This document shows, piece by piece, positions 1 through 64,000 of a stretch of 64,000 nt of DNA. Within the stretch, counting starts at the first letter, position 1. The number at the start of each line of letters is the position of its first letter. The stretch covers positions 1-64,000 of the forward strand of contig JAMNXP010000007.1 in the NCBI GenBank assembly GCA_023653095.1, written 5' to 3'. The translations under genes and the position numbers were made by a program. The stretch is from Bacteroidia bacterium (GTDB lineage: Bacteria; Bacteroidota; Bacteroidia; NS11-12g; UBA955). The notes beneath the pieces were generated by a model. The model saw only the letters and a list, made by a program, of their open reading frames with translations. It did not search any database and had not been told where the DNA came from.

Positions 1-30
1 CATTGTTAAAAGATCTTTATAAAGATCATA

Positions 31-137
<107 letters not shown>

Positions 138-150
138 ACCTTATTGATTT

Positions 151-183
151 AAAAGCCTCACCCACAAAGTGAGGCTTTTTTTT
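151..183 (+). terminator. Rho-independent terminator of the rRNA operon
   Basis: An 11-bp perfect stem (AAAAGCCTCAC paired with GTGAGGCTTTT) closes a short loop of about six bases and runs into eight T residues. It directly follows the 5S rRNA gene and would end the rRNA transcript before the next coding gene. Confidence 0.93.
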
Positions 184-190
184 ACATTTG
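183..190 (+). promoter_or_regulatory. Possible -7 promoter element of the tandem secreted-protein genes
   Basis: TACATTTG matches the Bacteroidota -7 consensus TAnnTTTG and lies 27 bp before the ATG at 218, immediately after the rRNA terminator. No clear -33 TTTG was seen, so this is a weak call. Confidence 0.35.
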
Positions 191-217
191 CTTTACCGTA
201 TTTTGCAATTAAATTTT

Positions 218-1006
218 ATGAAGTATCCCTTTATTCTAGTTTTCTTTTTTACTTACAACCTTCAAGCCCAAACAGGTGTTGGTACCATTTCTCCTATTAA
301 TAAATTACATGTTTTTGGAGACACCGCCTCACCATTAAACTCTGGTACTGCACAGAATTCATTGTTGCGACTTTCCAATACCAGTTCAGTTTCGTCATTC
401 GATTTTGGAATTTCGAAAGACAATTATTCTTGGATACAAGCTAGAAGTAGTTCCTCCTATACTGTGAATTATCCAATTTTATTGAATCCAAATGGCGGTA
501 ATGTGGGTATCGCTACTTTGTCCCCATCAGAAAAATTGTCTGTTACGGGTTCAGTAGTTGCAGGTGGTACAATTCGTTCAGTCAGTGCAGGGCAACTCCT
601 GAACAGCGTGTTTTTAAATGAATCAGATCTTGGTATTACCAATAATATTCAAAATTCTTCCAATACCGAAACAACCGTAGTTTCCTACAATTATACTCCT
701 GTTTCTAGTTCATCGAAGATTTATATTGAATTTGATGGGAGAGCTTCAGTTTCTGGTGGGGTGTCTGATGAATTAGTTGCCTATATAAATGTAGGTTCCA
801 CTAAAGTTCAAGCCAATTCAGTTGTTTTTAGTACCGGACAAGGTGGAGGTGGAAGAGGAAATGCTTTATTTCCCATTCAAGGATATTTCGTAAATTCTTC
901 AACCAATAGTGTAACGATTTCTATTACCATGGCAAGAGTAAATTCAGATGATACCATTACGGTATCACCTGATATGACTTTGATAATTCAGGAGGTAGCA
1001 AGATGA
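218..1006 (+). CDS. Secreted surface protein of unknown function, paralogue 1 of 3
   Basis: A 262-residue protein starting at the ATG at 218, which begins a clear signal peptide (MKYPFILVFFF...QAQ). An in-frame TTG at 188 would add ten residues ahead of it and is less likely. After the signal comes GVGTISPINKLHV, the GxGTxxPxxxLxV motif common at the N terminus of Bacteroidota surface and tail-fibre-like proteins, and later LNPNGGNVGIATLSPSEKL. The C-terminal half (about residues 150-262) is rich in Ser and Thr and predicted beta structure. No catalytic motif is visible and the function is not known. The next gene starts in an ATGA overlap, and two paralogues follow, so the three probably form one transcript. 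Confidence 0.85.
   Translation: MKYPFILVFFFTYNLQAQTGVGTISPINKLHVFGDTASPLNSGTAQNSLLRLSNTSSVSSFDFGISKDNYSWIQARSSSSYTVNYPILLNPNGGNVGIATLSPSEKLSVTGSVVAGGTIRSVSAGQLLNSVFLNESDLGITNNIQNSSNTETTVVSYNYTPVSSSSKIYIEFDGRASVSGGVSDELVAYINVGSTKVQANSVVFSTGQGGGGRGNALFPIQGYFVNSSTNSVTISITMARVNSDDTITVSPDMTLIIQEVAR
991..996 (+). promoter_or_regulatory. Shine-Dalgarno site for paralogue 2, inside paralogue 1
   Basis: GGAGGT lies 6 nt before the ATG at 1003, within the last codons of the preceding gene (encoding the EV of its EVAR end). A full anti-Shine-Dalgarno match is unusual in Bacteroidota and here implies coupled translation. Confidence 0.8.
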
Positions 1007-1800
1007 AATATATAAGTGTTTTCCTTCTGTTTTTTTCGAGTTGTATTCATTTACTTGCTCAAACAGGAATCAATACGGTTAATCCAAATTCTCGATTGGA
1101 AATTAAAGGTACTTCTTCAATTCCTGGTTCCTCCGGAAGTACAAGCAATGGGGTTTTGCGTCTGTCTGAAGGTGCGAATTCGAATTTGAAGGCAATAGAT
1201 TTTGGATTTAGTGGTACTAGTTACGGTTGGATTCAACCGCGTTTGAATAGTGATTACTCTCAGAACTACAATCTTTTGCTGAATCCAAATGGGGGAGCAG
1301 TTATTATAGGTAATAGTTCTGGTTCGGCAACTCTGAATGTAGGAGGAACGGTAACGGCATCTGGTACTATCAGAAGTTCTCAATCAGGGCAGTTGTTGAA
1401 TACCATTATACTAAATGAGAGTGATTTAAGTATTTCATCCAATCAGTCTGTGGTAAATACTACACAAACCATCTTGACATATACGTATACTCCAGTTTCA
1501 TCTAGTTCAAAAATTATCATTGAATTCCATGGAAAGCATTCCATTCCAGGTTCGAGTAATGATGAATGGAAATCACACCTACTGGTTGGTAATTCTACCC
1601 TACAAACTCAACGGAATATCTGGTCATTAGCAGATGGAGGTGGTGGTAGAGGTTCTACCTTATTCCCGCTGACAGGTGTATATTCTAATACAAACGGTAG
1701 TCAAATAACCATTAAAGTAAACGTTGAAGAAGTGTCGGGTGATGACACTTTTACCTTAAATCCCGATGTTCTTTTTACAATTAAGGAGGTAGCACAATGA
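1003..1800 (+). CDS. Secreted surface protein of unknown function, paralogue 2 of 3
   Basis: A 265-residue protein with signal peptide MKYISVFLLFFSSC...LAQ followed by TGINTVNPNSRLEIKG, the same N-terminal GxGTxxPxxxL motif as its neighbours. It shares with paralogue 1 the blocks GWIQPR, LLLNPNGG, GQLLN, LNESDL and TYTPVSSSSK, and the C-terminal I-x-EVA. The start overlaps the upstream stop by ATGA and is preceded by GGAGGT. It too ends with a GGAGGT that serves the third gene. No enzyme motif is visible, and the role, possibly a cell-surface fibre or matrix protein, is inference only. Confidence 0.86.
   Translation: MKYISVFLLFFSSCIHLLAQTGINTVNPNSRLEIKGTSSIPGSSGSTSNGVLRLSEGANSNLKAIDFGFSGTSYGWIQPRLNSDYSQNYNLLLNPNGGAVIIGNSSGSATLNVGGTVTASGTIRSSQSGQLLNTIILNESDLSISSNQSVVNTTQTILTYTYTPVSSSSKIIIEFHGKHSIPGSSNDEWKSHLLVGNSTLQTQRNIWSLADGGGGRGSTLFPLTGVYSNTNGSQITIKVNVEEVSGDDTFTLNPDVLFTIKEVAQ
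1785..1790 (+). promoter_or_regulatory. Shine-Dalgarno site for paralogue 3, inside paralogue 2
   Basis: GGAGGT 6 nt before the ATG at 1797, in the codons for the EV of the EVAQ end of paralogue 2. Sequence and spacing are the same as at 991, so the coupling device is duplicated along with the genes. Confidence 0.8.
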
Positions 1801-2606
1801 TTCGGATTTTTGCATCTTTGGGATTATTAACCTACTCCTCCTTACTATCTGCACAAGTGGGTGTCGGAAATTTAAGTCCTAAATTAACTTTGGAAGTTTC
1901 AAACACATCTGCAAATCCAGCTATAACTGGTTCAAGCACCAATGGATTATTGAGAATACAAGGAAATACCAATACTGCCTTAGATGTTGGAATTATGAAT
2001 AGCTCAACCGCTTCTTGGCTGCAATCTAGAAATGCCTCAACATATTCTAGTAATCTCCCCTTAAAGTTAAATCCGAATGGTGGGAATGTAACCATTGGCT
2101 CTTTGACTCCAGGAACATCTAACTTGCATGTTCAAGGGAATATATTGGCTACAGGATCCATCAGGAGCACTGCAACTGGGCAGTTACTCAATTCAGTTTA
2201 TTTAACAGAATCAGATCTTAGTAAAAGTTCAACGACACAGAATAATAGCACATCAGCTACTGATATCATTTCTTATACGTATACTCCAGTTTCTAGTAAT
2301 TCAAGAATTTGGATAAAGTTTTCTGCTAATTATGAAATTGGAGGAAACTCTTCAGGCGGGAATGATGAAATTGCCAGTCAGTTGCTTGTGGGTAGTTCAG
2401 TAATTCAAGAAAAAAGACAGTATTTCCCAGCTGGTAATTCAGGTAATGGAAATCGGAGTGTGAACATCTTTCCTATCTCTGGTGTCTTTGATAATACATC
2501 ATCTTCATCCGTTACCATTAAAGTAAACGTTCGAAGAACCGCGGGAGATGACTTAACCAATGTCTTTGCAGATATGGTTTTTAGTATTGTTGAGATTGCT
2601 GATTGA
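1797..2606 (+). CDS. Secreted surface protein of unknown function, paralogue 3 of 3
   Basis: A 269-residue protein with signal peptide MIRIFASLGLL...LSAQ, then VGVGNLSPKLTLEVSN, and the family blocks ASWLQSR, LKLNPNGGNVTIG, GQLLNSVYLTESDL and YTYTPVSSNSR. It is the last of three ATGA-overlapped paralogues. Its C-terminal codons (IVEIAD) lack the GGAGGT found at the ends of the first two, consistent with no coupled gene downstream. Its stop (2604-2606) abuts the stop of the convergent methyltransferase with no spacer. Confidence 0.86.
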   Translation: MIRIFASLGLLTYSSLLSAQVGVGNLSPKLTLEVSNTSANPAITGSSTNGLLRIQGNTNTALDVGIMNSSTASWLQSRNASTYSSNLPLKLNPNGGNVTIGSLTPGTSNLHVQGNILATGSIRSTATGQLLNSVYLTESDLSKSSTTQNNSTSATDIISYTYTPVSSNSRIWIKFSANYEIGGNSSGGNDEIASQLLVGSSVIQEKRQYFPAGNSGNGNRSVNIFPISGVFDNTSSSSVTIKVNVRRTAGDDLTNVFADMVFSIVEIAD

Positions 2607-3221
2607 TTATTTCTGTCCCAAAACCCTTATCACGCAGGCCTCACCTACGTGATACTTTCCCTCATTTAGGTAAGTGATTTCTTCTGTGGCGTTAATTTCA
2701 CGGCATTCGGCAAATAGATCTCTTACCGAATCCACTGAATAGAGCATATCTAGGTTATCTGGTCCACCAACTTGAGGGTTTTTCTCTCTGTAGGGGATGT
2801 TATTCTGCGAAAAACATTCAAAGATGATTTGACCATCAGGCTTGAGAAACTCTAACATTTTGGATATAAAACTTGCTTGTAGGGGCTTTGGGAAATGGGT
2901 ATAACTGAAAACCAAAACGTCAAAACATCCCAAGGGAAAATCAACAGAATCAAAGCTAGCGATTCTATAATCGATGGTAACGTTGAAGTTTGAAGCGAGG
3001 TCAGTGGCTTTTTGTTGGCCAGATTCGCTGATGTCAAAAGCACTAACTTGAAATCCGAGTTTCGCTGCGTATACAGCGTTTCTGCCTTCTCCTTCTGCAG
3101 GAAACAATGCTGATAGATTTTTGTAGATGATTTTCTCAAGCTGCTGTTTTACAAATTCATTGGGTTCGCTACCGTAAGCCCAGCCTTCTTCTTGATAACG
3201 GTCGTTCCAAAACTCTTTCAT
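2607..3221 (-). CDS. Class I SAM-dependent methyltransferase
   Basis: From MKEFWNDRYQ the protein has 204 residues. The opening FWNDRYxEEGWAYGSEPNEFV and the SAM-binding segment LFPAEGEGRNAVYAAKLG (about residues 39-56), followed by the acidic VSAFDIS, are typical of the TehB-like/thiol-type class I methyltransferases. In these PAEGEGRN replaces the usual GxGxG. The substrate cannot be read from sequence. The ORF can be extended eight codons to 3245, but those residues do not fit the family start. It converges on paralogue 3 with zero spacing and diverges from the porin gene. Confidence 0.85.
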   Translation of the reverse strand: MKEFWNDRYQEEGWAYGSEPNEFVKQQLEKIIYKNLSALFPAEGEGRNAVYAAKLGFQVSAFDISESGQQKATDLASNFNVTIDYRIASFDSVDFPLGCFDVLVFSYTHFPKPLQASFISKMLEFLKPDGQIIFECFSQNNIPYREKNPQVGGPDNLDMLYSVDSVRDLFAECREINATEEITYLNEGKYHVGEACVIRVLGQK

Positions 3222-3293
3222 TGTTGCGAAGTTCGTGTAAATCACGGGCTATTCAATGTGATAATAGTTACCAAACAAATTTTGTTAACCATC

Positions 3294-3301
3294 TACCTTT
3301 G
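3294..3301 (+). promoter_or_regulatory. -7 promoter element of the porin gene
   Basis: TACCTTTG matches TAnnTTTG and ends 11 nt before the ATG at 3313, implying a very short leader. Confidence 0.5.
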
Positions 3302-3312
3302 CGAACATCTAT

Positions 3313-4749
3313 ATGGAGAGGATTCAGTATTTCACCCTTCTTTTGGTTGTCGTAATTGTGATTTTTTGGGCAAAAGCCATTTCGGCTCAACACCAAGAGG
3401 TCCCTGAAAAACCCGCTATGTGGAAAGGGAAGGCCAAGATTTATTACGATACGGGTGCATTGGCAAAAGCTTTTCAAGAAGGTACATTACAAGGACATTT
3501 CAGGTACTTTTATATGAATACCAACAATTCTAAGCCGTTGACCGATTTTTTCGCAAACGGTGCAGGAGGTGGTATTAGATATGAGACCGCTCCTACACAC
3601 GGATTTCAATTTGCGGTTAGTGGATTTTTCATTTTTAATGTCTATTCAGCAGATTTGGGTGTTGTTGATAGTATCACTGGTTTGAAGAATAGATATGAAT
3701 TGGGGTTGTTTGATTTAGAAGACCCTGAAAATAAGCGTGATCTAGATCGGTTGGAAGAGTTTTATCTCAAATACAATTTAAAAGAATCACATCTTACTTT
3801 TGGCCGACAACTCATCAATACGCCTTACATCAACCTACAAGACGGCCGAATGCGTCCCACTGGCGTTGAAGGTGCATGGTTGCAGTGGAACGAATGGAAA
3901 AATACCGAACTTAATGTAGGTTATCTTTATTCAATATCTCCCCGCTCCACCGTGGAATGGTATGGAATTGGCGAATCTATTGGTTTATATGGTCAAGGAC
4001 TAAATGCTCAAGGCAAGCCATCGGGTTATATCAATAAAATTGAATCTAAGTATATATTGAATCTAGGGGTACACCATAAATTCAAATACGGAAACATTCA
4101 TCTTTGGAATTTTTACGTAGATCGTCTTTTTAATACATCTAGTATTCAAACTGATTTCAATATCCCCCTAGCCAAGAATCTGAATGAGCCGCATTTGTTG
4201 TTGGGTATACAGGCATATTATCAAGTTTCAGATTCCAAGGATGACCCCAATCATCAATTGTATATTGATTCAGATCATAAGAGTCATGTAGCCTCGTTTA
4301 AATTAGGACACGATAATAAACGGAGAAGGTTTTCCATAAATTACACCCGAATTTCAAAAAGCAACCGTTACTTGATGCCCCGCGAATGGGGCCGTGATCC
4401 CTTTTACACCTTCCTCTCGCGTGAAAGAAATGAAGGCTATGGCGATGTTCATGCTTGGTTGGGTAAATACACGTATAAGGTCCCTAAATATCATACTTCC
4501 ATTGCTACCGGTGCCGGATATTACAAATTGCCTGAAATCCAAAATTACCGTTTAAATAAATACGGAATGCCTTCTTATTACCAGTTCAACTTAGATTTAC
4601 GACATGAATTTCTGGGTGTTTTTCGGGGACTTGAGGGACAGTTACTCTTGGTAGCTAAACGCGCAGTTGATCCCATTGAAAATCAGCGGGCCATATTCAA
4701 TAAAGTGAATATGTTTCAAACCAATGTGGTGTTGAATTATCATTTTTAG
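3313..4749 (+). CDS. OprD-family outer-membrane porin
   Basis: A 478-residue precursor with a signal peptide (residues 1-25, ending AISAQ). The mature protein has alternating strands of an 18-stranded-type barrel. It carries the OprD-like signature LTFGRQLINTPYIN...GRMRPTGVEG (about residues 161-187) and ends in VVLNYHF, an aromatic C-terminal residue usual for barrel insertion. OprD-type porins pass small solutes such as carboxylates or amino acids; the substrate here is not evident. It is monocistronic, with a heptamer repeat block beginning a few bases after its stop. Confidence 0.8.
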   Translation: MERIQYFTLLLVVVIVIFWAKAISAQHQEVPEKPAMWKGKAKIYYDTGALAKAFQEGTLQGHFRYFYMNTNNSKPLTDFFANGAGGGIRYETAPTHGFQFAVSGFFIFNVYSADLGVVDSITGLKNRYELGLFDLEDPENKRDLDRLEEFYLKYNLKESHLTFGRQLINTPYINLQDGRMRPTGVEGAWLQWNEWKNTELNVGYLYSISPRSTVEWYGIGESIGLYGQGLNAQGKPSGYINKIESKYILNLGVHHKFKYGNIHLWNFYVDRLFNTSSIQTDFNIPLAKNLNEPHLLLGIQAYYQVSDSKDDPNHQLYIDSDHKSHVASFKLGHDNKRRRFSINYTRISKSNRYLMPREWGRDPFYTFLSRERNEGYGDVHAWLGKYTYKVPKYHTSIATGAGYYKLPEIQNYRLNKYGMPSYYQFNLDLRHEFLGVFRGLEGQLLLVAKRAVDPIENQRAIFNKVNMFQTNVVLNYHF

Positions 4750-4753
4750 AATT

Positions 4754-4883
4754 TGGTCCTTGGTCTTTGGTCCTTGGTTGCCGGCTATAGAGTCCAGGGA
4801 GTAGAGTTCAGAGGGTAGCGGGCTCAACTCTAATCTCTAAACCCTCAACTGACGGCTGATCACCGATCACCTAAAACTAATCA
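4754..4883. repeat. Heptamer mosaic array 1
   Basis: Degenerate, short version of the mosaic. Reading the plus strand there are TTTGGTC-type units, then AGAGTTC/AGAGGGT-like units, CTCAACT-like units, GACGGCT, and GATCACC units running into the minus-strand TonB receptor. The TGA stop of that receptor (4881-4883) lies in a degenerate AATCACC unit. It fills the whole gap between two convergent genes. Confidence 0.8.
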
Positions 4884-6959
4884 CCTAAACCCAATATAAA
4901 ACGTTCTGATTTGGTTAGGGGCATAAACATAGGCAGCATCGAAGGTTAACGCATATGGATTGCTGGGGCTAGCTAGCGGATTACCCTGTGCATCGTAAAT
5001 TACTTGTTTGTCGAAGGGGTCATTACTGCGAGCGAGCAAGAAAGGGGCGGAACGATTAGGTGTCCAATTGAAGATATTTTTGATGCCAAAATAGATTTCG
5101 CGCGTTTTATTGATGCGAATATTTACGTTGATGTTGTGGATAGTCCACCAAGGGGAAGTTGACGGACGTGGGTCTAAATCTCCCAATAGAGGCAAATGCA
5201 TCGGGGAAACGATGTTACCACTGTAGTCAATGGTGGTAGTTTTAAGTCTATTCTTGTAAGTTAGGGTGAAAGTACCGTTGAAAGATTCAGTGAGAAGGGG
5301 TTGAATCCATTGGTTGTTTATTTTCTGTCTAGCATAAATATAAGTAGCACTTAGACGTCCTGAAAACCGGCCGGAGTTGATCCAATCGATGTTCAAATTT
5401 GCACCGTGATTAATGCTTCCTGAGGAATTGTTGGTATAAATGATGGCGCTTGGGTCAGATAGATAATCTGGTAGAATGCGGTTATTAAAAAAGGTGAAAA
5501 AAGCATTTGACTCAATTCGAATCAAGGATTTATTTCTGATGGGTTGGTTGGTTTCGAAGGATAAGTTGAAATTTTGTGACTCCTCTGGACGAAGTTTTTC
5601 AGAGAATTTGATGGTTCTTGCGCCTGTTAAAGCTGCGTGATCTTCGGTAAAAACATTGACGGTTCGGAAACCTGTTCCCCAATTAAGTCGCCAGATAGAT
5701 GTTCGTTGTTTGATTTTCCAAGACGCTCTGTAACTCAAAATATTTCCGTGGTTGGGATGGAAATCGTATCTAAGTCCCCCGAGAAAACTATGATTTTTGA
5801 AAGAGTATTGATCTTGAAATAAAATACCAGAAATGGGTACTTTTTGAGGGATGGAATACACCGTATTGCCCATTGAGTCTTTGAAAATGGTGGCACCGGT
5901 ATTGTCATCATAATAGGTGAATCTGTGGTTGATTGCGGTGAGGAACTGATGGGAACCAAGGGTTTTTCTGTAAATCGCTTGGCCAAAATAAACCTGTTGA
6001 ATGGCCTGAAAATGCAGGGTTCCGTAATAACTGTTTTGTGCGTGTTGATTGAAACTTCCTTGAATTTCGATGGGTGATGTAGTGGAGGGCTTGTAAGATG
6101 CAATGGCCTCCCAACGTCGAGTTGCAATTGACTCACCGTAAATTGAATCTCCACCTGAAAAAGGTGAAAATCCTGAAAATGGATTCGTATTGTGAAAATT
6201 CATTTGTCCGCCCCAACGGTCTTCGAGAAATTTTCGAATGCCGAGGTTAAACGCTGTTCCTTTAGTGTTTTGATATGCTATTTTCTGAAAGATGGAAGCC
6301 CGATGTTGAATGGATACATCGGTGAATCCATCTTTATTGAAATCTCGTTTACTCGGACTAGAGTATAGATTCACACCAGTCAAAGACGCCCAATTTTTGG
6401 TGATTTTCTTATTGGCTGAAAGGTCAATATTGGCGTCCAACCAAGAACTGATGCGAACATCAGATTGAAACGAGTTAAATTTTGAAGGTGCTTTGGTGAT
6501 GATGTTTATGAGTCCGCCAATTGCTTCGCTTCCGTATAGGGTGGAGGCTGGGCCTTTGACTATTTCCATGCGTTCAATCATGGAGGAGGGTATTCCCATG
6601 AGTCCATAAACGGTTCCAAGAGAACTGATGATTGGCATACCGTCAATGAGAACCATGGTATACGGACCTTCCATCCCGTTGATGTGTATGTCGCCTGTAT
6701 TGCAAATATTGCAGTTCACTTGTGGACGAACACCGCTAGCCAATTGTATGGATTCAAAGAGATTGTTAGTTGGATTGGCCTTAAAAAAAGAAGTCCGGTA
6801 AACATCAACGCTTACCAGACTTTCTGAACGCGAAGTGGTTGTAAGTGAAGTACTTATTACAACTTCGTCGATTATTTTTAGGGAAGTATCGTTTTGTGCA
6901 TTCAGGCAATGAATGCTTCCTAAAATCGCAAGTGCAAATTTTAGGATTCGATACATCAA
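4881..6959 (-). CDS. TonB-dependent outer-membrane receptor
   Basis: A 692-residue precursor with a signal peptide (1-22, ending LNAQ), a TonB-box-like DEVVISTS (31-38), a plug domain (about 45-160) with INGMEGPYTMVLIDG and IERMEIVKGPASTLYGSEAIGGLINIIT, then a 22-strand barrel ending in a short strand at FYIGFR. It lacks the N-terminal carboxypeptidase-D-like domain of SusC proteins, so it resembles metal-, siderophore- or cobalamin-type receptors. A CNIC cysteine pair in the plug (about 83-86) recurs in this subgroup. It starts directly after the stop of a small lipoprotein gene. The C-terminal AGG-TGA is contributed by a repeat unit of array 1. Confidence 0.9.
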   Translation of the reverse strand: MMYRILKFALAILGSIHCLNAQNDTSLKIIDEVVISTSLTTTSRSESLVSVDVYRTSFFKANPTNNLFESIQLASGVRPQVNCNICNTGDIHINGMEGPYTMVLIDGMPIISSLGTVYGLMGIPSSMIERMEIVKGPASTLYGSEAIGGLINIITKAPSKFNSFQSDVRISSWLDANIDLSANKKITKNWASLTGVNLYSSPSKRDFNKDGFTDVSIQHRASIFQKIAYQNTKGTAFNLGIRKFLEDRWGGQMNFHNTNPFSGFSPFSGGDSIYGESIATRRWEAIASYKPSTTSPIEIQGSFNQHAQNSYYGTLHFQAIQQVYFGQAIYRKTLGSHQFLTAINHRFTYYDDNTGATIFKDSMGNTVYSIPQKVPISGILFQDQYSFKNHSFLGGLRYDFHPNHGNILSYRASWKIKQRTSIWRLNWGTGFRTVNVFTEDHAALTGARTIKFSEKLRPEESQNFNLSFETNQPIRNKSLIRIESNAFFTFFNNRILPDYLSDPSAIIYTNNSSGSINHGANLNIDWINSGRFSGRLSATYIYARQKINNQWIQPLLTESFNGTFTLTYKNRLKTTTIDYSGNIVSPMHLPLLGDLDPRPSTSPWWTIHNINVNIRINKTREIYFGIKNIFNWTPNRSAPFLLARSNDPFDKQVIYDAQGNPLASPSNPYALTFDAAYVYAPNQIRTFYIGFR

Positions 6960-7394
6960 TTATTTGCGTTTAAACTGGAAAGAGTACACTTGACGATTTG
7001 GGTCTGTTTTACTTGGATCGTATTGAGCCATGGTCAAAGAAGTCGCATTGAAAACTACGTCTTCGTAGGTTTCTTTAGTTCCATCTTCAAAAGTCATTTC
7101 CAATTTGCCGCCAGAAAGGATGTAGGTACCTTTATCGTTAGTTATATCTGTACCATCAACTGAAGTAGTTGTGAAGTTGGTACCATCAAAAGTACCGCTG
7201 TATTTTAAAGTTGATGAAGTAGCGATGGTTGTATCGTAAAATTGTTGGTTGGCAAAGAATACTTTTACATTTAACTTTTCCAACTCCCAAGAACCTTCGA
7301 ACTTTGGGGTGTTATCAATAGGTGCTTCGTCTTTGCATGAACTAAATGCAAAAACCGTGATAGCCGCAAGGGAAAATAGACTTTGAAATTTCAT
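6960..7394 (-). CDS. Lipocalin-like lipoprotein
   Basis: A 144-residue protein with a lipoprotein signal (MKFQSLFSLAAITVFAFSSC, lipid-accepting Cys20). The body KFEGSWELEKLNV...GTFDGTNFTTT...KGTYILSGGKLEMTFEDGTKETYEDV matches the lipocalin-like fold common in Bacteroidota lipoproteins. Its stop codon abuts the TonB receptor's ATG, so the two are surely one operon and the lipoprotein is likely a partner of the receptor. The ligand is unknown. Confidence 0.85.
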   Translation of the reverse strand: MKFQSLFSLAAITVFAFSSCKDEAPIDNTPKFEGSWELEKLNVKVFFANQQFYDTTIATSSTLKYSGTFDGTNFTTTSVDGTDITNDKGTYILSGGKLEMTFEDGTKETYEDVVFNATSLTMAQYDPSKTDPNRQVYSFQFKRK

Positions 7395-7411
7395 GATACA
7401 ATTTTAATGTA

Positions 7412-8746
7412 TTAAAGTCGATTGAGCAAATTCTCTCTGATTGAATCGTACAAGGATTTTCGGTGAATTCTGCGGGATGCGATATTGCCCATCAAGGCAG
7501 CCAACATAAAGAAAAATATCAAGTTATGTCTATCTGTCATTTCGAGCACCAGGATTGCAGAGGTAAAAGGACTTCTTGTAATACCTGTTAAGAATGCTAC
7601 CATTCCCGTCATGATTAAAAGATTGGTATTGTCAGGAGTGAGGTGTAATAATCCTGAGAAAAATGCTGAAAAAGAGGCTCCAATACTCAAGGATGGTGCA
7701 AATACTCCACCAGCTGCTCCAGTTGTAAAACTGAATAATGAACCTAAAAATTTACCAATGGGTTGGTACCATTCTACGTATTTATTTGATCCAAACAGAG
7801 TACTTAAGATGATTTCCCTGCCCGTTCCTGCAATGCGTTCATCCAGGAAAAATGCCATTGCCGTTATGAAGATAGAAACTAAAATTAAATATAAAATGGT
7901 CTTAAAACGATTCAGAGGCCATTTCCAATTTCCAAGTTTTAGAGATAATTTAGTGTATATTCCAGCTAGCCCACCGATGATTAAACTGCTCAAAATTACC
8001 AATCCTGCCATACTATAAGAAACATCAACCGCTGTTGGATAACCTAAGTACAAATAACTGCCAATCAAACTTTGAGCAGTTATACCAGCAATAACAACAC
8101 CTATAAAAATAGAGTTTTTAAAGTTAGAGATGTGTGATTTTGTAAGTTCTTCAATAGCGAAAACCAGTCCCCCGAGAGGAGTATTGAATGCCGCCGCAAG
8201 TCCAGCTGCAGCACCGGTCATAATCATATTTTTTGGTGATATTCTGGGCCACCAAGATGGAAGGATATCATAAAGCCATTTAAAAATCGATGCGGAAATT
8301 TGTATGGTAGGGCCTTCTCTTCCAATAACTCCTCCGCCCAAGGTCATAAGTGCAGATGAGACTATTTTAACTATTAAAACTGGTAGTCCTAAGAAAAGAG
8401 GCAACAGGTCAGACTTTTTACTTTGAACAATCTCAAGAGATGCGACTACTTGTGGAATTCCACTCCCGGAAGCTAGAGGTGCAAATCTGCGCACTGTGTA
8501 CCATGATAACACAAAGAACAGCGGAGAAATCACAAACATCCAAAGTCCGAAGGTTCTTAATAAATACAAATATGCATCTTCAGCCCAATGGAAAATTTGA
8601 GCATACAAAACGGCAATAAGACCCACCAAAACTGCACCCACCCAAAAAGGAATTGCGCTTAAAACGCTCAATTTCCATTTATCGTTGGGGAGGTCTTTTA
8701 TCCAATTAATTCCTCGAGTAATATAGTGTTGGGTCTTTAAAAGCAT
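7412..8746 (-). CDS. ClC-family chloride channel or H+/Cl- antiporter
   Basis: A 444-residue membrane protein with all three ClC selectivity motifs: GSGIP (94-98), GREGP (142-146) with the gating glutamate at 144, and GGVFAP (346-351). A second glutamate in FAIEELTK (199-200), at the place of the E. coli proton glutamate, and the late KSLYDSI tyrosine suggest an antiporter rather than a channel. There is no C-terminal CBS pair. It is divergent from oxyR across 76 bp and lies just upstream of the lipoprotein-TonB pair on the same strand, though 17 bp apart. Confidence 0.93.
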   Translation of the reverse strand: MLLKTQHYITRGINWIKDLPNDKWKLSVLSAIPFWVGAVLVGLIAVLYAQIFHWAEDAYLYLLRTFGLWMFVISPLFFVLSWYTVRRFAPLASGSGIPQVVASLEIVQSKKSDLLPLFLGLPVLIVKIVSSALMTLGGGVIGREGPTIQISASIFKWLYDILPSWWPRISPKNMIMTGAAAGLAAAFNTPLGGLVFAIEELTKSHISNFKNSIFIGVVIAGITAQSLIGSYLYLGYPTAVDVSYSMAGLVILSSLIIGGLAGIYTKLSLKLGNWKWPLNRFKTILYLILVSIFITAMAFFLDERIAGTGREIILSTLFGSNKYVEWYQPIGKFLGSLFSFTTGAAGGVFAPSLSIGASFSAFFSGLLHLTPDNTNLLIMTGMVAFLTGITRSPFTSAILVLEMTDRHNLIFFFMLAALMGNIASRRIHRKSLYDSIRENLLNRL

Positions 8747-8755
8747 TAAGCTTCA

Positions 8756-8763
8756 CAAATTTA
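8756..8763 (-). promoter_or_regulatory. -7 promoter element of the ClC gene
   Basis: On the minus strand TAAATTTG matches TAnnTTTG, 9 nt before the ATG of the ClC gene. Confidence 0.45.
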
Positions 8764-8822
8764 TTGATAATCCCCGAAATTGGGGTTATTTATATTTAAT
8801 AAAGTATATTTACAATATAAAT

Positions 8823-9761
8823 ATGACTCTTCAGCAGTTGAAATACATCGTAGCATTGGAAACCCACAGACATTTCCAACGGGCTGCGGAAAGTTGCTTT
8901 GTAGCGCAACCAACTCTTACCCTCCAAGTTCAAAAATTAGAAGAAGAATTGGGTATACAGATTTTCGATAGAACAGAATTCCCAATTCAGGCCACAGATC
9001 TTGGATTAAAAATCATTGAACAAGCAAAAAAAGCACTTTACTGTGCCGAAGCCATTTATAGTATTACCAAGAATGAGAGAGATTCACTAGAGGGTACTTT
9101 CAGACTGGGCGTAATTCCAACTGTAGCTCCATACTTGTTGCCACTTTTCATCAAATCTTTTACAGAAAAGCACCCAAATACTCATTTAGAAATCAGGGAA
9201 ATGCAAAGTGAACGTATAATTGATGCTCTGAAGACCAATGAACTTGATCTAGCCATCATGGCTACTCCAATTGAAATGGAAGAGCTCCGAGAAATTCCAC
9301 TATACCATGAACCGTTTCTCCTTTTTGCCCAACCTTTTCATCAATTGATGTCTCTAAAACGCATTAAAGCCGAAAATCTCAAGGCTGATGAAATTTGGAT
9401 TCTCGATGAAGGGCATTGTTTGCGAAACCAAGTATTGAATCTGTGTGATTCTAATCAGGGAATTGATAACCAAGGGTTTTCATTTAAAAGTGGTTCCATT
9501 GAGACCCTGAAAAATATGATCAAATACCATTCGGGATATACCATCATACCCGAATTAGCTGCACGCCTGACAGATGATAAAAAGTTTATTCGTCGTTTTG
9601 AGGACCCACAACCCAGTCGTGAAATAGGTTTGGTATGCCATCAGAATTTTGCACGCCAACAACTCTTAATCACTTTGAAAGAAACGATTCAATCAAGCTT
9701 ACCAGAAGAAGTATCTCAAATTAAGAAATATTATTCTTTGAAGTGGCGGGATAGGTTGTAA
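8823..9761 (+). CDS. oxyR: OxyR hydrogen-peroxide-sensing LysR regulator
   Basis: A 312-residue LysR-type protein. The N-terminal winged helix (about 1-60) is MTLQQLKYIVALETHRHFQRAAESCFVAQPTLT..., and the effector domain contains EGHCLRNQVLNLC. The two cysteines fall at residues 199 and 208, exactly the E. coli OxyR redox pair. Family knowledge therefore predicts peroxide-driven disulfide formation and activation of catalase or peroxiredoxin genes. None of those lies beside it, though ferritin is present 19 kb away. Repeat array 2 begins 17 bp after its stop. Confidence 0.93.
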   Translation: MTLQQLKYIVALETHRHFQRAAESCFVAQPTLTLQVQKLEEELGIQIFDRTEFPIQATDLGLKIIEQAKKALYCAEAIYSITKNERDSLEGTFRLGVIPTVAPYLLPLFIKSFTEKHPNTHLEIREMQSERIIDALKTNELDLAIMATPIEMEELREIPLYHEPFLLFAQPFHQLMSLKRIKAENLKADEIWILDEGHCLRNQVLNLCDSNQGIDNQGFSFKSGSIETLKNMIKYHSGYTIIPELAARLTDDKKFIRRFEDPQPSREIGLVCHQNFARQQLLITLKETIQSSLPEEVSQIKKYYSLKWRDRL

Positions 9762-9778
9762 GGTTGGACTCGGTTTTC

Positions 9779-10019
<241 letters not shown>

Positions 10020-10020
<1 letters not shown>

Positions 10021-12389
10021 TACTTATTCTTATAAACCTCAAATCGATTCAACTCGTACTTCTCAGGCCAGCTGTTGTTTGATTCATCGATGTCTGCGGT
10101 TTCTTTAAAGGGGTCAATGAGAATGCTGCTTACCTCTTTGTTCTTGGCGAAAGTTTTGGTGAATCTTTGTTCGTTTTTGCGCCATATGTAGGCGTGAATG
10201 TAATCTACTTCGGAGGTGCCGTCTGTGAAGTTCCATTGGATGATGACGGGCATAACCGTTCCACCTTTGTTGCTCAAATGTAACTCATAGTAGTACTTGT
10301 TTTTGAAATTGAGATTTTCAGTTGAATCTAAAATCGTTAAGTTTCTGTAGCGATCTACAATCATGGGCTTATCGCGAGGCTCAATGGCTTTTTCATTGAC
10401 CGGTTTTAGTGCTTGGTAGTAATATTTATCGCGTAGTGTGGTGTCAGTGTCAACCGCAAAACGAATGCCTTCGGCCTTGTTGCGGAGACGTGAAACGTGA
10501 ATGTATTCGCCGTTTAGGTTAACAGGTTGTCCTCTGCGGAGGCGAGGATTTACAGCTTCTGAGGCAGTACCTCTGTTGAAGGTGTCTAACTTTACAGGAA
10601 CAGCCTTGGGCGACTGCACTTGGAAGGCAACTACACTGTCAAGAGAAATATCTACCGGATCAATGTCAAAAAACCAAGCCCTCCAAAACCAATCAAGGTC
10701 TACGGCAGATGCATCTTCCATGGAACGGAAAAAGTCTGTTGGACGTGGGTGTTTGAAGGCCCATCTTCGGCAATACTCTTTGAATGCATAATCAAACAGC
10801 TCTCTGCCCATCACAGTTTCACGCAATATATTCAGAGCAGTGGCAGGTTTAGCATAGGCGTTGGGTCCGAATTCAATGATATTTTCGGAATTGGTCATGA
10901 TAGGTTCCAAACGATCTTTTGGAAGCATCATGTAATCAACGATTTTATGCGCTGGACCTCTACGAGATGGGTAATTATTGTCAAATTCTTGTTCGGTGAG
11001 GAACTGAACAAAGGTGTTTAATCCCTCATCCATCCAACTCCAATTACGCTCGTCTGAGTTGATGATCATGGGGAAGAAATTATGTCCAACTTCGTGAATG
11101 ATCACTCCAATCATTCCATATTTAATGGCCGAAGGATATTCACCGTTTTCATCGGTTCTTCCGTAGTTGAAACAAATCATGGGATATTCCATTCCGCTGC
11201 TCGCTTCAACGCTGATAGCCACCGGGTAAGGGTAGGGAATGGTGTATTTTGAGTATGTTTTAATGGTGTGAGCAACTACTTTGGTGGAGTACTTATTGTA
11301 GAGAGCGTAAGATTCTTTAGGATAATAACTCATGCACATCACTTTTTTTCCTTCAACCGTAACTGCCATAGCATCCCAAGTGAATTTACGTGAGCTTCCC
11401 CAAGCAAAATCACGCACATTTTCGGCTTTATACCTCCAAGTTTTGGTGCCTGCCGCTCTAGCGGGAGATTTTTCCTTATTTTTAGCTTCGTCTAAAGTGA
11501 CTATTTGTACGGGAATATCTGATGACTGTGCTATTTTCCAGCGATTCATTTGTTCAGGAGTCAAAACCTGTGAGTAGTTTTGGCATTCACCAGTTGCTGC
11601 GATGATGTGGTCTTTTGGAACCGTCATGCTTACATCGAAGTTTCCAAAAATGAGTGAAAATTCTCCTCTACCGGTGAACTGTTTGTGGTTCCAACCTTGA
11701 TAATCTGAATAAACACACATTCTTGGGTACCATTGCGAAATGGTGAAAAGGTCGTTGCCGTCTTTTTCAAAATTCTCATAACCCCCTCTTCCGCCAATTT
11801 TCATGCGTTCAGGAATCTTGTACTGCCATTTTACTTTGAAAACGTATTTTTTACCAGGCGCCAAAGTAGCAGGAAGATCTACGCGCATCATGGTGGTATT
11901 GATGGTGAATTTTAAGGGGTTGTTTTTGGCATCTTTTACCCACGCAATTTGCACCCCATAGCCTTCGAGGCTTTTTTTCTTTTCGAGGGACGCTAATTCA
12001 TCAACCGTGATGGGTTTGCTGACTTTGCTTCCATCGAAATAGTTGTTGTCTGAAGTGGGGTTGTGCTCGTTTTCATCGAGTTGAAGCCACAAATAGGTCA
12101 ATGGGTCTGGTGAATTGTTGAAATAGGTAATGGTCTCCTCGCCGTAAAGAATGCGATTGTCTTCGTCAAGAGTCGCAGCAATTTTATAGTCGGCGCGTTG
12201 TTGCCAATAATCTGGTCCTGGTGCACCCGATGCAGAGCGATATTCATTGGGGTCAGCGAGGGTTCTTCCGAGTTGTTCAAAACGGTTTCCGTGGTTGGAT
12301 TTTGGATTGTTTTGGATATTTTGAGCGTTCAAAGAGATAAAACATCCCCCGAAAACAAATAAAATAGTTTTAAATACCTGCTGATTCAT
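10020..12389 (-). CDS. M1-family zinc metallopeptidase
   Basis: A 789-residue secreted protein with signal peptide (1-22, ending LNAQ). The zinc site is HEVGH at 432-436 with the third ligand glutamate 18 residues later in WMDE (455), the HExxH-X18-E pattern of M1 gluzincins; SGMEYP upstream resembles the GxMEN exopeptidase motif. The N-terminal beta domain (about 50-280) and a C-terminal strand-rich region (about 570-789) fit Bacteroidota M1 peptidases. The role is probably peptide degradation outside the cytoplasm. The stop codon overlaps the edge of repeat array 2. Confidence 0.92.
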
Positions 12390-12428
12390 GCAAAGTTCAA
12401 TGAACAGCGAATATACGGAAAACGCTAA

Positions 12429-13001
12429 TTATAAGCGATCGAAAATGAGCCAAAGGCTCCAAAGGGCGCACAAACTCCCCACAATTTGCGAAAATTGCAA
12501 ATGTTTTTCTGCCGTTGGCAAGAGTTGCATCTTTTTCAGAAACGTGGTCAAGCGCAGAATTAAAAGTACAAAGATCAATTGTCCCAATTCTAGACCTAAA
12601 TTGAAAGAAAATAGGGGAAGTACAATGCTCATTTCATGCCCAAATAATGACCTTAAATAGGTTGAAAATCCCAAGCCGTGAATGAGTCCAATGCCGAAAA
12701 TAATGATCCGTGAATGTCGTCTAAAATGTTGTGGAAACCACCATTGAATACCCGCGAAGAAGATGGTGATTGCTATGCCAACTTCAACCCATTTGGAGTT
12801 CAAAACAGGTCCAGTGAGCGCTGAATAGGCCAAGGTTAAACTATGGCCTAGGGTAAAAAAACTCACAGCCCAAGCGGCTTTTTTCCAGTCATAAAATGAA
12901 TATCCGCAAAAGGTAGCCAGCAGAAACATCATATGATCATAGCCTTGTATGTCTAAAATGTGTTGCCATCCTAAAGACAGCCAAAGCGTAAAATCACTCA
13001 T
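12429..13001 (-). CDS. HupE/UreJ-family membrane protein
   Basis: A 190-residue protein with about six to seven membrane segments and the family's conserved histidines and acidic residues: GWQHILDIQGYDHMMFL near the N terminus, FTLGHSLTLA, and IFGIGLIHGLGFS. Family members are linked to nickel or other metal transport, mostly by context, and no nickel enzyme is nearby. It is divergent from a DUF6702-like gene 20 bp away and followed by the M1 peptidase on the same strand. Function is not proven. Confidence 0.82.
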   Translation of the reverse strand: MSDFTLWLSLGWQHILDIQGYDHMMFLLATFCGYSFYDWKKAAWAVSFFTLGHSLTLAYSALTGPVLNSKWVEVGIAITIFFAGIQWWFPQHFRRHSRIIIFGIGLIHGLGFSTYLRSLFGHEMSIVLPLFSFNLGLELGQLIFVLLILRLTTFLKKMQLLPTAEKHLQFSQIVGSLCALWSLWLIFDRL

Positions 13002-13008
13002 CTTTGTT

Positions 13009-13016
13009 TACTTTTG
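13009..13016 (+). promoter_or_regulatory. -7 promoter element with near-leaderless spacing
   Basis: TACTTTTG (TAnnTTTG) followed by TTG and two bases, then the ATG at 13022. The string TACTTTTGTTG-NN-ATG recurs at 29236 (minus) and 49128 (plus). Transcription would begin at or within a base or two of the start codon. Confidence 0.55.
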
Positions 13017-13021
13017 TTGAG

Positions 13022-13543
13022 ATGCGCAAATTTATCATTCTGAGTTCAATTACGGCAATGTTCATGCTCACTTCGTTTAGATTTCACCCATTTTACGTGG
13101 GAATTACTGAGGTGAGGTACAATACGTCAAACTCTAAAGTGCAGGCATCCATCAAGTTATTTACCGATGATTTCCAAAGGGCCTTCAGCAAGTTTGGGGG
13201 AAATATGGAACCCAAAATATCCAACGAAGACGATAAAAAAAAGGTGGAAGAATTTCTAATGTCTAAGTTTGGAGTGACTTTTTTGTGCAGCAATTCACGT
13301 CCACAGATAAAATTCACCCTTTTTTCTTGGGAAGAGGAGGAGGAGGCCACCTGGTTCTATCTTACTTCAGATACAAAAATTGATGCTAGAGACCTGCCTC
13401 AGAACATCATCATTTACAATAGATTGCTTTGCGATCAACACGAAGAACAACTGCACGTGTTGCATTTGTATGTCAACAACAAGCGCGAGTCTCAACAGAT
13501 TAATTGTGAAAAACAAGCATACAAATTTGAGGTAGCACCTTGA
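13022..13543 (+). CDS. DUF6702-like protein of unknown function
   Basis: From MRKFIILSSIT the protein has 173 residues with a signal peptide or N-terminal anchor (1-20), then FHPFYVGITEVRYNTSNSKVQ, a pattern I associate with the Bacteroidota DUF6702 family often found beside M1 peptidase and HupE/UreJ genes, as here. The rest is charged with predicted beta structure (a KVEEFL helix, FSWEEEEEATWFYL). No catalytic residues stand out. The ATG at 13004 would add six residues upstream of the promoter element and is less likely. Confidence 0.75.
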   Translation: MRKFIILSSITAMFMLTSFRFHPFYVGITEVRYNTSNSKVQASIKLFTDDFQRAFSKFGGNMEPKISNEDDKKKVEEFLMSKFGVTFLCSNSRPQIKFTLFSWEEEEEATWFYLTSDTKIDARDLPQNIIIYNRLLCDQHEEQLHVLHLYVNNKRESQQINCEKQAYKFEVAP

Positions 13544-13573
13544 TTTTGAGCAAAGCATGATTATCTTCACAGT

Positions 13574-14608
13574 ATGCCAAGTTCACATCAATTAGAGTTA
13601 GATAAGTCTACCACATGGTTTCAGTTAACCGCTTTGTGGGCCTTTGTGGAAGTGGTTTTAGGGGGAATATTGCATGCATTAAGAATGCCATTTACTGGAG
13701 TTTTGGTTGGCGGTGCAGCCGTTTTTATAATTGGAGCAATTGCCCTTCATTCTAAAGATCCTTTTAAAGATATCATACGTTCAACAGGCATAGTCTTGAT
13801 TGTAAAAGCAGGGGCAAGTCCTCACTCGCCGTTTCCTGCGTATCTAGCCGTGGCTTTCCAAGGTTTTTCAGGAGCTATGATTTTTAGTTTGATGCGCGAT
13901 TTCAAAGCCGCTGCCATGCTGTTTTCTTTATTGGCTATGCTTGAAAGCGCTTTACAGAAGTTGCTAACCCTAACCTTAATGTACGGTATGGCCTTTTGGG
14001 ATGCTCTAGACTCGTTCGTGATGTCGGTCTTAAAATCTCTTAAAATGGGCAATGCTCATAACGCAAATGAATTGGTTTTGATTTATGTATTTGTGTATTT
14101 CTTTTGGGGGATTTTCTTGGGATACCGACTTGCAGGATTTTACAAAAGGCTGCCCCATTTATTTCAAGTGTTAAATGGATTCAATAAACCTCATGTAGAT
14201 TATGAAATTCCAGGTGTAAATCGTAATCCCAACCAGAGGATTTTTTCATCCATTGTTTTTTGGATCGTTTATATCATTCTATTATTGGCAATGGTCATTA
14301 GTTTGGCTTACCTCACAGAAGATAAACAGAACCTATTTTATGTTGTTCTGAGGTCATCGTCTGTTACGTTTTTGTTATTTTTGGTTGTGAACCCTCTTTT
14401 TAAGGTTTATGTGCGAAAAGGTTCGCAGAAAAGTAAAAATAGGCAGTTGGTTAAACTCATTACCGAAGATTTTGTGGTTCTGCGAGTGGAATATGCTTCT
14501 TGTCTGAAAATAGTGAATGCGCGAAGATTGTATTTCTGGAGGTATCTGCTAGCAATTGAGTATCTGATTGCCTTGAGAATTCAAAAGGTTCAAAATCAAG
14601 ATTCATGA
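13574..14608 (+). CDS. Unknown polytopic membrane protein of the molybdenum-cofactor operon
   Basis: A 344-residue protein with about seven or eight hydrophobic segments (roughly 14-36, 40-60, 68-80, 85-105, 108-130, 162-185, 225-250 and 258-280). I do not recognise a firm family. The N-terminal pattern GGILHALRMPFTGVLVGG loosely recalls small-molecule or metal S-components of ECF transporters. Its stop overlaps the start of the NTPase-MobA gene by ATGA, and that gene in turn overlaps fdhD, so it is translated as part of a cofactor unit. A role in molybdate or tungstate handling is inference from context only. Confidence 0.7.
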   Translation: MPSSHQLELDKSTTWFQLTALWAFVEVVLGGILHALRMPFTGVLVGGAAVFIIGAIALHSKDPFKDIIRSTGIVLIVKAGASPHSPFPAYLAVAFQGFSGAMIFSLMRDFKAAAMLFSLLAMLESALQKLLTLTLMYGMAFWDALDSFVMSVLKSLKMGNAHNANELVLIYVFVYFFWGIFLGYRLAGFYKRLPHLFQVLNGFNKPHVDYEIPGVNRNPNQRIFSSIVFWIVYIILLLAMVISLAYLTEDKQNLFYVVLRSSSVTFLLFLVVNPLFKVYVRKGSQKSKNRQLVKLITEDFVVLRVEYASCLKIVNARRLYFWRYLLAIEYLIALRIQKVQNQDS

Positions 14609-15660
14609 ATTACATCTTGACCAGCCCCGTAGGCTGCGGAAAATCAACTTTATTGCAAAATTGGGTTAAATCTAATCCCAAGGTTCATTTCGCTGGATTT
14701 ATATCGGTTCACAATAGACATTTAAATCAACCCAGAAAGTTGTTGTTGCTCCCCAAAGCCGTAGTAATTCCATTTGAATCTGAAATAGGCGAAATTCATG
14801 TGGGAAAATTTCAATTTTTAGCATCTGCTTTTTTTGAAGGATTGCTGCAGCTTAAGCAGTCTCATGCGGGTTCAACTGCAATCATTGATGAAATTGGAAA
14901 ACTAGAAGTTGAAAATCATGGATTTGAACCAGAGTTGACTAAAATCCTCCATCAAATTCAATTTGAACATTTGATAGTGGTGGTGCGTTTGAGTTTGTTG
15001 GATTTGGTCATTCAAAAATATCCCATTCTGAAAAACGCTCAAGTCAATCAGGGCCCTTGGTTCACTCAAAAGCCAAAAGTATACGGTTTGGTTTTAGGGG
15101 GAGGAAATAGCAGTAGGATGGGTAAACCCAAATGTTTTTTGAATTATCACGGAGTACCACAGTTCATTCATGTATCGAATATGATGCTTGAGGTCATAGA
15201 TGGTGAGGTTTTTGTCAATGTACCAACCGCTTTAGCCACCGAAATTGATGCTTGCAAGGTTCTGTTAGATTCAACCAAATTTATGAGTAAAGGACCCATT
15301 TCAGGAGTGTTGACTGCCCACGAAATAGATCCGACGGTTTCTTGGATGGTGGTAGGAGTTGATTATCCGCAATTGTCAGTGATTCAATTGAAAGAATTGT
15401 TTTCAGCTCATCAAGTTTCTGGAAGATCGGTGTGTTTTTTCAATTCATCAAACGGTTTTTTAGAGCCTTTGGTGGCTATTTATTCAGCTTCAGATTTAAA
15501 GAAACTTAGTCTCTATTTTGAAGAAGGAAATGAAAGTTTAAGGCACTTTTTAGGACAATCTGATGTGTTGATTTTGCCCATGGCAAATGGAGAAATGTTG
15601 ACCTCAATAGACCATCCTGCTCAAGTAGAAAAATACCAATCTCAAATTTCAACTAAATGA
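14605..15660 (+). CDS. mobA: Fusion of P-loop NTPase (THEP1-like) and MobA-type nucleotidyltransferase
   Basis: A 351-residue two-domain protein. Residues 1-145 form a P-loop domain with Walker A PVGCGKST (8-15) and Walker B IIDEIGKLE (93-101), the arrangement of THEP1-type nucleoside triphosphatases. Residues 157-350 form a MobA-like domain with LGGGNSSRMGKPK (164-176), the nucleotide-binding signature, and an aspartate in VGVDYPQL (about 253). MobA attaches GMP or CMP to molybdopterin. In many bacteria a separate P-loop protein, MobB, assists; here a different P-loop type is fused. ATGA overlaps on both sides tie it to the membrane protein and fdhD. Confidence 0.85.
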   Translation: MNYILTSPVGCGKSTLLQNWVKSNPKVHFAGFISVHNRHLNQPRKLLLLPKAVVIPFESEIGEIHVGKFQFLASAFFEGLLQLKQSHAGSTAIIDEIGKLEVENHGFEPELTKILHQIQFEHLIVVVRLSLLDLVIQKYPILKNAQVNQGPWFTQKPKVYGLVLGGGNSSRMGKPKCFLNYHGVPQFIHVSNMMLEVIDGEVFVNVPTALATEIDACKVLLDSTKFMSKGPISGVLTAHEIDPTVSWMVVGVDYPQLSVIQLKELFSAHQVSGRSVCFFNSSNGFLEPLVAIYSASDLKKLSLYFEEGNESLRHFLGQSDVLILPMANGEMLTSIDHPAQVEKYQSQISTK

Positions 15661-16484
15661 AAAAAGATTCTTTGCAAGCCTTTGAAATTCAAAGATTCTC
15701 AAATGGGGAGAAGCATTACATCAACGATATATTGTCTGTAGAAGTGCCTCTAGGAATAAAGATTCAGTGGAGAGATGAAATTCGTGACATTTCGGTCACT
15801 ATGCGCACCCCTGGAAATGACTCGGAATTGGCTCTGGGTTTTTTATTCACTGAAGGGATCATTCAGTCATTTGATGATGTTCTTAAAATTCATGCAAACG
15901 TTGAAGACGCTGAAGATTCAAGCGTAATTGTTGAAATCGCTTCACACGTTCATTGGGAGTTTCAGAAAATGCAACGCAATTTTTATACTACATCGAGTTG
16001 CGGAGTGTGCGGAAAGGCTTCCATTGATGCAGTAAAAATTGCATGCCCAATCATCCTTCCTCAAAAAAGATGGTTGCTGAAAAAAGACATTTTGTTGTCA
16101 TTGCCTCAGAATTTACGAAGTGCCCAAGAGTCTTTCGAATTTTCTGGTGGAATACACGCCTCTGCATTGTTTGATCTGCAGGGCAATTTGATTGTATTAA
16201 AAGAAGATGTGGGGAGGCACAACGCCCTTGATAAACTCATTGGTTCGCAATTAATGTGTCAAAAAATACCGCTCTTTCATGAAGTTTTAGTGCTGAGTGG
16301 TAGAGGAAGTTTTGAGTTGGTTCAGAAAGCAGCCATGGCAGGCATTCGATTCATTGCTTGCGTTGGTGCGCCGTCTAGCTTAGCTGTAGAATTGGCCGAA
16401 GAATATGATATTACCTTAATTGGCTTTCTAAAGGCAGACCGATTTAACGTTTATTCGGGATTTGATAGGGTGGATTTCTCTTGA
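15657..16484 (+). CDS. fdhD: FdhD sulfurtransferase for molybdoenzyme maturation
   Basis: A 275-residue protein of usual FdhD length. It has the CxxC pair in TTSSCGVCGKAS (Cys115 and Cys118), SELALGFLFTEGII, GGIHASALFD and the C-terminal LSGRGSFELVQKAA. FdhD passes sulfur from a cysteine desulfurase to the bis-MGD cofactor so that formate dehydrogenase-like enzymes become active. The likely client is the oxidoreductase two genes downstream. The start overlaps the upstream stop by ATGA. Confidence 0.95.
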   Translation: MKKDSLQAFEIQRFSNGEKHYINDILSVEVPLGIKIQWRDEIRDISVTMRTPGNDSELALGFLFTEGIIQSFDDVLKIHANVEDAEDSSVIVEIASHVHWEFQKMQRNFYTTSSCGVCGKASIDAVKIACPIILPQKRWLLKKDILLSLPQNLRSAQESFEFSGGIHASALFDLQGNLIVLKEDVGRHNALDKLIGSQLMCQKIPLFHEVLVLSGRGSFELVQKAAMAGIRFIACVGAPSSLAVELAEEYDITLIGFLKADRFNVYSGFDRVDFS

Positions 16485-16532
16485 AAATCCGCTTAAAATC
16501 ACGTATATTCGTGTTTTTTAAGTTGCTGAAAC

Positions 16533-16916
16533 ATGAAGATTCGTATCAAAGGAAATTCAGTTAGATTGCGATTGACCAAAACTGAAGTAGAAACCTTCGG
16601 AAAAACCGGCGAATTCAATGAAGAAACCCATTTATTGGGTGGTGTTTTTAGATATCAACTCAAAACCAGCAATGAACATTCCACGCTGTCAGCTGCTTGG
16701 GAAAATCTCGGAATCGTATTTTACATGCCCGCCAAATTGGCTCAAGATTGGGTTAATTCAAATGATGTTGGACATCAGCACGTCTTAACCCTACCAGCCA
16801 CCAACAGTCAACACCAACAAGAGCTATTTTTACTCATTGAAAAAGACTTCGTTTGTTTAGATAATACCTTCGAAGATCAAAGCGATAATTATCCCAATCC
16901 AAACGCAGTTTGCTAA
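16533..16916 (+). CDS. Small protein of the molybdoenzyme cluster (DUF7009-like)
   Basis: A 127-residue soluble protein starting MKIRIKGNSVRLRLTKTEVETF and ending in an acidic DNTFEDQSDNYPNPNAVC. I associate the opening with DUF7009, uncharacterised Bacteroidota proteins, but cannot confirm it. There is no signal peptide or metal motif beyond the terminal cysteine. It lies 48 bp after fdhD, and its stop is 2 bp before the ATG of the oxidoreductase, so it is very probably cotranscribed. A chaperone or maturation role is possible but unproven. Confidence 0.7.
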   Translation: MKIRIKGNSVRLRLTKTEVETFGKTGEFNEETHLLGGVFRYQLKTSNEHSTLSAAWENLGIVFYMPAKLAQDWVNSNDVGHQHVLTLPATNSQHQQELFLLIEKDFVCLDNTFEDQSDNYPNPNAVC

Positions 16917-16918
16917 TC

Positions 16919-19240
16919 ATGAGTCCCAAACGCAAATTTCCAAACCCTGAAAACCCTGAATCTTTATTGAACTTAAAGCTTCGAGGGGTTTCCGACGCAG
17001 CAGCAGGACTAACTGGTGTTAAAGTTGCGGTACAACACGTGTTTTCTGAAATGGGCCCTGCTCGAGGACTTAAAGCGCTGTTTAATTTGAACCAAAAAGG
17101 CGGTGTAGATTGCCCCAGTTGCGCATGGCCTGACCCTGATGATGATCGCTCAGTTATTGGCGAATATTGCGAGAACGGCGCCAAAGCCATCGCCGAAGAA
17201 GCCACTAGTAAGAAGTTAACGGCTAAGTTTTTTGAAGAAAACTCAGTGGCCGACCTGTCGGAACTCAACGATTATGAAATAGGTAAAAAAGGTCGACTCG
17301 CTGAACCCATGTATCTGGCCGAAGGCGACACGCATTACCGTCCCATATCTTGGAACAAAGCATTTGAAAAAATTGCTCAACACCTACACGCTTGCGAAGA
17401 CCCTGATCAAGCGGTATTCTATACTTCGGGAAGAACCAGCAACGAAGCCGCATTTTTATACCAGCTTTTTGTCAGACAATTTGGCACCAACAACCTTCCA
17501 GATTGTTCCAATATGTGCCATGAATCAAGTGGCGTGGCCTTGGGAGAGTCCCTCGGAATAGGAAAAGGAAGTGTCAAACTAGAAGATTTTTACATTGCCG
17601 ATGTGATTTTCATCATAGGGCAAAATCCCGGCACCAACCATCCCCGTATGCTAAGCGCTTTGCAAAAAGCCAAGGAGAACGGGTGTACCATTATTTCCAT
17701 AAATCCACTGCCCGAAACCGGTTTGGTAGCATTTAAAGATCCCCAGTCTATCAAAGGAGCCTTGGGAATCAAAGCAAAACTCACAGACATATTCTTACAG
17801 GTGAAAATCAATGGCGACTTGCCCTTATTGCAGGCCATTTCTCACTTGTTATCTCAGGAAGAATATTTAAATCCTGGTGCTGTATTTGATCCTGAATTCA
17901 TAGAAAATCACACCCACGGATTTTCAGAATGGCGCAAACATATTGACTCTTTAGATTTTGAATCGTTGGTGGAACACTCTGGTATCATCGAAGATCAGAT
18001 CAAAGAAACCGTGAATGCCATCAAGAATAAAAAGAAGATCATTGCCTGTTGGGCTATGGGACTCACCCAACATAAAAATGCTGTTGATACCATCAAAGAG
18101 GTAGTGAATTTGCTGATTTCCAAGGGGAGCATTGCCAAGCCCGGAGCTGGTACCTGTCCCGTTCGCGGACATTCCAACGTGCAGGGAGACCGTACCATGG
18201 GCATTTACGAGAAGCCATCGAAGGCGTTTTTGGACAATATTGAACGTGTTTTTGGATTTAATCCTCCCCGTGAACACGGCTTGGATGTGGTTGACTGTAT
18301 CAAGGCCATGCACGAAGAAAAAGTGAAAGTGTTTTTTGCTATGGGCGGAAATTTCCTCTCTGCAACCCCTGATACTTTGTATACCGCAGAAGCGCTTCAG
18401 AAAACCGATTTAACCGTTCAAGTTTCTACCAAACTCAATAGAAGTCATCTGATTACTGGGCGAGAAGCCATCATTTTGCCCTGCTTTGGAAGGACAGATC
18501 AAGATATGTTAAACGGCGAACTTCAGTTTGTCACTACAGAAAATTCCATGGGTGTTATACAACAATCTAAGGGTGTTTTAAAGCCGGTTTCAGATCAGTT
18601 GAAGAGCGAGCCCATGATTGTTTGTGAAATGGCTCTCGCGGTATTTGGTGAAAACTCCAAAGTAGATTGGAAGCGTTACACTCAACATTATGACAACATT
18701 CGTTGGGATATTGAACGCACCATTCCCGGTTTTGATCTTTACAATGACAGAGTTAGACTCCCTGGTGGATTTTATCTTCCCAATTCAGCACGCGAAGGGG
18801 AGTTTAAAACCATTACAGGAAAAGCGAATTTCAATGTAGCTGAATTTGTTCCAAATAAAGTCAATCAAGGTGAGTTGATGATGATGACCTTGAGAAGTCA
18901 CGATCAATTCAATACCACCATTTATGGTTTGGATGACCGCTATCGCGGGATATCTAATGAGCGAAGGGTCATATTTATGAATCAAGAAAATATTGCGGAG
19001 CTAGGATTTGAAGGAGGTGAAAGGGTAGACCTTTACAACGAACATGGCGGACGTGAGCGTGTTGCACGGAATTTTATCATCATTCCATTCAGCATTCCCA
19101 GAGGGTGCACGGCTACCTATTTTCCAGAGGCCAACGTATTGGTTCCCATTGATTCTGTGGCCGATAAAAGCAATACACCCACCAGTAAATTCGTTATTTT
19201 AAAGTTAAAAAAACATCAAGCGGCAACCGCCGTAGCATAA
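16919..19240 (+). CDS. FdhF/YdeP-family molybdopterin oxidoreductase
   Basis: A 773-residue protein from the ATG at 16919, two bases after the previous stop; the TTG at 16910 would overlap it and is unlikely. The N terminus has GGVDCPSCAWPD (Cys65, Cys68), the short cysteine set of YdeP-like enzymes, then the molybdopterin domains: PISWNKAFEKIA, YTSGRTSNEAAFLYQ, FIIGQNPGTNHPRM, ACWAMGLTQHKNAV, PVRGHSNVQGDRTMGI, and a C-terminal MGD-binding domain from about 640. There is no selenocysteine. The physiological substrate of YdeP-type enzymes is unknown, so formate oxidation should not be assumed. FdhD and MobA upstream support a bis-MGD cofactor. Confidence 0.92.
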   Translation: MSPKRKFPNPENPESLLNLKLRGVSDAAAGLTGVKVAVQHVFSEMGPARGLKALFNLNQKGGVDCPSCAWPDPDDDRSVIGEYCENGAKAIAEEATSKKLTAKFFEENSVADLSELNDYEIGKKGRLAEPMYLAEGDTHYRPISWNKAFEKIAQHLHACEDPDQAVFYTSGRTSNEAAFLYQLFVRQFGTNNLPDCSNMCHESSGVALGESLGIGKGSVKLEDFYIADVIFIIGQNPGTNHPRMLSALQKAKENGCTIISINPLPETGLVAFKDPQSIKGALGIKAKLTDIFLQVKINGDLPLLQAISHLLSQEEYLNPGAVFDPEFIENHTHGFSEWRKHIDSLDFESLVEHSGIIEDQIKETVNAIKNKKKIIACWAMGLTQHKNAVDTIKEVVNLLISKGSIAKPGAGTCPVRGHSNVQGDRTMGIYEKPSKAFLDNIERVFGFNPPREHGLDVVDCIKAMHEEKVKVFFAMGGNFLSATPDTLYTAEALQKTDLTVQVSTKLNRSHLITGREAIILPCFGRTDQDMLNGELQFVTTENSMGVIQQSKGVLKPVSDQLKSEPMIVCEMALAVFGENSKVDWKRYTQHYDNIRWDIERTIPGFDLYNDRVRLPGGFYLPNSAREGEFKTITGKANFNVAEFVPNKVNQGELMMMTLRSHDQFNTTIYGLDDRYRGISNERRVIFMNQENIAELGFEGGERVDLYNEHGGRERVARNFIIIPFSIPRGCTATYFPEANVLVPIDSVADKSNTPTSKFVILKLKKHQAATAVA

Positions 19241-19256
19241 ATACCATCTATAAACT

Positions 19257-21755
19257 ATGCAGAAGTACATATTTTTCTTTCTTTCAATTTGGGGACTTAC
19301 GTCTGTAAATGCGCAGAGTTTTTGCTCTGCTCCTAAAATTCAGAGACACACCACTGTTTCTGCATCCTCAGTAACAAAAATACAACCTCATGCCATTGTA
19401 GCTGCTGCAGGTGGCGGTTTTTGGGCCACTGGAACCATCACCACATCGGCTGATAAACTTGATTTCATGGTAGCCAAGTTCAACGATTCTGGGAGATTGG
19501 TTTTGCTGAAACGTCTAGGTACATCGGGCGATGAAACTTCTTATCCCATAGGATTAGCCCCTACGGCAACTGGGGGATGTGTGATTGGAGGAAGGTCTGA
19601 TGACCCAACTGTTGGTGCTGGATTGGCGGCTTTGGCCTACATCAACAGTGACGGAACTCTCAAATGGTGGCGCAGAACCACCTCCAAAGGAAACAGTGGA
19701 AGGTACGATGCCTTTAGAAATGTTTTGGTTAGAAAAAACGGTACGGTTTTTGGCTGCGGTTCATCGCATCAATGGAACTACGATTCACAGTTGCTTCTTG
19801 CAGCCCTTGACTCAAATGGAACTGAAATTTTCAGAAACTCCTACAGATATGGTTCACAATCTCACATGGATGCCTCAGCTGAATACGGCTCGGGTTATGC
19901 TGTTGGAGGACACGATGGAAGTTCACCTGTTGTGTTAACCGTAACTTCTGCCGGTGTGGTAGATAAATTTTATGGATATACTAGTCCCAACTATTGTCCA
20001 ATCACTTCATTGGTGGTGTCTCCTGCCGGAAAAATCTATGTTACCGGGGGATATTTAACGGGCAGCAACTACGAATTATGGGTAGCATGCATCAATCCTT
20101 CGAACGGAAGCTTTGTATGGCAAAAAAGATACAATTTGGGCTATGCCTTCGGAAGTAAAATTGAGTGGATCAATAACCGTTTGATGGTTTCTTTCAACCA
20201 AACCAGCAATGGCAGCAATTGGTGCAACGGTTTTGCAGAACTAGATTCCAATGGGAATGCCAAGGTAGTTCGTTTAGTGAAATTCAATACTACTTCGTTT
20301 GAAAACCACCTTGCAGGTCTCAATGTAGGCAATTCTTCTGCCGGAGGATGGGCCTTTGTTGGTACCAATGCATCATCCAGTGCAAACATGAGTCTTTCTT
20401 TGATTGACCCTTGTGACTCTACTTTTTGTACCATCATCAAGTCAAAGTTTAACTCAGTTAACAATACACCAATAACTCTTACCTCCAATAAGGGTACGAT
20501 GTATTACGATGGTAAATTCGCCACGAATCTAACGCCCAGCATCACTAACGTTAATTACACCCAATCCAATAACTGTGTTGCTTGTACCAATCCAACTCCA
20601 ACTGCGTTCAATGATACGGTATTATGTGCCGGAAAATCAGCAACTTATAAGGTAAAAGACTATAAATCAACTGTGTTATGGTCAGATGGTGACACATCGC
20701 ACATAAAAAACATTACAACTGCCGGCACTTATACATTGAGATTAACCAATGCCTGCGGAACCTATCGCGATACCCTCAAGATTACCAACAATTTACCTAT
20801 GACAGGTGTTTTGGCTCGCAACGTTGAAATCTGTGCTGGACAGTCTATCAATGTTGATGCCACTCAACCATTAATAGAACCATATACTTACAGTTGGAAC
20901 GACGGAAATACAAGTCCTACGAGAGCGTTCAATCAAACAGGTACTTATATTCTTACAACTACTGACCAATGTGGCTCTCGCACCGATACCATCACAGTTT
21001 CTGCCAAGGTTGCCAATGCCCCCATTTTGTTGCGAGATACTGTCTTTTGCGCACTTCCCATTATGTTTACCCAACGCATTTTAGATTACTCCATCAATGT
21101 TCTTTGGTCAGATGGTGATACTTCGCATGTAAAATCCTTCGGAAATACGGGTAAATACTTTGTAACTTTCTTTAATAATTGTGGCAGCCAGCTCGATTCA
21201 TTCGAGATTTTCCTGCAGTCTCCTCCTGTAAAAGTGTTGCGTGACGAAGAATATTTCTGTCAAGGTTCATGGATTACTTTGAAGGGACATCAACCCGTGG
21301 CCGGATATTATACCTACGAGTGGAGCAACGGTGCCAAGGGTCCTGAATTTGTTGCCAAGAATAGGTCTACATTAACACTGACCACCACCAACGGTTGTGG
21401 TTCGCGCACAGATGTGGTAGAGGTGTACATCGCGAATTGTGATTGTGAAATTTGCATACCAGATGCATTTACCCCCCGTAATGCTGATGGCCGAAACGAT
21501 GTATTTAAGCCTCGTTTAGACTGCAAATACGTCAATTGCAATGTCAAGGAATCTTACATGCGCATCTTTAATCGTTGGGGTGAGAAGTTGCATGATGCAC
21601 CTGTTACTGAAGGTTGGGACGGAACTTTTATGGGTGCTGAGGTGCCAGAGGGGCAATATATTTATGTGATTTACATCATTTTTGACAGTCAGGTTTCCGG
21701 TAATCGAATAAAATCAGAATCTGGTATAGTAACCGTTTTGTCTGGACAGAAATAA
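19257..21755 (+). CDS. Secreted protein with T9SS type B (gliding-motility-associated) C-terminal domain
   Basis: An 832-residue precursor with a signal peptide (1-20, ending VNAQ). The N-terminal 400 residues have beta-propeller-like repeats (GGGFWATGT, GGCVIGGRSDD, YVTGGYLTGSNYELW). Three or so Ig/PKD-like modules follow, with VLCAGKSATYKV, LWSDGDTSH, TYTLRLTNACG and cysteine pairs. The C terminus from about 735 (CIPDAFTPRNADGRNDVFKP...IFNRWGEKLHD...GWDGTFMGAEVPEGQY) is the type B sorting domain for type IX secretion. It starts 17 bp after the oxidoreductase, but functional linkage is doubtful. Confidence 0.9.
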   Translation: MQKYIFFFLSIWGLTSVNAQSFCSAPKIQRHTTVSASSVTKIQPHAIVAAAGGGFWATGTITTSADKLDFMVAKFNDSGRLVLLKRLGTSGDETSYPIGLAPTATGGCVIGGRSDDPTVGAGLAALAYINSDGTLKWWRRTTSKGNSGRYDAFRNVLVRKNGTVFGCGSSHQWNYDSQLLLAALDSNGTEIFRNSYRYGSQSHMDASAEYGSGYAVGGHDGSSPVVLTVTSAGVVDKFYGYTSPNYCPITSLVVSPAGKIYVTGGYLTGSNYELWVACINPSNGSFVWQKRYNLGYAFGSKIEWINNRLMVSFNQTSNGSNWCNGFAELDSNGNAKVVRLVKFNTTSFENHLAGLNVGNSSAGGWAFVGTNASSSANMSLSLIDPCDSTFCTIIKSKFNSVNNTPITLTSNKGTMYYDGKFATNLTPSITNVNYTQSNNCVACTNPTPTAFNDTVLCAGKSATYKVKDYKSTVLWSDGDTSHIKNITTAGTYTLRLTNACGTYRDTLKITNNLPMTGVLARNVEICAGQSINVDATQPLIEPYTYSWNDGNTSPTRAFNQTGTYILTTTDQCGSRTDTITVSAKVANAPILLRDTVFCALPIMFTQRILDYSINVLWSDGDTSHVKSFGNTGKYFVTFFNNCGSQLDSFEIFLQSPPVKVLRDEEYFCQGSWITLKGHQPVAGYYTYEWSNGAKGPEFVAKNRSTLTLTTTNGCGSRTDVVEVYIANCDCEICIPDAFTPRNADGRNDVFKPRLDCKYVNCNVKESYMRIFNRWGEKLHDAPVTEGWDGTFMGAEVPEGQYIYVIYIIFDSQVSGNRIKSESGIVTVLSGQK

Positions 21756-21779
21756 CTATTTTTGTTTAAACAAATAAAA

Positions 21780-22649
21780 ATGCAAAAGTCAGTTGAATTG
21801 ATCATGGCGCCTCCATCTCCTCATTTTGTGGGAGATGGCTTCAGGGTTCACACTTTTATACCTAGCAGTTATCGAATTGACATGCATCGCATGAATCCAT
21901 TCATTATGCTAGATTACAATTCCAAGCACTATTTTGAACCTTCTGATACTCCACGGGGTGTAGGTGTACATCCACATAGGGGCTTCGAAACAGTGACTAT
22001 TGCATATCAGGGAAAAGTAGCACATCACGACAGCGCTGGTGGAGGTGGAATCATTGGCGAAGGCGATGTTCAATGGATGACCGCCGCGTCTGGTGTATTG
22101 CATAAAGAATATCACGAAGCGAAATTTGCTCGTTCCGGAGGATGGTTTCAAATGGTACAATTGTGGGTCAATCTTCCTGCAAAGTACAAAATGTCAGCGC
22201 CCAAATATCAAGCAATCTCCAATGATAAGATGACACGTGTACCTGTAAAAGGCTCAGGTTTTATTGAGTTAATTGCTGGGGAAGTGGCTTCATTCATTGG
22301 ACCCGCATCTACGTTTTCTCCAGTTCATATATCCAATGCTAAGCTTATGGCTGGTGATGTTGCTGATTACTCTTTCCCCTTTCATTTCAATACTGCCATG
22401 ATTGTTGTTGAAGGCGAAGTCATCATCAACGGCACGGAACAAGCGCCCGTGAATCATTTCATTTTGATGGAAAACAACGGCGAAGATTTTAATATCTCAG
22501 CCACTCAAGACTCCGTTATATTAGTTCTAAGCGGAGAACCTATCAATGAACCCATTGCTGCCCATGGTCCTTTTGTTATGAACACCCATCAAGAACTGGT
22601 TCAGGCATTCAATGATTTCAATAACGGTAAGTTTGGGTATTTGGAATAG
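21780..22649 (+). CDS. Pirin-family cupin protein
   Basis: A 289-residue protein from the ATG at 21780; a TTG at 21762 would add six residues and lacks support. The N-terminal cupin carries GVGVHPHRGFETVTIAYQG and HHDSAGGGGIIGEGDVQWMTAASGVLHKEYHE, with the iron-binding His residues of pirins. A second cupin occupies about 165-285. Pirins are iron-containing regulators or quercetinases, and the role here is not clear. Its TAG stop is followed without a gap by TCTTTGG units of array 3. Confidence 0.92.
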   Translation: MQKSVELIMAPPSPHFVGDGFRVHTFIPSSYRIDMHRMNPFIMLDYNSKHYFEPSDTPRGVGVHPHRGFETVTIAYQGKVAHHDSAGGGGIIGEGDVQWMTAASGVLHKEYHEAKFARSGGWFQMVQLWVNLPAKYKMSAPKYQAISNDKMTRVPVKGSGFIELIAGEVASFIGPASTFSPVHISNAKLMAGDVADYSFPFHFNTAMIVVEGEVIINGTEQAPVNHFILMENNGEDFNISATQDSVILVLSGEPINEPIAAHGPFVMNTHQELVQAFNDFNNGKFGYLE

Positions 22650-23036
22650 TCTTTGGTCTTTGGTCTTTGGTCTTTGGTCTTTGGTCGCATGCTTCGCTGG
22701 GACTTACGCTTCGCTATGACTTGCGCTTCGCTAGGACTCACGCTTCGCTAGGACTGCGCTTCGCTGGGACTACGCTTCGCTGGGACTCACGCTTCGCTAT
22801 GACTTGCGCTTCGCTATGACTTGCGCTTCGCGCTGCTTTTCAGCTAAAGCTGCTGTCCGCTGACCGCTGACCGCTGACCGCTGACGGCTGACCGCTTATG
22901 GCTGACGGCTGAGAGTTGAGAGCCGAGAGCTGAAAGCTGAAAGCTGATCACCGATCACCGAACACCGATCACCGATCACTGATCACCGATCACCGATCAC
23001 CGAACACCGAACACCGATCACCGATCACCGATCACC
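22650..23036. repeat. Heptamer mosaic array 3
   Basis: The longest mosaic. It fills the gap between the convergent pirin and YeiH genes and contains no other feature. It begins at the base after the pirin stop with five TCTTTGG units (22650-22684). About eight units related to GCTTCGCTAGGACTCAC (17-18 bp) follow, then GCTGACC/GGCTGAC units, GAGAGTT and GAAAGCT units, and thirteen GATCACC/GAACACC units (22946-23036). The final GATCACC contains the reverse-strand TGA stop of the YeiH gene. Confidence 0.93.
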
Positions 23037-23925
23037 TATAACTGATCACCAACCACATGGTCACCAAAGCCAGCTGGATGGCGAAAATTACCACACCAAA
23101 CTTGATTCCGCGCTGACCTGAGTTGAGGAGCTTCATGAAACTTACCTTTAGTCCTATGGCGGCCATGGCAACAGTTAAAAAGGCCTCGCCGGCGAATTTG
23201 GTAATGGTTAGAACTTCTTTTGGTATTTGAATAAAAGACGCAATGATGGTGATTAAGACAAATGCGACGAGGTATTTGGGTAGTTTTAATTGCTCCTTTA
23301 AGGAAATATTCTCTCCTCGGTTGATGAGGAATTTGATGAAAATCAATCCTGGTGTAAGCATCGCTACTCGGGCCATTTTTATTGCTATTGCAGCGTTACC
23401 CGCGTCTTCGGAAATGGCGTATCCTGCGCCGGCAACGTTTCCAACACTGTGTAAACTTGCGCCTACGAAGAAGCCAATTTTTTCATTGAGCCAATGCATG
23501 TCCAACAAGGCAAATGGAATGGCAAGCATTCCAATGGCTCCCAAGAGGTTTACCACTGCCATAGCAATGGCTACGTCTTCCTTTTCTTGATTTTTAAGTG
23601 ATGGGGCTAAGGCCGCAATGGCTGATGATCCACAAATTGCCGTCCCAAATCCAACTAAAACACCTGTAGAACTTGGACAATTAAACTTCTTGGATAGGTG
23701 AAATGAGATCCACAGTACAAGAAGTACAATGATAACAATTCCCAAAAACGGCAACCAACCGGCTTTGCCAAAATTGGAGTAGTTGATACCAAATGCCATC
23801 ATGACTATGGAATATTCCAATAAGGTTGTGCTTGCCATTCCAACCCATTTGCTCCATTTTTCGGGCAACGTAAATACATTCCCAACAACAATTCCTCCCA
23901 ATAGGGCCCACATTACTGGATTCAT
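23032..23925 (-). CDS. YeiH-type putative sulfate exporter family protein
   Basis: From MNPVMWALLGG the protein has 297 residues and nine to ten membrane segments. The signature VGFGTAICGSSAIAALAP, and later ASLHSVGNVAGAG, identify the YeiH/UPF0324 family annotated as putative sulfate exporters. True substrates are not well established. Eight further residues could be read upstream to 23949 but do not fit the family. The last codons (WLVISYR, TGA) are written in degenerate GGTGATC units, so a repeat has become coding. A perfect dyad lies 16 bp upstream of the start. Confidence 0.88.
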   Translation of the reverse strand: MNPVMWALLGGIVVGNVFTLPEKWSKWVGMASTTLLEYSIVMMAFGINYSNFGKAGWLPFLGIVIIVLLVLWISFHLSKKFNCPSSTGVLVGFGTAICGSSAIAALAPSLKNQEKEDVAIAMAVVNLLGAIGMLAIPFALLDMHWLNEKIGFFVGASLHSVGNVAGAGYAISEDAGNAAIAIKMARVAMLTPGLIFIKFLINRGENISLKEQLKLPKYLVAFVLITIIASFIQIPKEVLTITKFAGEAFLTVAMAAIGLKVSFMKLLNSGQRGIKFGVVIFAIQLALVTMWLVISYR

Positions 23926-23941
23926 GGTGCAAATATCAAGC

Positions 23942-23967
23942 AATAACACACAATCTTGTGTGTTATT
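23942..23967. promoter_or_regulatory. Perfect 12-bp inverted repeat, probable operator
   Basis: AATAACACACAA, two bases (TC), then TTGTGTGTTATT is a 26-bp perfect dyad. It lies 16 bp upstream of the YeiH start, where the promoter should be, and before the VanZ-like gene. No T-run follows on either strand, so it is more likely an operator for a dimeric regulator than a terminator. Confidence 0.7.
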
Positions 23968-24027
23968 TGTTACACAAATTTTCTTGATGAATTCATCAGT
24001 TAAAAATGAGTTTTATTTTATTCATCG

Positions 24028-24035
24028 TAAATTTG
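24028..24035 (+). promoter_or_regulatory. -7 promoter element of the VanZ-like gene
   Basis: TAAATTTG matches TAnnTTTG and ends 14 nt before a GTG at 24050. This favours GTG over the ATG at 23987, which lies upstream of the element. Confidence 0.4.
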
Positions 24036-24049
24036 TGGTTCTGCCTCCA

Positions 24050-24553
24050 GTGAAAAAAGATTCGTTGATTTCTATTGTGTTTTTGTTGATTGCTTTGATG
24101 ATTTATCTCATTTGGCGATCAGAATCTATTGTGTTGAATCATTTAGTGGGTTCTATTTTTTCGAATAATGATTTTAACGATTGGCGTGAAACTATAACTA
24201 CAAGACTTCCCTTAAACGATTTGATTGTCTTTTCGTTGCCTGGGGGACTGTGGGTCTTTGTTTCCACCGTGGCATTTAAAGATTTTTATGTTCTTTTCAA
24301 GAAATTGACCTTTAATCTGATGTTTTTGCCAATTACAATTTCAGTTGTAATTGAATTGAGTCAGCTGTTGCACCTGTCTAAGGGCACTTTTGATGGTTGG
24401 GATATTCTAATTTCCCTTGTTTTTTGGGTGGCTGCCTTGATAATTTGTCCTCCAACAGAAATAAAAGAGGAGTTTTTTAAATCAGAACAAACTTCAAAAA
24501 AGATTTGGGCAATAATCAGTCTACTCATTTTATCTTTGGCACACCAAATTTGA
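24050..24553 (+). CDS. Small membrane protein, VanZ-like
   Basis: About 167 residues from the GTG at 24050 (VKKDSLISIVF...); an in-frame ATG at 23987 would give 188 residues. There are four or five membrane segments, with FSLPGGLWVFVSTVAF, ISVVIELSQLLHLSKGTFDGWDILISLVFW and a charged tail. The conserved E..Q and GTFDxxD pattern resembles VanZ-like proteins, a loose family named for teicoplanin resistance. No resistance context is present. Assignment is tentative. Confidence 0.6.
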   Translation: MKKDSLISIVFLLIALMIYLIWRSESIVLNHLVGSIFSNNDFNDWRETITTRLPLNDLIVFSLPGGLWVFVSTVAFKDFYVLFKKLTFNLMFLPITISVVIELSQLLHLSKGTFDGWDILISLVFWVAALIICPPTEIKEEFFKSEQTSKKIWAIISLLILSLAHQI

Positions 24554-24554
24554 A

Positions 24555-24638
24555 ATGAGATCATTAGCCGTTTTGTTGTTGTGCGCGTTGAGTAGCAAAT
24601 TGTTTGCGTTAAATGGCGCTGTCAACTTAATTCGTTGA
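24555..24638 (+). CDS. Orphan signal-peptide-like small ORF (27 residues)
   Basis: An ATG one base after the VanZ-like stop opens 27 codons reading MRSLAVLLLCALSSKLFALN and ending GAVNLIR. It looks like a complete Sec signal peptide with a cleavage site and almost no mature protein. It may be the stub of a deleted secreted-protein gene or a tiny secreted peptide. The next 5 bp lead into the stop of the convergent LamG gene. Confidence 0.35.
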   Translation: MRSLAVLLLCALSSKLFALNGAVNLIR

Positions 24639-24641
24639 TCA

Positions 24642-27600
24642 TTATTCAATCAACTGGAGCTTTTCTGTTCCGTTTGAATGTTGGAGGAAGTAAATTCCTG
24701 CAGGGGTATTCGGTTCGAATTTTACGGTTTTAAAGCCACGAGAAGTTTCTATGACCTCAAACAATATTTCCTGTCCAACAGAATTCAAAATACGAATAAC
24801 GTCTAGATGTTCTCTAATGAAAATAGTGCCTTTCGCAGGGTTAGGATAAAAATGGGTGTTTTTGTTGATCAATGCATTGGTTGAAGAGCTTTGAGCACTG
24901 AAAATCAATTGGAAGCGCTTTTCATTGATGGGTTCAATAAGATCAAATTCAAAAGTGGAAGGATTGACGTTATTGATCAGATGAACTTGGTTTTTCACTG
25001 CATCTCTCAAATAAACTTCAAATCCAGAGATATTGAGTGGTTGAAACGAGAGTGTGTATTTGCTTTCTCTTGTTTTACTTAAGGACAAATGTATGGTATC
25101 GTTTCCTGATGGGAAGTTTCTGCGGTCTAGGCTGTAGAGTTGATTGTTCGCATCTGTGATGCCAAACATTTCATCGAGATTGGCAGGCTTATTCGCATCT
25201 TCGAGGTCGTAGACCGAAGAATGATCCCCCGAAAAAAGAACCATAAGTCCATCGCATGCAGTACCCTTTGATTTAAATGAATCTGTGTAGTAAAGATTGA
25301 TCTTTAATTCAGAATAATCAGGGAATTCCATAAAGGTATTCGTGCGGGTTTGCGACGAGATTTGATAGCGAGAAAGTGTTACTGAAGCAGAGCCGCTGTT
25401 GTTGGTTTTCAAAAATGCGGCTTGCCCCGGCATGAGGTATTGATTGGCTGCTGAGCCACCAGTACTGCTGCCGTTGGGAAGCGAAACCGTGGTGTAGGCG
25501 CCGCGAGTACCCAATTTAGGATCCCAAATGTACATCACCGTCGACTTAAAGTTGGTATTTAGCGAAGTAGACCCTAAAATTGCTCCCATGTCTAAAGCCG
25601 CTTGAAAGGGATTTCCAACAAAAACATCAGTATTTGCAGCCGTATTTGATGGCATGGTAACAGTTTGAGAAGTCACGTTTAAGGTGCCAGTAGTTCTTAA
25701 AACGGTATTTGAAGCAGTAGCTGTAGATGTGGTAAGATCGGTGCTTCTGTCTCCTCTAACCATGATACGATAGGGCGTTCCTGCGATAATTTTATCGGTT
25801 GAACTGTTGTTTGTGGAAGTAACAGCGGTCCAACTTTTACCTGTGTTGCTGTAGGTGAACAAAGAGGCATTTCCACTGGGAGTTGCGTCAGTGCCGTTGG
25901 TTCCGTTTCCAGTAATGTGAGTGCCTTGGCCTGAGGTGTTGGTCCCGTTTTCTTGCCAATTAGCGTAAATGGTAGAAGTGGAGTTGATGGGAGAACTGAA
26001 TAATCTAAATGCCCTTCGAGCAGGGAAATAGGTTTCTACGGTAAAATCGCCGCTGATCGATGCATCATCGCTGATCAATGCTATGGCGGTTTTTGAACTT
26101 GTACTTCTTAAAGTGGTATTACTGTTTCCGTTGTATGTTCCAGAAGGTACGTTGAGAAGTTCTGCTATAAATACCGAGTTTCCAGGGGAAATGCTTGCTC
26201 CTAGGGAAGTAGTAATGACCAATTGTTTCAGTGCATTGGTGGAGCCCGCAGTGGTTTGATTCATGTTGAACGTGTTCGCCACACTTCCGTTGAATTCCAG
26301 CGAAGATGCCGTGCTTCCTGTGATGGTTCCCAATCCCGAAAAACCATGATCCACCTTTAAATAGTAGCTATTTAAGTTGAGAGTTTTCCCTGAGGCAATA
26401 TCCACACCTCTCAAGAACATATTGGAAGATAGTGAAGCGGTGTTTACTAAATTAGTAGGCAAAAAAACATGTGCCCCTTTTGGCGCCGCAACTCGTTCAG
26501 ACCAATTTGAAGCTACAGACCATGCGGTACTGGTTTCACCGTACCAGATAGCACGAGTAACAATGGTAGTATCTTGAGTTATGAGGTTGGAGCTGGTTGA
26601 ACTCAAAGCTAGGTTATTTATTCTGAGATGATTTCCCGCTTTTTTGTCAAGAATGAGCGACAGATCAGTGTTGGTTCCACCGCCTATACCTTGGTTAAAA
26701 TCGTAATAGGCTAGAAGTCCAGTGGTAGTTAAATCAACATATTTACTCCTATTTTCTTGAATTTGTGCAGTGGTTCTTGCGGTTGACCAAATGCGCAATT
26801 CATCAATGACAACGTTTGAAAAAATGTTGGCAGCCGTTCCGGAATAGTCGGCGCCAACGGCTAAATAATCGGTTCCATCCAGTGAAAAAGACGGAAAACT
26901 GCTGCCCGTCTGGACTATGGAATGGGCTGTGGTGACAATGGAAACAGAACCATTATTGTATGTGCAGGCCACGTGATACCATGTATTTAGGGAAACGGAG
27001 GTGCTTGAATGTGTTAATGTACTCGCCGTTCCTCCAGAGTTGGCCACGTAGAATGCCAGTCTATTGGAAGCGTCAAGAAAGACTACAGCCCTAGAAAGAT
27101 TTGAAGCAGTGGTCGCATCATCTCTGATGTAAACCATATTTTGTTGAACGTTTAATTTCTTGGGAGAAAACCAGAACTCTACAGTAAATGCATTTGATGA
27201 TGTGGTGGTCAATGTGCCATCCAAAAAATCATTGGTTCCATCAAAAATCATGGAGTTATGCCCGGTAAGGGCCGTGGAACCGGTTGTCCATGTCGGACTG
27301 TTATTCAGTGTGCCGTTGATGTTTGAAGTGTTCGTGCAGACGTTGGCTAGAGAGGAACCTGTTCCTTCATTGAAAGGATAGTATGCTATGAGTCCCGTTT
27401 CGTTGAGTCGTGGTGCCCTTTGCATAAATTCCCTGATCTCTGTTTGGGTTCTAGCAGTGCTCCAAAACCTCACTTCGTCTAGGTCTCCATCAATGAAATT
27501 ATCAACGGCTCCAAGCAAATAGTTTCCTACTATTTTCGCTCCGGAAGGTGCGGAGGCCGTGTTAACTAAATTACCGTTAATGTACAAATATTGGGTGGTT

Positions 27601-27989
27601 CCACTTTTTACAAATGCTACATGAAACCATTTTTCGGTAGCCAAATCAAGAGTAGTAGTTAAAACATCGTAACGAGTATTATTAACATGGTCATACATAT
27701 CAGTATGAATCTCACCGCCGTTCATCCATAGACTCGGATTCCTACCTGCGGAAGCTCCAGAGCCACTCTGAAATCCTATAAACCCATGGTAATTGGTGCC
27801 TGTGGCAGCTGCCGATGCAGGCTTTACCCAACACTCAATGGTAAAATTCTGAACTCCGTTCGAATAAATGGTGCTTGGAATGGAAACTGATTGGTTGGTG
27901 CCGTTAAAACTCAACGAAGAATTTTGCCCCCAAAGGAAGGTGGAAACGAGAGAAAAAGATAAAAAGAGAAAACCTTTAAGAGCCTTCAT
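24642..27989 (-). CDS. Large LamG-domain protein with T9SS type A sorting domain
   Basis: An 1115-residue precursor with a signal peptide (1-21, ending LWGQ). It has two concanavalin/LamG domains at about 22-205 and 240-430, each opening with SLSFNGTNQ- or SMIFDGTND-like strands and closing with DLDEVRFWSTART or VIDELRIWSTART. A Ser/Thr/Asn-rich region follows, then a type A sorting domain (about 1035-1115) with FYPNPAKGTIFI, ILNSVGQEI and NTPAGIYFLQHSNGTEKLQLIE. It is likely a surface-attached adhesin or glycan-binding protein exported by type IX secretion. It is transcribed alone from a TATCTTTG promoter. Confidence 0.9.
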   Translation of the reverse strand: MKALKGFLFLSFSLVSTFLWGQNSSLSFNGTNQSVSIPSTIYSNGVQNFTIECWVKPASAAATGTNYHGFIGFQSGSGASAGRNPSLWMNGGEIHTDMYDHVNNTRYDVLTTTLDLATEKWFHVAFVKSGTTQYLYINGNLVNTASAPSGAKIVGNYLLGAVDNFIDGDLDEVRFWSTARTQTEIREFMQRAPRLNETGLIAYYPFNEGTGSSLANVCTNTSNINGTLNNSPTWTTGSTALTGHNSMIFDGTNDFLDGTLTTTSSNAFTVEFWFSPKKLNVQQNMVYIRDDATTASNLSRAVVFLDASNRLAFYVANSGGTASTLTHSSTSVSLNTWYHVACTYNNGSVSIVTTAHSIVQTGSSFPSFSLDGTDYLAVGADYSGTAANIFSNVVIDELRIWSTARTTAQIQENRSKYVDLTTTGLLAYYDFNQGIGGGTNTDLSLILDKKAGNHLRINNLALSSTSSNLITQDTTIVTRAIWYGETSTAWSVASNWSERVAAPKGAHVFLPTNLVNTASLSSNMFLRGVDIASGKTLNLNSYYLKVDHGFSGLGTITGSTASSLEFNGSVANTFNMNQTTAGSTNALKQLVITTSLGASISPGNSVFIAELLNVPSGTYNGNSNTTLRSTSSKTAIALISDDASISGDFTVETYFPARRAFRLFSSPINSTSTIYANWQENGTNTSGQGTHITGNGTNGTDATPSGNASLFTYSNTGKSWTAVTSTNNSSTDKIIAGTPYRIMVRGDRSTDLTTSTATASNTVLRTTGTLNVTSQTVTMPSNTAANTDVFVGNPFQAALDMGAILGSTSLNTNFKSTVMYIWDPKLGTRGAYTTVSLPNGSSTGGSAANQYLMPGQAAFLKTNNSGSASVTLSRYQISSQTRTNTFMEFPDYSELKINLYYTDSFKSKGTACDGLMVLFSGDHSSVYDLEDANKPANLDEMFGITDANNQLYSLDRRNFPSGNDTIHLSLSKTRESKYTLSFQPLNISGFEVYLRDAVKNQVHLINNVNPSTFEFDLIEPINEKRFQLIFSAQSSSTNALINKNTHFYPNPAKGTIFIREHLDVIRILNSVGQEILFEVIETSRGFKTVKFEPNTPAGIYFLQHSNGTEKLQLIE

Positions 27990-28001
27990 AAAAATGATTT
28001 A

Positions 28002-28009
28002 CAAAGATA
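28002..28009 (-). promoter_or_regulatory. -7 promoter element of the LamG/T9SS gene
   Basis: TATCTTTG on the minus strand, 12 nt before the ATG at 27989, matches TAnnTTTG. Confidence 0.5.
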
Positions 28010-28033
28010 GAGAAATCTCAGTAAAAATGCCAA

Positions 28034-28564
28034 TTATTCAGCCGAAAAGCCCTTGCTCGATGCCTTGGCAGCAGCTGCCGCCATTCCGGCTAAATCGCGG
28101 TCAATTAAATACAAACCGGAGCCGTCGTTACCAATGATTTTTAACTTATTGATGATGGTATTGAACTGTGCTTCTTCTTCGCGTTGTTCAGAAACATACC
28201 ATTGCAAGAAATTAGCGGTTGTGTGGTCAGCTTCTTTGGTAGCCAAATCCATCAAACGATTGATCGCAGCGGTCACTTGTTGCTCTTGATTCAAAATTTT
28301 ATCAAAAACCTCTTTGTATGAATTGAATGTTGTGCTTGGAGCTAAAACTGCAGGCGATAAAGCAAATCCTCCAACTTCATTGATGTAATGGAAAAGTTTC
28401 AGCATGTGCATGCGCTCTTCATCACTTTGGGCGTATAAGAATTGAGCTGTTCCATCAAATCCTTCGCCTTCCATCCAAGATGCCATAGCCAAATAAGATG
28501 CGCTCGCTCTAGCCTCCATGGCCACTTGGTCATTCAATGCTGATTCTAATTCCTTTGATAACAT
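28034..28564 (-). CDS. ftnA: Ferritin
   Basis: A 176-residue ferritin of the bacterial non-haem type. Ferroxidase-centre residues are in place: Glu17, Tyr24, Glu50 and His53 (DEERMHM), Glu94, and the VSEQREEE segment with the C-site glutamates. It stores iron and limits Fenton chemistry. It is transcribed alone, with its -7 element 5 nt before the start codon. The C-terminal alanine-rich GMAAAAAKASSKGF is a small local peculiarity. Confidence 0.95.
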   Translation of the reverse strand: MLSKELESALNDQVAMEARASASYLAMASWMEGEGFDGTAQFLYAQSDEERMHMLKLFHYINEVGGFALSPAVLAPSTTFNSYKEVFDKILNQEQQVTAAINRLMDLATKEADHTTANFLQWYVSEQREEEAQFNTIINKLKIIGNDGSGLYLIDRDLAGMAAAAAKASSKGFSAE

Positions 28565-28569
28565 AGTTT

Positions 28570-28577
28570 CAAAGATA
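28570..28577 (-). promoter_or_regulatory. -7 promoter element of the ferritin gene
   Basis: TATCTTTG on the minus strand, then AAACT and ATG. It matches TAnnTTTG and implies a very short or absent leader. Confidence 0.5.
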
Positions 28578-28599
28578 ACAATTAAGTAAAAAAGAGGTT

Positions 28600-29223
28600 T
28601 TATTCCATGAACCCTTTTCCCGCAAAAATTTTATCGCGGTATTTCTCTATTCTTGCCAAACGTGTTTTTGACTGTTTTGCTTGATTGAAATGCATCAAAT
28701 ACGCTCTTTGCCTGCCAGGTGTCAGCAATTTAAATGCCTTTTCAAAATCTGAATCTGATTCAAAATATTCTGTGAGCTCTTGAGGGACATCATATTCTTC
28801 CACCGCTTTGCCTGCAATTTTAGCTCCCGACTTTTCCACTTCGATGGCCTCTCTCAGGTATTCACGGAGGACGTCTACCGCGTTAAGTAAATCATCGGTT
28901 TTTTCAATTCTAAACATCTTCGATGAATTGGAATTCTCCCCCGCGAAACTCAACAATCCGTGCGGATCGCTCATCAATACCCCTTTGAAAAAGCCCATTG
29001 CACAGTAATTCTTAAAAACAGCAATAATGACTACATTTTTGCCGTTCAATGAATAAACGGGCTGTGACCATTTAAGTTCCTCTTTGAGTCCTGATTCCAA
29101 GCACAATTCACGCATGATTTGCAATTCAACAGGCCACAAATGAATTTTGCATTGTGGTGTTTTGTGGTGCTTACATCTTCCGCAACCTTCCGTGAAATAT
29201 TCTTCAATGGATGTGATTCCCAT
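28600..29223 (-). CDS. YdeI/OmpD-associated family protein
   Basis: From MGITSIEEYF the protein has 207 residues. It has a DUF1801-like fold (ELKWSQPVYSLNGKNVVIIAVFKNYCAMGFFKGVLM) and a C-terminal YdeI-type segment (LTPGRQRAYLMHFNQAKQSKTRLARIEKYRDKI). The N-terminal CGRCKHHKTPQC adds a cysteine/histidine cluster seen in some members. Biochemical function is unknown. The start is set by a TACTTTTG promoter just upstream. The ORF could extend 15 codons to 29268, overlapping the divergent Crp gene, which is less likely. Confidence 0.85.
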   Translation of the reverse strand: MGITSIEEYFTEGCGRCKHHKTPQCKIHLWPVELQIMRELCLESGLKEELKWSQPVYSLNGKNVVIIAVFKNYCAMGFFKGVLMSDPHGLLSFAGENSNSSKMFRIEKTDDLLNAVDVLREYLREAIEVEKSGAKIAGKAVEEYDVPQELTEYFESDSDFEKAFKLLTPGRQRAYLMHFNQAKQSKTRLARIEKYRDKIFAGKGFME

Positions 29224-29228
29224 ACCAA

Positions 29229-29236
29229 CAAAAGTA
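29229..29236 (-). promoter_or_regulatory. -7 promoter element with near-leaderless spacing
   Basis: On the minus strand TACTTTTG-TTG-GT-ATG leads into the YdeI-like gene. It has the same 11-base core and spacing as at 13009 and 49128. Confidence 0.55.
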
Positions 29237-29266
29237 AATCTTACGACGTATACTTGTAGGTAAATC

Positions 29267-29830
29267 ATGGATTTTTTTCAGCAGTTTTCAACCGTTCAAG
29301 CCTTAAGTTCAGCTTCTCGCGCTCAACTCAATGCGATTTGTATCACGAAAACCGTCCCCAAAAATGAAATCATCCAGCAACCCGGTAGCCAATGTCGAAC
29401 CATTTATTTCGTGAAATCGGGCATCGCCCGCATCAACTATTTCAATAAAGGAATTGACATCACCGAACATTTTGCTTTTCCCGGTGATTTAATTGTACGG
29501 GCTGAAAGTTTGTTCACTGGTCAACCAACCTCCAAGGGAATTCAAGCCCTCGAAAATACCTCTCTCATTTCCATAGATGCTTACAAGTTAGAGCAATTGT
29601 ATGACGCTCATCGAGATATTGAACGTTTGTTTAGGCATCTTTTTGAGCTAGAACACGTAAACGTCATTCATCGATTGGAAAGTCTGCAGTTCAAAACCGC
29701 CGCCGAACGCTACGCTGATTTGCAGTCCCACTCAGAGATCATCAAAAACATTTCCTTAAAACACATTGCCTCCTATTTGGGTATCACCCAAGTGTCCCTC
29801 AGTCGCATTAGAGCTCAAAAACATGAATAA
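29267..29830 (+). CDS. Crp/Fnr-family transcriptional regulator
   Basis: A 187-residue protein with an N-terminal cyclic-nucleotide-binding-like domain (IIQQPGSQCRTIYFVKSGIARINYFNKG, FAFPGDLIVRAES) and a C-terminal helix-turn-helix (HIASYLGITQVSLSRIRAQ). The usual cAMP-binding arginine motif is not conserved, as in many Bacteroidota homologues, and there is no FNR-type cysteine set. Ligand and targets are unknown. Its last 8 bp overlap the start of the esterase gene, suggesting cotranscription. Confidence 0.9.
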   Translation: MDFFQQFSTVQALSSASRAQLNAICITKTVPKNEIIQQPGSQCRTIYFVKSGIARINYFNKGIDITEHFAFPGDLIVRAESLFTGQPTSKGIQALENTSLISIDAYKLEQLYDAHRDIERLFRHLFELEHVNVIHRLESLQFKTAAERYADLQSHSEIIKNISLKHIASYLGITQVSLSRIRAQKHE

Positions 29831-30758
29831 ATTGAAAGCCATTTTCTTTTTCTGGGGATGTTTAATCGCCCAAATTTCCTTCAGTCAGATACCTTCAGGT
29901 AACTTGAAAAGTTACCCTAATTTTAACTCAAAATTCGTAACCTCTCGTCATGTAGATGTTTGGTTGCCCAGCGATTACAGTCCATCGAGAAAATACGGAG
30001 TAATCTATATGCACGACGGACAAAATCTATTCGATGCAAATTCCACTTGGAACCATCAAGAGTGGGGGATAGACGAAGCGCTGTCTAAGTATAATTCTAG
30101 AGCTGAAAAATTGGGCGGTATTGAATTCATCGCCGTAGGAATTTGGAACGACGGTGTAAATAGACATTCCAATTACTTTCCGCAAAAGGTTTATGAAATG
30201 CTCACTCCATCTCAAAAAGACTCCATTTTGGCTGCAAAACGCAATCGCAATTCAGATTTGTTTTCAAATCCCATCAACAGCGATGAGTACCTAAAATTTA
30301 TTGTTACTGAGTTAAAACCCTTCATAGATTCAACTTTCAGCACCCTCACTTCCTCAGATTACACCGTGATTGCGGGTTCTTCGATGGGGGGACTTATTTC
30401 TATGTACGCCATCTGCGAATATCCTCAAGTATTCGGTGCTGCGGGTTGTTTTTCCACGCATTGGCCTGGAATCTTCGAAATGAATAACAATCCCATTCCC
30501 GATGCCATGGTCAAATACTTCTCTTCCAATCTACCATCCCCCAAAAATCACAAATTCCTCTTCACACATGGCACCGAAGGACTCGACTCCCTTTACGGTC
30601 CCATCCAAAAACGAATTGACAAAGTGATGCAGAAGAAATATCCCCAAAACCGCTGGAAAACCCAAGTTGATCAAGGCCTCGGACATCAAGAAACGACATG
30701 GCAGAAGCAGTTTGATGAGAATTTAGTATTTCTTCTGAAAAACGTGGGATTAAAATAG
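29823..30758 (+). CDS. Secreted alpha/beta-hydrolase, esterase D/enterochelin-esterase type
   Basis: A 311-residue precursor with a signal peptide (1-22). YMHDGQNLFD (62-71) and the nucleophile elbow AGSSMGG with Ser187 match the PF00756 esterase family, which acts on feruloyl esters, acylated sugars or siderophores. The late GLGHQETTW supplies the likely catalytic His. The start overlaps the Crp-family gene by 8 bp. The specific substrate is not evident. Confidence 0.88.
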   Translation: MNKLKAIFFFWGCLIAQISFSQIPSGNLKSYPNFNSKFVTSRHVDVWLPSDYSPSRKYGVIYMHDGQNLFDANSTWNHQEWGIDEALSKYNSRAEKLGGIEFIAVGIWNDGVNRHSNYFPQKVYEMLTPSQKDSILAAKRNRNSDLFSNPINSDEYLKFIVTELKPFIDSTFSTLTSSDYTVIAGSSMGGLISMYAICEYPQVFGAAGCFSTHWPGIFEMNNNPIPDAMVKYFSSNLPSPKNHKFLFTHGTEGLDSLYGPIQKRIDKVMQKKYPQNRWKTQVDQGLGHQETTWQKQFDENLVFLLKNVGLK

Positions 30759-30786
30759 CTGTTGGAAATTAAAAACAATCATCGTA

Positions 30787-30798
30787 ATATTGCAATAT
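30787..30798. promoter_or_regulatory. Palindrome upstream of the arsenic operon, probable ArsR operator
   Basis: ATATTGCAATAT is a perfect 12-bp palindrome, flanked symmetrically by ATC (30781) and GAT (30801-30803). It is the only such site before arsR and suits a dimeric ArsR repressor. The arsR start codon is 165 bp further on, with repeat array 4 between. Confidence 0.5.
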
Positions 30799-30805
30799 GG
30801 TGATT

Positions 30806-30960
30806 GGCCCTTGGTCTTTAGTCTTTGGTCTTTGGCCGACGGCCAAGAGCTGAGAGCTGAGGGCTGAGAGTTGAGAGCTGAGAGCCGAGAGCTGACCACC
30901 GACCACCGACCACCGACAACCGATAACCGATAACCGACCACCGATTACCGAAAACCAACC
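30806..30960. repeat. Heptamer mosaic array 4, in the arsR leader
   Basis: TTGGTCT-like units, a CCGACGG segment, then GAGAGCT/GAGGGCT/GAGAGTT units, then GACCACC, GATAACC and GATTACC units, ending AAAACCAACC directly before the arsR ATG. Units are more diverged than in arrays 2, 3, 5 and 6. It lies in the probable 5' untranslated region of the arsenic operon. Confidence 0.85.
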
Positions 30961-30963
30961 AAA

Positions 30964-31299
30964 ATGGGCCTCACCAAAACCGAACTATTTACCCAAGAGC
31001 AAAATGAAATCGCTCAAATTGCCAAAATCATGGCGCACCCAGCGAGAATTGCCATTTTGCAATACTTGATAAAGTCTCAATCATGTATCAATACCAGTTT
31101 GGTTCAGGAGATTGGACTGGCGCAGGCCACCATTTCTCAGCATTTGCGTGAATTGAAAGATGCTGGAATCATTAAAGGTACGGTTGAGGGCGCATCCATG
31201 AGTTATTGCATTGACCCAGACAGATGGATGGAAATTCAGAGTCTGTTTGAACAGTTCTTTCAAAACATCCCCCGAAATAATCAAAATAATTGTTGTTAA
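30964..31299 (+). CDS. arsR: ArsR-family metalloregulator
   Basis: A 111-residue winged-helix protein (IAKIMAHPARIAILQYLIKSQSCINTSLV...GLAQATISQHLRELKDAGIIKG) of the ArsR/SmtB family. Cysteine 39 or so in QSCIN and the C-terminal NNCC pair could form the As(III)-sensing site, a layout unlike the CVC helix of E. coli ArsR. It would repress the arsenic operon until arsenite binds. It is the first gene of a four-gene run with the DUF6428-like protein, arsenate reductase and ACR3. Confidence 0.92.
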   Translation: MGLTKTELFTQEQNEIAQIAKIMAHPARIAILQYLIKSQSCINTSLVQEIGLAQATISQHLRELKDAGIIKGTVEGASMSYCIDPDRWMEIQSLFEQFFQNIPRNNQNNCC

Positions 31300-31300
31300 T

Positions 31301-31744
31301 ATGAAATTGTCAGATCTAAAAACCGCGTTGAGTTACCTGAATAAGGTAGAATTTTTGCTTCCAAATGGGGATGTGGTGCCGCCGCATTTTCACGTGACCG
31401 AAGTGGGCAGCGTTACCCGCAAATACATTGATTGCGGTGGAACCAAGCGCGAAGAATCAGCCGTGACCATGCAACTTTTTGTGGCTACCGATGTCGATCA
31501 CCGACTCAGTCCTCAAAAATTCTTGTCAATCATTGAGATGGCAGAAAAGAATTTAGATTTGGAGAATACCGAAGTGGAAGTTGAATACCAAGGAACTTCC
31601 ATTGAAGTCTATCACCTTCAATTTGTTAACGGACAATTGAAATTGAAGCCTACCTTCACCGATTGTTTGGCAAAAGACCATTGCGGAATCCCTGTTTTGG
31701 AGTCTGCCGCGTCCTCTTGCACCCCAGGTTCAGGTTGCTGTTAA
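31301..31744 (+). CDS. DUF6428-like protein of the arsenic operon
   Basis: From MKLSDLKTALSYL, one base after the arsR stop, the protein has 147 residues. PNGDVVPPHFHVTEVGSVTRKYIDCGG and the cysteine-rich end SSCTPGSGCC are characteristic of the family I know as DUF6428, regularly found beside arsR and arsenate reductase in Bacteroidota. The HxH and vicinal cysteines suggest metal(loid) binding. Biochemical role is unknown. Confidence 0.82.
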   Translation: MKLSDLKTALSYLNKVEFLLPNGDVVPPHFHVTEVGSVTRKYIDCGGTKREESAVTMQLFVATDVDHRLSPQKFLSIIEMAEKNLDLENTEVEVEYQGTSIEVYHLQFVNGQLKLKPTFTDCLAKDHCGIPVLESAASSCTPGSGCC

Positions 31745-31754
31745 TTTTCAGGCC

Positions 31755-32342
31755 ATGTTCATCCAAATTCAACAAATTCTTGACCTTCCTATTTCAGATG
31801 AACGCATAGCGGTCATTGAGCCACTCCGCATTTATCTGAAAGAACAACTCGATTTGGGAAACCCTATCAGGCTCAATTTTATCTGTACCCATAACTCCCG
31901 CCGAAGTCAATTTGCTCAAGTTTGGGCACATGTTGCCGCTCATTATTACAACTTGCCCATAGCCTCTTTTTCGGGCGGGGTGGAGGTTACGGCATTCAAT
32001 CCCCGTGCGGTTAAAGCCCTCGAAAATATGGGATTCAGAGTTGAATCGGCTGGCCGCGACAATCCGCTTTATCGTCTCTTTTTTGCTGAGGACACTGACC
32101 CGATTAGAGGATTTTCGAAGTTGTATGACGACGAAGAAAATCCCCAACAACGCTTTGCAGCCATCATGACTTGTTCTCACGCCGACGAAAATTGCCCTTA
32201 TCTGCCATCGGCCGATGTGAGAATTCCCCTTCTCTACGAAGATCCCAAAGCTTTTGACGATACCGAATTTGAAGAAAAAGCCTACGCCGAACGCTCCTTA
32301 CAAATTGCATCTGAGCTTTTTTATGCATTTAGAGGCTTGTAG
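31755..32342 (+). CDS. arsC: Arsenate reductase / low-molecular-weight phosphatase-like protein
   Basis: A 195-residue protein with the LMW-phosphatase active-site loop CTHNSRRS (Cys44, Arg50) and later MTCSHADENCPYLP, which provides the extra cysteines used by thioredoxin-coupled arsenate reductases. An N-terminal extension of about 38 residues precedes the loop. It would convert As(V) to As(III) for export by the ACR3 pump. It lies 10 bp after the DUF6428-like gene. Repeat array 5 begins right after the stop and separates it from ACR3. Confidence 0.88.
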   Translation: MFIQIQQILDLPISDERIAVIEPLRIYLKEQLDLGNPIRLNFICTHNSRRSQFAQVWAHVAAHYYNLPIASFSGGVEVTAFNPRAVKALENMGFRVESAGRDNPLYRLFFAEDTDPIRGFSKLYDDEENPQQRFAAIMTCSHADENCPYLPSADVRIPLLYEDPKAFDDTEFEEKAYAERSLQIASELFYAFRGL

Positions 32343-32623
32343 CCAGCGGTCAGCAGTCAGCAGTCAACTAAGAGTTTAGAGTTTAGAGTTTAGAGTTTAG
32401 AGTTTAGAGTTTAGAGCTGAGAGTCGAAAGCCGAAAGCCGAAAGCTGATCACCGACCACCGATAACCAAAGACCAAAGACCAAAGACCAAAGACCAAAGA
32501 CCAAAGACCAAAGACCAAAGACCAAAGACCAAAGACCAAAAACCAAAGACCAAAGACCAAAGACCAAAGACCAAAGACCAAAGACCAAAGACCAAAGACC
32601 AAAAACCAAAAACCAAAAACCAA
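32343..32623. repeat. Heptamer mosaic array 5, inside the arsenic operon
   Basis: Right after the arsC stop come CAGCGGT/CAGCAGT units, then AGAGTTT units (six or so), GAGAGTC/GAAAGCC units, GATCACC/GACCACC/GATAACC units, and finally 22 uninterrupted CCAAAGA/CCAAAAA units (32466-32619) followed by CCAAT and the ACR3 ATG. The long tract is the most regular in the window. Read in any frame it has no stop, giving spurious ORFs. Confidence 0.94.
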
Positions 32624-32624
32624 T

Positions 32625-33638
32625 ATGAAACAGCTATCCTTCCTAGACCGTTACCTGACCCTGTGGATATTCCTCGCCATGGCTGTAGGAGTCCTTTTGG
32701 GTTATGCTTTTCCAAGCGTGGCAACATCCATTGAATCAATGTCAGTGGGAACAACCAACATTCCCATTGCCGTTGGACTGATCATCATGATGTTTCCGCC
32801 GTTGGCAAAAGTGAATTATCAATTGCTGCCTACCGTGTTTAAAAATACCAAAGTATTGGGCGTTTCGCTGTTGTTAAACTGGATCATTGGTCCGGTTTTG
32901 ATGTTTGTGCTCGCCATGATTTTCTTGGCAGATATGCCTGAATATAGGGCAGGGGTGATCTTGATTGGATTGGCAAGATGTATTGCTATGGTTCTGGTTT
33001 GGAATGATTTAGCCGATGGAAGCAAGGAGTACGGTGCAGGATTGGTGGCCTTGAACAGTGTGTTTCAAGTGTTTGCTTATTCGTTTTATGCATGGCTTTT
33101 TATGACCAAAATTCCTCAGTGGATGGGCTACGAAGGAATGGCCATTGATATTTCCATCGGGCAGATAGCGGAAAGTGTGGGGATTTATTTGGGAATTCCG
33201 TTTTTATTGGGAATAGTTGTCAGGCAACTGGGCATAAAATTAAAAGGAAAAGAATGGTTCGAAACCCAAGTGATTCCTCGAATTGCGCCACTGACACTCA
33301 TTGCCTTGCTCTTTACCATTGTAGTGATGTTCTCGCTCAAAGGGGAAAATATCATTGAACTTCCGATGGATGTGGTTCGAATTGCCGTGCCTTTGTTGAT
33401 TTACTTTGGACTGATGTTCTTGGTGGGATTTGTGGTTACTCGATGGACGGGTGCACCCTATGATCAACAAGCCGCTGTTGCGTTTACCGCAGCTGGAAAC
33501 AACTTTGAACTAGCCATTGCCGTGGCTGTGGCTGTATTTGGATTGGGATCCGGACAAGCCTTTGCTGGAGTAATTGGACCTCTAGTAGAAGTGCCAGCGC
33601 TGATATTATTGGTGGGAATCGCCAAAAAATTCAAGTAA
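32625..33638 (+). CDS. acr3: ACR3-family arsenite efflux transporter
   Basis: A 337-residue, ten-segment membrane protein. [53 protein letters not shown] with the essential cysteine, and [20 protein letters not shown] are ACR3 signatures. It exports As(III). The start codon is only 5 bp from the last complete CCAAAAA unit, so there is no Shine-Dalgarno site and the leader consists of repeats. Despite the 282-bp gap it clearly belongs functionally with arsR, the DUF6428-like gene and arsC. Confidence 0.95.
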
Positions 33639-33679
33639 AAGGCACTTTTTTTGCGTTTATTACAACAAATAGAGGTTTT

Positions 33680-36148
33680 TTGACGTCTATATTCGTAGGC
33701 TTAACGTTGATTTTACAAAAGTTACTTAAATATCGATATATTATTATTTTAGCTTTTCTGTTAGAAGGGTTTTCACTCAGCGCTCAAGAGATTCCAACCA
33801 GCGGACTACTTGCATACTATCCGTTTTCAGGAAATGCCAACGATGCTAGCGGTAACGCTCAAAATGGCACTACAAACAACGTGAGTGCAACCAAAGATCG
33901 TTTCGGCAATACAAATTCAGCTTACGCGTTTGGTGGCAATCCCACCGGAGGGGCTTCCTATATAAGCGTCCCCAGTAATAACATCCAAACAAATAATTAC
34001 AGCTATTCTGCATGGTATTACACGGATGTAGCTTTGGCAAATAATTCGTTGCAAGTGATCTTGGATGTTTCGGATGGGACATCATTTGCGGGCCAAGCTA
34101 TGGGGATAGCGAGTAACTTGTTTTCTATGTATTCCGGTCCGTCTGCCTTGGCATTCAATCAAGGATCAACTACCCCTATAGCGTTATCACAAAAAAAGTC
34201 GTTTGCTACCGGTAAATGGGTGCACGTGGTCTTGACCAGAGCGGATAAAAAGATCAAACTTTTCGTGAACGGAAAAGCCGTGGATAGCAGTACATCGGCA
34301 ACTACAAAATTACCGCAATATGGTTCTGGAACTGTGGTGGCCAGAATTGGTTTAAAAGCCGATAATACAGCCCCCGCCATTGGAAATATTGACGATGTGG
34401 GAATATGGAATAGGGAATTAACCCACTGTGAAATTGAGCAACTTTTCGCGAACTTCGATGGTAGTTACACTCCCAAAAGAGGAGTGTCCAAAGCCGTTTT
34501 ACATCGCGCGTGCTTGGATAGAGTGAACAGTGAATTGACCTTAGAATTAACACCATCTCAAGATACCTCAGGATATTTTCAAGAGTATAAAGTTTGGGGA
34601 AGAGACAATGTTTCGGGTGATTTTCAACTGCTTTCCGTGCAAGGGGTTAGAAACCAATCGACCATCGTATTTACCTTGCCCAATAACAAGAAATGGGAAT
34701 TGTATGTATCTAGTTACAGCGGTTGTTTGAAGATTGATTCCGTCAATTCCAACCGCATCTTCGTAGATGATAAAGCTCCAGATTATGTGGAACCAGACAG
34801 CGTCAGCGTAGATGATGCAACTCAACAGCTCTTTGCGGGTTGGACCAAACCGGCTGATGCCGATATCATGGGCTATTCTTTGTTTAAAGTGGAAGCTCAA
34901 AATACGCTGATTGATGAACAGAATGTGTTGTCGTACATGTTTAAAAAGTCAGATTTTGATGTGACTGTTTCGGGAAATCGTTTGGCGATTGCTGGGTTTG
35001 ATAGTTGCAGAAACGGCGGAGTGATTTCTGCCGATCATTCGCCCATTTTACTCAATGCCAGTCTTTCAAATAAGTACCAATGCGATCGAAAATTGAACAT
35101 TTCCTGGAAGGAATATAAAGGTTGGCTTTTCAGCAAACATCAATTGATTATAGTGGATGCGGCAACAGGCTTGAAATTGTTTGATACATCATTTGCCCCT
35201 GGTGCAACCAACTATGTTTGGAGATTGCCAAAATTGGGATTGCAAATGAAAATTTGGGTTCGGGCACACAAACAGGTTGGTGGAATCACCAGTACTTCCA
35301 ACCGGAAAGATCTGATTGCGTATGATGTTGGAGCTCCCTCTAGTCCAACATCGCTTTATTACACATCGGTTGAAAATGAGCCCAAGATTGAGTTGTCGGG
35401 CTTTGCCCAAGTGGGAGATAGCTGCGTTATCAGGTATCGTGAAAAGTTATCATCTATATGGCAGTTGGGTTATAGCGTAGCTACGTCCCCCGGAAACATA
35501 AACTGGGAATTCAGCACGGCCGACGCTAAGAATAAAGAATATGAATTTAGGTTGGTGCGATTTTCGGGATGCGGTGAACCGGCCGATTCTAGCGAGCTTT
35601 CGGGAAATGTCTTGTTGCGCAAAAGTGGAAATCAATTGGTTTGGAATAAACCACTGCATTTTGAAAAACTTGGACTGGCCTACCAATATGAAATTCAGAG
35701 ATTTGAATCAGGCACTTGGGTGATAAAAGCAACAGTGAACGGCAATAATTTTGAACCGTCTGATTTAGGAGTAAGTACCTACAGAATCAAAGCAGTTTCC
35801 AGCAATTCTATGCCCTTGGGCAAAAATTGGAGCCATTCAAACAGCCTTGTTTTTGACGGGGGATTTGATTCTAGCCTATTGGATACGTTTTTCATTCCAG
35901 ATGCGTTTACTCCCGAAGGTGTGAATCCCATTTTTAAAGTGGTCAATCAAGCCGTATTGCCTGGTCAAGCTCGAATGTTGATATTCAATCGCTGGGGCGA
36001 AGTGATTTTTGACGGCGATGCTTTGGAAGGATGGAACGGGCAAGTCAACGGAGAATTCGTGAACGATGGAGTATATGTATATCTCATCAATGCTCGCTAC
36101 AGAAGCAGAATTGTCAAGAAAACAGGTACGTTGTTGTTGATTCACTGA
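33680..36148 (+). CDS. LamG-domain protein with T9SS type B C-terminal domain
   Basis: About 822 residues. No ATG precedes the signal peptide (KYRYIIILAFLLEGFSLSAQ), so the start is probably TTG at 33680 or 33707. A LamG domain spans about 38-250 (GLLAYYPFSGNANDASGNAQNG...NIDDVGIWNRELTHCEIEQL). Fibronectin-like beta regions follow, then the type B sorting domain from about 735 (FIPDAFTPEGVNPIFKV...IFNRWGEVIFDGDALEGWNG...GVYVYLINARYRSR). It should be exported by type IX secretion and held at the surface. It is convergent with the LysR gene, 3 bp apart. Confidence 0.87.
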   Translation: MTSIFVGLTLILQKLLKYRYIIILAFLLEGFSLSAQEIPTSGLLAYYPFSGNANDASGNAQNGTTNNVSATKDRFGNTNSAYAFGGNPTGGASYISVPSNNIQTNNYSYSAWYYTDVALANNSLQVILDVSDGTSFAGQAMGIASNLFSMYSGPSALAFNQGSTTPIALSQKKSFATGKWVHVVLTRADKKIKLFVNGKAVDSSTSATTKLPQYGSGTVVARIGLKADNTAPAIGNIDDVGIWNRELTHCEIEQLFANFDGSYTPKRGVSKAVLHRACLDRVNSELTLELTPSQDTSGYFQEYKVWGRDNVSGDFQLLSVQGVRNQSTIVFTLPNNKKWELYVSSYSGCLKIDSVNSNRIFVDDKAPDYVEPDSVSVDDATQQLFAGWTKPADADIMGYSLFKVEAQNTLIDEQNVLSYMFKKSDFDVTVSGNRLAIAGFDSCRNGGVISADHSPILLNASLSNKYQCDRKLNISWKEYKGWLFSKHQLIIVDAATGLKLFDTSFAPGATNYVWRLPKLGLQMKIWVRAHKQVGGITSTSNRKDLIAYDVGAPSSPTSLYYTSVENEPKIELSGFAQVGDSCVIRYREKLSSIWQLGYSVATSPGNINWEFSTADAKNKEYEFRLVRFSGCGEPADSSELSGNVLLRKSGNQLVWNKPLHFEKLGLAYQYEIQRFESGTWVIKATVNGNNFEPSDLGVSTYRIKAVSSNSMPLGKNWSHSNSLVFDGGFDSSLLDTFFIPDAFTPEGVNPIFKVVNQAVLPGQARMLIFNRWGEVIFDGDALEGWNGQVNGEFVNDGVYVYLINARYRSRIVKKTGTLLLIH

Positions 36149-36151
36149 TTT

Positions 36152-37051
36152 TTAGGCCCAACTGAAATGGTTATGTATCAATTCCGTTTTTGTGCTTTCC
36201 AAATGCTTGAGAAAGGCGTTTGCAACAGATGAGAGTTTCTTGTTTTTCATCCAAATGAGCATCCATTTTGATTCAATGGGAAATTCTTTTCTTGGAATAA
36301 TTTTGAGCAATTCTTTGTCTAGTTCTTGTTTTATGCCAATCAATGGCATGATTGAATATCCTAAGCCTGCTATAACGGCATGTTTAATGGCTTCATTTCC
36401 AGTGAGTTCCAATTTAGGTTTCAACGACATGTTTCGATTAAGAAGGTATTTTTCCATGACATGTCTGGTGCCTGATCCTTTTTCTCTAAAGATCAACGGA
36501 AGTTTATCTAGTTCTTGATTTTTTTCGGGGGATGTTTGATTGCCAATGAGATACAATTTGTTTGACAGCAATTCAATGTGCTCAATATTCAAGTGTTCAG
36601 GCAAAACACTGACAAAGGCAAAATCAACCTTGTTTAATTCCAAACTTTCTATCACTTGTGATTTATTGGTCACGTCAAGCATCAATTCAATGTTTTCATT
36701 CGACTTGATAAAATCCCCCAAGAAATAAGGCGCAATGTAGATTCCCGTAGATACTGAAGCAACCTTCAACTTACCGGTTAACGCACCTTGATGTTCGTGC
36801 ATTTTGTATTCAATGGCCTTCGCTTCTTCAATGATTCTTTCTGCGGCCTCCGCAATTTCCTTTCCAAAGTCAGTTAAATAGAGTTTTTTTTGAACGACCT
36901 CAATCAATGGAATATCAAATTGTTGTTGGAAATTTTTCAATTGAATAGAGACTGCAGGTTGTGTTAAATGCAGCTCCTCCGCGGCTTTGGTGATGTTTAA
37001 GGTCTGTGAAACCTTAAGAAATACATTCAACTGATTTAATGTGTAATTCAT
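36152..37051 (-). CDS. LysR-family transcriptional regulator
   Basis: A 299-residue protein with the LysR winged helix (MNYTLNQLNVFLKVSQTLNITKAAEELHLTQPAVSIQLKNF, residues 1-41) and a type 2 periplasmic-binding-like effector domain. The HTH resembles CysB/CbbR-like members, but the effector is unknown. It is divergent from isocitrate dehydrogenase across 143 bp containing an AT-rich imperfect dyad, so it may regulate that gene. Confidence 0.9.
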   Translation of the reverse strand: MNYTLNQLNVFLKVSQTLNITKAAEELHLTQPAVSIQLKNFQQQFDIPLIEVVQKKLYLTDFGKEIAEAAERIIEEAKAIEYKMHEHQGALTGKLKVASVSTGIYIAPYFLGDFIKSNENIELMLDVTNKSQVIESLELNKVDFAFVSVLPEHLNIEHIELLSNKLYLIGNQTSPEKNQELDKLPLIFREKGSGTRHVMEKYLLNRNMSLKPKLELTGNEAIKHAVIAGLGYSIMPLIGIKQELDKELLKIIPRKEFPIESKWMLIWMKNKKLSSVANAFLKHLESTKTELIHNHFSWA

Positions 37052-37102
37052 AGGGTTAGACGGTATTTGTTGATCGTTTGGGCTATTTTCGCGTGGAAAT
37101 TA

Positions 37103-37128
37103 GATATATAAATTTAATTTATGATATC
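37103..37128. promoter_or_regulatory. AT-rich imperfect dyad in the LysR/icd divergent region
   Basis: GATAT at 37103 and ATATC at 37124 bracket an ATAAAT-TTA-ATTTAT core. LysR proteins usually bind such T-N11-A dyads between divergent genes. The AT-rich background makes chance likely. Confidence 0.35.
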
Positions 37129-37194
37129 TATTTCAAATATAAATAAAAACTATTAAAATTCTATAGGCAATTTTGCAATCAAAGAACTTCCAAA

Positions 37195-38640
37195 ATGACA
37201 CAAAAAACAAGAATTACATTAGCTAAAGGAGACGGAATCGGGCCAGAAATAATGGATGCAACGCTGCGAATTCTTGAAGCAGCAGGTGCGGAAATCGAGT
37301 TTGACGAAATTAATATTGGTGAAAAGGTGTATCTAAACGGTAATACTTCAGGAATTTCCAATGATGCTTGGGACATCATTCGTCGCAATAAGGTATTCTT
37401 GAAAGCACCAATAACCACTCCTCAAGGGGGAGGTTACAAAAGTTTGAATGTAACAACCCGTAAATTTTTGGGACTGTATGCTAATATTCGTCCTTGTTTT
37501 AGTTTGAATCCCTACATTGAAACCAAGCACCCATTGATGGACTTGGTGATCATACGTGAAAACGAAGAAGATTTATACGCTGGCATTGAGCATCAACAAA
37601 CCGATGAAGTGGTTCAGTGTTTAAAATTAATCAGCAGACCGGGTTGTGAAAAAATCATTCGCTACGCCTTCGAATACGCAAAACAACAGGGCCGTAAAAA
37701 AGTAACTTGTATGTCGAAAGATAACATCATGAAGCAAACAGACGGGTTGTTTCACGATGTTTTCAAAGAAATTGCCGCTGAATATCCCGAAATCCAAAAC
37801 GAACACTGGATCATTGATATTGGGTCTGCAAAAATCGCTGATACCCCCGAAGATTTTGATGTCATTGTTACTTTGAATCTATACGGAGACATCATCAGCG
37901 ATATAGCTGCGCAGATTACGGGTTCTGTTGGACTTGCGGGTTCAGCAAACATTGGCGAAGAATGCGCCATGTTCGAAGCCATTCACGGTTCTGCCCCCAC
38001 CATCGCTGGGCAAAACATTGCAAATCCTTCAGGATTGATTCAAGGCGCCATCCAAATGCTCGCTCATATTGGGCAACCAAAAGTGGGTGAGAAAATCCAG
38101 AACGCTTGGTTAAAAACCCTAGAAGATGGTATCCACACTGGCGATATTTACAAAGAAGGGTTGAGCACCCAAAAAGTAGGAACCAAAGAGTTTGCAGATG
38201 CGCTTATAGCACGCTTAGGACAAGTTCCTTCGCAATTGAAGGCGGTTGAATTTGCTGAGACTGGCTCATTGGTTTTACCAAAATATCAAAGAAAGCCTGC
38301 CAAAAAGAAAGATCTGTTAGGAGTAGATCTTTTTGTTCATTGGGCAGATGAAGACGCCAATAAAATTGGCGCAATCATGGAGTCAATCTCTTTAGATTCA
38401 GTCAAACTCAGAATGATCACCAACCGTGGAATCAAGGTTTATCCTGATGGTTTCCCTGAAACCTTCTTAACCGACCACTGGCTTTGTCGTTTCAAAAAAA
38501 CCGAAGGCGAGTCTATGTCAAATACTGAAATTATTGAACTGCTTAAAAAAGCTATAGCTGCGGGCATTGACGTAATAAAAACTGAAAACCTTTACGCCTT
38601 CGACGGAAAGCCTGCATTTTCATTGGGGCAGGGGCAGTAA
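37195..38640 (+). CDS. icd: NADP-type isocitrate dehydrogenase, Thermus-like with C-terminal extension
   Basis: A 481-residue protein. The dehydrogenase core (1-335) has GDGIGPEI, the substrate loop TTPQGGGYKSLNV, IRENEEDLYAGIEH, the metal-binding DVIVTLNLYGDIISD and EAIHGSAPTIAGQNIANPSG. Residues from about 365 (KKDLLGVDLFVHWADEDANKIG...) form the extra C-terminal domain known from Thermus-type enzymes and absent from the E. coli enzyme. It converts isocitrate to 2-oxoglutarate in the TCA cycle. It stands alone, with array 6 directly after the stop. Confidence 0.93.
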   Translation: MTQKTRITLAKGDGIGPEIMDATLRILEAAGAEIEFDEINIGEKVYLNGNTSGISNDAWDIIRRNKVFLKAPITTPQGGGYKSLNVTTRKFLGLYANIRPCFSLNPYIETKHPLMDLVIIRENEEDLYAGIEHQQTDEVVQCLKLISRPGCEKIIRYAFEYAKQQGRKKVTCMSKDNIMKQTDGLFHDVFKEIAAEYPEIQNEHWIIDIGSAKIADTPEDFDVIVTLNLYGDIISDIAAQITGSVGLAGSANIGEECAMFEAIHGSAPTIAGQNIANPSGLIQGAIQMLAHIGQPKVGEKIQNAWLKTLEDGIHTGDIYKEGLSTQKVGTKEFADALIARLGQVPSQLKAVEFAETGSLVLPKYQRKPAKKKDLLGVDLFVHWADEDANKIGAIMESISLDSVKLRMITNRGIKVYPDGFPETFLTDHWLCRFKKTEGESMSNTEIIELLKKAIAAGIDVIKTENLYAFDGKPAFSLGQGQ

Positions 38641-38992
<352 letters not shown>

Positions 38993-38997
<5 letters not shown>

Positions 38998-40096
38998 GTC
39001 CCCAAGGCACAAAAACCGATATAATTCCTTCGCTGTAGGGTGCTATTTCGTAAAGGCCGAAAGAAGTTGTAAATCCTAGGTCAGTGAAATAAATATCGTC
39101 GCCAACTGCGTCAAATTTCTCAATCCATAAACCGTGTAAAGTGAGTTTGTCTTGTGCGGGTATTTTATTCTGCAATTTGTATTGCTGGGTCATCCATTTT
39201 GGAATGTTTTTTTGCTGTTTTTTTGAGTAATAATCATCTAAAGCTGCCAATTTATTTAGGGTTTTGTCCCAAGTAACATTACTGGTTCCAAACATCCCGT
39301 GAGCACCACCAGTGTATTCGTAGAAATGGTCTTGAATGACCGTGTAGCGATCAGAAACATATTGAATATTACTTATTTGTATAAAGTCTCTATTGCCAAA
39401 CAATCCCTGACTGGAATCATTGATTTGTTTCACAAAGTCCTCACTGATATAATCACAAATGTGCTGAAGTTGATGAATCAGGTGCGCTGGATTTCCTTGT
39501 ATGGTTCGTTGATCTACAGGATACTCGAATTTTACGGCCGTGCCATCTTCTGCGCCGTATTGCATATTGTTGATTTTGTAATATTGATTTTGTCTAATTT
39601 GATGGGATTCGATGGATGCGTCTTCGGGCCAAAGAACCCGTATTTGAACATGCGCCTCTCGCATGTCGTCTTCGTTTTTTGCATTATTGGGAGCTATGTA
39701 CTTATGGACTTGATAGACCGATATTGGATTGGTGAATTGAGTTAAAGTTACAGAGAGTTTTTTTTCTTGTTTCTCCCATACGCCCAATAACTCGTTATGA
39801 TGTCTATTTAGAACAATCGCTTCAGTTTCCGAAGCTCCTCCATAGAGAGTTTTTAGAATATACTGGCTATCATTGGCAGTCCCCTTGAACTCTATGGCCT
39901 GACCAATTCGATTATAATAATATCTACCCGAAACTTCGTTGTCAATTACTTCCAAAATTAAGCTAACTGGATATTCACCAATGGAACCCGAAAAGGTGAA
40001 GCATTTCCCCTTTTTTACATCGGGGTATCTAGCATTCTGTGAAAAGAGAGTAGTGGTTAATGCCAGCAGTAAAGTGAGAAATAGTAACTTTTTCAT
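38993..40096 (-). CDS. Secreted protein with DUF3298-like domain
   Basis: A 367-residue precursor with a signal peptide (1-19, ending LFSQ). The C-terminal half carries YEYTGGAHGMFGT and FGLYEIAPYSEGIISVFVPWGQ, features of the DUF3298/RsiV-like fold. The N-terminal half is beta-rich (FSGSIGEYPVSLILEVIDNEVSGRYYYNR). It is probably periplasmic or lipid-surface-associated with unknown role. The stop codon is provided by a GGTGATC repeat unit, and the region upstream of the start runs into array 7. Confidence 0.78.
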
Positions 40097-40141
40097 GGGT
40101 TTTATAACGCAAATTAAGGGGTTTTTAGTTTACGGTCGTTG

Positions 40142-40258
40142 GTAATCGGTTATCGGTTATCGGTAATCGGTGATCGGTAATCGGTAATCGGTAATCGGCT
40201 GACGGCTGACGGCTGACGGCTGATGGCTGACGGCTGATCACCGATTACCGAAAGCTGA
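40142..40258. repeat. Heptamer mosaic array 7
   Basis: GGTAATC/GGTTATC/GGTGATC units (about eight), six GGCTGAC/GGCTGAT units, then GATCACC, GATTACC and GAAAGCT, ending 2 bp before the minus-strand AAA ATPase stop. Here the mosaic lies between two genes on the same strand, about 45 bp upstream of the DUF3298-like gene, so it is not confined to convergent gaps. Confidence 0.88.
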
Positions 40259-40260
40259 AT

Positions 40261-41439
40261 TCAAAATAACTCCCTAGGATCCATTTTTATTATCTCTTGC
40301 CAGGGCAAAGAGGAATCACCAAGTTGGTATATTTTATGGGGTTTGAATTGTTGTGCGAATTTTTTCAACCCCGTTACTTTGTCAGAAGACAATTTAACTT
40401 CAACGGCTACATATTTACCTTCCCATTCTAAAATAAAGTCAACTTCTGCGTTCGATTCATTCCAATAAAATACATTAAGGTCATTGCCTTTGTGAGCAAT
40501 GAAATGCGCGCCAACGGTTGATTCTATGATTTGTCCCCATCTGCGTTTGTCTTGTTGAGCCGCTTCGTATGGTAAATCCCATAAAGCGCCAAGTAACGCA
40601 TTGTTCATGGTTTGCCATTTTGGGATGCTATTTCGTTTTCGTGCTTGATCTATGGAATATTTTGATAATCCGCACAACAATCCCGCATGTTCCAATAGAT
40701 TTAAATAATGGCTTAATGTGGTGGTGTTTTTTGCTTCCTGTAGTTGTCCCAGAATTTTGGTGTACGAGAGTATTTTACCTGAGTATAAAGTTCCCAGTTC
40801 AAATAGTTTCCTCATGAGGGCAGGTTTTTCAATGCTGTTCATCAATAAAATATCTTTTGTGATAGCAGTTTCAATCAACGACTGTTTAACATAGGATTTC
40901 CATCTAGGTTCATCATTTATAAAGGGCATCGCCCCAGGATATGAACCAAAATAAGCATATTTTTCTGGCGACAAATTGAATGCCGCATGCATTTCATTAT
41001 AGGTCCAATGTGACAGATTCCATTGCTCAAATCTTCCTGCTAGGGATTCTGAAATGCCTTTTCGCATCAACCAATTTGAACTTCCGAGTAATATTAATGT
41101 AATTGGATTGGTAGAATTGAATTTTTGCTCGTCGTAAATTCGTTTAATAGTTTCACTCCAGCCGTGAATTTTCTGAATTTCATCGATTGCCAGAATCACA
41201 GGCTTGATATGATTTTTTTGCTGTTGTTGGGCTAAGTTAAATTGTGTTTGTATCCAAACAGAATCCTCGCTAAAACCATCTGCAACTACATAGATGCCAT
41301 GCCATTCAGGCTCCTGGAATAATTGTTTGACCAACGTGGTTTTACCAATTTGTCTAGGACCAGAAATCACTTGTATATAACTGGGATTTGTGATAAGTCT
41401 GTCCTTTATAAGTTGAAAAATAGGTCTTTTGTATTCCAT
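40261..41439 (-). CDS. AAA_14/DUF4143-type ATPase
   Basis: A 392-residue protein with Walker A SGPRQIGKT (26-34), Walker B VILAIDEIQK (81-90), LLGSSNWLM in the sensor position, and a C-terminal nuclease-like fold ending NAEVDFILEWEGKYVAVEVK, with the D-E-x-K pattern of restriction-type folds. This widespread family is of unknown function; mobility and defence roles have been proposed but not shown. A second, truncated member lies at 63496. It has its own TATCTTTG promoter and nearby dyad. Confidence 0.88.
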   Translation of the reverse strand: MEYKRPIFQLIKDRLITNPSYIQVISGPRQIGKTTLVKQLFQEPEWHGIYVVADGFSEDSVWIQTQFNLAQQQQKNHIKPVILAIDEIQKIHGWSETIKRIYDEQKFNSTNPITLILLGSSNWLMRKGISESLAGRFEQWNLSHWTYNEMHAAFNLSPEKYAYFGSYPGAMPFINDEPRWKSYVKQSLIETAITKDILLMNSIEKPALMRKLFELGTLYSGKILSYTKILGQLQEAKNTTTLSHYLNLLEHAGLLCGLSKYSIDQARKRNSIPKWQTMNNALLGALWDLPYEAAQQDKRRWGQIIESTVGAHFIAHKGNDLNVFYWNESNAEVDFILEWEGKYVAVEVKLSSDKVTGLKKFAQQFKPHKIYQLGDSSLPWQEIIKMDPRELF

Positions 41440-41443
41440 AATT

Positions 41444-41451
41444 CAAAGATA
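41444..41451 (-). promoter_or_regulatory. -7 promoter element of the AAA ATPase gene
   Basis: TATCTTTG on the minus strand followed by AATT and ATG, the same element and tight spacing as the ferritin gene. Confidence 0.5.
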
Positions 41452-41479
41452 ATGAGTAATATATAAAAATACTAAATAT

Positions 41480-41499
41480 ATTGAGTAAAATAACTCAAT
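41480..41499. promoter_or_regulatory. Inverted repeat upstream of the AAA ATPase gene
   Basis: ATTGAGT, six bases, ACTCAAT: perfect 7-bp arms about 40 bp upstream of the ATPase start. A further GAGTAAT at 41455 may be a half site. Possible operator; no T-run for a terminator. Confidence 0.4.
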
Positions 41500-41529
41500 G
41501 AACTGTGTGAATTTTTCAAAGGCTTAGTT

Positions 41530-41733
41530 TTGAGTTTAGAGAATAGGGTTTAAAGTTTAAACTGACGGCTGACCGCTTTGCGGGAGACTGTGAGACTGAC
41601 GCTGCGCGTTGCTTAGCGCCTTTGGCGCTGCTGACGGCTGACGGCTGACGGCTGACGGCTGACGGCTGACGGCTGATCGCTGATCGCTGACCGCTGACCG
41701 CTGACCACCGATCACCGATCACCGATCACCGAG
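41530..41733. repeat. Heptamer mosaic array 8
   Basis: Lies between the divergent AAA ATPase and sterol desaturase genes, the only array at 5' ends on both sides. It has AGAGTTT-like units, GGCTGACC, a GC-rich 17-mer-like stretch (GAGACTGTGAGACTGACGC and GCCTTTGGCGC), seven GGCTGAC units, GATCGCT and GACCGCT units, then GACCACC and GATCACC units ending at 41733. The flanks (41452-41529 and 41734-41836) hold AT-rich promoter-like sequence and nothing else recognisable. Confidence 0.9.
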
Positions 41734-41836
41734 TGAATATAAAATTTGCAATTTGCCTTAAAAAATTAGAGCCCTGTTGCAATTTTCCGTAATGAGTTAA
41801 GTCTTTACTGTTTGATTTTCGTAGAAAGTCTTGATT

Positions 41837-42688
41837 ATGTTATATCCAATGGCTCTTTTAATACCCATGTTCCTGTTGCTCATTTATTTTGAATGGAGGC
41901 ACGATCAAAAGAAAGGACAAACTAATTTTGATTTTGCAAACCTTGCTAACAATATGACTGTGGGTGCAATTGATCAATTTGCTTCATTTGGCTACTTGTT
42001 TTTAATGTATGGAGTTTTAAACTGGGTGCATGGTTTTAAACTAATAACATGGGAAAAAGATTGGTTGCATTGGGTATTTGCATTTCTTGCTGTTGATTTT
42101 ACTTCCTATTGGTATCACAGAGCTTCGCACAAAGTCAATTTATTATGGGCAGCTCATGTAACGCATCATTCCTCAGAGTATTTTAATTTCTCTAATGGAT
42201 TTAGAACTTCTCCCTTTCAAGGGCTGTTTCGGGTAGTGTTTTGGCTGTGGATGCCATTAATGGGTTTTGACCCTTTTGTATTAGTACTTTGTTTTCAGAT
42301 ATCGGGATTGCATGACTTTTTAGTCCATACATCGTATATTAAAAATTTAGGATGGCTCGAAAAAATCATTGTTACTCCATCTCATCACCGTGTACATCAT
42401 GGTAAAAATGAAATGTACATAGACAAGAACTTTTCTAGTTTTTTTATCTTTTGGGATAAGTTTTTCAATACATTTCAAGCCGAAAAAGAAAAAGTTGAAT
42501 ATGGAGTGAAGGCTGATTTTATTGAAAACAACCCTATAAATACCATTTTTAGTCATTTTAGTTTTTTAATTAAGACAACAAGAGAAACACAGGGGGCAAT
42601 GAATAAGTTGAAACTTTGGTTTAATCCTCCAGGTTGGCGTCATCAAGAATTTAAATTATCTGTAAAAAATGAAATGGTTAAAAAGTGA
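41837..42688 (+). CDS. Sterol-desaturase-family membrane di-iron oxygenase
   Basis: From MLYPMALLIPMFL the protein has 283 residues and four or so membrane spans. The di-iron histidine boxes are HRASH, HVTHHS and SHHRVHHG. The family includes fatty-acid hydroxylases, carotenoid and sterol modifying enzymes. The substrate cannot be assigned. A TTG at 41831 would add two residues. A small membrane protein overlaps its 3' end. Confidence 0.9.
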   Translation: MLYPMALLIPMFLLLIYFEWRHDQKKGQTNFDFANLANNMTVGAIDQFASFGYLFLMYGVLNWVHGFKLITWEKDWLHWVFAFLAVDFTSYWYHRASHKVNLLWAAHVTHHSSEYFNFSNGFRTSPFQGLFRVVFWLWMPLMGFDPFVLVLCFQISGLHDFLVHTSYIKNLGWLEKIIVTPSHHRVHHGKNEMYIDKNFSSFFIFWDKFFNTFQAEKEKVEYGVKADFIENNPINTIFSHFSFLIKTTRETQGAMNKLKLWFNPPGWRHQEFKLSVKNEMVKK

Positions 42689-42917
42689 GTACTACACTTA
42701 TTTGTTGTTGATTTTAGGTACAATTGGAACTATTTACTATCTGTATTTAGGCAGAACACTGGAGTTTTGGCATTTTTCTTTAGGAGTGATTTTTACGATT
42801 TCTTGCCTGTTAACAGCAACTAGTAATTTAAAAGGAACTGATTATCCTTTTTTTATCTTAGGAGAGTTATTTAGATTAGTTTTATTTGGATTGCTATCGA
42901 TTGCAGAATTAAATTAA
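42669..42917 (+). CDS. Small membrane protein downstream of the desaturase
   Basis: An 82-residue protein with three membrane segments (about 8-27, 35-50, 60-78), overlapping the desaturase 3' end by 20 bp in another frame. The overlap suggests translational coupling, and it may be a partner or stabiliser of the oxygenase. Family not recognised. Confidence 0.65.
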   Translation: MKWLKSEYYTYLLLILGTIGTIYYLYLGRTLEFWHFSLGVIFTISCLLTATSNLKGTDYPFFILGELFRLVLFGLLSIAELN

Positions 42918-42967
42918 ATCTGGTTTTTATTACATACCGGCTATTTTTACATCTTTGATTCTGTATT

Positions 42968-43855
42968 ATGCAACACACCCAAAATACCATTCGAGAATTT
43001 GAATCTTTCAAATGGCTTGATTATACCAATCCCGACAAAGAAATATTAAAGCAATTATCAGACCATTACAATTTGGATTTTTTTCAAGTTCAAGATACCC
43101 TGCAACACGGGCATTTGCCCAAGTTTGAGCAGTCCGAAAATTACCGATTTATCATTTTGAGGGTCTTTACTTCTAGTATCCGACATGGTTCGACAACTAT
43201 TAACCAGTTTTCTAATAAGATTGCGTTTTTTTACAGTGATAATTGGTTACTTACCGTTCATAGAAGCGAATTCAATTTTTTAAAGGTCGAAGATCGAAAA
43301 TTTGAGCATCCAGAGCAGTTGTTGATCTATATCATTTCACAAATGATCTTTTCCTATGAAAAACCATTGTCAGATTTGGATGATAATATAACGTCCCTCG
43401 AGAAGCAAGTCTTTCTTAAAGATCAATCCAAAATTTCATTGGAAGACCTGTATTTATTGAAGATTCAAACACGTATAACCAAGAAATTGTTGGTGATGTT
43501 TCAAAATGTAGTAAATCAAATCAATCCCAAGGAAGAATATACCACTGCGTTGCATGATATTAAAGATCAGTTGGTTGGATTGGTTCTGAGCTATGAAGAA
43601 ATATTGGAGAATGCCAATAATCTGCTCAATACCTATCTGTCTGTTAATGCCAAAAAAAGCAACGACGTTATGAAACTTTTGACCGTTTTTTCTGCGTTTT
43701 TCTTGCCGTTGACTTTCATTGTGGGCGTATATGGAATGAATTTTCAGAATATGCCTGAACTGAATACGAAATACGGATACTTTGTAGTTGTGGCCTGTAT
43801 GGGTGCGATTTCACTGGGCATTTATATTTGGTTTAAAAGAAATAGAATTTTCTGA
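42968..43855 (+). CDS. corA: CorA-family magnesium/cobalt transporter
   Basis: A 295-residue protein with a long N-terminal cytoplasmic alpha/beta and helical domain and two C-terminal membrane helices. The diagnostic YGMN motif (IVGVYGMNFQNMPEL) ends the first helix. A second helix (YGYFVVVACMGAISLGIYIWF) and basic tail follow. It carries Mg2+ and related divalent ions down the membrane potential. It appears monocistronic. Confidence 0.93.
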   Translation: MQHTQNTIREFESFKWLDYTNPDKEILKQLSDHYNLDFFQVQDTLQHGHLPKFEQSENYRFIILRVFTSSIRHGSTTINQFSNKIAFFYSDNWLLTVHRSEFNFLKVEDRKFEHPEQLLIYIISQMIFSYEKPLSDLDDNITSLEKQVFLKDQSKISLEDLYLLKIQTRITKKLLVMFQNVVNQINPKEEYTTALHDIKDQLVGLVLSYEEILENANNLLNTYLSVNAKKSNDVMKLLTVFSAFFLPLTFIVGVYGMNFQNMPELNTKYGYFVVVACMGAISLGIYIWFKRNRIF

Positions 43856-43890
43856 AGATTAAAAAAAACATTGGATATTTGAACTAGAAT

Positions 43891-44115
43891 ATGAATCAAA
43901 ACGAATTTCTTGATCTAATTGCAGATGAACTTTTAATTGCCCCTAACAGCGTTACCTTGGAAACTGAATTTAGGCAGATTCCAACTTGGACATCCTTGAA
44001 TTCGTTGTTGGTGATTTCTAAAATTCATGAAGTGACTGGCATCATGGTTTCAGCAAAATTCATTGCCGAATCAAATACGCTGTCAGATATATATAAATTG
44101 GTTCAACATTCATGA
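43891..44115 (+). CDS. Acyl carrier protein-like protein
   Basis: A 74-residue protein with the length and helical pattern of an ACP. The attachment region reads FRQIPTWTSLNSLLVISKIHE, where typical polysaccharide-cluster ACPs have WDSL. The serine to carry phosphopantetheine is kept, while the preceding Asp is Thr. It overlaps the KAS III gene by ATGA, so the two work together. It probably carries an acyl chain for a cell-surface product. Confidence 0.78.
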   Translation: MNQNEFLDLIADELLIAPNSVTLETEFRQIPTWTSLNSLLVISKIHEVTGIMVSAKFIAESNTLSDIYKLVQHS

Positions 44116-45116
44116 GTATTCACCAGCTTAAGGGGTCAAAAATTTCGACGGTGGTTAATATCATTCCCGCCGAAAAATTAGATAATCTACAAGAAGATTT
44201 GATTCCCGAGGCTGAAAGAAATTCCATGGTGGAACATACCGGAATTCGATACCGGAGGCGGTTTTCAAGAGAAAATCAATCCACTCAATATTTATTCAAA
44301 ATGGGTATTGAGGAAATTCTGATGCTTACTCAATGGAGTTCTGAATCAGTTGATGCGTTGATCTGTATAACCCAAACGCCCGATACCCACATCCCTGCAG
44401 TTTCTTGCGTACTTCACGATGAGTTTGAATTTTCTCCTTCCATGGCATGTTTTGACATCAATTTGGGGTGTTCAGGGTATGTTTACGGTTTGCATCAAGC
44501 CTATTCTTTGTTACAATCAAAAATGGGTGAAACTGGTAGGGCGATTTTGTGTTGCGGTGATGTTACCACCATCCTTGAAGAGGGCGATAAGTCAACGCAG
44601 CCCATATTTTCTGATGGTGTTTCTGTGACGGCCATTGAATTTGCTCGTGACGCAGAGTTTTACAGTTATTTTAACTTAGAAACTATGGGTTCAGGCAAGA
44701 CCGCCATCAGTAGTTTTTACAATGAAAATAAGCAAGAAGTGATGAAACTGAACGGTATGGAAGTTTTCAATTATTCAGTTCAATTTGTGCCCAATCATAT
44801 CAATCAATTATTGAAACATGTCCCCCAAAGCATAGCATTGACCGGCGGAATTCTCCATCAAGCCAATAAAATTATCAATTCGGCTATTGCCAAAAGAATT
44901 TCATTAACTGGGGTAGATTTCCCTTCAACCCTTTACGATTTTGGGAACATGGCCTCTGCTAGCATTCCTGTAACATTGGTTGATTATTTGCAGAACAAAA
45001 ATTTATCTAAAGTGCCTCCCTATATTCTGCTTTCTGGGTTTGGTGTGGGATTTTCGATGGCGACGGCTGTGGTTTCCCTTTCAGGGGACTTAAAACTGAA
45101 AATGATCGAAATATAG
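44112..45116 (+). CDS. 3-ketoacyl-ACP synthase III (FabH-like)
   Basis: A 334-residue thiolase-fold protein with the catalytic triad in order: Cys120 in INLGCSGYVYGL, His249 in GGILHQANKII, Asn279 in DFGNMASASIP. The family condenses an acyl-CoA with an ACP-bound extender or transfers acyl groups. In glycan clusters such proteins make or move short acyl chains. It shares ATGA with the ACP gene and is followed 4 bp later by the glycosyltransferase-GNAT gene. It is distinct from a housekeeping FabH in context. Confidence 0.9.
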   Translation: MSIHQLKGSKISTVVNIIPAEKLDNLQEDLIPEAERNSMVEHTGIRYRRRFSRENQSTQYLFKMGIEEILMLTQWSSESVDALICITQTPDTHIPAVSCVLHDEFEFSPSMACFDINLGCSGYVYGLHQAYSLLQSKMGETGRAILCCGDVTTILEEGDKSTQPIFSDGVSVTAIEFARDAEFYSYFNLETMGSGKTAISSFYNENKQEVMKLNGMEVFNYSVQFVPNHINQLLKHVPQSIALTGGILHQANKIINSAIAKRISLTGVDFPSTLYDFGNMASASIPVTLVDYLQNKNLSKVPPYILLSGFGVGFSMATAVVSLSGDLKLKMIEI

Positions 45117-45120
45117 CTGT

Positions 45121-46383
45121 ATGACTGCAGGCGCTTCTAAAACTCAACTTTCAGTGGTTGTGCCTGTCTACAAGGCTGAGGGACATATATCACATTTGAT
45201 TGAATCTATGATTCAATGGAACAAGAAGTCCCCATTTGATTTGAGTGTGATTTTGGTAGACGACGGAAGTCAAGACAAAGCCCTCGAAATAGCTTTACAA
45301 CAATTAAAAACGGCTACATTCAATTACGTGTTCATTCGATTGATGGAAAATTGCGGACAAGCTACTGCAACAGCAGTTGGCCTTCACTACGCAAACACTC
45401 CATGGATTGCCACTATTGATGATGATTTGCAACATTCCCCTGAAACCATAGAAAAGCTGTTTGAAAATGCCATCCGAAATCAGGCAGACTTGGTCTATGG
45501 AGCCTTTGAACAAATCAAACACAGCCGAAGTAGGCAATGGGCCAGCGTTTTCGTGAGGTCTGTCACTCAGTTGTTGGGTTTTGACTATTCTAAAGTGACA
45601 TCATTGAGATTATTCAAACATTCAGTGGCCGTGCCGTATAGATTGAATTTGGAGGCTTCTTTTTTTATTGATCCTTGGTTGTTGAAAAATGCCCTGAAAT
45701 GGAGTTATCAGGAAGTAAGGCACAATAAAAGGACAAATTCAGAGTCTCGTTATTCACTCAAAAAGTTGATAAACATGACGCTCAAAGTTTGGGTCATTCA
45801 CAGCAAATTGAATAGAATCAAAATGTTCAGAGATTGGACGGTCAAAGATTTAAAAAAACCACAACTGGTTTGGTTCGCCAGCAATGATCCATTTCAATTG
45901 GTGCCCTTGGAGGACCACCACCTCGAAATGTTGAGGCAATGGCGCAATTCAGATTTTGTGAGGCTGGAAATGGAATATCGAGAAATTATTACGGTTGAAG
46001 CTCAGAAAAACTGGTTCGAAAATCTCAAGGAACATCAGAAATACTTCATTCATCGGTACAAAGGCGAATATATTGGAATGTCGCACGTTGACGCTGAATC
46101 AGGTGATACTGGAGGATTTTTAAAAGATGCCCAATGGAAAGGAAGCGGTGTTTCCATTGGTACTGCTTTGAAGATGATAGATTTTTCTTTTAACCAACTG
46201 AATTTGAATCAATTGAAAGTTAAAGTTAATCGAAACAATGCCGCCGCCGTATCTTTGAATTCTTCTTTAGGATATCAATACCAAGAGAGTCTAAACAACG
46301 AATTTGATCTTTACCAATTGACTCGAGCATCTTTCAGTTACCACGAAAGCAAAATCAGAAAATTGGTCAAATTTTTAGAATAA
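45121..46383 (+). CDS. Fusion of family 2 glycosyltransferase and GNAT acetyltransferase
   Basis: A 420-residue protein. Residues 8-235 are a GT-A glycosyltransferase (LSVVVPVYKAEGHI, ILVDDGSQD, TIDDDLQHSPE) like undecaprenyl-phosphate sugar transferases but without their C-terminal membrane helices. Residues 262-405 are a GNAT domain (LVPLEDHHLEMLRQWRNSDFV, WKGSGVSIGTALKMIDFSF, KVNRNNAAAVSLNSSLGYQ). The GNAT part resembles enzymes that N-acylate amino sugars. With a WecE-like transaminase nearby, acylation of a 4-amino sugar and its transfer could be joined in one protein. The last 9 bp overlap the convergent gene. Confidence 0.87.
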   Translation: MTAGASKTQLSVVVPVYKAEGHISHLIESMIQWNKKSPFDLSVILVDDGSQDKALEIALQQLKTATFNYVFIRLMENCGQATATAVGLHYANTPWIATIDDDLQHSPETIEKLFENAIRNQADLVYGAFEQIKHSRSRQWASVFVRSVTQLLGFDYSKVTSLRLFKHSVAVPYRLNLEASFFIDPWLLKNALKWSYQEVRHNKRTNSESRYSLKKLINMTLKVWVIHSKLNRIKMFRDWTVKDLKKPQLVWFASNDPFQLVPLEDHHLEMLRQWRNSDFVRLEMEYREIITVEAQKNWFENLKEHQKYFIHRYKGEYIGMSHVDAESGDTGGFLKDAQWKGSGVSIGTALKMIDFSFNQLNLNQLKVKVNRNNAAAVSLNSSLGYQYQESLNNEFDLYQLTRASFSYHESKIRKLVKFLE

Positions 46384-47946
46384 GTCTGCTTCAATAACCC
46401 GATGCGGATTTTTCGCAGTGATTGTCTTTTCTGCCCCGATTAATCTTAATACACCGTTTTGATGTAGTTCTAATTTGTCTAGTTTGCCCAAAGTGAACTC
46501 AATTTTGTTGCCGTCGCGACACATCAATCCATATAGTGGTTTGTTCACAGCAGAACTCAATATAGAATCTTTCATGTTGTTGTCAATGCCTTTAGATGCG
46601 TCAATAACTGTGCAATTGATTTTTTGATGATGATTGATCAAGTCTTCCCACATTTGCGACGATTCAAAATAATAGTCTTTATTCATGACCAAAACAGTAT
46701 TCTGTGGAAGTAAACGTTCATTTTTAATGCTCTCCCAAAGCACTGTGGCAGGGAAGGTTTTTTTGTAATGGTATTTTTTTGAAAGTGCGTGATTATTTAG
46801 GAAGTTTACCAGAATAAAAAGCAGCATTATCCACTTGCCAGCAGCCTCAAATCTGCTAACAGCTAAATACATAAGCATGGCCATTCCGTAACTTTGAAGG
46901 CACAGAGATAGGTATCCGTTTCCCCACGAAATTTCATTTTGATACTTCACCGATGGAAGAATGAATATGGATGTGAATATCCAGAAAAAGCATCCCAAGA
47001 AAATCCATCCCCAGGAAAAAGAAAAAGTACTTTTAAAGGAGGAATATTTAATCAAAACGACGAGCAATATAGAGGCGATCAGAACGTCCCAAAAGGTGAG
47101 TTGATGCAGCAATCGAACAGGAATTTGTGGCACCCCAGTAAGGTTTGTTAGGGGAAATGCGGCGTACATTTGTTTGATTTGTAGCAGCGCCATAGAGGTG
47201 AAATTCAAGTTTGATTTCAGCCCTGAATAGACATTAGCTGAAACATTGGTTTTTCGAACCACCATGATGGCAGCGAGATAAATGAAGCATAACAGTATAA
47301 TCGGAACGGTTTTTTTAAGAATATATAACCAACGAGGGTTGCTATTGTTGTGTGAATCTGAAGCCCAAAATGTGAGTGGTACGAGTAAAATGAGCATGAG
47401 TGCATATTCGGAAATCATGAACAAAACTGCCGTTCCTAATAGTGCAAAAACCAAAGTAATCCAGCTGAAATCTCGGTAGTTTTTCAGCCACAATGCAGAG
47501 GTGGCAAAAAGGGTTAGGTTAAATAACTGCACCAATCCAACATAAGACGAAAATGCGTCGTGAAAGTCTAGCCGAAGTTGAACTCCTGCAGCGATGCAGA
47601 CCAGGAGTAGTGATTTGTTGAATTTGAATCTAAGGTATTTAAGCCAATAAATGAAGGCTGTGACCGAAGCTAAATTCATTAGGAGCATCCATAGTTTGTA
47701 ACTCAAGGGGGTTTGGAAAGCTCGGAATACCCATTCTGTGTAGTAAAATGAGATAACGGTGAATCGACCCATAGGCATAAATTGCTCGATGGATTTCTGT
47801 GCTAGATCGTGGATGCTGAGTTTTTGAAGGACAGGGTTATCAACCCGAAGTTGAAACATGGGTAAATCATCGGCCAGCAGGGGTGAGTACAAGATTACAG
47901 AAAGTACTATAAGAATGATGATATGTGCCGTGTATTTTCTGATCAT
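46375..47946 (-). CDS. Polytopic membrane protein, possible glycosyltransferase
   Basis: A 523-residue protein with about ten membrane segments and a C-terminal soluble domain from about 400 (VLVMNKDYYFESSQMWEDLINHHQ...). The first loop has DDLPMFQLRVDN after the first helix, an acidic pair in the position used by GT-C transferases for catalysis. Family not firmly recognised. It abuts the WecE-like gene (stop of one and start of the other touch), which supports a role in glycan assembly. Confidence 0.72.
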   Translation of the reverse strand: MIRKYTAHIIILIVLSVILYSPLLADDLPMFQLRVDNPVLQKLSIHDLAQKSIEQFMPMGRFTVISFYYTEWVFRAFQTPLSYKLWMLLMNLASVTAFIYWLKYLRFKFNKSLLLVCIAAGVQLRLDFHDAFSSYVGLVQLFNLTLFATSALWLKNYRDFSWITLVFALLGTAVLFMISEYALMLILLVPLTFWASDSHNNSNPRWLYILKKTVPIILLCFIYLAAIMVVRKTNVSANVYSGLKSNLNFTSMALLQIKQMYAAFPLTNLTGVPQIPVRLLHQLTFWDVLIASILLVVLIKYSSFKSTFSFSWGWIFLGCFFWIFTSIFILPSVKYQNEISWGNGYLSLCLQSYGMAMLMYLAVSRFEAAGKWIMLLFILVNFLNNHALSKKYHYKKTFPATVLWESIKNERLLPQNTVLVMNKDYYFESSQMWEDLINHHQKINCTVIDASKGIDNNMKDSILSSAVNKPLYGLMCRDGNKIEFTLGKLDKLELHQNGVLRLIGAEKTITAKNPHRVIEADLF

Positions 47947-49053
47947 TTACAGAGTGGTTTTTGCAATTTCCGCAATATAGTTCACTTGTTCTTCACTTAA
48001 CTGAGGGTAAAGTGGCAGACGTAACAATCCATTTCCAAATTTTTCTGCATTTGGTAAATTGAAATTATTTGAAAATTGCTTGCCGAAGGGCGACAAATGC
48101 AGCGGTTGGTAATGAAATGCTGTTTGGATGTTGTGATCTTTAAATATGTCGATAGCCTCATTTCTTTTTTGAAGGCTAGGATATACCAAATAATAATTAT
48201 GAGCATTCCAAGGTTCTTGTGGAGTTAAAAAAGCGGTTTTTTCTCCCAATTTAGCGTGATAAATAGACCACAACTGTTTTCTTTTTTCTGTAACGTTTTC
48301 TAATTCTTCAAGTTGAGAAAGTAGCACGGCCATTTGATATTCACTAGGTAAGTAGGAACTTCCTAAGTCTACCCATGTGTATTTGTCAATTTGTCCTGCC
48401 AGAAATTGAGCTCTATTGGTGCCTTTATCCCTGAGAATTAGAGCTCGTTCTTTAAACGGTGAGTGATTAATAACCAACATTCCGCCTTCCCCACAATGGA
48501 TATTTTTAGTGTCGTGGAAGGAAAAACAAGATATATGTCCCTGGGAACCAACCATTTTTTGTGTGTTTGGATATTGAGAGCCGATGCACTGTGCAGCATC
48601 TTCAATCACATAAAATTGGTGAATCTCCGAAAGCCCCATAATTTCTGTCATTGGAGCAGGTTTTCCCCCATAGTGAACGGGAATGACTGCCTTTGTTTTT
48701 GGTGTAATCAGTGATTTTAGTGATTGGACACACATGTTTGGGTGTGTTGCACCAGAATCACAAAAGACAATTTTCGCACCTCTTAACAGAAAAGCATTGG
48801 CTGTTGAAACAAACGTGTAAGAAGGAATTATGACTTCATCACCAGGCTGTATGTTAATCAGTATCGCAGCCAGTTCGAGGGCATCAGTTGCGCTGTTGGT
48901 GAAAATCGTAGATTCAAAGTTAAATTGTTGTTTTACGAGGGTGGAACATTTTTCATAAAAGGGTCCATTTCCCGATTTTTGTGGTTGCTCAACCACCTGA
49001 GACAAATATTTTACCTCGTTTTTAGACAGATATGATTGGTGAAAATTAATCAA
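47947..49053 (-). CDS. wecE: WecE-like dTDP-4-amino-4,6-dideoxygalactose transaminase
   Basis: A 368-residue DegT/DnrJ/EryC1/StrS aminotransferase. Close resemblance to WecE runs throughout: IQPGDEVIIPSYTFVSTANAFLLRGAKIVF, VIEDAAQ, CFSFHDTKN with the PLP lysine 183, RDKGTNRAQFLAGQIDKYTWVDLGSSYLPSE and LLRLPLYPQL. It would make a dTDP-4-amino-dideoxy sugar. The start is TTG at 49051-49053, matching the family N terminus (MINF). The N-acylase could be the GNAT domain at 45121. Confidence 0.9.
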   Translation of the reverse strand: MINFHQSYLSKNEVKYLSQVVEQPQKSGNGPFYEKCSTLVKQQFNFESTIFTNSATDALELAAILINIQPGDEVIIPSYTFVSTANAFLLRGAKIVFCDSGATHPNMCVQSLKSLITPKTKAVIPVHYGGKPAPMTEIMGLSEIHQFYVIEDAAQCIGSQYPNTQKMVGSQGHISCFSFHDTKNIHCGEGGMLVINHSPFKERALILRDKGTNRAQFLAGQIDKYTWVDLGSSYLPSEYQMAVLLSQLEELENVTEKRKQLWSIYHAKLGEKTAFLTPQEPWNAHNYYLVYPSLQKRNEAIDIFKDHNIQTAFHYQPLHLSPFGKQFSNNFNLPNAEKFGNGLLRLPLYPQLSEEQVNYIAEIAKTTL

Positions 49054-49069
49054 AATATTGGTTATACAG

Positions 49070-49077
49070 CAAATTTA
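49070..49077 (-). promoter_or_regulatory. -7 promoter element upstream of the WecE-like gene
   Basis: TAAATTTG on the minus strand, 16 nt before the TTG start, matches TAnnTTTG in an AT-rich gap. Confidence 0.4.
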
Positions 49078-49127
49078 AACTTAAAATATTTTTACATTTA
49101 AAAAACTGTCTGAACCAAAGTTTATTA

Positions 49128-49135
49128 TACTTTTG
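49128..49135 (+). promoter_or_regulatory. -7 promoter element with near-leaderless spacing
   Basis: TACTTTTG-TTG-CA-ATG leads directly into the T9SS gene at 49141, the third copy of this arrangement (also 13009 and 29236). Confidence 0.55.
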
Positions 49136-49140
49136 TTGCA

Positions 49141-49764
49141 ATGAAAATGAATAGATTAGCATTATTTGTTTGTGCATTGATGTTTGGAAATATTCAGGCG
49201 CAATCCATTTCTTGCAGTAATTTCACTGTGAAATATTTTGGCCTTGACACGGTGAAAGCCACAACCATGCAAATGGGTATTGATTTTCAAGCAAATACCG
49301 ATCAGATGGTAGATTACCCACATGTGACTCTCATTACAGATTGTAACGGTGATACCGTAGCCGTTGGACAAATGTACTATTTTGGGCAATTTGGAGGTAC
49401 AACTCAAGATTATCCAGTAACCCTTTTAAAGTCCAACTATTGTGAACCATTAAAAGTGACCTTCGTTTACTCGAATGGAGGTAAAACAGATACTTGCTAC
49501 TTCTTTTTTGGTAAATCGGCCAATAAAAAGGAGGTTTCTCAGAATTTATTTGAGGTTTTTCCAAATCCATCAACGGGTAAGTTAACGGTAAAATTCAAAA
49601 ATCATGCTTCGAATCATGAATTAGAGATTTTTGATTTCTTGGGACGAAAAGTCTTTTTTTCGATTGTGAGTGAAGATATTGCGGTTCTTGATTTGCACAG
49701 GCTGCCTTCAGGTCAATATGTCTTAAAAGCAGATGGTAAGTCCCAAGTTTTGGTTCTTGAATGA
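49141..49764 (+). CDS. Small secreted protein with T9SS type A sorting domain
   Basis: A 207-residue precursor with a signal peptide (1-21, ending IQAQ), a beta-sandwich-like middle with four cysteines (about residues 25-120), and a sorting domain from about 137 (FEVFPNPSTGKLTVKF, LEIFDFLGRKVF, LPSGQYVLKADGKSQVLVLE). Nearly half of the protein is export signal, so the passenger is only about 110 residues. Function of the passenger is unknown. Confidence 0.87.
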   Translation: MKMNRLALFVCALMFGNIQAQSISCSNFTVKYFGLDTVKATTMQMGIDFQANTDQMVDYPHVTLITDCNGDTVAVGQMYYFGQFGGTTQDYPVTLLKSNYCEPLKVTFVYSNGGKTDTCYFFFGKSANKKEVSQNLFEVFPNPSTGKLTVKFKNHASNHELEIFDFLGRKVFFSIVSEDIAVLDLHRLPSGQYVLKADGKSQVLVLE

Positions 49765-49807
49765 TTTAAATTAACCAAAATTAACCTAATGCAGCAGAAT
49801 TGTTGTT

Positions 49808-50305
49808 TTGTTGCAGTATATTTGCTTTGTGGTTGACGAGTCAGATGTTAATTGGATAAGTGAGGTTTCTGGAGTTAAAATATCCCCCGAAAAAAAAATC
49901 TGTGTAGAAGGGAAGGAGTACGTTTGGAGCAGTGAGTTCGATAAAATTAGGGTGGTTAGAGAAGGTGTACCTTATGGTTCTGTGGAGGTTCTGAGCAAAC
50001 GTATGGGTAGGCCCGTAAAAGCGTTGCTCGAAATTTTAGGGCTGCCACAGACTACTTACAACAAGAAAAAACTGGAGAATTCGAAGTTTGAAAGTCGCGA
50101 AACAGAATTACTTCTGCGCATGGTAGAAATCATGGATCAAGGGTTGTTTGTGTTCAACGGCGAAGAAGAAAAATTTCTGCGGTGGCTGGGAAAACCCAAT
50201 TTGTCGCTCGGCGGTTTAGAACCTAATCAATTGTTTGATACCATTGTGGGGTTGGATCAAGTGGAAGGTGCATTGCTCCGCATTGATTCTGGAAGTCTTG
50301 CCTGA
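49808..50305 (+). CDS. Xre/MbcA/ParS-type antitoxin of a RES toxin-antitoxin pair
   Basis: Up to 165 residues. No ATG is in frame, and the start may be TTG at 49808 or GTG at 49829. GVPYGSVEVLSKRMGRPVKALLEILGLPQTTYNKKK is the HTH part, and the C-terminal domain LRMVEIMDQGLFVFNGEEEKFLRWLGKPNLSLGG matches the antitoxin/toxin-binding domain (DUF2384). It would neutralise the RES toxin and repress the operon. The stop overlaps the toxin start (ends 50305, toxin starts 50305). Confidence 0.85.
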   Translation: MLQYICFVVDESDVNWISEVSGVKISPEKKICVEGKEYVWSSEFDKIRVVREGVPYGSVEVLSKRMGRPVKALLEILGLPQTTYNKKKLENSKFESRETELLLRMVEIMDQGLFVFNGEEEKFLRWLGKPNLSLGGLEPNQLFDTIVGLDQVEGALLRIDSGSLA

Positions 50306-50775
50306 TGAAGGTATTTAGAATTGAACGTGAAATTTATTTGAATCAGACCCTGTCTGGGATGGGCGCGGCAAAAGCTACTTTTAATCGGTGGAATTCTCAA
50401 TTTACTCCGTTGATTTATACTTCTGCTGCTCGATCTTTGGCCCTCTTGGAGTTAGCTGTTCACCTGGATTTGAGCGGAGATTTACCCACAGATAGATATT
50501 GGGTGGAGATTGAAATAGATGATGATTTAGATATTTTGGAAATTTCGTTGGATAAGCTTCCTTTGGGTTGGAATGATTTTCCGCCGTCTTTGAGGACTCA
50601 AATGCTGGGTGATTGGTTTGTACGGCAAAATCAATATGCGGTAATGAAGGTGCCTAGTAGTATTGTGCCGCAGGAGTTTAATTATTTGATTCATCCCTTG
50701 CACCCTGACATGGCGAAAATCACGATGGTGAAAGCCGAACCAATTATCTTTGATTCAAGATTCAAGAAGTTATGA
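50305..50775 (+). CDS. RES-domain toxin
   Basis: A 156-residue RES-family protein (MKVFRIEREIYLNQTLSGMGAAKATFNRWNS, IYTSAARSLALLELAVH, LGDWFVRQNQYAVMKVPSSIV, NYLIHP). RES toxins degrade NAD+ or modify targets through an ART-like fold with conserved Arg, Tyr/Ser and Glu; R6, Y44 or S45, and E53 appear to be present. It forms a type II pair with the upstream Xre protein. The VOC protein downstream overlaps its stop by ATGA, a non-standard third member. Confidence 0.88.
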   Translation: MKVFRIEREIYLNQTLSGMGAAKATFNRWNSQFTPLIYTSAARSLALLELAVHLDLSGDLPTDRYWVEIEIDDDLDILEISLDKLPLGWNDFPPSLRTQMLGDWFVRQNQYAVMKVPSSIVPQEFNYLIHPLHPDMAKITMVKAEPIIFDSRFKKL

Positions 50776-51281
50776 AAATGAAATTTGCTCTACTGCTGTT
50801 TCTGTCGGCATTTGTTTTGGGATTTGCGGCCAATGAATTGGTTCACAAAAACAAGGAACCTCGGGTAACCGGAATCGGTGGAGTGTTTTTCAAGTCTAAA
50901 GATCCAAAATCGTTGAAGGAATGGTATGCGAAACAATTGGGCATTCATACCAATGCTTATGGGGCTGTGTTTGAATGGCATCAGGGCGGAGATAGCACCC
51001 AAAAAGGATTCACCCAGTGGAGTCCGTTCAAAGAATCAACCACCTATTTTCAACCATCGGATCAGCCTTTCATGATCAATTATAGGGTAGTGGGATTGGA
51101 TCAACTATTGCTGCGTTTCAAACAAAACGATGTTCAGATTTTAGATACCATTGAGCGGTATGAATACGGAAATTTTTTGCACATATTAGACCCCGAAGGC
51201 AATAAAATTGAACTCTGGGAACCCAAAGATGCAGCCTACGAAAAGATGGGTTTAGACATGGGTTTGCAGACCAATTTTTGA
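50772..51281 (+). CDS. Membrane-anchored VOC (glyoxalase-fold) protein
   Basis: A 169-residue protein with an N-terminal signal anchor (KFALLLFLSAFVLGFAANEL) followed by a single glyoxalase/bleomycin-resistance domain (VTGIGGVFFKSKDPKSLKEWYAKQLGI...FLHILDPEGNKIELWEP). Metal ligands are probably the Glu in NKIELWEP and residues of the first strand. VOC proteins of this subtype are usually cytosolic; an export signal is odd. It overlaps the RES toxin stop by ATGA, so it is translated with it. Confidence 0.85.
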   Translation: MKMKFALLLFLSAFVLGFAANELVHKNKEPRVTGIGGVFFKSKDPKSLKEWYAKQLGIHTNAYGAVFEWHQGGDSTQKGFTQWSPFKESTTYFQPSDQPFMINYRVVGLDQLLLRFKQNDVQILDTIERYEYGNFLHILDPEGNKIELWEPKDAAYEKMGLDMGLQTNF

Positions 51282-51286
51282 TTTCT

Positions 51287-51347
51287 ACTTACAAAAAACA
51301 GGTGAAATTGTAAGTAGTACTTACAAAAAACAGGTGAAATTGTAAGT
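51287..51347. repeat. Two tandem 29-bp repeats with inverted ends
   Basis: Two identical 29-bp copies (51287-51315 and 51319-51347) are separated by 3 bp. Each begins ACTTACAA and ends TTGTAAGT, so each could form a hairpin with an 8-bp stem. They lie directly after the VOC stop. They may be a 3' processing or terminator-like structure or tandem operators. Confidence 0.75.
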
Positions 51348-51415
51348 GATGCTTGGGTTAAAGTTTTATATAACAATATTTTAGGTTGATTTTTTCAAGA
51401 ATAGCCTCGAAAAAC

Positions 51416-52132
51416 TCATTTTGTCAAATTGACCGATAAGCCCACACTGAGATTTAATCCGTTGAAACTCTTAGGATATGAATATGTTCTGTATTCTCCA
51501 AAAGAATTATAGTTGCTCGTGCTTTCAAATTCAAAATTTGATCTAATATATCTAGCGTTTACAACATAGGATAAATGATTTGAAACTCGGTATTTTAGTT
51601 GCCCGCCTAACTGAAGTGCTAATCCCGATGCGTAGTTTGAAGAATAGACACTCCAATAACCAGAGGTGTATTCGCGAACAACCATTTCAGGGTCTTTCCC
51701 AAAAGAAAATCCAAATTGAGCTCTTCCAATTAAATTGAACTTTTCATTGATTTTGAATTCTTTTTGAGCTCCTATTAAATAAGTAGCCATGGAGTATACA
51801 TCAGACTTAATAGACCAATCTGCGCCGGGTGTTTCAAGAGAAAGTTCCCTATCGTATCCATCGGCATCAAATGAGTTACTTTGGCTAACTATACTGCCAA
51901 TTACCGCCAAATTTCCTGATTTCAAGTGATAAAGTAAATTAACCTCACCCGAAAATCCGACTTTAGCAAATCCAGCATTATCATTTTGTCCATTGTTATC
52001 TCTAAAATCACCCAATGGGGTACTTGTGCCAAAGGTGTATTCGAACGAATAAGTTTCATTTTGAGCGACTGTTTTCAATGGAGAAAATGCAACCAAACAA
52101 AATAAAATCAATGCATTAAAATGGTATTTCAT
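51416..52132 (-). CDS. Outer-membrane beta-barrel protein
   Basis: A 238-residue precursor with a signal peptide (1-23, ending TVAQ). The mature part has amphipathic strands (FSGEVNLLYHLKSGNLAVIGS, YLIGAQKEFKINEKFNLIGRAQFGFSFG, LQLGGQLKYRVSNHLSYVVNARYIRS, LNLSVGLSVNLTK) typical of eight-stranded OmpA-like barrels. No peptidoglycan-binding domain. Function not evident. Confidence 0.8.
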   Translation of the reverse strand: MKYHFNALILFCLVAFSPLKTVAQNETYSFEYTFGTSTPLGDFRDNNGQNDNAGFAKVGFSGEVNLLYHLKSGNLAVIGSIVSQSNSFDADGYDRELSLETPGADWSIKSDVYSMATYLIGAQKEFKINEKFNLIGRAQFGFSFGKDPEMVVREYTSGYWSVYSSNYASGLALQLGGQLKYRVSNHLSYVVNARYIRSNFEFESTSNYNSFGEYRTYSYPKSFNGLNLSVGLSVNLTK

Positions 52133-52258
52133 GGGTCCGAAAATATAATTTTTTTAATTACGATTTTTAAAGTGTGTACAGCATCTCCTAATTTTTTAAC
52201 ATTTGTAAAAGGAATCCCATCCCCCAAAATTGAGCTTTGTAGGTGAAGTTAAGCCTAC

Positions 52259-53455
52259 ATGACTGCCAATAATACCCCAGGACTAAAACAGAACTGGAAA
52301 CAATTCACCCTTCTGGTTATCATCAATGCCTTTGTGGGCGGAATGGTGGGCCTGGAGCGCAGCATTTTCCCCGAGTTCGCCTCACTCTTTGGAGTGAAAT
52401 CAGCCACCGCTATTTTATCGTTTATCACTGCCTTCGGACTGTCAAAGGCCGCTGCCAACTATTTCACAGGCAAATTAGCCAATATTTATGGGCGTAAAAA
52501 GTTGCTCGTTTTTGGATGGATTTTGGCGATCCCCATTCCGTTCATGCTCATCTATGCCACTCAGTGGAGTTGGGTCATTGCAGCCAATGTGCTTTTGGGT
52601 GTAAGTCAAGGACTGACGTGGAGCTCCACTGTGGTGATGAAAATTGACTTGGTGGGCGATAAAAACCGAGGTTTAGCCATGGGAATTAATGAATTCGCCG
52701 GATATTTGGCCGTGGGAGTTTTTGCTGTACTCAGCGGAACCATTGCCCATAAATATGGAGTCACACCTTATCCCTTTTATCTGGGCATTGCGATTTCTTT
52801 TTTGGGACTGATACTCTCGTTTTTCTGGGTGAAAGATACCCGAGGGTTTGTGCATCACGAAACGAATCAGTCATCTAAAGAGCCCAAACATCAATCTGTT
52901 TTTTTGGAAACTACTTTTAAAAATAAAACCCTCAGTGCCGTCACGCAAGCGGGGCTGGTCAATAACCTCAACGATGGCATGATTTGGGGTCTGTTGCCTA
53001 TTTTGTTGGTGAGCAAGGGCATGGATGCAGCCTCAATGAGTGTTGTTGCAGCAGTTTATCCGACGGTTTGGGGACTTGCACAGTTGTTTACCGGAAAAAT
53101 GTCAGATCATTTTTCGAAGAAATCGATGCTTTTTTGGGGGATGTTGATTCAGGGAATTGCCATTGTCTTGCTTCCACCGCTGAATGGGTTTTACCCATTG
53201 GCAAGTTTATCTGTGGTTTTGGGATTGGGAACGGCGTTGGTTTATCCCACGTTTTTGTCAACTATTGCACAAGTGGCACATCCTCTTCAACGGGCCGAAA
53301 CAATAGGCGTTTTCAGATTGTGGCGTGACTTAGGGTATGCGGTAGGAGCCATCATTTCAGGAATAACAGCTGATTATTTTGGGTTGAATTGGGCCGTTTA
53401 TTTGATTGGTTTATTGACGGTGATTTCGGCTGTGGTGGTTAAGCTAAGGTTTTAA
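52259..53455 (+). CDS. Major facilitator superfamily transporter
   Basis: A 398-residue protein with 12 membrane segments in two six-helix halves. The loop 2-3 motif is GKLANIYGRKKLL, and the repeat is TGKMSDHFSKKSML. There is no acidic residue pattern that identifies a substrate; drug or metabolite export is possible. Its 3' end overlaps the convergent metallopeptidase-like gene by 12 bp. Confidence 0.9.
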   Translation: MTANNTPGLKQNWKQFTLLVIINAFVGGMVGLERSIFPEFASLFGVKSATAILSFITAFGLSKAAANYFTGKLANIYGRKKLLVFGWILAIPIPFMLIYATQWSWVIAANVLLGVSQGLTWSSTVVMKIDLVGDKNRGLAMGINEFAGYLAVGVFAVLSGTIAHKYGVTPYPFYLGIAISFLGLILSFFWVKDTRGFVHHETNQSSKEPKHQSVFLETTFKNKTLSAVTQAGLVNNLNDGMIWGLLPILLVSKGMDAASMSVVAAVYPTVWGLAQLFTGKMSDHFSKKSMLFWGMLIQGIAIVLLPPLNGFYPLASLSVVLGLGTALVYPTFLSTIAQVAHPLQRAETIGVFRLWRDLGYAVGAIISGITADYFGLNWAVYLIGLLTVISAVVVKLRF

Positions 53456-54538
53456 AATAAGTTTAAATAAGACTTTGCTATCTTGTACTTGATAAATTTC
53501 CTTTAGCAACTCTTCCATGTTCGATGAATTGCATTTGTTTAGAAAATTCTGATACACGTTCAAGCCAAATTTAGTTTTGATTTGATGGAGCATGTGCGCA
53601 GATAAAATGTAATTTCCTCTAATGTTAACATATTCATCAGATATCTTGCTTTTGAAAAGTTGTTCGAATGATTCTATATGGTTTGATTTTAAAATTTCAA
53701 TGACCTTTTTTAAATCATCCGTATAGGTTTTATTGCCTGTCCCACCGTAATATGTGGCAATACCTTCACTAATGAATTGTCCGCATTGAACGTTTAACGG
53801 ATTTGCCAAATGAATCAGTTCATGCAGGTGAATGGGTGCCAAAACTCCAGAGATTATAACATCGTTGAATGGGTCACTCATCCCACCGAAAGTGCTGTTG
53901 GGACTGAAATAGGTAGATGGCGCTAAAAAGCCAATCATACGTTCTGCCCCTTTTATCGTGGTTGACGAATATATGGTGATCTTCTTGTTATTGAAGTAAT
54001 TAATATCAACAAACTCATTCAAGGCTTTTATCGTTAAATCATACGCTTGTTTTAATTGATTTGTATCTACTGTGGGCGTTTCAGTGTAAACAGTTAAGTT
54101 TTTATAGGTTGTTTTGTATAAATTCAAGTAATTGAAGTCACAGATTTGTCCAATTTTATTCGTAGTAACATCATGGATGATAGCCAATTGCATCCAATCT
54201 AAGTTTAATTGATAAAGAGTCTGGTTTGAATCAATTCTGATGGCTCTATCGAGTTTATAATTAAATGCTTGGTTGTAATATCCATCAAGCCCATCAACGA
54301 AGTTTAAAGCGGTAATAGGCTTTTTGGGGTGTTTATGGACATGAACAAAGTTTTTTGATATGTCAGTAACCCCGTAACCAATCATGCATTGATTCCAAAT
54401 TGAATCAAATTGGATCAATGATTTGGTCAAAAGACTCGAATCACTGATTTGAATTATTTTTAAATTTTGTGATTGAGTATTCTTGATACTGAAAAAAGAT
54501 AAACTCAGAATTAATGTCTTGAATATGAGCGATTTCAT
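53444..54538 (-). CDS. Secreted putative zinc metallopeptidase (HELIH)
   Basis: A 364-residue precursor with a signal peptide (1-23). HLHELIHLANP places an HExxH zinc motif at 239-243, followed by FISEGIATYYGG with a glutamate at about 258, the pattern of Peptidase_MA-like gluzincins. The rest is not recognised. It begins 2 bp after the stop of the thioredoxin-like gene, so the two form an operon. A role in processing envelope proteins is inference. Confidence 0.72.
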   Translation of the reverse strand: MKSLIFKTLILSLSFFSIKNTQSQNLKIIQISDSSLLTKSLIQFDSIWNQCMIGYGVTDISKNFVHVHKHPKKPITALNFVDGLDGYYNQAFNYKLDRAIRIDSNQTLYQLNLDWMQLAIIHDVTTNKIGQICDFNYLNLYKTTYKNLTVYTETPTVDTNQLKQAYDLTIKALNEFVDINYFNNKKITIYSSTTIKGAERMIGFLAPSTYFSPNSTFGGMSDPFNDVIISGVLAPIHLHELIHLANPLNVQCGQFISEGIATYYGGTGNKTYTDDLKKVIEILKSNHIESFEQLFKSKISDEYVNIRGNYILSAHMLHQIKTKFGLNVYQNFLNKCNSSNMEELLKEIYQVQDSKVLFKLILKP

Positions 54539-54540
54539 TT

Positions 54541-55848
54541 TTATTTATTTGCTTCTTGCACTACCTGAATTTCCTTCAGTAATGCCGCCGACTTTTGGGT
54601 GTCTTCCTTGGCGGCAGTGCCCATTTCGATGGATTTAACCGCGCTGGCTTCTGCAGATTTGTAATCTTTTAATTTGAATTCAAGGTTGGCTTTGGTGTTG
54701 TAAAAGGTTGCTTCTGGCGCCATTTCAATGCTCTTTTTGGAATAGGCTAAGGCTTTTTTCAATAAAGCTACATCATCGGTTTCTTTGAAAAGGGTCCAAG
54801 CGGTTTGATTGTAGTCTAGAGCCCGGGTGGCGAATTTTGAATCCGCGGTTTTTAAGCAGTTGGCGTCAAATAACTGCACATACGATGCCCAATCTTTTTG
54901 CGTTTTGTGCCAATTCATCCAGTTGGAATAATTCTGGAATTCTGGATATTCCGTCCATTTGAGCAATTCTTTCAAATTACTTTCAAATTCAGTTTTGTTG
55001 CCTGCATTGATGGATTTATACACTTGACTGTCCCATATTTGTTCGGTGAAAGAACGGGTCAAATCATGTCCAAAGAGAGAATCAAATTCAGCAACATGAC
55101 TCATCCAGAGTTGAACATGGTCTTTGTTAAAATTATACTGGCTCAAACATCCAACGGCAAACAACTGAAAAACATCGGTCAATAGGCTGTATTTGGCTGA
55201 AAAACCGCTGGTGGTGGTATCCTTGAACAAAGAATAATCTTTGTTGTTGATGAACGGCGCGAACCAATCGGGGATGTTGCTGGGACTGATTTTTGGAAAA
55301 CCGGAACGGGCATATTTGCCCTTAAGGCCGTCGGTTTTGATGATGTTGTGGATTGAATCCATCTCTTTAAGCCACAGTTCTTTTTCAGCATAACCGCGGT
55401 AAGTGAATAACAGGTTTCCGTCCCCATTAAAGATTAAAAATGTGGGGAATGCGCTGACGCCATAGTGGAAACGGAGGAGCCTTCCGAGGGAGTCTTGCTC
55501 CATTTCGAGCGAGTAACAGTCCATGAACGACTGCATTTTTGTGCTGACCGAGCTGTCGCGAAAGGTCTTTTTATCCATCACTATGCACCAATAACACCAA
55601 TTGGTGTAGCAGTCAACGAAGAGCAATTTGTTGGCTTCTTTGGCTTTTTTAAGGGACGATTCCCAGCTATTCATCTTTGGGAAGAAAGTCTCTATTTTGG
55701 GGAACGCTGGCTTGGCCGGTTTGTTGGTGTTTTGGGCTCCGCCCGATAAGAACAGCCCGAAAAGAGCTAGAATGAGTAGGGGTGTTTTTATATAAATAGG
55801 TCCATGTTTTTTGCCTAAATTCGTGCTAAATGAAAATCTTGAAATCAC
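54541..55848 (-). CDS. Thioredoxin-family protein with TPR-like C terminus
   Basis: A 435-residue protein. The start appears to be GTG at 55848, since no in-frame ATG precedes the membrane signal (about 22-39). A thioredoxin domain (about 55-165) has WCYWC (Cys85, Cys88), then YGVSAFPTFLIFNGDGNLLFTYRGY. Residues 345-425 contain TPR-like helices (LKKALAYSKKSIEMAPEATFYNTKANLEFKLKDYKSAEASAVKSIEMG). It is likely a periplasmic disulfide reductase or isomerase, cotranscribed with the HELIH protein. Confidence 0.85.
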   Translation of the reverse strand: MISRFSFSTNLGKKHGPIYIKTPLLILALFGLFLSGGAQNTNKPAKPAFPKIETFFPKMNSWESSLKKAKEANKLLFVDCYTNWCYWCIVMDKKTFRDSSVSTKMQSFMDCYSLEMEQDSLGRLLRFHYGVSAFPTFLIFNGDGNLLFTYRGYAEKELWLKEMDSIHNIIKTDGLKGKYARSGFPKISPSNIPDWFAPFINNKDYSLFKDTTTSGFSAKYSLLTDVFQLFAVGCLSQYNFNKDHVQLWMSHVAEFDSLFGHDLTRSFTEQIWDSQVYKSINAGNKTEFESNLKELLKWTEYPEFQNYSNWMNWHKTQKDWASYVQLFDANCLKTADSKFATRALDYNQTAWTLFKETDDVALLKKALAYSKKSIEMAPEATFYNTKANLEFKLKDYKSAEASAVKSIEMGTAAKEDTQKSAALLKEIQVVQEANK

Positions 55849-55997
55849 TTAACAATAGTAATCTTATTCCCAAAGATTTACAAATCATTAGATCACAACT
55901 AAGTCAAAATATTTTCTTCAAGGAATTAATGAATCCAGGGAAACCCAATCAAGCGCTTTTAAATGCTGTGAAGGAGTATAAAAAGTTATTTGACTAA
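55830..55997 (+). CDS. Small protein of 55 residues, unknown
   Basis: ATG at 55830 to TAA at 55995-55997 gives MKILKSLNNSNLIPKDLQII and on to NPGKPNQALLNAVKEYKKLFD. Composition (charged, helical, proper start and stop, 5 bp before the next gene) looks like a real small protein, possibly an antitoxin-like fragment. It overlaps the 5' end of the divergent thioredoxin gene by 19 bp. Confidence 0.5.
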   Translation: MKILKSLNNSNLIPKDLQIIRSQLSQNIFFKELMNPGKPNQALLNAVKEYKKLFD

Positions 55998-56002
55998 AAT
56001 CC

Positions 56003-56797
56003 ATGATGGACTTCCTTCAACAACTCAAATTTCGAAATGAACCGCTATTTTATTTCGGATGGATCTGCCTTGTAAGCGCCTTCATTTTTTTAGTCCTCGC
56101 AAGAACCACAAACACCCAAGTTTATGGCGTGAATGCATGGTATAAGCCCTTCAAGTTTGCAGCTTCTACCGTCACCTTTGCCTGGGCTATGGCTTGGTAC
56201 TGTCATTATTTGCCCAATTTTAATATCAAGATGTTCAATGCATCCGTTATTGTGTTGCTGGGCTTTGAAATTGTGTACATTGCTTTGCAAGCATCACGCG
56301 GACAATTGTCCCATTACAACATGAGCACCCCTTTTTATTCAGTGATGTATAGCCTGATGGCACTTGCCGCATCGCTGGTGACCATCTATACCGCTTATGT
56401 AGGAGTACTTTTTTTCAAAGGGACTTTCCCAGATTTATCAACCCATTACCTCTGGGCCATCAGATTGGGAATATTGATTTTTGTGATTTTTTCTTTCCAA
56501 GGATTTGCTATGGGATCACGACTCAATCATAGCGTGGGGGCTTTAAATGATAATTCAAATTGGTTTATCTTGGGTTGGAGCAAAACAGTAGGCGATCTGC
56601 GCGTGGCACATTTCATTGGAATGCACGCCTTGCAAGTCTTACCCTTACTTTCATTTTATGTTTTGCGAAACACCAAACTGACCCTATTGGTGTCCCTACT
56701 TTATGGAATTTTGGCTCTGCTCACCCTCATTCAAGCATTCAAAGGAAAGCCTTTGAAGTCAATGTCATTGAACTCAGAAACGAAAACAACCTTATAA
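56003..56797 (+). CDS. Seven-helix membrane protein, unknown
   Basis: A 264-residue protein (or one less from the second Met) with about seven membrane segments. Conserved-looking polar sites within helices include NAWYKPFKFAAS, RGQLSHYN, GWSKTVGDLRVAHFIGMHALQVLPL and GFAMGSRLNHSVG. The paired histidines recall haem- or quinone-binding helices, but no family assignment is made. It is followed 9 bp later by a methyltransferase gene. Confidence 0.75.
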   Translation: MMDFLQQLKFRNEPLFYFGWICLVSAFIFLVLARTTNTQVYGVNAWYKPFKFAASTVTFAWAMAWYCHYLPNFNIKMFNASVIVLLGFEIVYIALQASRGQLSHYNMSTPFYSVMYSLMALAASLVTIYTAYVGVLFFKGTFPDLSTHYLWAIRLGILIFVIFSFQGFAMGSRLNHSVGALNDNSNWFILGWSKTVGDLRVAHFIGMHALQVLPLLSFYVLRNTKLTLLVSLLYGILALLTLIQAFKGKPLKSMSLNSETKTTL

Positions 56798-56806
56798 AAA
56801 TATATT

Positions 56807-57736
56807 TTGAATTGCTCCGTCTGTCATTCCCCTAATCATAGCCCCTACATCCAAACCGGTCCCATGATGGTGGATGGCGATAAAAGCAAGAAATATAACT
56901 TCTTGAAATGCCTCAATTGTGAGACCATTTTTTTGGAAAATCCGTTGAACGAGGCTGAATTGGGAGAATTTTATCCCAGTAATTATCTTCCCTACCGTGG
57001 TGAATGGGCCTGGGGGAAATATTACCGAATGGTTCAAAAGCAAGACCTAAAACTCAATACACAACGAGTTAAACTGCTGGCTAAACACCTGTCTCTGAAA
57101 GAACATCCCCGGAAAATAAAAATATTGGATGTTGGCTGCGGCAAGCCCGATTTTCTGCATCAATTCAATCAAATGATTGATTCTGATTGCTTCGGGGTGG
57201 ATTTTAAGGAGGCTCAATGGAATGATTCCAAGTACTCAAAACTACACTTGACCGAAGGTGATTGGACCCAACACAAACCTACTGAGCAATACGATGCCAT
57301 TACCGCTTGGCACTATTTGGAACACGATTATCATCCCACCAAAACCATCGAAAAGTGCTTTGAATTGCTGAAGCCCGGGGGAGTTTTAGTCATTGAGGTG
57401 CCCATGTATCAAGGACTTTTGGCGAAAATTCAAAAACAATATTGGCAAGGTTGGCACACCCCTCGACACATCAATTTGTTCAGTTTTAAATCATGGAAGT
57501 TGCTTTTTCCTAGCTCTGATTGGACCATTTTAGATCATCACAAGTACGGTACACTAGACCCGTTTATTCTGTGGTGGCTAGGTAGAGCTGAAAAGAAAAA
57601 CCTTCCTTGGAAAGCCGATTTTGAGGGTCGATTTTTGGGTTTGGCGCTCTTGAAAGGGCTCACATGGCCGTTTTTTGCCCTTCAGAAGGTGCTTCCTTTA
57701 GGAATTCAAACCGTAGTAGTTCAAAAATGCAAGTAA
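56807..57736 (+). CDS. SAM-dependent methyltransferase with N-terminal zinc-ribbon-like motif
   Basis: A 309-residue protein starting at TTG. CSVC and CLNC pairs (about residues 3-6 and 36-39) suggest a zinc ribbon. The methyltransferase core has ILDVGCGKPDFLHQFNQ (motif I) and YDAITAWHYLEHDYHPTKTIEKCFELLKPGG (motifs III/IV). This layout is found in C-methyltransferases acting on sugars or small molecules. The substrate is unknown. It overlaps the CrtA-like gene by 10 bp. Confidence 0.87.
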   Translation: MNCSVCHSPNHSPYIQTGPMMVDGDKSKKYNFLKCLNCETIFLENPLNEAELGEFYPSNYLPYRGEWAWGKYYRMVQKQDLKLNTQRVKLLAKHLSLKEHPRKIKILDVGCGKPDFLHQFNQMIDSDCFGVDFKEAQWNDSKYSKLHLTEGDWTQHKPTEQYDAITAWHYLEHDYHPTKTIEKCFELLKPGGVLVIEVPMYQGLLAKIQKQYWQGWHTPRHINLFSFKSWKLLFPSSDWTILDHHKYGTLDPFILWWLGRAEKKNLPWKADFEGRFLGLALLKGLTWPFFALQKVLPLGIQTVVVQKCK

Positions 57737-58395
57737 CCACGGTCATACTGTTTGATTTGAAAGGCAGTTTCAATCAATTTTGGGGATTCGCACAAGTTCC
57801 TTTGGCGGGATTTTTAACCCGTAAAATTCCTGGACTCACCTTTTTTAAATCGATGGGGTCTGGAAGTGCAGGTGGTTTCGGGGCTTGGCCCAGTTTCAGC
57901 AAATATGCTTGGTTGATGGTTTGGGAAGATCAATCGCAGGCAGATGCATTTTTTGCGAAAAATACCTATTTCAAGAGCTACCAAAAGCGCTGTTCAAGTA
58001 CCCAAATTTTGTATCTCCGAAACATCATGTCGCACGGTAAATGGTCTGGGGTAAATCCATTTGTGGCGGCTGACGGTGCTTCTGATAACGCTAAAGTGGT
58101 GGTTCTCACCAGGGCGCGCATCAGGTTTTATAAGCTTTGGGATTTCTGGCAAAAAGTGGGAACCACGGCCAAAGATCTGTACCAATTCGATGAGTTGGAG
58201 TTCGCCATTGGAGTGGGGGAATTGCCCTTGATTCAGCAGGCTACGGTCAGCATTTGGACCAATATGGATGCCGTTAAACGCTATGCCTACCAGCACGAAG
58301 CCCACAAAAATGTGATTCAATTGACCCGCAAAAACAATTGGTACAGCGAAGAGTTGTTTGCCCGATTTTACCTTGAAAGAAAAGAATCATTATGA
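57727..58395 (+). CDS. CrtA-like (spheroidene monooxygenase-related) protein
   Basis: From MQVTTVILFDL the protein has 222 residues. FWGFAQVPLAGFL, KSMGSGSAGGFGAWPSFSKYAWLMVWEDQSQADAFF, GKWSGVNPF, VVLTRARIRF, AIGVGELPLIQQATVSIWTN and WYSEELFARF follow the spheroidene monooxygenase family. CrtA oxygenates carotenoids, but no carotenoid gene lies nearby, so the true substrate is open. It overlaps the methyltransferase upstream by 10 bp and the DUF2071 gene downstream by ATGA. Confidence 0.8.
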   Translation: MQVTTVILFDLKGSFNQFWGFAQVPLAGFLTRKIPGLTFFKSMGSGSAGGFGAWPSFSKYAWLMVWEDQSQADAFFAKNTYFKSYQKRCSSTQILYLRNIMSHGKWSGVNPFVAADGASDNAKVVVLTRARIRFYKLWDFWQKVGTTAKDLYQFDELEFAIGVGELPLIQQATVSIWTNMDAVKRYAYQHEAHKNVIQLTRKNNWYSEELFARFYLERKESL

Positions 58396-59093
58396 AAACC
58401 TTCCTCACCGCCCGTTGGGAAAACCTCATCATGGCCAACTACGCCGTTGACCCTGAAATCTTGAAGCCGTATTTGCCAAACGGCGTTGAACTTGATTTTT
58501 TCGAAGGAAAAACCTACGTCAGTCTGGTGGGGTTTATGTTCAAGAAAACGCGAATTTTTGGGGTTCCGGTTCCTTTTTTGGGGACATTTGAAGAGGTAAA
58601 CCTCAGATTTTACGTCAAACGACAAGACAGACGAGGAGTGGTCTTTATCAATGAATCTGTCCCCTACAAACCCGTGGCCTGGCTGGCCAACAAGTTGTAC
58701 AAGGAGCATTACATATCCATCCCCACAAAACATAGAATCACTCAGAGTCAAGGTCAAAAATACGTGGAATACCGTTGGAAAATCGCTTCTCAATGGAATC
58801 ATTTGCAAGTGAAGGCCTCTTCAGATCAGCGTGAAATGCAGGAGGGCAGTTTGGAAGAATTTATCTTTGAACACTATTACGGCTATACCCGCGTTAGTGA
58901 TACCGCCACCGAAGAATACAAAGTCAATCACCCGCGTTGGACCGTCAATACGGTTCAAGAGTTTGATTTGAACTGCGACTTTTTATCTATGTACGGCTCC
59001 GACTTTGAGCATTTATCCGTCGCTCAACCCGATTCAGTCATCATCGCCGATGGCTCTTCCATCAGCGTTGATTGGAAGCGGAAGAGGTTGTAG
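58392..59093 (+). CDS. DUF2071/YqjF-family protein
   Basis: A 233-residue protein: LTARWENLIMANYAVDPEILKPYLPNGVELDFFEGKTYVSLVGFMF, VNLRFYVKRQDRRGVVFINE and the late EFDLNCDFLSMYG match the DUF2071 acetoacetate-decarboxylase-like fold. Function is unknown in the family. It is the last of a run of overlapping genes (methyltransferase, CrtA-like, DUF2071). It is convergent with the Fic gene across 12 bp. Confidence 0.9.
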   Translation: MKTFLTARWENLIMANYAVDPEILKPYLPNGVELDFFEGKTYVSLVGFMFKKTRIFGVPVPFLGTFEEVNLRFYVKRQDRRGVVFINESVPYKPVAWLANKLYKEHYISIPTKHRITQSQGQKYVEYRWKIASQWNHLQVKASSDQREMQEGSLEEFIFEHYYGYTRVSDTATEEYKVNHPRWTVNTVQEFDLNCDFLSMYGSDFEHLSVAQPDSVIIADGSSISVDWKRKRL

Positions 59094-59105
59094 TAAGAGT
59101 AGTTA

Positions 59106-60209
59106 TTAAATTGGGATAGTCATTTCATACCGAGCGTTTCTGCCGCCGTGTTCAGTTTTTCGCAATACGCCTTTTTCTATTAAATCTTGGATATCTCTCA
59201 ATGCTGTATCTGGTGAACATTTGCCCATTTTTGCCCATTTGGATGTATTTAATGCTCCGTCAAAGTCATCCAACAGTTTCTCTAAGATCTTTCTTTGTCT
59301 GTCGTTAAAAATGGTTCCAGTATGCTTTATCCAAAAGAGTTGTTTGGAAATGATTTTTTCCAATAGTTTTTCCGAATGTTCAATGGAATTTAACAAGCAA
59401 TTCAGGAACCACTCAATCCAAGGGGTAATATCTAAGGAGCTTTTTTGGGTGTTTTCTAAAATAGCATAATAGGAATTATGCTCTTTTCGAATTTGGGACG
59501 ACATGCTGTAAAATCTGAATGACTGTCCATCAGAACGGGCCAACAATAAATCGCTCAAAGCTCTAGATAGCCTTCCGTTGCCATCCTCAAACGGATGTAT
59601 GGTAACAAACCATAGGTGAGCTATGGCCGACATGAGAACAGGGTCTGTTTGCTTTTCGAGGTTGAACCAATCAATGAAAAGCTTCATTTCTTGGTCAATG
59701 CTGTGTGCTGGTGGAGCTTGAAAATGTACCTTCTCCTTTCCAAGTGCTCCTGATACCACTTGCATGGGTCCGGTTGAATCATCGCGCCAATTGCCCGAAA
59801 TGATTTTATACAATCCACTTTGTCCCGTTGGGAATAGAGCCGCATGCCATGATAGAAGACGTTCTTTGGACAGTTCTTGATCAAAATTTTTGGTGGCATC
59901 TATCATTACATCTACTATACCGTCTACATGCCTTTCGGAGTAAACCAGTCCAGGAATTTCCAATCCCAATCGCCTTGCAATAGATGACCTTACTTGATCC
60001 TTGTTGAGGATTTCACCTTCAATTTCGCTGGTTTTTAAAACCTCTTGTGTCAGTATTTCGAGATTAGCTTCGTTTCGAATATCAAATCCTAAGGTACTCA
60101 TCTTTCCAATCAGCTGCCCTTGCTTATTTCTAACAATGGCTAATAGCGGAAGTAATGGTTCACTGTTCCATTGAAATGTGGGCCAATTTAACTGATTGTA
60201 GATGTACAT
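59106..60209 (-). CDS. Fic-family AMP-transferase with winged-helix C terminus
   Basis: A 367-residue protein. The catalytic motif HPFEDGNGR is at 205-213. The N-terminal inhibitory helix carries T60-SEI-E64-G65, the (S/T)xxxE(G/N) motif of class II Fic proteins, so it is autoinhibited. The DUF4172-like N terminus has MYIYNQLNWPTFQWNSE. The C terminus (about 300-367, WAKMGKCSPDTALRDIQDLIEKGVL) is a winged helix. Family members adenylylate proteins such as topoisomerase subunits or act on themselves. The operator-like array just upstream could be bound by its own winged helix. Confidence 0.92.
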   Translation of the reverse strand: MYIYNQLNWPTFQWNSEPLLPLLAIVRNKQGQLIGKMSTLGFDIRNEANLEILTQEVLKTSEIEGEILNKDQVRSSIARRLGLEIPGLVYSERHVDGIVDVMIDATKNFDQELSKERLLSWHAALFPTGQSGLYKIISGNWRDDSTGPMQVVSGALGKEKVHFQAPPAHSIDQEMKLFIDWFNLEKQTDPVLMSAIAHLWFVTIHPFEDGNGRLSRALSDLLLARSDGQSFRFYSMSSQIRKEHNSYYAILENTQKSSLDITPWIEWFLNCLLNSIEHSEKLLEKIISKQLFWIKHTGTIFNDRQRKILEKLLDDFDGALNTSKWAKMGKCSPDTALRDIQDLIEKGVLRKTEHGGRNARYEMTIPI

Positions 60210-60213
60210 GGCT

Positions 60214-60293
60214 GATTCTCCGCAAATTATGCGGTGAATATAGCAATTATTCGCCGCATGCGAAAATATTTACCGCAAATAATGCGGAGAATC
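60214..60293. promoter_or_regulatory. Operator array upstream of the Fic gene
   Basis: Three palindromes lie in 80 bp: CCGCA-N5-TGCGG at 60220-60234 and 60273-60287, and TTCGC-N5-GCGAA at 60250-60264. The whole is bounded by 11-bp inverted arms, GATTCTCCGCA at 60214 and TGCGGAGAATC ending at 60293. The site sits 4 bp from the Fic start codon and covers its promoter region. Confidence 0.75.
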
Positions 60294-60316
60294 AACGAAA
60301 ATTCCCAAAAAATGCA

Positions 60317-60700
60317 TTAAATGCAAGTTTTGGGAATTCCATCCGTCAGCCGCTGCACCAGCATGTTCACCAAACGGCGGGAGAGCTCGCTCTTATGCCG
60401 CGCAAAAAAGTCAATCTCTTCCACGCTCATCAGTCCCAAAATCATGCCCATCAACACATTTCGAAGCACCATTTCTTTCTGCAACTTCACCCTCACGAAG
60501 TTTTCCAAGTCTTTTTCTAGCGGGGGATATTTGGCTTCGCTGCTTTGGGACATAAAATACCTGAGCAACGCAGCGTGCTGAAATTTCAAAATGGGCCTTA
60601 AGCACTCATTCTGAAATTGCTCCAACTCCAGCGAGCTCCGCTCGACATCTAAGGGTATTTCCATTTCGCTGCGCAGAGCATACAATTGTTCAGTTCTCAT
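60317..60700 (-). CDS. Conserved small protein, unknown
   Basis: A 127-residue helical, charged protein (MRTEQLYALRSEMEIPLDVERSSLELEQFQNE...LMGMILGLMSVEEIDFFARHKSELSRRLVNMLVQRL). No motif or family recognised. It stands on the same strand as the Fic gene but separated by the operator array. Codon use and length support a real gene. Confidence 0.65.
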   Translation of the reverse strand: MRTEQLYALRSEMEIPLDVERSSLELEQFQNECLRPILKFQHAALLRYFMSQSSEAKYPPLEKDLENFVRVKLQKEMVLRNVLMGMILGLMSVEEIDFFARHKSELSRRLVNMLVQRLTDGIPKTCI

Positions 60701-60747
60701 GATGGGAGGGTAAAGTTACGGAAGAATTCAATGAGAATTTTGGCTAT

Positions 60748-60781
60748 TTACTTAGTCGCTTACTTAGTCGTTACTTAGTCG
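60748..60781. repeat. Short tandem repeat (TTACTTAGTCG)
   Basis: Three units of 11-12 bp, TTACTTAGTCG with an extra C after the first, in the gap between the small protein and rmuC. No other feature seen in the gap. Differs from the heptamer family. Confidence 0.7.
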
Positions 60782-60935
60782 CTTACCTCGTAATAGGAAC
60801 GAATCACCTTGGTGTTGTGAATTCAGAATTGGGTAATTTGACATTGAATTATTCTGAATTTATGTGCTTCAGGTATTCAACAAAATGCCAATATTTATTC
60901 CTAATTTCACTGTTATTCAATTTCACACTTATCTG

Positions 60936-62210
60936 ATGGAAATACTGCTTTATTTAAATTTAGGATTGGGCGTCTTGGGGATTTTTTTGATGTTTGCCTT
61001 ACGGGGGAAGGGGACTAACGATCTGCCTGAACTTCGACAGAAAGTCATCGAACTTCAGAATAGTCTCGCCAAAATTGAGGGCAATCTCAAGGACGACTTT
61101 AGAATGAACCGAGAAGAAAATGCGTCCCTCGGAAAAACCAACCGGGAAGAATTGAATAAGGCCATTGCAGATTTTCGGAGGGAAATTTTGGGTGCGGTTC
61201 AAAGTATGACCCATCAAAACAATGGGGCTCTTGATAAGCTGAACCAGACCCTCGAGAAAAACGTGGGTAGCCTGATTGAGAAAAATGAAGCCAAACTGGA
61301 TCTGATTCGGTCTGCGGTGGAAGAAAAATTGGAGAAAACCCTCAGCGAACGCTTGGGACAAAGTTTCGAGACCGTAGGAAAGCAACTCATTGAGGTTCAG
61401 CGCGGTCTCGGCGAAATGCAAACCATTGCCCAGGACGTGGGCGGTCTGAAAAAGGTTCTTAGCAACGTGAAACTACGGGGTGGGGTAGGTGAGGTTCAGC
61501 TGGCCATGCTGCTCGAGCAAATTCTGGCGCCATCGCAATACGATGCCAACGTCAAAACCAAATTGGGTAGTTCTGAGCCGGTGGAATTTGCCATCAAACT
61601 ACCTGGAAAAAGCGAAGACGAAAGTAGTTTTGTTTACCTGCCCATCGATGCGAAATTTCCGAAAGATACATACGAACATCTGCTGACGGCCTATGAAAAT
61701 GCCGTTCCTGAAGAGATTGAAGCGGCTTCCAAAAACTTGGAAAGTACCATCAAAAAGATGGCCAAAGACATCCGCGATAAATACGTGGATCCGCCAAATA
61801 CCACCGACTTTGCTATCCTCTTTTTGCCCTTCGAAAGCATTTATGCTGAAGTAATTAGGCGCAGTGCGCTAGTAGATCAGCTCCGCGATGAATTCAAAAT
61901 AACCGTTGCTGGTCCCACCACCTTAGTAGCCATTTTGAACAGTTTGCAAATGGGCTTCCGCACGCTCGCACTCCAAAAACGAAGCAGCGAAGTGTGGCAA
62001 GTACTGGGCGCCGTAAAGTCGGAATTCGAAAAGTTCGGCGGCCTGCTCGAAAAGGCGCAAAAGAACATCCAAACTGGCCTCGGTCAACTAGACGACGTGG
62101 TGGGCAAGCGCACGAATGCCATCAATCGCAGGCTCAAAGACGTACAATCATTGCCGCTCGCTGAACCCAATAACGTATTCGAAGAGGTTTTACCCGATGA
62201 TGAGGTATGA
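60936..62210 (+). CDS. rmuC: DNA recombination protein RmuC
   Basis: From MEILLYLNLGLGVLG the protein has 424 residues. An N-terminal membrane anchor is followed by a long coiled coil (about 35-175) and the RmuC nuclease-like domain: RGGVGEVQLAMLLEQIL, VYLPIDAKFP, PPNTTDFAILFLPFESIYAEV and AGPTTLVAILNSLQMGFRTL. Upstream in-frame starts (60864) lack family support. RmuC limits inversions at short inverted repeats in E. coli. The TGA stop is part of a TGATCGC unit at the edge of array 9. Confidence 0.93.
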   Translation: MEILLYLNLGLGVLGIFLMFALRGKGTNDLPELRQKVIELQNSLAKIEGNLKDDFRMNREENASLGKTNREELNKAIADFRREILGAVQSMTHQNNGALDKLNQTLEKNVGSLIEKNEAKLDLIRSAVEEKLEKTLSERLGQSFETVGKQLIEVQRGLGEMQTIAQDVGGLKKVLSNVKLRGGVGEVQLAMLLEQILAPSQYDANVKTKLGSSEPVEFAIKLPGKSEDESSFVYLPIDAKFPKDTYEHLLTAYENAVPEEIEAASKNLESTIKKMAKDIRDKYVDPPNTTDFAILFLPFESIYAEVIRRSALVDQLRDEFKITVAGPTTLVAILNSLQMGFRTLALQKRSSEVWQVLGAVKSEFEKFGGLLEKAQKNIQTGLGQLDDVVGKRTNAINRRLKDVQSLPLAEPNNVFEEVLPDDEV

Positions 62211-62402
62211 TCGCTTCGCTGATCGCTGCGCGGATCGTTAAGAGTGAAGAGTTAAGAGTTTAGAGGGGAGAGTTTAGAGGGCTGTCCGCTGACCGCTGCG
62301 CTTGAGACTTTGTGACTCACGCTTCGCTAAGACTTGGCGCCTCTGGCGCTGCTGCCCGCCGATGGCTGACGGCTGATCACCGATCACCGAAATCCGATCA
62401 CC
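62211..62402. repeat. Heptamer mosaic array 9
   Basis: Starts in the rmuC stop with TGATCGC-type units, then GAGTTAAGAGTTTAGAG units, CCGCTGACC units, a GC-rich 17-mer-like stretch (GACTCACGCTTCGCTAAGACT), then GGCTGAC and GATCACC units ending at the TGA stop of the minus-strand gene (62398-62400). It fills the 187-bp gap completely. Confidence 0.9.
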
Positions 62403-63312
62403 GATTCTCATAAAAATTCCCCACCACCGTCCTCACCCTTACCCCCTCAATCAACATCGTGCCCTTCCTCCGGTCTCCAGAATAATACGACGTGTTCCCA
62501 AACAACTTCTCGTATGTCACCGCCTCAAACGTGCACGTCTTTCCCGATGCCGATAAACTTACCAACCGCAACTGGTCAGAAAACTGAAATTCGCCTACCT
62601 TATAACGAATCCTGCGCGGACGTCGGTCGTCAAAGCTGATGGTGTTGCCCGCCAAGAATGACAATATCCGAACCTCATGAATCTGCTCCCGGAGCGACTT
62701 CAACTCCCCATCCAAATCAAGCAGTTCCATGTTGATCCTGATGATCTGCACCTGCAAATCGCTGCGCAGCGACTCCCGCTCGCGGTTCCACCGAACCATA
62801 TACGGCACCAGCGACTCCATCTCTCCGAAAACATGATTCACCTTGAACAAATCATCCTTGTCCAGCCGGTAACACCGAAGATGGAAATCATGAATATCAA
62901 TGTCCTCAAACTCATCGTTCGGCTCAATGTCAAAGGTGTGATTTTCCATAAAATACCTCAGTGTAATGATTGATCGGTAGGTGCTCAAGTGAAATTTACC
63001 GTCCTCGTGCTCACCGCCATACACGCCCATGCCGTGCACCAGTTCCACCAATTCCATCGATGCCGCTTCCGATACCTCCTCAAACCACCTGTTTTCGAAC
63101 TCCTTCATCTGCTCTTTCAGCCCATACAGCAGCAACTTCGCCCGCTGCTCCCGCTCTCGCTTTTTCCGCTTCACCTCTGATTGCAGCTGCCAAATCTGCA
63201 TATCAAATTCATTAATGCCACCCGAAATTTCGGCTTCCACGCTCACCATACCGCCCATTTTTTCGGGGGACGTTTTTTCGGGGGACGTTTCTACAATTTC
63301 TGTATTCCTCAT
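62398..63312 (-). CDS. Coiled-coil protein of unknown function
   Basis: From MRNTEIVETSPEK the protein has 304 residues. An exact duplication TSPEKTSPEK near residue 10 comes from a 15-bp tandem repeat. Coiled-coil segments span about 30-80 (MQIWQLQSEVKRKKREREQRAKLLLYGLKEQ) and about 185-225. The C-terminal part is beta-rich (RRIRYKVGEFQFSDQLRLVSLSASGKTCTFEAV). No family recognised. The stop codon lies in a GGTGATC unit. Promoter region has the ATTGCAC dyad. Confidence 0.65.
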   Translation of the reverse strand: MRNTEIVETSPEKTSPEKMGGMVSVEAEISGGINEFDMQIWQLQSEVKRKKREREQRAKLLLYGLKEQMKEFENRWFEEVSEAASMELVELVHGMGVYGGEHEDGKFHLSTYRSIITLRYFMENHTFDIEPNDEFEDIDIHDFHLRCYRLDKDDLFKVNHVFGEMESLVPYMVRWNRERESLRSDLQVQIIRINMELLDLDGELKSLREQIHEVRILSFLAGNTISFDDRRPRRIRYKVGEFQFSDQLRLVSLSASGKTCTFEAVTYEKLFGNTSYYSGDRRKGTMLIEGVRVRTVVGNFYENR

Positions 63313-63346
63313 ACCACAAAGATCACCATCACCAATCAAATGAAAT

Positions 63347-63362
63347 ATTGCACAAGTGCAAT
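63347..63362. promoter_or_regulatory. Inverted repeat ATTGCAC-AA-GTGCAAT
   Basis: A perfect 16-bp dyad 35 bp upstream of the coiled-coil gene and 134 bp before the ATPase gene, with an extra half site TGCAC at 63370. Candidate operator for either gene. Confidence 0.5.
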
Positions 63363-63383
63363 AAAATGATGCACTTTATTCCG

Positions 63384-63463
63384 TTACCCCCTTTTTATGA
63401 CAAATTCCTCGAAAAATTACCCCTATTTTATGACAAAAATCGCAAATAATTACCCCTATTTTA
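63384..63463. repeat. Three direct repeats of 33-bp period before an AAA ATPase gene
   Basis: TTACCCC(C/T)-(A/T)TTTTATG recurs at 63384, 63417 and 63450, exactly 33 bp apart (three helical turns), ending about 33 bp before the ATPase ATG. The first copy is diverged. Helical phasing fits binding of a protein to one face of the DNA. Confidence 0.75.
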
Positions 63464-63495
63464 TGCAGAAGTATTGAAAATCAATATATTTGAAT

Positions 63496-64000
63496 ATGAT
63501 TTCACCCTTCAAGCGAAATATAGAGACCGATTTACATGCTTGGAAGAATTCAACCCCTAGGAAACCTTTGATTCTGAGAGGTGCTAGACAAGTTGGTAAA
63601 ACCTCTGTGGTATTTCAATTCGCTAAGGAATTTGATTTTTTCATTCCCTTAAATCTTGAGGATGTTAGAGATTTGAACATCTTCAAAAACTACCCACAAA
63701 TCGATGACCTCATCGAATATCTCTTTTATTTCCATAGTATACCTAAAGAAAAAAGAAACCAAACCTTACTGTTTATTGACGAAATTCAAGCATTTCCCGA
63801 TGCGGTAAATTTACTTCGTTTCTTTTATGAACGTTACCCAGAACTCGCTGTAATTGCAGCAGGATCCACCCTTGAAACACTGTTGAATAGAAAAGCAACT
63901 TATCCGGTAGGTCGTGTTGAATACATGGTTTTGAGACCCGTTTCATTTTCGGAATTCTTGCGGGCTATAAACGAAGAAAAACTCCATAAAGCGTTGTATG
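63496..64000 (+). CDS. AAA_14/DUF4143-type ATPase, truncated by window end
   Basis: ATG at 63496 opens a frame that runs to the window edge (168 codons seen). KPLILRGARQVGKTSV is Walker A and LLFIDEIQAFPD is Walker B. AAGSTLETLLN and VGRVEYMVLRPVSFSEFL follow as in the DUF4143 ATPases, so the C-terminal nuclease-like domain should lie outside. It is a divergent relative of the gene at 40261. Confidence 0.88.
   Translation, partial: MISPFKRNIETDLHAWKNSTPRKPLILRGARQVGKTSVVFQFAKEFDFFIPLNLEDVRDLNIFKNYPQIDDLIEYLFYFHSIPKEKRNQTLLFIDEIQAFPDAVNLLRFFYERYPELAVIAAGSTLETLLNRKATYPVGRVEYMVLRPVSFSEFLRAINEEKLHKALY

What the first reader, a model, noticed from the sequence alone, without database searches (positions are those of the whole stretch)
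22650..23036. Nine intergenic mosaics built from a shared set of tandem heptanucleotides
Nine intergenic blocks in 64 kb (4754, 9779, 22650, 30806, 32343, 38641, 40142, 41530 and 62211) are made almost wholly of tandem 7-bp units drawn from one vocabulary: GGTGATC, GGCTGAC, GAAAGCT/GAGAGCT, AACTCTC, AGAGTTT and CCAAAGA, plus a 17-bp GC-rich unit. The unit length stays 7 across unrelated sequences, which suggests a common length-setting mechanism rather than independent slippage. Heptanucleotide STRR repeats are established in cyanobacteria; a multi-class mosaic of this kind in Bacteroidota is not something I know of.
Basis: partly seen in the sequence, partly recalled or inferred. Interest (0 to 1): 0.85.

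Follow-up and report, generated by a model that had tools for sequence, protein, structure and literature searches.

The report
Two-armed seven-base repeat blocks between genes
This bacterium fills some of its gene gaps with runs of seven-base words that form a private vocabulary and face inward from both sides of the gap; a sister species has such runs in many of the same gaps but with almost entirely different words, so the seven-base length and the layout last while the words turn over.

Summary
The nine blocks are real and of period 7, and such blocks recur through the sampled genome. (1) Neighbouring words are not unrelated: most differ by in-register substitutions in one 7-bp frame. (2) In 12 of 28 aligned gaps both own and sister species G002 have arrays, with different words. 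Words alone assign 100 of 104 blocks to the right species; of the common words only 1 is shared. One G002 block with own words lies in DNA 94% identical to own, against 82% on average. (3) Blocks are two-armed: GGT words run inward from both edges in 22 of 22 own and 30 of 34 G002 blocks with both arms, and in 24 of 26 blocks from other genomes, about half of them one Caldilineales assembly. No RT, Ku or RAYT was found in G002. Best reading: satellite-like arrays evolving by unit gain and loss, in-register mutation and exchange between loci. The cause of the polarity is open. New variant of heptanucleotide repeats.

The parts
4753..4880 (.). Block 1, convergent gap, weak: TTTGGTC-type left arm then degenerate AGAGTCC/GGGAGTA words
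   Evidence: coverage 0.28
9770..10019 (.). Block 2, convergent gap: GGTGATC left arm, CAGCTCT/CAACTCT centre, ACCAAAG right arm, then 2.6 copies of the 17-bp unit
22649..23036 (.). Block 3 (the finding), convergent gap between a pirin-like gene and a YeiH-like gene: GTCTTTG left arm, 17-bp units, hairpin, GCTGACC, GAGAGTT, GCTGAAA, GATCACC right arm
   Evidence: the orthologous G002 gap has other words
22691..22831 (+). 17-bp GC-rich tandem units (8.4 copies) with GCTTCGC
   Evidence: the unit's core was matched 14 times in the own samples, 0 in G002
30804..30951 (.). Block 4, tandem gap: TTGGTCT left arm, GAGAGCT centre, GACCACC/GATAACC right arm
32344..32624 (.). Block 5, tandem gap between the ArsC-like and ACR3 genes: GGTCAGC, AGAGTTT, CGAAAGC, GATCACC, then about 23 copies of ACCAAAG ending at the ACR3 start codon
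   Evidence: coverage 0.93
38641..38996 (.). Block 6, convergent gap: GC-rich hairpin element, TTTGGTC left arm, AGAGTTT, CTCAACT, GCTGACG, GCTGAAA, GATCACC right arm
40141..40260 (.). Block 7, tandem gap: GGTAATC/GGTTATC left arm, GGCTGAC centre, short TCACCGATTACC right arm
41530..41732 (.). Block 8, divergent gap: AT-rich start, hairpin element, GCTGACG, GCTGATC, GCTGACC, then ACCGATC right arm
62211..62397 (.). Block 9, convergent gap, weak: GTTAAGA/AGAGTTT words, hairpin element, GATCACC right arm
   Evidence: coverage 0.30

Best explanation
The blocks are a satellite-like family of intergenic heptad arrays. Each arm is mostly one 7-bp register that gains and loses units and accumulates substitutions; a changed unit can spread within the array, which gives the runs of related words. 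Words also move between arrays at unlinked loci (by recombination or template switching between arrays), so each species drifts to its own vocabulary (concerted evolution), while the gap, the 7-bp register and the two-armed layout persist. Arrays sit mainly where no promoter is needed. Shown: period 7, in-register relatedness, private vocabularies, shared gaps with different words, inward GGT polarity, avoidance of the same word on both arms, no enrichment of the words outside arrays. Inferred: the exchange between arrays, its enzymes, and the loss of same-word arms as unstable palindromes. Unknown: what makes the GGT words face inward.
For: Period 7. In-phase word relation. Orthologous gaps: 12 both, 4 only G002, 1 only own, 11 neither, of 28 alignment gaps examined. 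Leave-one-out species assignment by words 100 of 104; words in 4 or more blocks: own 29, G002 41, shared 1. Vocabulary sharing does not fall with distance: cosine 0.255 within 10 kb (50 pairs), 0.202 farther on the same contig (188), 0.261 on other contigs (1358). Nonperiodic exact strings of 24 bp or more are shared by 45 block pairs among 57 own blocks and 10 pairs among 47 G002 blocks (some pairs are neighbours, and one G002 pair shares more than the array). Segment G002 C10 / own C14: flank identity 6068 of 6443, against 82.1% over 42 HSPs, with own words kept and a 14-bp (two-unit) gap. Arms: same-word overlap within a block 0.053 against 0.187 between blocks (own, permutation p 0.003), 0.013 against 0.066 (G002, p 0.002). 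Blocks in 22 of 59 convergent, 21 of 198 tandem and 2 of 117 divergent gaps.
Against: No exchange event was seen directly. The model does not by itself predict inward polarity. The probably transferred block kept the donor's words, so conversion to the host vocabulary must be slow; it also holds a 2-bp gap in its right arm, so not every length change is a multiple of 7. Independent convergence on a limited word set cannot be excluded: GCTGACG/GCTGATG/GCTGAAA words recur in Pseudoalteromonas and GGTGATC in several phyla.
Confidence: 0.5

Rival explanations
1. Plain replication slippage with a built-in preference for 7-nt units, acting independently at each locus, as proposed for long simple repeats (7 nt as polymerase contact length).
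For: Heptamers were the most abundant long simple repeats in most genomes, and a polymerase-contact explanation was proposed by others (Mrazek 2007 as reported in PMC4679880, section read, and in PMC4692102, passages). Two-unit gap in the segment shared with G002.
Against: Independent slippage does not give one private vocabulary at unlinked loci or inward polarity. Dialect words are not enriched in the rest of their own genome. Samples of sister species lack arrays, although MutS and Y-family polymerase matches are present in 14 of 14 genus members.
Confidence: 0.15
2. Break-end growth: both 3' ends at a broken or gapped spacer are extended inward by heptad addition with a G/T-rich bias (telomere-like strand polarity) and then joined, leaving GGT arms head to head.
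For: Inward GGT polarity on both sides, in all gap classes and in other genomes. Tandem GGT words on the inward strand fall from edge to centre: own 158, 75, 50, 42; G002 145, 100, 77, 38. The two arms usually carry different words.
Against: No Ku in 14 of 14 genomes, no RT in G002. Blocks show no clear link with synteny breaks (few events). No intermediate seen.
Confidence: 0.12
3. Selected function at the RNA level, such as two-way transcription terminators or 3'/5' untranslated signals.
For: Strong bias to convergent gaps and scarcity in divergent ones. By the polarity rule, words in mRNA sense are GGU after stops and ACC before starts. Own blocks also carry GC-rich hairpins.
Against: Arms share a word in inverted orientation less often than chance. 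Words differ almost wholly between sister species. Neutral repeats that avoid promoters would give the same gap bias. No transcript data.
Confidence: 0.13
4. Templated synthesis by a telomerase-like reverse transcriptase (DRT10-like) with a short RNA template.
For: DRT10 makes tandem-repeat cDNA from a short RNA template (PMC12632851, preprint, start of abstract and passages). One RVT_1 protein in own, contig C11.
Against: No RVT_1 match in G002 (99% complete), which has the same kind of arrays, nor in 12 other genus members. Many words per block.
Confidence: 0.03
5. Degenerate mobile element of REP/BIME type with inverted ends.
For: Dispersed, intergenic, head-to-head ends, with GC-rich hairpins in own.
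Against: No Y1 transposase in own or G002 (own is 75% complete). Blocks occupy the same gaps in both species with different words.
Confidence: 0.05

Closest known systems
TAACTGA direct repeats of Beggiatoaceae, Cyanobacteria and five Bacteroidetes (PMC4679880; outline and abstract, sections 3, 10 and 24 read)
   Same: Intergenic heptamers, patchy distribution, mostly 7-nt indels between two Cyanothece strains, other heptamers mixed in and larger heptamer assemblages in some Bacteroidetes
   Different: In its main genome one word, mostly just upstream of start codons. Here many words, a two-armed layout, private vocabularies and shared gaps with different words. TAACTGA arrays in viral contigs were one-armed here (0 of 81 blocks with both arms)
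Cyanobacterial STRR heptanucleotides (name from recall and listings; three heptanucleotides of Calothrix mentioned in PMC4692102 passages)
   Same: Seven-base tandem repeats
   Different: Polarity and vocabulary turnover not described in what I saw; not compared directly
GGGAATC/GGGGATT quadruplex repeats of Xanthomonas and Nostoc (PMC4692102, passages)
   Same: Heptamers, G-rich on one strand; most lie between the same genes in two Xanthomonas with wide length and sequence variation
   Different: Own arms have only GG runs. No two-armed layout in the passages seen
Eukaryotic satellite DNA under concerted evolution (recalled)
   Same: Species-specific sequence with conserved unit length, turnover at fixed places
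   Different: Short dispersed gene-gap arrays in a bacterium
DRT10 tandem-repeat cDNA (PMC12632851, passages)
   Same: Short tandem repeats of fixed length (9 nt in one system)
   Different: cDNA made from a noncoding RNA template; no RT found in G002

Membership tests
Heptanucleotide tandem repeats (STRR/TAACTGA/LSSR kind) | Tandem unit of 7 bp, mainly intergenic | tested here: met
Heptanucleotide tandem repeats (STRR/TAACTGA/LSSR kind) | Dispersed at many loci of one genome, patchy among relatives | tested here: met
   own word at 59+62 places; GATCACCGATCACCGATC in own only of 57 genomes and of 395 of the phylum; small samples of 9 other genus members lack arrays
TAACTGA repeats | One dominant word, forward, just upstream of start codons (as in the Beggiatoaceae genome) | tested here: not met
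   many words; blocks favour convergent gaps, 22 of 59
G-quadruplex heptamers (GGGAATC type) | Runs of three or more G in each unit | tested here: inconclusive
   own arms GGTGATC/GGTCTTT have two G; several G002 words have GGG
REP/BIME with RAYT | Associated Y1 (RAYT) transposase in the genome | tested here: not met
   0 in own and G002; 3 matches, all in G012
Telomerase-like RT product | Reverse transcriptase present in genomes with the arrays | tested here: not met
   RVT_1 in own, not in G002
Hairpin (palindromic) element | Left and right arm of a block complementary | tested here: not met
   word overlap between arms lower within than between blocks in both species
Satellite DNA under concerted evolution | Within-species similarity among loci above similarity to the orthologous locus | tested here: met
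   (by species assignment of words; not computed pair by pair)

The most novel reading that the evidence does not exclude
Two-armed heptad blocks are scars of a bacterial end-growth process: both 3' ends entering a broken or gapped spacer grow inward by G/T-rich 7-nt units, as at telomeres, without a reverse transcriptase, and are then joined. The process recurs across phyla and explains fixed length, inward polarity and different words on the two arms.
Probability: 0.12. Interest if true: 0.92.

Novelty: new variant of a known kind. Interest (0 to 1): 0.72.

Why it matters
Why bacterial long simple repeats favour 7 bp is an old open question. Two sister species that hold register, place and polarity but swap nearly the whole vocabulary separate what is conserved (7 and the inward GGT frame) from what is free (the other four bases), and make the question testable. 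The private vocabularies also act as an accent by which transferred DNA may be recognised. The two-armed rule shows in genomes of several phyla and was not met in the listings and passages of the searches made, so it may unify repeats reported piecemeal.

Tried and rejected
Rfam at gathering scores: only a 5S rRNA in the window. A first pairing test with block halves gave lower pairing within than between blocks, but it is confounded by blocks of one polarity; I replaced it by a word-level test on blocks with both arms. Chi-like or genome-wide signal role: 18 dialect words counted outside arrays, none enriched in its own species (z from -2.1 to 1.3; one G002 word reached 3.3 in own), so not supported. 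Transcription-driven strand asymmetry: polarity holds in convergent (20 of 22), tandem (18 of 20; one more block lacked G or C) and divergent (2 of 2) gaps, and in mRNA sense the words differ at gene ends and starts, so one transcription bias cannot give it. In one search, 45 of the 51 blocks of the first samples fell in gaps of the simple ORF map. Synteny breaks: few events, no clear link. Crude arm classes by the seventh base: G002 28 of 34 mixed (p 0.0003), own 14 of 22, p 0.18. Periodicity higher at block edges is biased by how edges are defined. Relatives: only two-copy matches, read by eye in nine loci.

Results against the reading: G002 polarity in the second sample was weaker, 15 of 21, p 0.08; 4 of 34 G002 blocks had the opposite order; of 43 blocks of 90 bp or more from the named-genome scan 32 are G-left, and a coarser split gave 18 of 20 for the two-arm test; 13 of the 24 loci behind the 24-of-26 count come from one Caldilineales assembly, and all were picked for GATCACC; TAACTGA arrays in viral contigs show no two-armed layout and 7 of 14 long ones are G-left; a 2-bp gap breaks the register in the segment shared with G002. 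Trichormus plasmid A, first 50 kb: two short arrays. Pseudoalteromonas p1: own-like words in L225 and in one of three arrays of L226; none in L227 and L228. Streptomyces hits are short and were not pursued.

Full report
The observation. The nine blocks are in the sequence at the stated places and lie between ORFs. In the 64-kb window, self-matches at score 14 or more occur at period 7 (12 segments, 1080 bp) and its multiples and at none of periods 1-6 or 8-13; period 17 gives three segments and a few longer periods one or two; one shuffled copy gave none. Coverage of the nine named intervals by period-7 DNA is 0.28 to 0.93, so 'almost wholly' is too strong for several. The same words recur through the assembly: GATCACCx3 59 times forward and 62 reverse, reversed control 0.

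Two samples. I took 400 kb of own contig C1, 104 kb more there and 380 kb of other contigs; and from the closest relative found, G002 (88% protein identity at the YeiH-like gene, next best 55%), 379 kb, 197 kb and 400 kb. In the second sample arrays by period were 58 at 7, 1 at 6, 2 at 8, 1 at 12 and 1 at 13 in own, and 37 at 7, 1 at 6 and 1 at 10 in G002 (periods 2-13). Of 57 genomes searched (own, 13 others of its genus, 43 more distant), only own has GATCACCGATCACCGATC, and again only own among 395 genomes of the phylum. Samples of 5 to 40 kb from 9 of the other 12 genus members and of 20 kb from 7 more distant genomes gave no perfect heptamer array of 17 bp or more, and the YeiH-like loci of the other relatives gave one 17-bp AT-rich match only.

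Same gaps, other words. Aligning own (window and 284 kb of C1) and G002 (336 kb of C1, C8 and C12) with arrays masked left 28 alignment gaps; 12 hold arrays in both species, 4 only in G002, 1 only in own, 11 in neither. At the finding's gap own has GTCTTTG, the 17-bp unit, GCTGACC and GATCACC, whereas G002 has GGTAGAG, CAGACTA and TACC-type words. Species can be told from words alone in 100 of 104 blocks (57 own, 47 G002, leave-one-out), and of words present in four or more blocks (29 own, 41 G002) one is shared. The four blocks that fail carry the other vocabulary. One of them, in G002, lies in a segment 93% identical over 4001 bp to own C14; its flanks are 94.2% identical (6068 of 6443), against 82.1% weighted over 42 alignments of the two genomes, none of those over 1 kb above 87.9%. 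So it is probably a recent transfer that kept its words; an unusually slow segment is not excluded. Its array shows one 14-bp and one 2-bp gap. For the two own blocks on C3 no flank match to G002 was among the 73 matches listed, with 40 of 145 candidates scored; the fourth was not tested.

One register. Adjacent runs of different words are closest when compared in the same 7-bp phase. For non-overlapping pairs the mean Hamming distance is 3.38 in phase and 5.52 at other rotations, in-phase strictly best in 28 of 55 (own), and 3.27 against 5.41, 36 of 66 (G002). With overlapping runs included: 62 of 102, 67 of 93, and 66 of 86 in blocks from other genomes. So the classes are mostly mutational neighbours in one inherited frame, not unrelated sequences of the same length.

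Two arms. G-rich DNA lies on the left and C-rich DNA on the right: 20 of 25 own and 25 of 26 G002 blocks in the first samples (one own block without G or C counts as a miss), 27 of 31 and 15 of 21 (p 0.08) in the second. In blocks with at least two tandem GGTNNNN words on each strand, words starting GGTACC left out as ambiguous, forward words lie left of reverse words in 22 of 22 own and 30 of 34 G002 blocks. The rule holds in convergent, tandem and the two divergent gaps. Thirteen of these loci are one Caldilineales assembly; other titles include Verrucomicrobia, Phycisphaerales, Acidobacteriota, Elusimicrobia and a Streptomyces, which is one of the two exceptions. TAACTGA arrays in viral contigs do not follow the rule: none of 81 had both arms. 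The two arms of one block rarely use the same word: overlap 0.053 within against 0.187 between blocks in own, 0.013 against 0.066 in G002 (permutation p 0.003 and 0.002). This speaks against a selected hairpin and fits loss of long palindromes; one Caldilineales block is nevertheless a near-perfect palindrome (L197).

Setting. With simple ORF calls, blocks occupy 22 of 59 convergent, 21 of 198 tandem and 2 of 117 divergent gaps in the first samples of both species (convergent against rest p 1.6e-8). Flanking genes are ordinary and diverse: OprD-like, TonB receptor, OxyR-like regulator, M1 peptidase, pirin, YeiH-like, ArsC-like, ACR3, isocitrate dehydrogenase, RmuC; one (38996-40096) had no NCBIfam match. 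Dialect words are not enriched outside arrays in their own species. Vocabulary similarity does not fall with distance.

Enzymes. RVT_1: own only, 1 of 14. Ku: 0 of 14. Y1 transposase: G012 only. SbcD: none of 14 over cut-off, one weak match in G006, while 13 of 14 control genomes ring, so the whole genus may tolerate hairpins, arrays or not. MutS: matches in 14 of 14, 11 over cut-off. Y-family polymerase: 14 of 14. No gene tested separates the two array-bearing species from the rest; own is only 75% complete.

Mechanism. Best supported: satellite-like evolution. Unit gain and loss and in-register mutation are supported; exchange of words between loci is inferred from private vocabularies and shared nonperiodic strings. 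Inward polarity is shown but unexplained. Break-end growth would give it directly, as at telomeres, but no enzyme or intermediate was found. Selection for leaders poor in G could explain ACC words before start codons, not GGT words after stops in convergent gaps.

Known work. Heptanucleotides were the most abundant long simple repeats in most genomes and a polymerase-contact idea exists (Mrazek 2007 as told in PMC4679880, section 3). MacGregor 2015 reported TAACTGA repeats, mostly 7-nt indels between two Cyanothece strains, larger heptamer assemblages in Elizabethkingia and other heptamers beside TAACTGA in Gramella and Aequorivita (section 10). PMC4692102 (passages) says that most GGGAATC repeats lie between the same genes in two Xanthomonas with wide length and sequence variation, so variation in shared gaps is not new in itself. 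I saw no two-armed layout or vocabulary replacement in the listings and passages of the searches made; long hit lists were seen only in their top rows, and most subscription papers are outside that library.

Noticed in passing
window 41605-41635, 38680-38720, 22840-22856, 62330-62352: GC-rich hairpins with different stem sequences but kept pairing (read by eye) sit near the junction of heptad arms and 17-bp units in own; the 17-bp core was found 14 times in own samples and never in G002.
   Followed up: partly
own genome C11:326-886 (L092): A small reverse transcriptase, possibly retron-like by recall, near a contig edge; no RVT_1 match in the 13 other genus members.
   Followed up: no
genus-wide: No SbcD match over cut-off in 14 of 14 genus members (one weak match in G006) although 13 of 14 control genomes ring.
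   Followed up: no
window 32465-32624: About 23 ACCAAAG units end right at the ACR3 start codon inside an arsenic gene cluster, so the whole leader is repeat.
   Followed up: partly
window 23032-23060: The YeiH-like ORF ends inside the array, its last codons made of GGTGATC-like words; in G002 the same stretch is made of TTGGTA-like words.
   Followed up: partly
L280-L334: TAACTGA-type arrays occur in 55 stretches of viral contigs; phages may carry heptamer arrays between hosts.
   Followed up: partly
L293: Viral contig with AT-rich heptamer mosaics (AATTCAT, CAATCTT, TTGAATC) at several places.
   Followed up: no
L225 and L226 (NZ_CP077771.1): Pseudoalteromonas shioyasakiensis p1 has an array of GCTGACG, GCTGATG and GCTGAAA, words of the own vocabulary, and a 14-bp array GTATCTCGTACCTT.
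   Followed up: partly
window 51286-51347 and 63384-63465: A perfect 32-bp repeat (1.9 copies) and a 33-bp repeat of 2.5 copies, unrelated to the heptads.
   Followed up: no
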